From assembly GCA_028706735.1 (NCBI GenBank), contig JAQTVS010000024.1, forward strand, positions 1-15,790: a stretch of 15,790 bases of DNA, in the 5' to 3' direction. The DNA comes from Thiomonas sp. Its GTDB lineage: Bacteria; Pseudomonadota; Gammaproteobacteria; Burkholderiales; Burkholderiaceae_C. This document shows positions 1 to 15,790 of this stretch, piece after piece. The position numbers were made by a program, and so were the translations under genes. Under the pieces are notes generated by a model. The model was not told the DNA's origin. It saw nothing but the letters and a program-made list of their open reading frames with translations, and searched no databases. Every line of letters begins with the position of its first letter. Position 1 is the stretch's first letter.

Positions 1-922
<922 letters not shown>

Positions 923-1002
923 CTATGCAGCCTTGGGTGTCTCTATGGTCTTCTTATGAAGCCACTTGAGGGCCAGACATGGTGTCCGCGTGCTTCATCC
1001 TT

Positions 1003-1018
1003 TGCAAACCGCGTGCCA
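1003..1018 (-). promoter_or_regulatory. sigma-54 (-24/-12) promoter of nifH
   Basis: Read on the minus strand the sequence is TGGCACGCGGTTTGCA, a perfect match to TGGCAC-N5-TTGCA with the required GG/GC spacing. Transcription should start near 992, leaving a leader of about 130 nt before the nifH ATG. Activation by NifA from the site at 1097-1112 is expected. Confidence 0.93.
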
Positions 1019-1032
1019 CCCCCGACGCACAA

Positions 1033-1045
1033 CATCAAGTCATTG
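1033..1045. promoter_or_regulatory. Candidate IHF site in the nifH promoter
   Basis: CATCAAGTCATTG matches the IHF consensus WATCAANNNNTTR at 12 of 13 positions (the first W is C). It lies between the NifA site and the nifH -24 box, where IHF bends DNA in many nif promoters. Short degenerate motif, so only suggestive. Confidence 0.45.
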
Positions 1046-1096
1046 TTTTCATTGATATTTATGGCAAAACCGGTCATCGCGTGGCCACGTGCCGAT

Positions 1097-1112
1097 TGTA
1101 TGAAAGCCGACA
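1097..1112. promoter_or_regulatory. NifA upstream activator sequence (TGT-N10-ACA)
   Basis: TGT at 1097-1099 and ACA at 1110-1112 are separated by exactly 10 bases, the NifA-binding consensus. The site is about 80 bp upstream of the nifH -24 element and about 145 bp from the -24 element of the rightward promoter. I found no second perfect TGT-N10-ACA in this region, so one site may serve both directions. Confidence 0.8.
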
Positions 1113-1257
1113 AAGCCGATCCGCTCCGCATGGCTTCAGACCGAGATGCGACAACTCTGCCGGACGCTGGGCAGAACACGCCGAAACCCCTGTTTGCAAG
1201 GGTTCCAGAGGCATCGGCCGCGCCGGCGCCTGGCGATGGGATGGCGGACGACGCCGC

Positions 1258-1273
1258 GGGCATGGTCGTTGCT
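1258..1273 (+). promoter_or_regulatory. Probable sigma-54 promoter of the 196-aa gene
   Basis: GGGCATGGTCGTTGCT fits TGGCAYRNNNNTTGCW at every conserved position except the first T, with correct GG-N10-GC spacing. A start near 1285 would give a leader of about 80 nt to the ATG at 1365. It makes the unknown gene a likely NifA-regulon member. Confidence 0.65.
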
Positions 1274-1364
1274 CTCTTCAGTCTCCGAACAGCGTTTCGG
1301 GAGACTTCCGGACACAGCCCGGCGCTGCTCAAGTTCCCCCAACACAACCAGCGGAGTCCATTAC

Positions 1365-1955
1365 ATGACCACCATCGCCCAGACCGCATTCGCCCGGCTC
1401 GAGACCGAAGGCCGATTGCTCAACAGCCTGCTCAAGGGTCCGACGCACAAGCCGGGCCGCATCGGCTTCCGCGGCGACCTTGCGCTGAAGTTCGCCGCCC
1501 TGTTCGCCGACGAAAAGCGCCCGCCGGAAATCAGCTCGGACCAAGTGATCGCTGCAGCCCAAGAAGGCGAGGCGCACCTGGTCTTCTTTGCCGGTTTCCT
1601 GCTCTCCTTCGAGTACATCAAGTTGCTTGCCGAAGCGTTGGGCGAAGCGCTGGCGCCCCAAGGCAAATATTTCGTGTTCTGCGACAACGTCGATCTGTCC
1701 AAGCGCTATCAGGTGGCCTATGGCGGCGCCACCTTCTATGTCCTGCCGATTGACGAGTCCACGGTCTACAACGAAATCCTGCAACTGCTCTACCTCGAAA
1801 AGAACGACCTGAAAAAGCTCGACACGGCGGGCAAGACCGATGCCATCGTCGATGCCGCGATGAAATTCAACGATGCCTTTCCCGCGATCACCTATGACGA
1901 AGGGCTGAAGCTGATGGGGCCAGTGCGCAATCTGTATGAAAACCGCCCGGTCTGA
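1365..1955 (+). CDS. Unrecognised 196-aa protein divergent from nifH
   Basis: I do not recognise this family. The ATG at 1365 is chosen because a GGAG ribosome site (1353-1356) sits 8 nt upstream; a longer open frame reaches back to 1146 but crosses the promoter. The protein looks soluble and cytoplasmic: no signal peptide or membrane segment. It alternates hydrophobic strand-like stretches (HLVFFAGFLL around residues 66-75; KYFVFCDNV around 97-105; ATFYVLPID around 120-128) with charged helices, suggesting an alpha/beta fold, and has one cysteine near residue 102, so it is unlikely to bind an Fe-S cluster alone. Position opposite nifH behind a sigma-54-like promoter suggests a nitrogenase-related role, perhaps Fe-protein assembly, protection or regulation; that is inference from context only. 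The NifO-type gene follows after 107 bp. Confidence 0.85.
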   Translation: MTTIAQTAFARLETEGRLLNSLLKGPTHKPGRIGFRGDLALKFAALFADEKRPPEISSDQVIAAAQEGEAHLVFFAGFLLSFEYIKLLAEALGEALAPQGKYFVFCDNVDLSKRYQVAYGGATFYVLPIDESTVYNEILQLLYLEKNDLKKLDTAGKTDAIVDAAMKFNDAFPAITYDEGLKLMGPVRNLYENRPV

Positions 1956-2062
1956 ACGGTTCTTTGCGACGGGATAAGGCTGGCCGGATGCGCCACTCCA
2001 CCTTGTCCCCTTCCACTCCGGCGCCGTTCGGCGCTGACCGGCGTTTTCAGCGGAGATCCGCC

Positions 2063-2503
2063 ATGAGCCGCATCACCTTTTACGAAAAACCCGGCTGCAG
2101 CGGCAACGCTCGACAGAAAGATTGGCTGCGCGCAGCAGGCCATCAGCTTGAGGTGCGCAACCTGCTGACCGAACCCTGGAGCCGCGAGCGCCTGCTTGAG
2201 TTCCTCGCCCCGCTTCCCGTGACGGCCTGGATCAACCGTGCGGCGCCCGCAGTCAAACAGGGACGCGTCACACCGGAATCGCTTGAGGCGGAGACCGCCC
2301 TTGCTCTGCTGCTGGCCGAGCCGCTGCTGATCCGGCGTCCGCTGATGCGCGACGCCCAAGGCCGCTGCATGGCCGGGTTCGACAGCGCACAGGTCCATGC
2401 GTGGATCGGCCTGTCACTGCCGCATCAAGCTCCCGCCACGTCCGAGGGCTGCATCGCCGCAGCCGACGGTTGCCAGGCGCCCTCCCTTCCCGCTGCCGAT
2501 TGA
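2063..2503 (+). CDS. nifO: NifO-type nitrogenase-associated protein (ArsC/Spx-like fold)
   Basis: This 146-aa protein has a thioredoxin-like ArsC/Spx fold. The start MSRITFYEKPGC, with Cys12 followed by SGNARQK, is the signature of the NifO / 'nitrogenase-associated protein' branch of the ArsC family. A second family feature is the LLIRRPLM segment near residue 94, with its conserved Arg-Arg-Pro. True arsenate reduction is unlikely; NifO in Azotobacter has been linked to nitrate/molybdenum effects on nitrogenase, but its reaction is not known. The ATG at 2063 has a GGAGAT ribosome site 5 nt away and begins at the family's first strand; an upstream in-frame extension to 1964 looks non-coding. 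The FmdB-type gene starts 9 bp after the stop, so the two are probably co-transcribed. The symbol is by family resemblance. Confidence 0.85.
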   Translation: MSRITFYEKPGCSGNARQKDWLRAAGHQLEVRNLLTEPWSRERLLEFLAPLPVTAWINRAAPAVKQGRVTPESLEAETALALLLAEPLLIRRPLMRDAQGRCMAGFDSAQVHAWIGLSLPHQAPATSEGCIAAADGCQAPSLPAAD

Positions 2504-2512
2504 GAGCGCGTC

Positions 2513-2749
2513 ATGCCGATCTTTGACTATCGTTGCCTCGCCTGCGACAACCGGTTTGAACTGCTGGTGCGAAGTTCGACCGTCCCGGTGTGCCCAAAGT
2601 GCGGCAGCGCCGATCTGGCCAAGTGCGTCACCGCACCGGCCACGCCGGGAAAGAGCAAGGGCATCATCGCCGCCGCACGCCGCCAGGCCAACAAGGAAGG
2701 ACACTTCAGCAACTACTCCCGAGCCGAGCGCAAAGGAATCGGCAAGTAG
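2513..2749 (+). CDS. FmdB-type zinc ribbon protein
   Basis: This 78-aa protein starts MPIFDYRCLAC, the usual opening of the FmdB / putative regulatory zinc-ribbon family (more often MPxYEYxC). Two CxxC knuckles, Cys8/Cys11 and Cys27/Cys30, would bind one zinc ion. The C-terminal half is basic and Gly/Ala-rich with an unstructured look. FmdB was named for a regulator near formylmethanofuran dehydrogenase, but most members have no tested function. It begins 9 bp after the NifO-type stop and ends only 6 bp from the end of the convergent HepT-like gene, leaving no room for a separate terminator. Confidence 0.85.
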   Translation: MPIFDYRCLACDNRFELLVRSSTVPVCPKCGSADLAKCVTAPATPGKSKGIIAAARRQANKEGHFSNYSRAERKGIGK

Positions 2750-2755
2750 GTGCGC

Positions 2756-3139
2756 TCAAGCCCGCATCAAGAACAGTTCGGGCTGGTTGCGGCGATAAAC
2801 CCGCAGCCACAACAGCAGCGCCGGGGTCAGCGACTCGACGGCGAACCATAGCGCGTCATCGCAGGCCTCGCCGCGCGGCTCCATCAACTGCAGACCGGCG
2901 CGCAACCAACCCGGCCAGTCGATCTCGGGCATGGCCCGCTGCAGTTCCGGCGGCAGGGCTGCGAGGCTGTCGGTCAGGATGCGCAACTGCCGACTGACCT
3001 CCTCGCGCGTCAGGCGCGAACGCAACAAATCCTCGCGGCTGAGATTCTCCGCCAGGGTCAGGACGCCCAGGCCAGCCTGCTCGATGATGCCGAGCAAGGC
3101 CGTGCTGGCGATCTGGGCGCGCATCGCGGGCGGTGGCAT
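2756..3139 (-). CDS. HepT/DUF86 (HEPN)-like protein without the catalytic RNxxxH motif
   Basis: This 127-aa, mostly helical protein resembles the HepT/DUF86 branch of HEPN proteins: ENLSREDLLRSRLTREEV (31-48) mirrors the first two helices, LPPELQRAMPEIDW (62-75) the 'LPPEL-x-PEIPW' segment, and DDALWFAVESLTPALL (94-109) the C-terminal 'DLDILWDTV-x-LPxL' helix. From memory of the family, the alignment between PEIDW and DDALW needs no gap, and the nuclease residues Arg, Asn and His of RNxxxH fall on Gly82, Leu83 and Glu87. It would therefore be a non-catalytic member. No MNT-type antitoxin partner lies beside it; its neighbour is the [2Fe-2S] ferredoxin, whose stop is 5 bp before this ATG. The alternative start ATG at 3124 would begin closer to where HepT proteins usually start. 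Family call is by eye. Confidence 0.7.
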   Translation of the reverse strand: MPPPAMRAQIASTALLGIIEQAGLGVLTLAENLSREDLLRSRLTREEVSRQLRILTDSLAALPPELQRAMPEIDWPGWLRAGLQLMEPRGEACDDALWFAVESLTPALLLWLRVYRRNQPELFLMRA

Positions 3140-3144
3140 GACGC

Positions 3145-3441
3145 TCAGACGAAGCTGAGCAGTTCCACCGTCACCGGCTCATCGCCGAGCACGGCCTGGC
3201 AGGCCAGACGCGACTTGGAACTGACCCCCACAAGGGTGTCGAGTTTTTCATTTTCCAGGCGCTGAATCTTGGACAGGGTCTTGCGCCCGTCGTGCACGAA
3301 CACATGGCAGCTGCCGCACTCGGCCTTGCCGTCGCATTTTTGGGGAATCGCTTCGCCCGCTGCAAGCACGGCTTGCAGGATGGTGGCGCCGGCAGCGGCG
3401 TCGATGGTCTTACCGGAGGGGAGCAGGGTCAGGGTCGGCAT
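3145..3441 (-). CDS. [2Fe-2S] ferredoxin (plant/adrenodoxin fold), nif-associated
   Basis: A 98-aa soluble ferredoxin with ligands Cys36, Cys42, Cys45 and Cys81, spaced C-x5-C-x2-C-x35-C, as in the beta-grasp adrenodoxin-like/ISC-type ferredoxins. The N-terminus (PTLTLLPSGKTIDAAAG) is the usual first beta hairpin. Likely roles are electron supply to nitrogenase or to Fe-S cluster/cofactor assembly by NifS, IscA and NifB; the sequence cannot say which. No clear ribosome site precedes ATG 3441, and I find no sigma-54 promoter with correct spacing in the 238 bp upstream. That space is largely a palindromic element, so the gene may be read from the upstream nif operon. Confidence 0.93.
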   Translation of the reverse strand: MPTLTLLPSGKTIDAAAGATILQAVLAAGEAIPQKCDGKAECGSCHVFVHDGRKTLSKIQRLENEKLDTLVGVSSKSRLACQAVLGDEPVTVELLSFV

Positions 3442-3502
3442 GATGTGTCAAGTGTCAGAGTGGGGAGAAAAATGAGGCTGGATTTGTCTGCAAGGCGAGC
3501 AG

Positions 3503-3685
3503 GCCTCAGAGGGTGTGAATGCATCCGGCGTGGCCGGGCAGCGCGCCCAAAGGGTTCCAATCCAGGCGCAAAGCACAGCCGTGCCCGTCGGCACGGCGCG
3601 CACTTGCAACACCGAGCGCAACGCCGATTGGGGCGATTTGGGTGCGATGAGCGGGCATGGCGGATTTGTTCACACCCTCTCAGGC
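3503..3685. repeat. 183-bp imperfect palindrome between the SIR2-like gene and the [2Fe-2S] ferredoxin
   Basis: The outer 17 bases, GCCTCAGAGGGTGTGAA at 3503-3519, reappear in reverse complement at 3669-3685 with one mismatch. The likeness continues inward with interruptions for about 50 bases on each side (shared ATCCG, TGCCC/TGGCC, CGCNCCCAAA, CCAATC blocks). Near the centre is a perfect 8-bp hairpin, GCCGTGCC-CGTC-GGCACGGC (3578-3597). The right arm overlaps the stop codon of the SIR2-like gene (3680-3682). It may be a small palindromic mobile element (MITE-like) or a structured RNA between two operon parts. I could not identify target-site duplications, and there is no open reading frame of note inside. 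Confidence 0.7.
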
Positions 3686-4567
3686 GGCGACGGCCTGTGC
3701 ATCAGCCGCCGTGGTGGTGGTGAGCGCATCGCTCAGGCGGGCGGCAAATTCGGCCAGCGGCATGTCGATGCGCTGAATGTTCTGTTCGGCGAGAAAGCGC
3801 TCTTCCATCCGGGTGAGCGCATCGGGCAGGACCGCCCAGTGCGTGTCCGACGAACGCTTCATGATCTGGCGGGCGAAGTTGCGCGCAAGCTGGTCGTTGA
3901 AACGGCAGCCGACGAACAGAAAACTGCGCCCGCTGCGCAGCGCCTGCACGGGCTGCGGGATCGGCGTCTGGATGTCGATCTCAGTCAGCACCTCGACAAA
4001 GTCGGTGTCCGATACGAGGTAATTGGATGCCGGAGTGCGCCCGCCCAGAGGCTTGTAGAGCAGCGTGTTCCATCCCAGTGGCAGCGATGGCGCAAGACTG
4101 CCCATCAGGGTGTCGTCTGCCGCGTAGGCCGCCGTCCAAGCGCCGAAGTGCTCCGACTGCGACAGCCCTTGCACCTGCCCCCAACCGCCATGCGGATGGA
4201 CCTGCCGCATGGCGTTGAGCAGCGTGTCGTCGTACCAACTGTCGACCAGCAGCGGTGCGCCGCTGGCAGCCAGCGCCAGATGCAGGCGCGAGGGAGCCGG
4301 CGCCGTGGCGTAGGCCTCGTTCATCAGGTTCACCACGGTCTTGCGGTGCTTGAAGTTCTCGATGAACTGCGCCGCCTGCGTCAGGCGGCGGCGGATCTTG
4401 TGCGGCACGCTGGCCTTGGCCGTCATGCTCTCCGCCAGCGCTTCCGGGGTGGAGGGAATCTGCACGTCGGCGCACAGCGACAGCATGGCCGGGCCGAGGT
4501 AGGGAATGACGCTGCCTGCAGCGATCAAGCGGCTAATGGTGTGAATCTGCGAAGGTGCGGCATGCAT
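3680..4567 (-). CDS. SIR2-like domain protein with degenerate active site
   Basis: A 295-aa protein with the outline of the SIR2_2-type Rossmann domain found in bacterial NADases and sirtuin relatives: an N-terminal strand-turn (AAGSVIPYLGPAM, 16-28), LLVDSWYDDTLLNAM (106-120) where the family has 'TTNYDxLLExA', LLYKPLGG (169-176) where it has 'xKLHG', and SFLFVGCRFND (215-225) matching 'LLFVGYSLxDP'. By this alignment the catalytic Asn is Trp111 and the His is Leu174, and the N-terminal GAGxS loop is altered, so NAD hydrolysis or deacetylation is doubtful. ATG 4567 is preferred, 22 bp after the DegT-like stop; ATG 4621 in the same frame would overlap that gene by 32 bp. It is the last gene of the tightly packed nifB run. 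Its role in nitrogen fixation is unknown. Confidence 0.8.
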   Translation of the reverse strand: MHAAPSQIHTISRLIAAGSVIPYLGPAMLSLCADVQIPSTPEALAESMTAKASVPHKIRRRLTQAAQFIENFKHRKTVVNLMNEAYATAPAPSRLHLALAASGAPLLVDSWYDDTLLNAMRQVHPHGGWGQVQGLSQSEHFGAWTAAYAADDTLMGSLAPSLPLGWNTLLYKPLGGRTPASNYLVSDTDFVEVLTEIDIQTPIPQPVQALRSGRSFLFVGCRFNDQLARNFARQIMKRSSDTHWAVLPDALTRMEERFLAEQNIQRIDMPLAEFAARLSDALTTTTAADAQAVAA

Positions 4568-4589
4568 GGCGTGGCTTTCACTTGGACGT

Positions 4590-5753
4590 TCAGAGATAGA
4601 TTGCGGCCCCGGCGCCGACATTCACCGAGGCGTCCTTGAGGGTCTTGACGATGAAGCGCACCTGGCCCTCATCCAGGCCGGCGTGCAAGGGCAGCGCAAG
4701 CGAGCGGTCACCGATGCGATCCGTCAGCGGGAGCTGCCCGCGCGCCATGCCGATCTGCTGGTAATGGAACTGCTGGTGCAGCGGCAGGCAATAGGCGGCA
4801 GTCTCGATGTGATCGGCGGCGAGGTCGTCGATGATCTGCCGCCGTCCGCTGGCGGTGAAACGCGCGCCGAGATGCACGACGTACAGCATCCAGTGGACTT
4901 CATCCACGTCCTGTCCAAGATACGGCGGCTTGATTCCCTCGAAGGTCCGCATCTGCTCGAGGTACCAGGACTCGACCTGCTTGCGGCGCGCGAGGATCTG
5001 CTCGATGCGCGCAAGCTGCGCCAGTCCCAGCGCCGCGGTGAGTTCGCTCATGGCAGCCTGCAGCGGCACCCGGCTGCCGACTGAGATGGACTGGCGATCG
5101 CGCATGTCGCGCCGACGCAGCATGCGTAGTTCGGCGGCAAGCTCCGCATCGTCGGTGACCACCATGCCGCCCTCCCCCACGCACAGCGCGCTGGGTTGGG
5201 AGAAGTCGAACACCGCAAGATCGCCAAAACTGCCCACCCGCCGACCCGCATAGCGCGAACCGATGGCTTCGGTGCTGTCTTCGATCAACGTCACGCCGTG
5301 GGCATTCGCCAGTTGGCGCAACGCATGCCACTCTGCGGGATGGCCGTTGGTGTTGCCGGCCATGATCGCCCTTGTGCGCGGGTTGATGTGCAACGCCGCG
5401 CGTTCCGGATTCATGCACCCGGTCCAGTAATTGATCTCGGCGCAGACCGGGGTCGCACCGGCCCAGGCAACCGCATGCGCAAGTTGGCGCCAGCCGTAGG
5501 CCGACACGATCACCTCGTCGCCCGGCCCGATCCGCAGAGCCCGCAGCGCCAGCAAGGCGCCCAGCGTGCCGCTGGCCACCGCCACGGCATGGCCACGCCC
5601 CGTGCGCTCGGCAAAGGCGGCCTCGAAACGTTCGGCAAACGGACCTTCGCTGAGGCGCGGCGCGCGCAGGACCGCCTGCACCACCTCGCTCTCGACCTCG
5701 CCGAGGTCGGGCTCGGACAAGGCGATCCAGTCATCATCCGGATCGGGGTTCAT
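4590..5753 (-). CDS. DegT/DnrJ/EryC1/StrS-fold protein lacking the PLP lysine
   Basis: A 387-aa protein with the fold-type I layout of sugar aminotransferases: SGTLGALLALRALRIGPGDEVIV (61-83), the cofactor Asp in IEDSTEAIGSRYAG (Asp159), and GSFGDLAVFDFSQPSAL followed by GEGGMVVTDD (174-202). In the family the last stretch reads 'FSFHxTKxLxxGEGG', with Lys forming the Schiff base to PLP. Counting back from GEGG, that position here is Ser188. Normal transamination is therefore unlikely. No sugar-biosynthesis genes are nearby; it sits between a small unknown protein, whose stop it overlaps as ATGA, and the SIR2-like gene. It may be a structural or regulatory pseudoenzyme, or use PLP non-covalently (some relatives replace Lys with His). 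Such genes occur in other nif clusters, to my recollection, without assigned function. Confidence 0.88.
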   Translation of the reverse strand: MNPDPDDDWIALSEPDLGEVESEVVQAVLRAPRLSEGPFAERFEAAFAERTGRGHAVAVASGTLGALLALRALRIGPGDEVIVSAYGWRQLAHAVAWAGATPVCAEINYWTGCMNPERAALHINPRTRAIMAGNTNGHPAEWHALRQLANAHGVTLIEDSTEAIGSRYAGRRVGSFGDLAVFDFSQPSALCVGEGGMVVTDDAELAAELRMLRRRDMRDRQSISVGSRVPLQAAMSELTAALGLAQLARIEQILARRKQVESWYLEQMRTFEGIKPPYLGQDVDEVHWMLYVVHLGARFTASGRRQIIDDLAADHIETAAYCLPLHQQFHYQQIGMARGQLPLTDRIGDRSLALPLHAGLDEGQVRFIVKTLKDASVNVGAGAAIYL

Positions 5754-6013
5754 GCGATACCTCCCTCGGCGATGAACAGCGCGGCGGCGCGCGACAGATC
5801 GTTGGTGACATGCCAGCAATGGCCGTCACTCGCGCCCAGCCACAAGGTGCGCAAGCGCCCTTGTGCGGCGGGAGTCTCGTCGCGCATGTCGCCCGCCTCC
5901 ACCGCGCTCACGCGCATCGCTGGGAAGCACTGGCGCAATGCCGTGACGGCGGCCCGCGTGTCGGGCGCGGAATCGGCCAGGGTCGAGGCAAGTTGCAGAT
6001 CGGCGGCGTCCAT
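5750..6013 (-). CDS. Small nif-cluster protein of unknown function (87 aa; possibly DUF6129)
   Basis: ATG 6013 starts 4 bp after the nifT stop and the TGA overlaps the DegT-like ATG (ATGA), so translation is probably coupled on both sides. The 87-aa protein has an acidic helical N-terminal half (MDAADLQLASTLADSAP) and a C-terminal part with LRTLWLGASDGHCWHV, ending in a helix. One Cys lies in each half. No membrane segment or known catalytic motif is visible. I recall small uncharacterised proteins (DUF6129) at this place after nifT in other nif clusters, but cannot confirm membership here. Confidence 0.8.
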   Translation of the reverse strand: MDAADLQLASTLADSAPDTRAAVTALRQCFPAMRVSAVEAGDMRDETPAAQGRLRTLWLGASDGHCWHVTNDLSRAAALFIAEGGIA

Positions 6014-6017
6014 GGCG

Positions 6018-6227
6018 TCACTCTCCCACTTTGCGTGCTTCCACCGTGACCGGCAAGCGGGTCTGCTCCGCCATCTCCGGCAACTCCAGGGTCCAGCCAT
6101 TGGCCAGCGTCACCGAACCACCCCACAGATGCGGGTGTTGCTGCGACACGATGGGTTCTTCCAGATCTTTCTTCGGCACGTAAGCGAAGAGGTGGCCCTC
6201 GGCGTTCTTGCGGATCATGACTTTCAT
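6018..6227 (-). CDS. nifT: NifT/FixU family protein
   Basis: A 69-aa protein beginning MKVMIRKNAEGHLFAYVPKK with the family's central WGGSVTLANGW block and a LELPEM segment, close to the usual length of about 72 aa. NifT is a small, probably beta-rich cytoplasmic protein, commonly found in nif operons; loss has little phenotype in tested species and the biochemical role is unknown. It often follows nifK, but here it stands between nifS (21 bp upstream) and the 87-aa protein (4 bp downstream). The ribosome site is weak (AGAAAG). Confidence 0.93.
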   Translation of the reverse strand: MKVMIRKNAEGHLFAYVPKKDLEEPIVSQQHPHLWGGSVTLANGWTLELPEMAEQTRLPVTVEARKVGE

Positions 6228-6248
6228 GGGCGTCTTTCTGGGTGGATG

Positions 6249-7439
6249 TCAATGGACGGCCGCAAGGCGCTCGGCCTCGCTGCTCTGCGCCTGCAGCAGC
6301 GGCAGGACATGCTGTCGCAGCGCGTCGAGCGCGGCATCGATCTCGTCCGCGGTGGTGTCGCGGCCGAGAGAAAAACGCACGCCGCAGAGTGCGTGTTGCG
6401 GGCTCTCTCCCATCGCCAGCAGCACGTGCGACGGCTGATTGCCGCCTGCGCTGCAGGCCGCGCCAGAGGCGGCGATGATGTCTGCGCGCTCCAGCGCGTG
6501 CAGCACGCGTTCGGCCAGCAGTTGGCCAAACCGCACCAGCGTGGTGTTGGGCAAACGCGGCCCGGCGGCGCCATAGAGGCGCACTGCGCGATGCGCCGCC
6601 GCGATGTGCAGCACACCCGACTCCAAGCGCTGGCGCAGCGCCGCCATGCCCGCAAGATCCGCAGCCAGACAACGATGCATGCGCTCGGCAGCGGCGGCGA
6701 AACCGACGATCCCCGGCAGGTTTTCCGTGCCGCCACGCCGTCCGCGCTCTTGCCGCCCCGCCTGCAGCCCCGGCCAGTCCAGCCCCTTGCGCACGAGCAG
6801 CGCCCCCACGCCCTTGGGGCCGTTGAACTTGTGCGCGGAGACCGACCACAGATCCGCGCCACTGTCGGCGAAACGCAGTGAACTCTTGCCGACGAGTTGG
6901 GTGGCATCCACGTGGAGCAAGGCGCCCCGGGCATGCGCCAATTCGGCCAGTTCCTCCAGCGGCATGCAGACCCCGGTCTCGTTGTTCGCACCCATCACGC
7001 TGACCAGCGCCACGTCCGGCCCGATCAGAGCGCGCGCCGCGTTCATATCGAGCCGGCCTTCGCCGTCCACCGGAATCAGATCCACCGCATGCCCCGCCGC
7101 GCGCAGCCGCTCTGCCAGTGCCAGAGAGGATGGGTGCTCGACTGCTGACAACACCAGCCGCGGCCGTCCCTTTGCCGCTTCGCCGCGCCGCGGGTCGAGC
7201 GCACCGAGCAGGGCAATGTGGTTGGCCTCGGTCGCTCCGCTGGTGAACACCGGCTCGGCGGGATGGCAGCCCAGAGCTTGCGCCACGCGCGCCCGGGCGT
7301 CAGCCAGCACGCGGCGTGCCGCCTGCCCGGGGCCGTGGGTGGACGAGGGATTCGCCCAGGCCCGCTCAAGCACAGCGCACATTTCGTTGATGACTTCGGC
7401 GGCCACGGGGGTGGTGGCGTTGTGGTCGAGGTAGATCAT
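6249..7439 (-). CDS. nifS: Cysteine desulfurase NifS
   Basis: NifS uses PLP to take sulfur from cysteine as a protein persulfide for Fe-S clusters of nitrogenase and NifB. The 396-aa protein opens MIYLDHNATTPV, has His102 in SAVEHPS, the PLP Lys204 in SVSAHKFNGPKG, RRGGTEN (235-240), and the catalytic Cys329 in SGAACSAG. This is the class I (NifS/IscS) arrangement and length. The ATG overlaps the stop of the preceding gene as ATGA. The scaffold NifU, usually next to nifS, is absent from the window; the nif-type IscA a few genes upstream may be the nearest partner. Confidence 0.97.
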   Translation of the reverse strand: MIYLDHNATTPVAAEVINEMCAVLERAWANPSSTHGPGQAARRVLADARARVAQALGCHPAEPVFTSGATEANHIALLGALDPRRGEAAKGRPRLVLSAVEHPSSLALAERLRAAGHAVDLIPVDGEGRLDMNAARALIGPDVALVSVMGANNETGVCMPLEELAELAHARGALLHVDATQLVGKSSLRFADSGADLWSVSAHKFNGPKGVGALLVRKGLDWPGLQAGRQERGRRGGTENLPGIVGFAAAAERMHRCLAADLAGMAALRQRLESGVLHIAAAHRAVRLYGAAGPRLPNTTLVRFGQLLAERVLHALERADIIAASGAACSAGGNQPSHVLLAMGESPQHALCGVRFSLGRDTTADEIDAALDALRQHVLPLLQAQSSEAERLAAVH

Positions 7440-7801
7440 TGCCAAAACTCCCGCCCGCCATCGACGACCAGACGGTCGAGCACGTCGGACAGCCGCCGGC
7501 TGCGGGCACGCAGATCCCAGCTCTGGCGCGCATGATCGCGGGAGAACAGCAGCCAGCCTCCCTCGCCGTCCGGCGTCAGCCAGGCGATGGCGATGTCCCC
7601 GCCCTGCTTGTCGATCCTGCGCGAACAGTTGGGGCTGACGATCTTCCAGCCATCGCCTTCGGCTTCGACGCGCGGATGCACATAGCGGTAGCGACTGCGC
7701 TGCGCGATGGCGCGCTCGATGTGCGCCATCACCAGATCGCGCACCACGTCCGCGCCACGCGACGCATCGGCAAAGTCCTGGACGACGCGCAGCCTGCTCA
7801 T
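7436..7801 (-). CDS. Uncharacterised nif-operon protein, DUF3024-like (121 aa)
   Basis: A short helical N-terminus leads to a beta-rich domain: RYRYVHPRVEAEGDGWKIVSP, then NCSRRIDKQGGDIAIAWL, GGWLLFSRDHARQSW, and a helical end. The small beta-rich domain with charged strands recalls DUF3024 proteins, but I hold that only tentatively. One Cys (in SPNCSRR). The ATG at 7801 shares a TGATG overlap with the nifZ stop (a GTG one codon earlier is possible), and its own stop overlaps the nifS ATG, so it is translationally locked between nifZ and nifS. Function unknown. Confidence 0.82.
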   Translation of the reverse strand: MSRLRVVQDFADASRGADVVRDLVMAHIERAIAQRSRYRYVHPRVEAEGDGWKIVSPNCSRRIDKQGGDIAIAWLTPDGEGGWLLFSRDHARQSWDLRARSRRLSDVLDRLVVDGGREFWQ

Positions 7802-8130
7802 CACACCGTCTCGGCCGCGGGCGCTGAAACGGCGGCCGGCGCAAGTTCATCTTCCGTGCAGCCCAGCACGTGCTCACCGAAATCGACCACATAGATCGGC
7901 ATGTCGGCCTCGGCATGGTGGCCGATGCGCACGATCTCGCCCACGGCGCCCGCGGCGACGAGCATGGCGCCATCGTCCGCCTTCGGGTAGCTGCCGTCGT
8001 TGTGCAGATCGACCAGCGCCTGCACCTGCAGACCCCAGGGATACCTCGGCTGCCGGGGGGGATGCGGAAACACGGCGGCCACGTCTTGCGCCTCAGGCGC
8101 TCTCAGCTCGGCTGCATGGAATTCAGACAT
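7801..8130 (-). CDS. nifZ: NifZ-domain protein (second copy, 109 aa)
   Basis: After a Pro-rich N-terminal tail (1-33) the protein has the NifZ domain: WGLQVQALVDLHNDGSYP, then VGEIVRIGHHAEADMPIYVVDFG and VLGCTEDEL. The same order of motifs appears in the adjacent 130-aa protein, so the two are diverged tandem homologues. NifZ assists formation of the second P-cluster of the MoFe protein by acting on [4Fe-4S] precursor pairs. Its start overlaps the end of the other NifZ gene by 8 bp (ATG at 8130, stop at 8123), and its stop is shared with the next start in TGATG. Division of labour between the copies is unknown. Confidence 0.88.
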   Translation of the reverse strand: MSEFHAAELRAPEAQDVAAVFPHPPRQPRYPWGLQVQALVDLHNDGSYPKADDGAMLVAAGAVGEIVRIGHHAEADMPIYVVDFGEHVLGCTEDELAPAAVSAPAAETV

Positions 8131-8515
8131 GGCGTTCTCCTTCGGTGCTGGCTTGGACTGCGGCGCGTTCGTCGCCCGGAATGAAGCCGCGCAACTGCGC
8201 CAGTTTGCTGTCGCCGAGCCGCTCGATCAGCTCCGGCGGCAGCTTGTCGAGCGACATGAGTTCGCGCCCCTTCATGCCGACCAGGCACCCGGTGGCAACG
8301 AAATCGACGGCGTAGATGTAGTACTGCTGCAAAAACGTTCCCACCGACGTGACGTAGCCGATGTCGCCCTTGTTCACCAGCACCTCGCCGATCTCGCGGC
8401 CGCGGTACGTGCCGTCATTGCGCACGACATAGCGGCTGATGACGCGCTCGCCGAAATCGAACTGCGGCGGGCCTTCGAGCTCGACCACATCGCTGTCGCG
8501 GCTGATGTCAGCCAT
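8123..8515 (-). CDS. nifZ: NifZ family protein (130 aa)
   Basis: This is the closer match to classical NifZ: PQFDFGERVISRYVVRNDGTYRG (17-39), then VNKGDIGYVTSVGTFLQQYYIYAVDF (47-72) and VGMKGRELM (79-87), with a helical C-terminal tail to residue 130. Classical NifZ is about 100-160 aa. It is expected to act with the nitrogenase MoFe protein during P-cluster maturation. The ATG at 8515 overlaps the stop of the TPR-like gene by 8 bp, giving probable coupling. A longer upstream frame is only the shadow of that gene. Confidence 0.92.
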   Translation of the reverse strand: MADISRDSDVVELEGPPQFDFGERVISRYVVRNDGTYRGREIGEVLVNKGDIGYVTSVGTFLQQYYIYAVDFVATGCLVGMKGRELMSLDKLPPELIERLGDSKLAQLRGFIPGDERAAVQASTEGERHV

Positions 8516-9098
8516 GGATGGCTCCACGGCCCACGGGCGCCGTCGCCACCGGCGGGATGCGGGCGGCGTCACCGTCCAGCTCGTCCTCGTCTTCGTCATA
8601 GGGGTTGCGCTCGCGGCGCAGACGCACGGTTTCGAGCAGGGCGCCGCCGACCCGGTCTTCTGGGTCGAGCGCACGCAGCAGATCCAGGGCGTCGCGCGCC
8701 TCGTGCGCATCGCCCAGGCGCAGGCTGAGGTAGGCATACCCCTTGAGAGAAAACAGGAAAAAGCGCGTCGCCGGATCGTCCCGCGCGCCTGCCAGCGCCT
8801 TCGGAGGCACATCCCGCCACAACAACGGCAGACCCAGCGCCTGCGTGGCGACAAACAACGCGCGCCGCGCCACGTCGCGTGCGCAGGCAAGCTGGTGACC
8901 GTAGAAGTAATAGCGATACAGCGCAATCAGCACGGCCGGATGATCCGGCGCCAAGGCCAAGGCGCGCATCAATGCGGCCATGGCCAGGACGGGATCGGCG
9001 CGACGCACTCCGGCCTCCCGCAGAGTCTGTTCCAGCGGCTCGGGCAAGTCCTTGCCCAGAACCGCATCTCCAAAGTCCGGCTGAACGCGCGTGCTCAT
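8508..9098 (-). CDS. TPR-like helical protein in nif operon (196 aa)
   Basis: An all-helical protein with paired-helix repeats of TPR type: DPVLAMAALMRALALAPDHP (36-54) followed by AVLIALYRYYFYGHQLACARDVARRAL, then RFFLFSLKGYAYLSLRLGDAHEARDALDLL around 112-141 with LRALDPED closing the repeat. The C-terminus is acidic (NPYDEDEDELDGD, 165-177) and then disordered. No signal peptide. TPR proteins hold partner proteins, so an assembly or chaperone role for nitrogenase parts is plausible but inferred. ATG 9098 is chosen for the AGGCGG ribosome-like sequence upstream; TTG 9113 is possible. It lies 20 bp after iscA and overlaps nifZ. Confidence 0.85.
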   Translation of the reverse strand: MSTRVQPDFGDAVLGKDLPEPLEQTLREAGVRRADPVLAMAALMRALALAPDHPAVLIALYRYYFYGHQLACARDVARRALFVATQALGLPLLWRDVPPKALAGARDDPATRFFLFSLKGYAYLSLRLGDAHEARDALDLLRALDPEDRVGGALLETVRLRRERNPYDEDEDELDGDAARIPPVATAPVGRGAIHG

Positions 9099-9118
9099 GA
9101 TGTCCGCCTGCAAGCGCC

Positions 9119-9508
9119 TCAGCGGCGCAGCAGCGCGCTCATCGGCACGCTGGCCGCGGCGGGGATGGCCTCTGCGCCACCCGCGCTGGAGCAGCCACAG
9201 GAACTTGCCGCCGGACTGCGCACGCTGAGCCCGGACTGCATCGGCGTGTCGATGAAGTCGAGCGTCGCGCCCTCCAGCAGCAGACGGCTCTCGGCTGGAA
9301 GAAAAAGCTGCAACCCCTCGCCCGCGTTGAAAACCTCGTCATCGGCCTCCGGAGCGGCCTCAGCATTGAATTCGGTGCTGTAGCCCGAGCAGCCCCCGGC
9401 GCTGACCAGCAGGCGGAAGCCCGCCCCCGCGGGCAGGCCGGAGAATCGGACAATGCGGCGCATGAATTTTTCCGCCGCCGGCGTGATAGTGAGATGGGTC
9501 AGGGCCAT
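9119..9508 (-). CDS. iscA: Nif-type IscA (HesB/IscA family) Fe-S carrier
   Basis: A 129-aa A-type carrier. Ligand cysteines are Cys40 (SAGGCSGYS) and the CGC pair Cys104/Cys106, the usual three. The first strands (LTITPAAEKFMRRIV) and SGYSTEF are standard. It is longer than housekeeping IscA (about 107 aa) because of a 20-residue Ala/Ser-rich tail after CGC. It should carry or donate Fe-S clusters, or iron, to nitrogenase-related proteins; with no nifU in the window it may be the main Fe-S carrier encoded here. ATG 9508 has a GGAGA ribosome site 7 nt away. Lies 31 bp after the ferredoxin gene. Confidence 0.93.
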   Translation of the reverse strand: MALTHLTITPAAEKFMRRIVRFSGLPAGAGFRLLVSAGGCSGYSTEFNAEAAPEADDEVFNAGEGLQLFLPAESRLLLEGATLDFIDTPMQSGLSVRSPAASSCGCSSAGGAEAIPAAASVPMSALLRR

Positions 9509-9539
9509 GAGTTGTCTCCGCGCAGATGGAATGATGGCT

Positions 9540-9734
9540 TCAGGCCTTGACAATGCAGCCATCGACCGGGCAGACCGCGACGCATTGCGGGCTGTCGAAC
9601 TGGTCTTCGCATTCGGTGCACTTGGCCGGGTCGATGATGTAGGTGCCGCCTTTTTCGCGGATGGCGGTGTTGGGGCATTCGGGCTCGCAGGCGGAGCAGC
9701 CGGTGCAGGTTGAAGCGATGATTTTCAGTGCCAT
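9540..9734 (-). CDS. fdxN: 2[4Fe-4S] ferredoxin (FdxN-like) after nifB
   Basis: A 64-aa bacterial ferredoxin with Cys10-x2-Cys13-x2-Cys16-x3-Cys20-Pro for the first half and Cys39-x2-Cys42-x8-Cys51-x3-Cys55-Pro for the second; the eight-residue gap is the Alvin-type insertion. Cys60 is extra. FdxN proteins encoded next to nifB support NifB activity and FeMo-co synthesis, probably by giving electrons to the radical SAM enzyme. It starts 33 bp after nifB with a strong AGGAGA ribosome site, as part of the nifB operon. Confidence 0.94.
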
Positions 9735-9767
9735 GATGATCTCCTGGTGTCGCTGCTGGATGAAAGC

Positions 9768-11339
9768 TCAGGCCGCCGCAGTGAAAGCGCCCTGACGGAT
9801 GGTGGCGTCACCACGCGGGGTGTGGCGCAACTCGCCGTTGGCGATGCGCTGACGGTACTTGGCGAACCAGCTCAGCGCGGCCTTCTCGATGTATTCATGG
9901 GCGTACTCGTCCACCGGCTCGATGCCAGCGGCCATCAACTCGTCGCGCGGGCAGGCGCCGATCTTGGCCACCAGCACGGCGTGGCAGTCGTTGATGGCGT
10001 TGACGATGGACGGCAACTGCTCGTCCTCGCCATAGCCGCCCTGGCAATACAGATCGACGCGGCGATGGCCGACGAACATCGCCGCGTCCTTGCGCACCTG
10101 AAAAATCTGAAACTCGGTGGCGTGGCCGAAATGCTGGTTCACCTTGCCGTGGCCTTCCGTGGCCACCGCCAGCAGCACCTGCATGTCGGGGTCCACGTTC
10201 TCCAGATCCAGCGCGGCGGCCAGGGCGTCCACCTTCGCCTGGTGTTGCGACTGGCGCTCCTGCTCCACCTTCTCCTGGTAAGCCCGGCGCTTGTCGAGGT
10301 CGTACACCACTTCCATGTTCTCGATCTTGTCAAGCGTGAATTCCTCGCTGCGGTCCTCGCCCAGCAGCCCCACGGCATCAGCTCGGCACTGGCGGCAATG
10401 GCGCATCAGATTGGCGCCGCCCATGCAGGCGTCCTGCACGGCTTTCAGCTCTTGTGCCGTGGGGCCGCGCTGGCCGGTGAGGCCGAAGACGGTGCCATGC
10501 TCCGCCTCGCTGATCAGCGGCATGATGTTGTGCAGGAAGGCGCCGCGCTTCTTCACCTCACGGTTCACCTCGATCAGGTGTTTGTCGTTGATGCCGGGGA
10601 TCAACACCGAATTGATCTTCGTGAGCACGCCGCGCGCGGTCAGCATTTCCAGCCCGAGCATTTGGCGTTCATGCAAGATGCGCGCGGCTTCTACGCCAGT
10701 CACACGCTTGTGGTCCCAGAAAATCCACGGATAAATCTTGGCGCCGATCTCAGGATCGACCATATTGATGGTGATGGTGACGTGATCAATGTTGTGCTTG
10801 CAGATCTCGTCCACCATGTCGGGCAGGGCCAGGCCGTTGGTGGACAGGCACAGCTTGATGTCGGGCGCCTTCTCGCTGAGCGCACGCATGGTGTCGAACG
10901 TTTTTTTCGGATTGGCCAGCGCATCGCCCGGCCCTGCAATACCCAGCACCGTCATCTGCGGAATCTCGCTGGCAACGGCCAGCACCTTCTTCACCGCCTG
11001 TTCCGGCGTGAGCTTCTGGCTGACCACGCCAGGACGCGATTCGTTGGAACAGTCGTACTTGCGGTTGCAGTAATTGCACTGGATGTTGCACGCCGGCGCC
11101 ACCGCCACATGCATGCGGGCGAAGTGGTGATGCGCTTCTTCGGAATAACAGGGGTGGTTCTTGACCTTGTCCCAGATCTCGGCCGGCATGTCGTCCGGGC
11201 CGCCCGACGAGCCGCAGCTCGCCTTGCCTTCCCCGCCTTCGCTGGAACAGCCGCCGCCAGAGTCCGGCAGAGTCATGGAAACGGCCCGCTTGGTGCGCAG
11301 CAGATCACCCAGGGCGACGGTGGCAGTCGGAGCGTTCAT
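9768..11339 (-). CDS. nifB: NifB, radical SAM FeMo-cofactor core (NifB-co) synthase with NifX-like domain
   Basis: NifB fuses two [4Fe-4S] clusters and inserts the central carbide to make NifB-co. The 523-aa protein has a Gly/Ser/Cys-rich N-terminus (about 27-47), the radical SAM motif Cys84-x3-Cys88-x2-Cys91, [12 protein letters not shown] (133-144), [10 protein letters not shown] (277-286), [11 protein letters not shown] with Cys315 and Cys318 (substrate-cluster ligand region), and a C-terminal NifX/NafY-like domain from about 387 ([13 protein letters not shown] onward), the fusion usual in proteobacteria. ATG 11339 has a GAGG ribosome site about 7 nt upstream and is only about 26 nt from the predicted transcription start; an in-frame upstream ATG at 11414 would lie above the promoter. 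It heads the long minus-strand operon. Confidence 0.98.
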
Positions 11340-11375
11340 CGGGTACCTCGTCAGTTGGTAGTTCAACCACTGCAT

Positions 11376-11391
11376 AGCGAGACCCGTGCCA
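11376..11391 (-). promoter_or_regulatory. sigma-54 promoter of nifB
   Basis: On the minus strand TGGCACGGGTCTCGCT keeps a perfect -24 TGGCAC, the 5-base spacer and the -12 GC, with one deviation (TCGC for TTGC). Start of transcription is expected near 11365, giving a 26-nt leader to the nifB ATG. It has a NifA site about 45 bp upstream. Confidence 0.85.
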
Positions 11392-11408
11392 GCATGAATT
11401 TCGTTGTT

Positions 11409-11421
11409 ATTCAATTAGTTA
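11409..11421. promoter_or_regulatory. Candidate IHF site in the nifB promoter
   Basis: ATTCAATTAGTTA matches WATCAANNNNTTR at 12 of 13 positions and lies in a locally AT-rich patch between the nifB -24 box and the NifA site, the expected place for IHF-assisted looping. Confidence 0.45.
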
Positions 11422-11435
11422 CATCGTTTCCCGGA

Positions 11436-11451
11436 TGTTGCCTTAGCGACA
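11436..11451. promoter_or_regulatory. NifA upstream activator sequence of nifB
   Basis: TGT at 11436-11438 and ACA at 11449-11451 with exactly 10 bases between. It is about 70-85 bp upstream of the predicted nifB transcription start, a common NifA-site distance. Confidence 0.75.
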
Positions 11452-11503
11452 AAGGCGACACTGGGCTTGTCGGCTTGCGACCAATGCAGTGCAGCAGGCG
11501 GCC

Positions 11504-11575
11504 CCGCAGTGTCCGCAGTGTCCGCAGTGTCCGCAGTGTCCGCAGTGTCCGCAGTGTCCGCAGTGTCCGCAGTGC
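11504..11575. repeat. 9-bp tandem repeat (minisatellite), about 8 copies
   Basis: Seven exact copies of CCGCAGTGT in direct tandem (11504-11566) and an eighth differing only in the last base (to 11575). The unit length is a multiple of three, so any frame across it stays open. It lies just upstream of the nifB control elements and downstream of cyaY. Such exact arrays tend to vary in copy number by slippage. Confidence 0.95.
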
Positions 11576-11712
11576 CAGCCTTGCGCCGGGTCGGAAAAGT
11601 GTTCGGCGCCCTGATGCCCGGCGACTATCGACACAAAGGGTCTGAAAGGTGTGCAACCCGGCTTGCCACTGCCTGTCGGACCAGGCGCGGCGCGCCAAGG
11701 CACGATGGGCGA

Positions 11713-12030
11713 TCAGGTCAACTGCAGAACCGGGCCGCCTTGTGCGGTGACCGCGGCTTGGAGCAGGGCCTGAAAGCCCTGCCCCGTGCGGGTATCCAGC
11801 CACTGCTGTGCGGAGCAGCGGAAATGATGCGCCCCTGACTTGCTCGCCAGCCACAGCTCCTGCAGAGGCGCTTGCAGGTTGATGATGATCTTCTCTTTGT
11901 TGTCGAGTGCGAGTGTGAGCACTGCGCCATCGCGCCGCGTGTCGAGACCGGCCCTGTCCGCAGCCGCTTCCACGGCGGCGAGCATGGCCTCGGCAAGCCG
12001 GAAGTAATCACTCTGTGGCATGGCGGTCAC
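11713..12030 (-). CDS. cyaY: Iron donor protein CyaY (bacterial frataxin)
   Basis: A 105-aa frataxin-fold protein. It begins (M)PQSDYFRLAEAML, aligning with the first helix of E. coli CyaY, and has the signature KIIINLQAPLQELWLASKSGAHHF (about 47-70) and a WLDTRTGQGF segment near the end; length matches E. coli CyaY (106 aa). CyaY binds iron and the cysteine desulfurase and tunes Fe-S cluster assembly. Its place between nifA and nifB suggests a copy that serves NifS and nitrogenase, which is inference. GTG 12030 is given because GAGGAGG lies 8 nt upstream; ATG 12021 fits the family start better and is only three codons in. No sigma-54 promoter was seen directly upstream; it may be read with nifA. 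Confidence 0.93.
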   Translation of the reverse strand: MTAMPQSDYFRLAEAMLAAVEAAADRAGLDTRRDGAVLTLALDNKEKIIINLQAPLQELWLASKSGAHHFRCSAQQWLDTRTGQGFQALLQAAVTAQGGPVLQLT

Positions 12031-12093
12031 GAAACGGCCCTCCTCGCCATTCTCGCCTCCACCTCGCGGCTTGCAGGCCGCCCGGATTCGGCA

Positions 12094-12127
12094 GGCCAGC
12101 GAACACGCGCAGGCGTGTTCGCTGGCC
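12094..12127. terminator. Strong hairpin between nifA and cyaY (possible terminator)
   Basis: GGCCAGCGAACACGC (12094-12108), loop GCAG, then the exact reverse complement (12113-12127): a perfect 15-bp stem in the 151-bp gap between the nifA stop and cyaY start. No T-run follows on either strand, so it is not a classical intrinsic terminator. It could stop or pause transcription, protect the nifA mRNA 3' end, or be an operator. Confidence 0.6.
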
Positions 12128-12181
12128 CAATCCCGTCCCCGAGGGAGTTGCGCGCGCCTTCCAAGCGGCCGTGCGGAGCGC

Positions 12182-13879
<1,698 letters not shown>

Positions 13880-13995
13880 GGTGCACCTCCTGCCGCACAA
13901 CGGCGAAACAATCGCCCCAGTGCTGCGCCATCGGCCTTGCTTTGCGCCGACATTGTGCACGCGACGCAAGCCGCCATGCCTGTCTGCACCATCGC

Positions 13996-14011
13996 AGCAG
14001 GATTCATGCCG
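13996..14011 (-). promoter_or_regulatory. Weak sigma-54-like element upstream of nifA
   Basis: On the minus strand CGGCATGAATCCTGCT has the correct GG-N10-GC spacing but deviates at the first base and in the -12 box (CTGC for TTGC). It lies in the 185-bp gap between fixX and nifA and would give a leader of about 105 nt. No perfect TGT-N10-ACA lies upstream within 200 bp. nifA may instead be read through from fix genes. Confidence 0.3.
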
Positions 14012-14064
14012 GATGTGTCGTTGGCTCCCATTGGATGGCTTGCTCGGAGGGCACGGTACTCCAT

Positions 14065-14370
14065 TCAGCCGAACTTGAACAGGATGCCATGGCCGCCGCG
14101 CGGGTATTCCCATGCGACGTTTTCATGTTCGCTGCAGATCACCCGGCAACTGCCGCATTCGAGACAGCCGTCGGTGATCAGGGTGACGGTGCCATTGCCT
14201 TCCGCCGTATAGCACGATGCCGGGCAGATATAGGTGCAGGCCTGGTTGACGCACTCGTTGCTGCAGACGTCGGGCTGCTTGATGCGGATGTGCGGCCTGC
14301 CGTGATCGACCCGGTAGCGGTTCTGGAACAGCTTTTCCTCGACATTGACTGAAATCGCAGCGGCGCTCAT
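14065..14370 (-). CDS. fixX: FixX, ferredoxin-like subunit of the FixABCX electron-bifurcating complex
   Basis: A 101-aa ferredoxin-like protein with cysteines at 36, 40, 45, 49, 53, 69, 72, 75 and 79. The second motif, Cys69-x2-Cys72-x2-Cys75-x3-Cys79, is a clear [4Fe-4S] site; the first set, in [18 protein letters not shown], is typical of FixX. FixX takes electrons in the quinone branch of FixABCX, which bifurcates NADH electrons to quinone and to ferredoxin/flavodoxin for nitrogenase. Its ATG overlaps the fixC stop as ATGA. nifA follows after 185 bp. Confidence 0.96.
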
Positions 14371-15677
14371 CGAAATGCCCTCCAAAGTTTGAATGCGTCG
14401 CCGAGCAGTCCGGCGACCCCGCGCGAGCCGCGGAAGCTCTTCAAGATTTCGCGCTCCTTGGTCTTCTTGTCGGCACCGTCGACGGTGAGCATGGTCTGCG
14501 CCGCGCGGTTGACCAGCGCGGGATAGGTGGTGAAGAACTGCGGATTGGTGTGCAGCACCTCGGGCATGTCGCGGTACTTGTGCAGGTCCTTCATCACGAA
14601 GCTGGCGTCGAGCTTGTCCTTGTAGGTCTTGAGGGTCTTCTCGCTCATCGGCCAGCCGGCGGCGCTGGCCTCGATGATGGTTTCTGCGGCAAGGCGGCCG
14701 GTGGTCATCGCCAGGTTCGAGCCCTCGCGGTGGGCGGCATTGACGAAGCCGCCGGAGTCGCCGACGATCATCCAGCCCGCGCCATAGACCTTGGGGATGG
14801 CGTGGAATCCGCCTTCCGGGATGAGGTGGGCGCAGTATTCCTTCATCTCGCCGCCTTCGATCAGAGGGGCGATCGACGGATGGCGCTTGAGCTTTTCCAG
14901 CAGCGCGTAAGGCGTGGTGCGGTTCGGGTTGGACTTGAAGCCGTCGAGCATGCAGCCGATGCCGATGGTCAGCGACTCCTTGTTGGTGTAGAGGAAGGCG
15001 GTGCCGACCATGCCCTCGGTCACCTTGCCGACCAGCTCGATGACCACGCCTTCCTCGCCCTTGACGTTGAAGCGCTGCTGGATGACCTCTTCGGGCAGGA
15101 ACAGGATTTCCTTCACCGCCAGCGCGACTTCCTTGGCCTTGATCTCGCCGTGGAAGCCTGCCTTGCGCGCCAGGGTCGAGTTCACGCCGTCGGCAAGCAC
15201 CACGACGTCTGCATACACCTCGCCGCCCAGTCGGTCGCAGCGCACGCCGATCACGCGGTCGCCGTCGAGCAGCAGTTCCTCGACCGTGGTCTCGCAGATC
15301 AGCAGGGCGCCGGCTTCGCGCACCTTGGACGAGAACCATTTGTCGAACTGGGCGCGCAGGATGGTGTAGCGGTTGTGCGGCGGCTTGTTGTAGTCGTCGC
15401 TGCGGAAATGAGTGCCGATGAAGGACGCATCGTCGAGCACCCACATGCGCTGCTCGATGATGTGGCGCTCCAGCGGGGCGTCGTCGCGGAAGTCGGGGAT
15501 GATGCGCTCCAGCGCGTCGGAGTAGAGGATGGCGCCCTGGACGTTTTTCGAGCCGGGATATTCGCCGCGCTCGATCTGCAGCACGCTCAGCCCTGCCTTG
15601 GCCAGGGTATAGGCGCAGGCGTTTCCGGACGGGCCCGCGCCGACGACGATGGCATCGAAAGTCTTGTTCACGTTCAT
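14367..15677 (-). CDS. fixC: FixC, flavoprotein-quinone oxidoreductase of FixABCX
   Basis: A 436-aa FAD protein of the ETF-quinone oxidoreductase family, the usual FixC length. Visible: the Rossmann GAGPSG (13-18) after FDAIVVG, a glutamate-rich [10 protein letters not shown] segment that binds the ribose, [13 protein letters not shown] near the middle, and [27 protein letters not shown], the second FAD-binding block. It passes electrons from the FixAB flavins to the quinone pool with FixX. GGAGAAG upstream of ATG 15677 is the ribosome site. fixA and fixB are expected to the right of the window; the last 113 bp instead show repeats and at most the tail of a gene. Confidence 0.97.
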
Positions 15678-15790
15678 GGCCGCTTCTCCAGGTGGTCGAT
15701 GTCAGTTCCGCACGGCCGTTCCGAAGGAACTGACGCCCCTTCGGGGGGAGACGCGCGTAGCAAGTCAGGGGTCAGTTTCATATCCGGCCC
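15674..15790 (-). other. Region upstream of fixC: possible 3' end of the preceding gene (perhaps fixB)
   Basis: One minus-strand frame is open from the right edge to a TGA that overlaps the fixC ATG (ATGA), 38 codons reading GPDMKLTPDLLRASPPEGAS and on. The composition looks like translated repeat DNA rather than a FixB C-terminus. In another frame the edge sequence reads Gly-Arg-Ile then TGA (15778-15780), which could equally be the true end of the upstream gene with the repeat as intergenic filler. Which is right needs sequence beyond the window. Confidence 0.3.
15701..15746. repeat. REP-like inverted repeats before fixC
   Basis: GTCAGTTCC (15701-15709) and GGAACTGAC (15726-15734) form a 9-bp perfect inverted repeat; inside it GTTCC-GAA-GGAAC gives a shorter alternative hairpin. 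Next comes CCCC-TTC-GGGG (15736-15746). A further GTCAGTTTC-like copy lies at about 15770-15780. Repeated GTCAGTT/AACTGAC units with GC hairpins resemble REP elements mobilised by REP-associated transposases in proteobacteria; the assignment is tentative. Confidence 0.55.

Follow-up and report, generated by a model that had tools for sequence, protein, structure and literature searches.

In the nif cluster of Thiomonas sp., two adjacent genes encode DegT-like and SIR2-like proteins that lack catalytic residues of their enzyme folds and are conserved as a unit. Our tentative explanation is that both folds were recruited as non-catalytic, nif-specific accessory proteins, which may assist nitrogenase at a post-transcriptional stage while the cell respires. 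The window (the whole analysed stretch of 15,790 nucleotides) holds a co-directional nif run on the minus strand in the order nifB, ferredoxin, iscA, TPR, two nifZ-like genes, DUF3024, nifS, nifT, DUF6129-like, DegT, SIR2, 2Fe-2S ferredoxin, and HepT (Table 1). The stop of the DUF6129-like gene overlaps the start of DegT by 4 bases; this overlap and the shared direction suggest that DegT and SIR2 are made together with the nifB-nifZ-nifT genes. A sigma54-like site (one mismatch) and TGT-N10-ACA sites lie near the nifB start, with pattern counts at chance level. The palindrome in the cluster is a MITE-like repeat, present in no fewer than 21 near-full copies, and was ruled out as part of a module. 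The named close homologues of the window proteins came mostly from Thiomonas.

Table 1. Features of the nif run in the window
Feature	Position	Strand	Remarks
HepT-like HEPN protein, 127 aa	2756..3139	-	R-x4-6-H absent; looser companion
2Fe-2S ferredoxin	3145..3441	-	By sequence nearer ISC-type Fdx (1i7h) than FeSII
SIR2-like (PF13289) pseudoenzyme, 295 aa from ATG 4567	3680..4567	-	GAG to GPA, TTN to DSW, probable His to Leu174; Trp-bearing clade of nif SIR2 proteins
DegT-like pseudo-aminotransferase, 387 aa	4590..5753	-	PLP Lys replaced by Ser188 (FDFSQPSALC); nif-restricted
Small protein, weakly DUF6129-like	5750..6013	-	15.3 bits, below cut-off
NifT	6018..6227	-	Usual upstream neighbour of the set
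NifS-type cysteine desulfurase	6249..7439	-	Member of the same co-directional run
Remainder of run: DUF3024 protein, two NifZ-like, TPR protein, IscA-type, ferredoxin, NifB	7436..11414	-

The sequence-only reading had held that the DegT-, SIR2- and HepT-like proteins each seem to have lost their catalytic residues while keeping full-length frames. All three frames are intact, and alignments bore out the losses, although the loss in HepT was less family-wide. Like the DegT/DnrJ/EryC1/StrS aminotransferases (perosamine synthetase, ArnB), the DegT-like protein gave a full-length family match to PF01041 (299 bits, residues 17–372); unlike them, its family has no Lys at the PLP position. Ser188 aligned to the Lys of perosamine synthetase 3bn1, and among 219 aligned of 221 distinct relatives this position was occupied by Ser (164), Gly (39), Ala (8), Leu (5), Cys (2) or Gln (1), with neither Lys nor His; here, as in the SIR2 and HepT counts below, the relatives are the nearest found and are not independent of one another. 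The loss of the PLP Lys is thus common to the whole nif-linked family. The roles of the Lys position, Asp159 and the NYR stretch we take to be those generally assigned to this fold. ColD-type PMP enzymes perform their chemistry without the Lys, and the DegT-like protein could do likewise, given that Asp159 was retained in 219/219 aligned relatives and that His, Cys and Trp are invariant elsewhere in the family (22 alignment rows). We regard this as improbable: the Lys position is never His, and the window protein has LQA in place of the NYR stretch found in perosamine synthetase, with Gln232 present in 210 of the 221 relatives. One suspected DegT-SIR2 fusion, the sole candidate (a 590-aa frame in G522), turned out to be two separate genes.

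The SIR2-like protein matched PF13289 in profile and fold. Motif TTNYD of KomC and SeThsA aligned with dtWYD of the nif SIR2 family, which reads DSWYD in the window; the GAG motif of KomC aligned with the profile's GPG, which is GPA in the window protein. The Asn column, in 263 distinct relatives, contained Trp in 242, Asn in 20 and Gly in 1. At the probable His column, the choice of which rests on four PHG sequences and on position rather than on a residue-level structural alignment, His was found in 4/263, and the window has Leu174. None of the 263 relatives carried both residues. In a tree of 81 rows with no outgroup, a 100/100 branch separated the 19 Asn-bearing rows from the Trp, Gly and Trp-His rows, so that the Asn-bearing relatives form one clade, 22–28% identical to the clade of the window. 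The two subfamilies thus lack different residues. This could reflect parallel loss or the separate recruitment of two SIR2 lineages, the latter being conceivable since the clades are so distant. No genome among 59 SIR2-positive Burkholderiales was listed with both subfamilies, in a comparison in which not every candidate was scored, as if one subfamily replaced the other.

Compared with the anti-phage SIR2 proteins ThsA, KomC and DSR2, the window protein lacks the catalytic Asn and the probable His and stands in a nif context. PADLOC returned weak SIR2 matches alone (E 0.03 or worse), NCBIfam gave no match for the SIR2- or HepT-like protein, and the matches of a single-sequence PDB search with the SIR2-like protein were discarded as unrelated (Pks13, E 0.002). 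Some databases label its homologues deacylases. An active NAD-dependent deacetylase controlling nitrogenase by lysine deacetylation has been proposed for Zymomonas ZMO1821, where the nif island encodes a predicted SIR2 deacetylase upregulated under N2 fixation and both nitrogenase and NifA are acetylated (excerpts of PMC8600466). The residues of the SIR2 relatives argue against such activity, and we consider it very unlikely for the window protein.

For the HepT-like protein, the top 11 VIA entries were HEPN toxins, and the family profile matched 10 true HepTs, all of which keep RNxxxH. Unlike the HepT RNase toxin of MntA-HepT, the window protein lacks the R-x4-6-H pattern and has no MntA partner beside it; its flanking genes encode the ferredoxin and an FmdB-type zinc ribbon, neither of which matched an MntA family in Pfam. 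The pattern occurred in 14/152 relatives, about 9 of them at a plausible spacing (R-x4-H), and a Pfam scan of 8 relatives gave 3 weak HepT matches below the cut-off. PADLOC gave no match for this protein. Among the three proteins, the case for residue loss is weakest for HepT.

Occurrence was determined in 379 Burkholderiales genomes, with counts not corrected for relatedness: SIR2 and nifD were found together in 57, SIR2 without nifD in 2, nifD without SIR2 in 2, and neither in 318. The 59 SIR2-positive genomes comprise 42 with close and 17 with distant matches, after 4 of 63 genomes with weak matches (E above 1e-15) were left out; the 59 nifD-positive genomes comprise 55 with full and 4 with partial or lower matches, after 19 of 78 nifD-like genomes with weak matches (E above 1e-30) were left out. 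As a control, the nifD family search matched 3 of 14 known genomes, one of them over the cut-off. Both genomes with SIR2 and without nifD (G170 and G378) are drafts, and G378 bears nifA and nifB beside DegT-SIR2 (locus L056); the two with nifD and without SIR2 are G167 and, on a lower nifD match, G407. The DegT profile at E ≤ 1e-90 was found in 32/379 genomes (weakest 2.3e-177), 30 with nifD and all 32 with SIR2. HepT at E below 1e-25 was found in 21/379, 20 of them with nifD, all 21 with SIR2 and four without DegT; of 41 genomes with HepT matches, 20 were left out for an E of 7e-10 or worse. In a phylum-wide sample, 13/209 genomes carried SIR2, 12 of them with nifD over the cut-off; in the remaining one the nifD-like match was lower. 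Since DegT is missing from 29/59 nif genomes of Burkholderiales and SIR2 from 23/35 nif genomes of the phylum sample, neither is essential for nitrogen fixation. Window-SIR2 matches were also present in 75 plasmid records, 69 of which belong to Rhizobium, Mesorhizobium or Sinorhizobium. In all three records inspected, the SIR2 gene lay amid nif genes: directly after nifT in Rhizobium etli and after DegT in Paraburkholderia and Methylococcus.

Gene order was analysed in 80 named loci, the best matches among at least 587, a set biased to near relatives in which short loci are scored as misses. NifT was present in 75, the DUF6129-like gene in 72, DegT in 70, the ferredoxin in 67 and HepT in 31, with the conserved order NifT-DUF6129-DegT-SIR2-ferredoxin. 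Of the 74 loci that extend 1.2 kb or more upstream, 65 have the end of DegT no farther than 300 bp from SIR2 and 3 others no farther than 550 bp; the other 6 have no DegT. Some loci have SIR2 without a DegT neighbour, and in three such loci (L058, L059 and L067) the usual place of NifS, between NifT and a NifZ-like gene, is taken by a Cache-CheW protein of about 900 aa. In G251, DegT is about 22 kb away from SIR2. Paraburkholderia xenovorans LB400 (L078) has SIR2, DegT and the ferredoxin. Median dN/dS, from tblastn footprints and pairs with dS of 0.05–1.2, was 0.126 for DegT (111 pairs), 0.186 for SIR2 (124), 0.199 for the ferredoxin (102) and 0.398 for HepT (25; range 0.04–2.25), compared with 0.228 for NifS (88), 0.128 for NifT (119), 0.091 for NifB (96) and 0.038 for nifH (25); some pairs of NifB, NifZ and HepT exceeded 2. 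DegT and SIR2 are under purifying selection and constrained like NifS, and the constraint on HepT is weaker.

The earlier proposal of a selected, nif-restricted set therefore stands for DegT and SIR2 (57 of 59 SIR2-bearing genomes with nifD; dN/dS rounded to 0.13 and 0.19), and for HepT selection is weaker; the scattered occurrence or relaxed selection that would have spoken against it was looked for in DegT and SIR2 and not found. That the three genes are decaying or hitch-hiking, for example as defence remnants, and contribute nothing to nitrogen fixation is hardly credible in view of purifying selection and nif-restricted occurrence across many genera, even though both the SIR2 and the HEPN fold are characteristic of defence and toxin systems. 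A single functional unit of DegT, SIR2 and HepT, as also proposed, was not upheld and is improbable. All HepT genomes are SIR2-positive and HepT follows SIR2 at no more than 3.5 kb in 29 of the 68 loci with room (of the best 80), but it is missing from 39/59 nif genomes, is less constrained, and has nif-free surroundings in G260, G230 and one copy in G093. Because HepT is looser and sometimes far away, the conserved unit is DegT-SIR2 and not the three genes; HepT is a peripheral, nif-restricted companion.

Nor is the set wholly undescribed, since a nif-linked gene, pnfA, later annotated as SIR2 family, was reported in 2010 (excerpts of PMC2820453, PMC11332353). According to the excerpts of PMC2820453, pnfA (PST1325) of Pseudomonas stutzeri A1501 encodes a nif-cluster protein of about 32 kDa found in diazotrophs alone, and its expression depends on NifA and sigma54. 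A non-polar mutant had 23% of wild-type nitrogenase activity at 0.5% oxygen with an unaltered nifH transcript level, equalled the wild type under strict anaerobiosis and fixed no nitrogen with nitrate as acceptor; it was complemented (data not shown by those authors). They proposed a role in electron transfer or oxygen protection, named relatives in A. vinelandii (AvoP), Azoarcus BH72 and D. aromatica, and divided the relatives of PnfA into two subfamilies, of which the second has 20% identity (PMC2820453). PST_1325 is annotated as a SIR2 family protein in the excerpts of PMC11332353. In R. capsulatus, Rcc03262 is of the SIR2 family, adjoins NifT and was not found in a nifA mutant (excerpts of PMC6925177), and SIR2 proteins occur in nif clusters of Rhodobacter, Rhodovulum and Zymomonas (excerpts of PMC6925177, PMC9412634, PMC8594446, PMC8600466). 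The excerpts of PMC4101177 name no nif-linked DegT, SIR2 or HEPN gene, and those of PMC3912193, PMC4578398, PMC6053447, PMC3916325 and PMC10581106 hold nothing decisive on such genes.

By annotation and synteny, PnfA is probably a distant relative of the window SIR2 protein in the other, Asn-bearing subfamily, and we infer that its second subfamily is that of the window. Both are nif-cluster proteins of about 32 kDa and belong to the SIR2 family (for PnfA by the later annotation), and occurrence in diazotrophs alone also characterizes the window family (57/59 with nifD in the order sample, 12/13 in the phylum sample). The window protein is, however, only 22–28% identical to the clade equated with PnfA, has a DegT neighbour, and comes after NifT within the nifB run, with nifH on that same strand, whereas pnfA is divergent from nifH (excerpts of PMC2820453). 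The same excerpts mention neither a SIR2 fold nor absent catalytic residues.

By analogy with PnfA (excerpts of PMC2820453), the SIR2-like protein would act at a step later than nifH transcription, and nitrogenase would require it to reach full activity when cells are microaerobic or respire nitrate, but not under strict anaerobiosis without nitrate. DegT and SIR2, presumably partners, may bind each other or nitrogenase-maturation partners and may keep a ligand pocket (for a nucleotide, or PLP- or amino-sugar-like) as a sensor or scaffold. With the ISC-type ferredoxin they might help to maintain the iron-sulfur clusters of nitrogenase or its electron supply during respiration. This ferredoxin matched ISC Fdx at 2.8e-14 and FeSII at 1.9e-4, and protection of the Shethna FeSII type was rejected because it is closer to ISC Fdx. 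Alternatively, SIR2 and DegT could be chaperones or scaffolds for NifS/NifB/NifZ/NifT in FeMo-co or Fe-S assembly with no part in oxygen or redox protection. The neighbours in the run (NifB, ferredoxins, IscA, NifZ, NifS and NifT) and the ISC-type affinity of the adjacent ferredoxin fit such a role, which we still think unlikely: the wild-type behaviour of the pnfA mutant under strict anaerobiosis is unexpected for a pure assembly factor (excerpts of PMC2820453), and in L075 DegT occurs without an adjacent NifS. A specific form of the accessory role, a heteromeric DegT-SIR2 pseudoenzyme sensor, is doubtful. Its SIR2 part would bind NAD, ADP-ribose or another nucleotide and its DegT part a PLP- or amino-acid-like ligand; it would dock on nitrogenase or the Fe-S machinery and match activity to the respiratory state, and the second nif SIR2 subfamily would do the same without DegT.

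A literature search on nif-linked DegT, SIR2 or HEPN proteins returned no nif-linked DegT among the matches listed. The SIR2 part has a probable relative that was already described, and what may be new is the putative nif-linked pseudo-aminotransferase partner. The 'SIR2 family protein' that recurs in nif clusters is recast as probably non-catalytic. If the accessory role is true, it would tie a nif SIR2 protein to a published nitrogenase phenotype and add a pseudo-aminotransferase partner; if confirmed, it would point to accessory factors that may be missing when nif genes are moved into respiring hosts.

The stop codon of the SIR2 gene is overlapped by the end of a MITE-like element, and near-full-length copies of this element (165 bp or more, 82–100% identity) occur at least 21 times in the Thiomonas genome, the copy in the window included. 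Elsewhere, a single protein combining SIR2 and TIR-like parts was found in a genome without nifD. HepT-like copies in one surveyed genome (G093, locus L191) numbered four and were spread over four contigs.

Upstream of nifH, an exact sigma54 -24/-12 pattern and a TGT-N10-ACA site were detected, with counts of both patterns over the whole window at chance level. The protein adjoining nifH had matches in 31 of the 80 named loci (the best 80 of at least 587). Several loci of the Asn-clade, the SIR2 subfamily keeping the Asn of TTN[YF]D, showed a weak match to this protein after or near the SIR2 gene.

Three loci (L058, L059 and L067) carried a Cache and CheW protein within their nif runs, flanked by NifT on one side and a NifZ-like gene on the other. 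In the window, nifB is adjoined by a frataxin gene, which is, to our knowledge, unusual in a nif cluster.

Features of the window and of other loci
Feature	Position	Details
sigma54 -24/-12 pattern	window 1004-1018	minus strand
TGT-N10-ACA site	window 1097-1112	
Protein adjoining nifH	window 1371-1955	no Pfam match
MITE-like element	window 3503-3685	terminal arms 60 nt
Perfect 9-bp tandem repeat	window 11504-11574	CCGCAGTGT, 7.9 copies; between cyaY and nifB
Frataxin (CyaY) gene	window 11713-12030	match 95 bits
SIR2 + TIR-like protein	L054:6859-8268	469 aa; ThsA-like by PADLOC
Cache + CheW protein	L067:10217-12904	~900 aa
Cache + CheW protein	L058:5485-8334	~900 aa
Cache + CheW protein	L059:10483-13230	~900 aa
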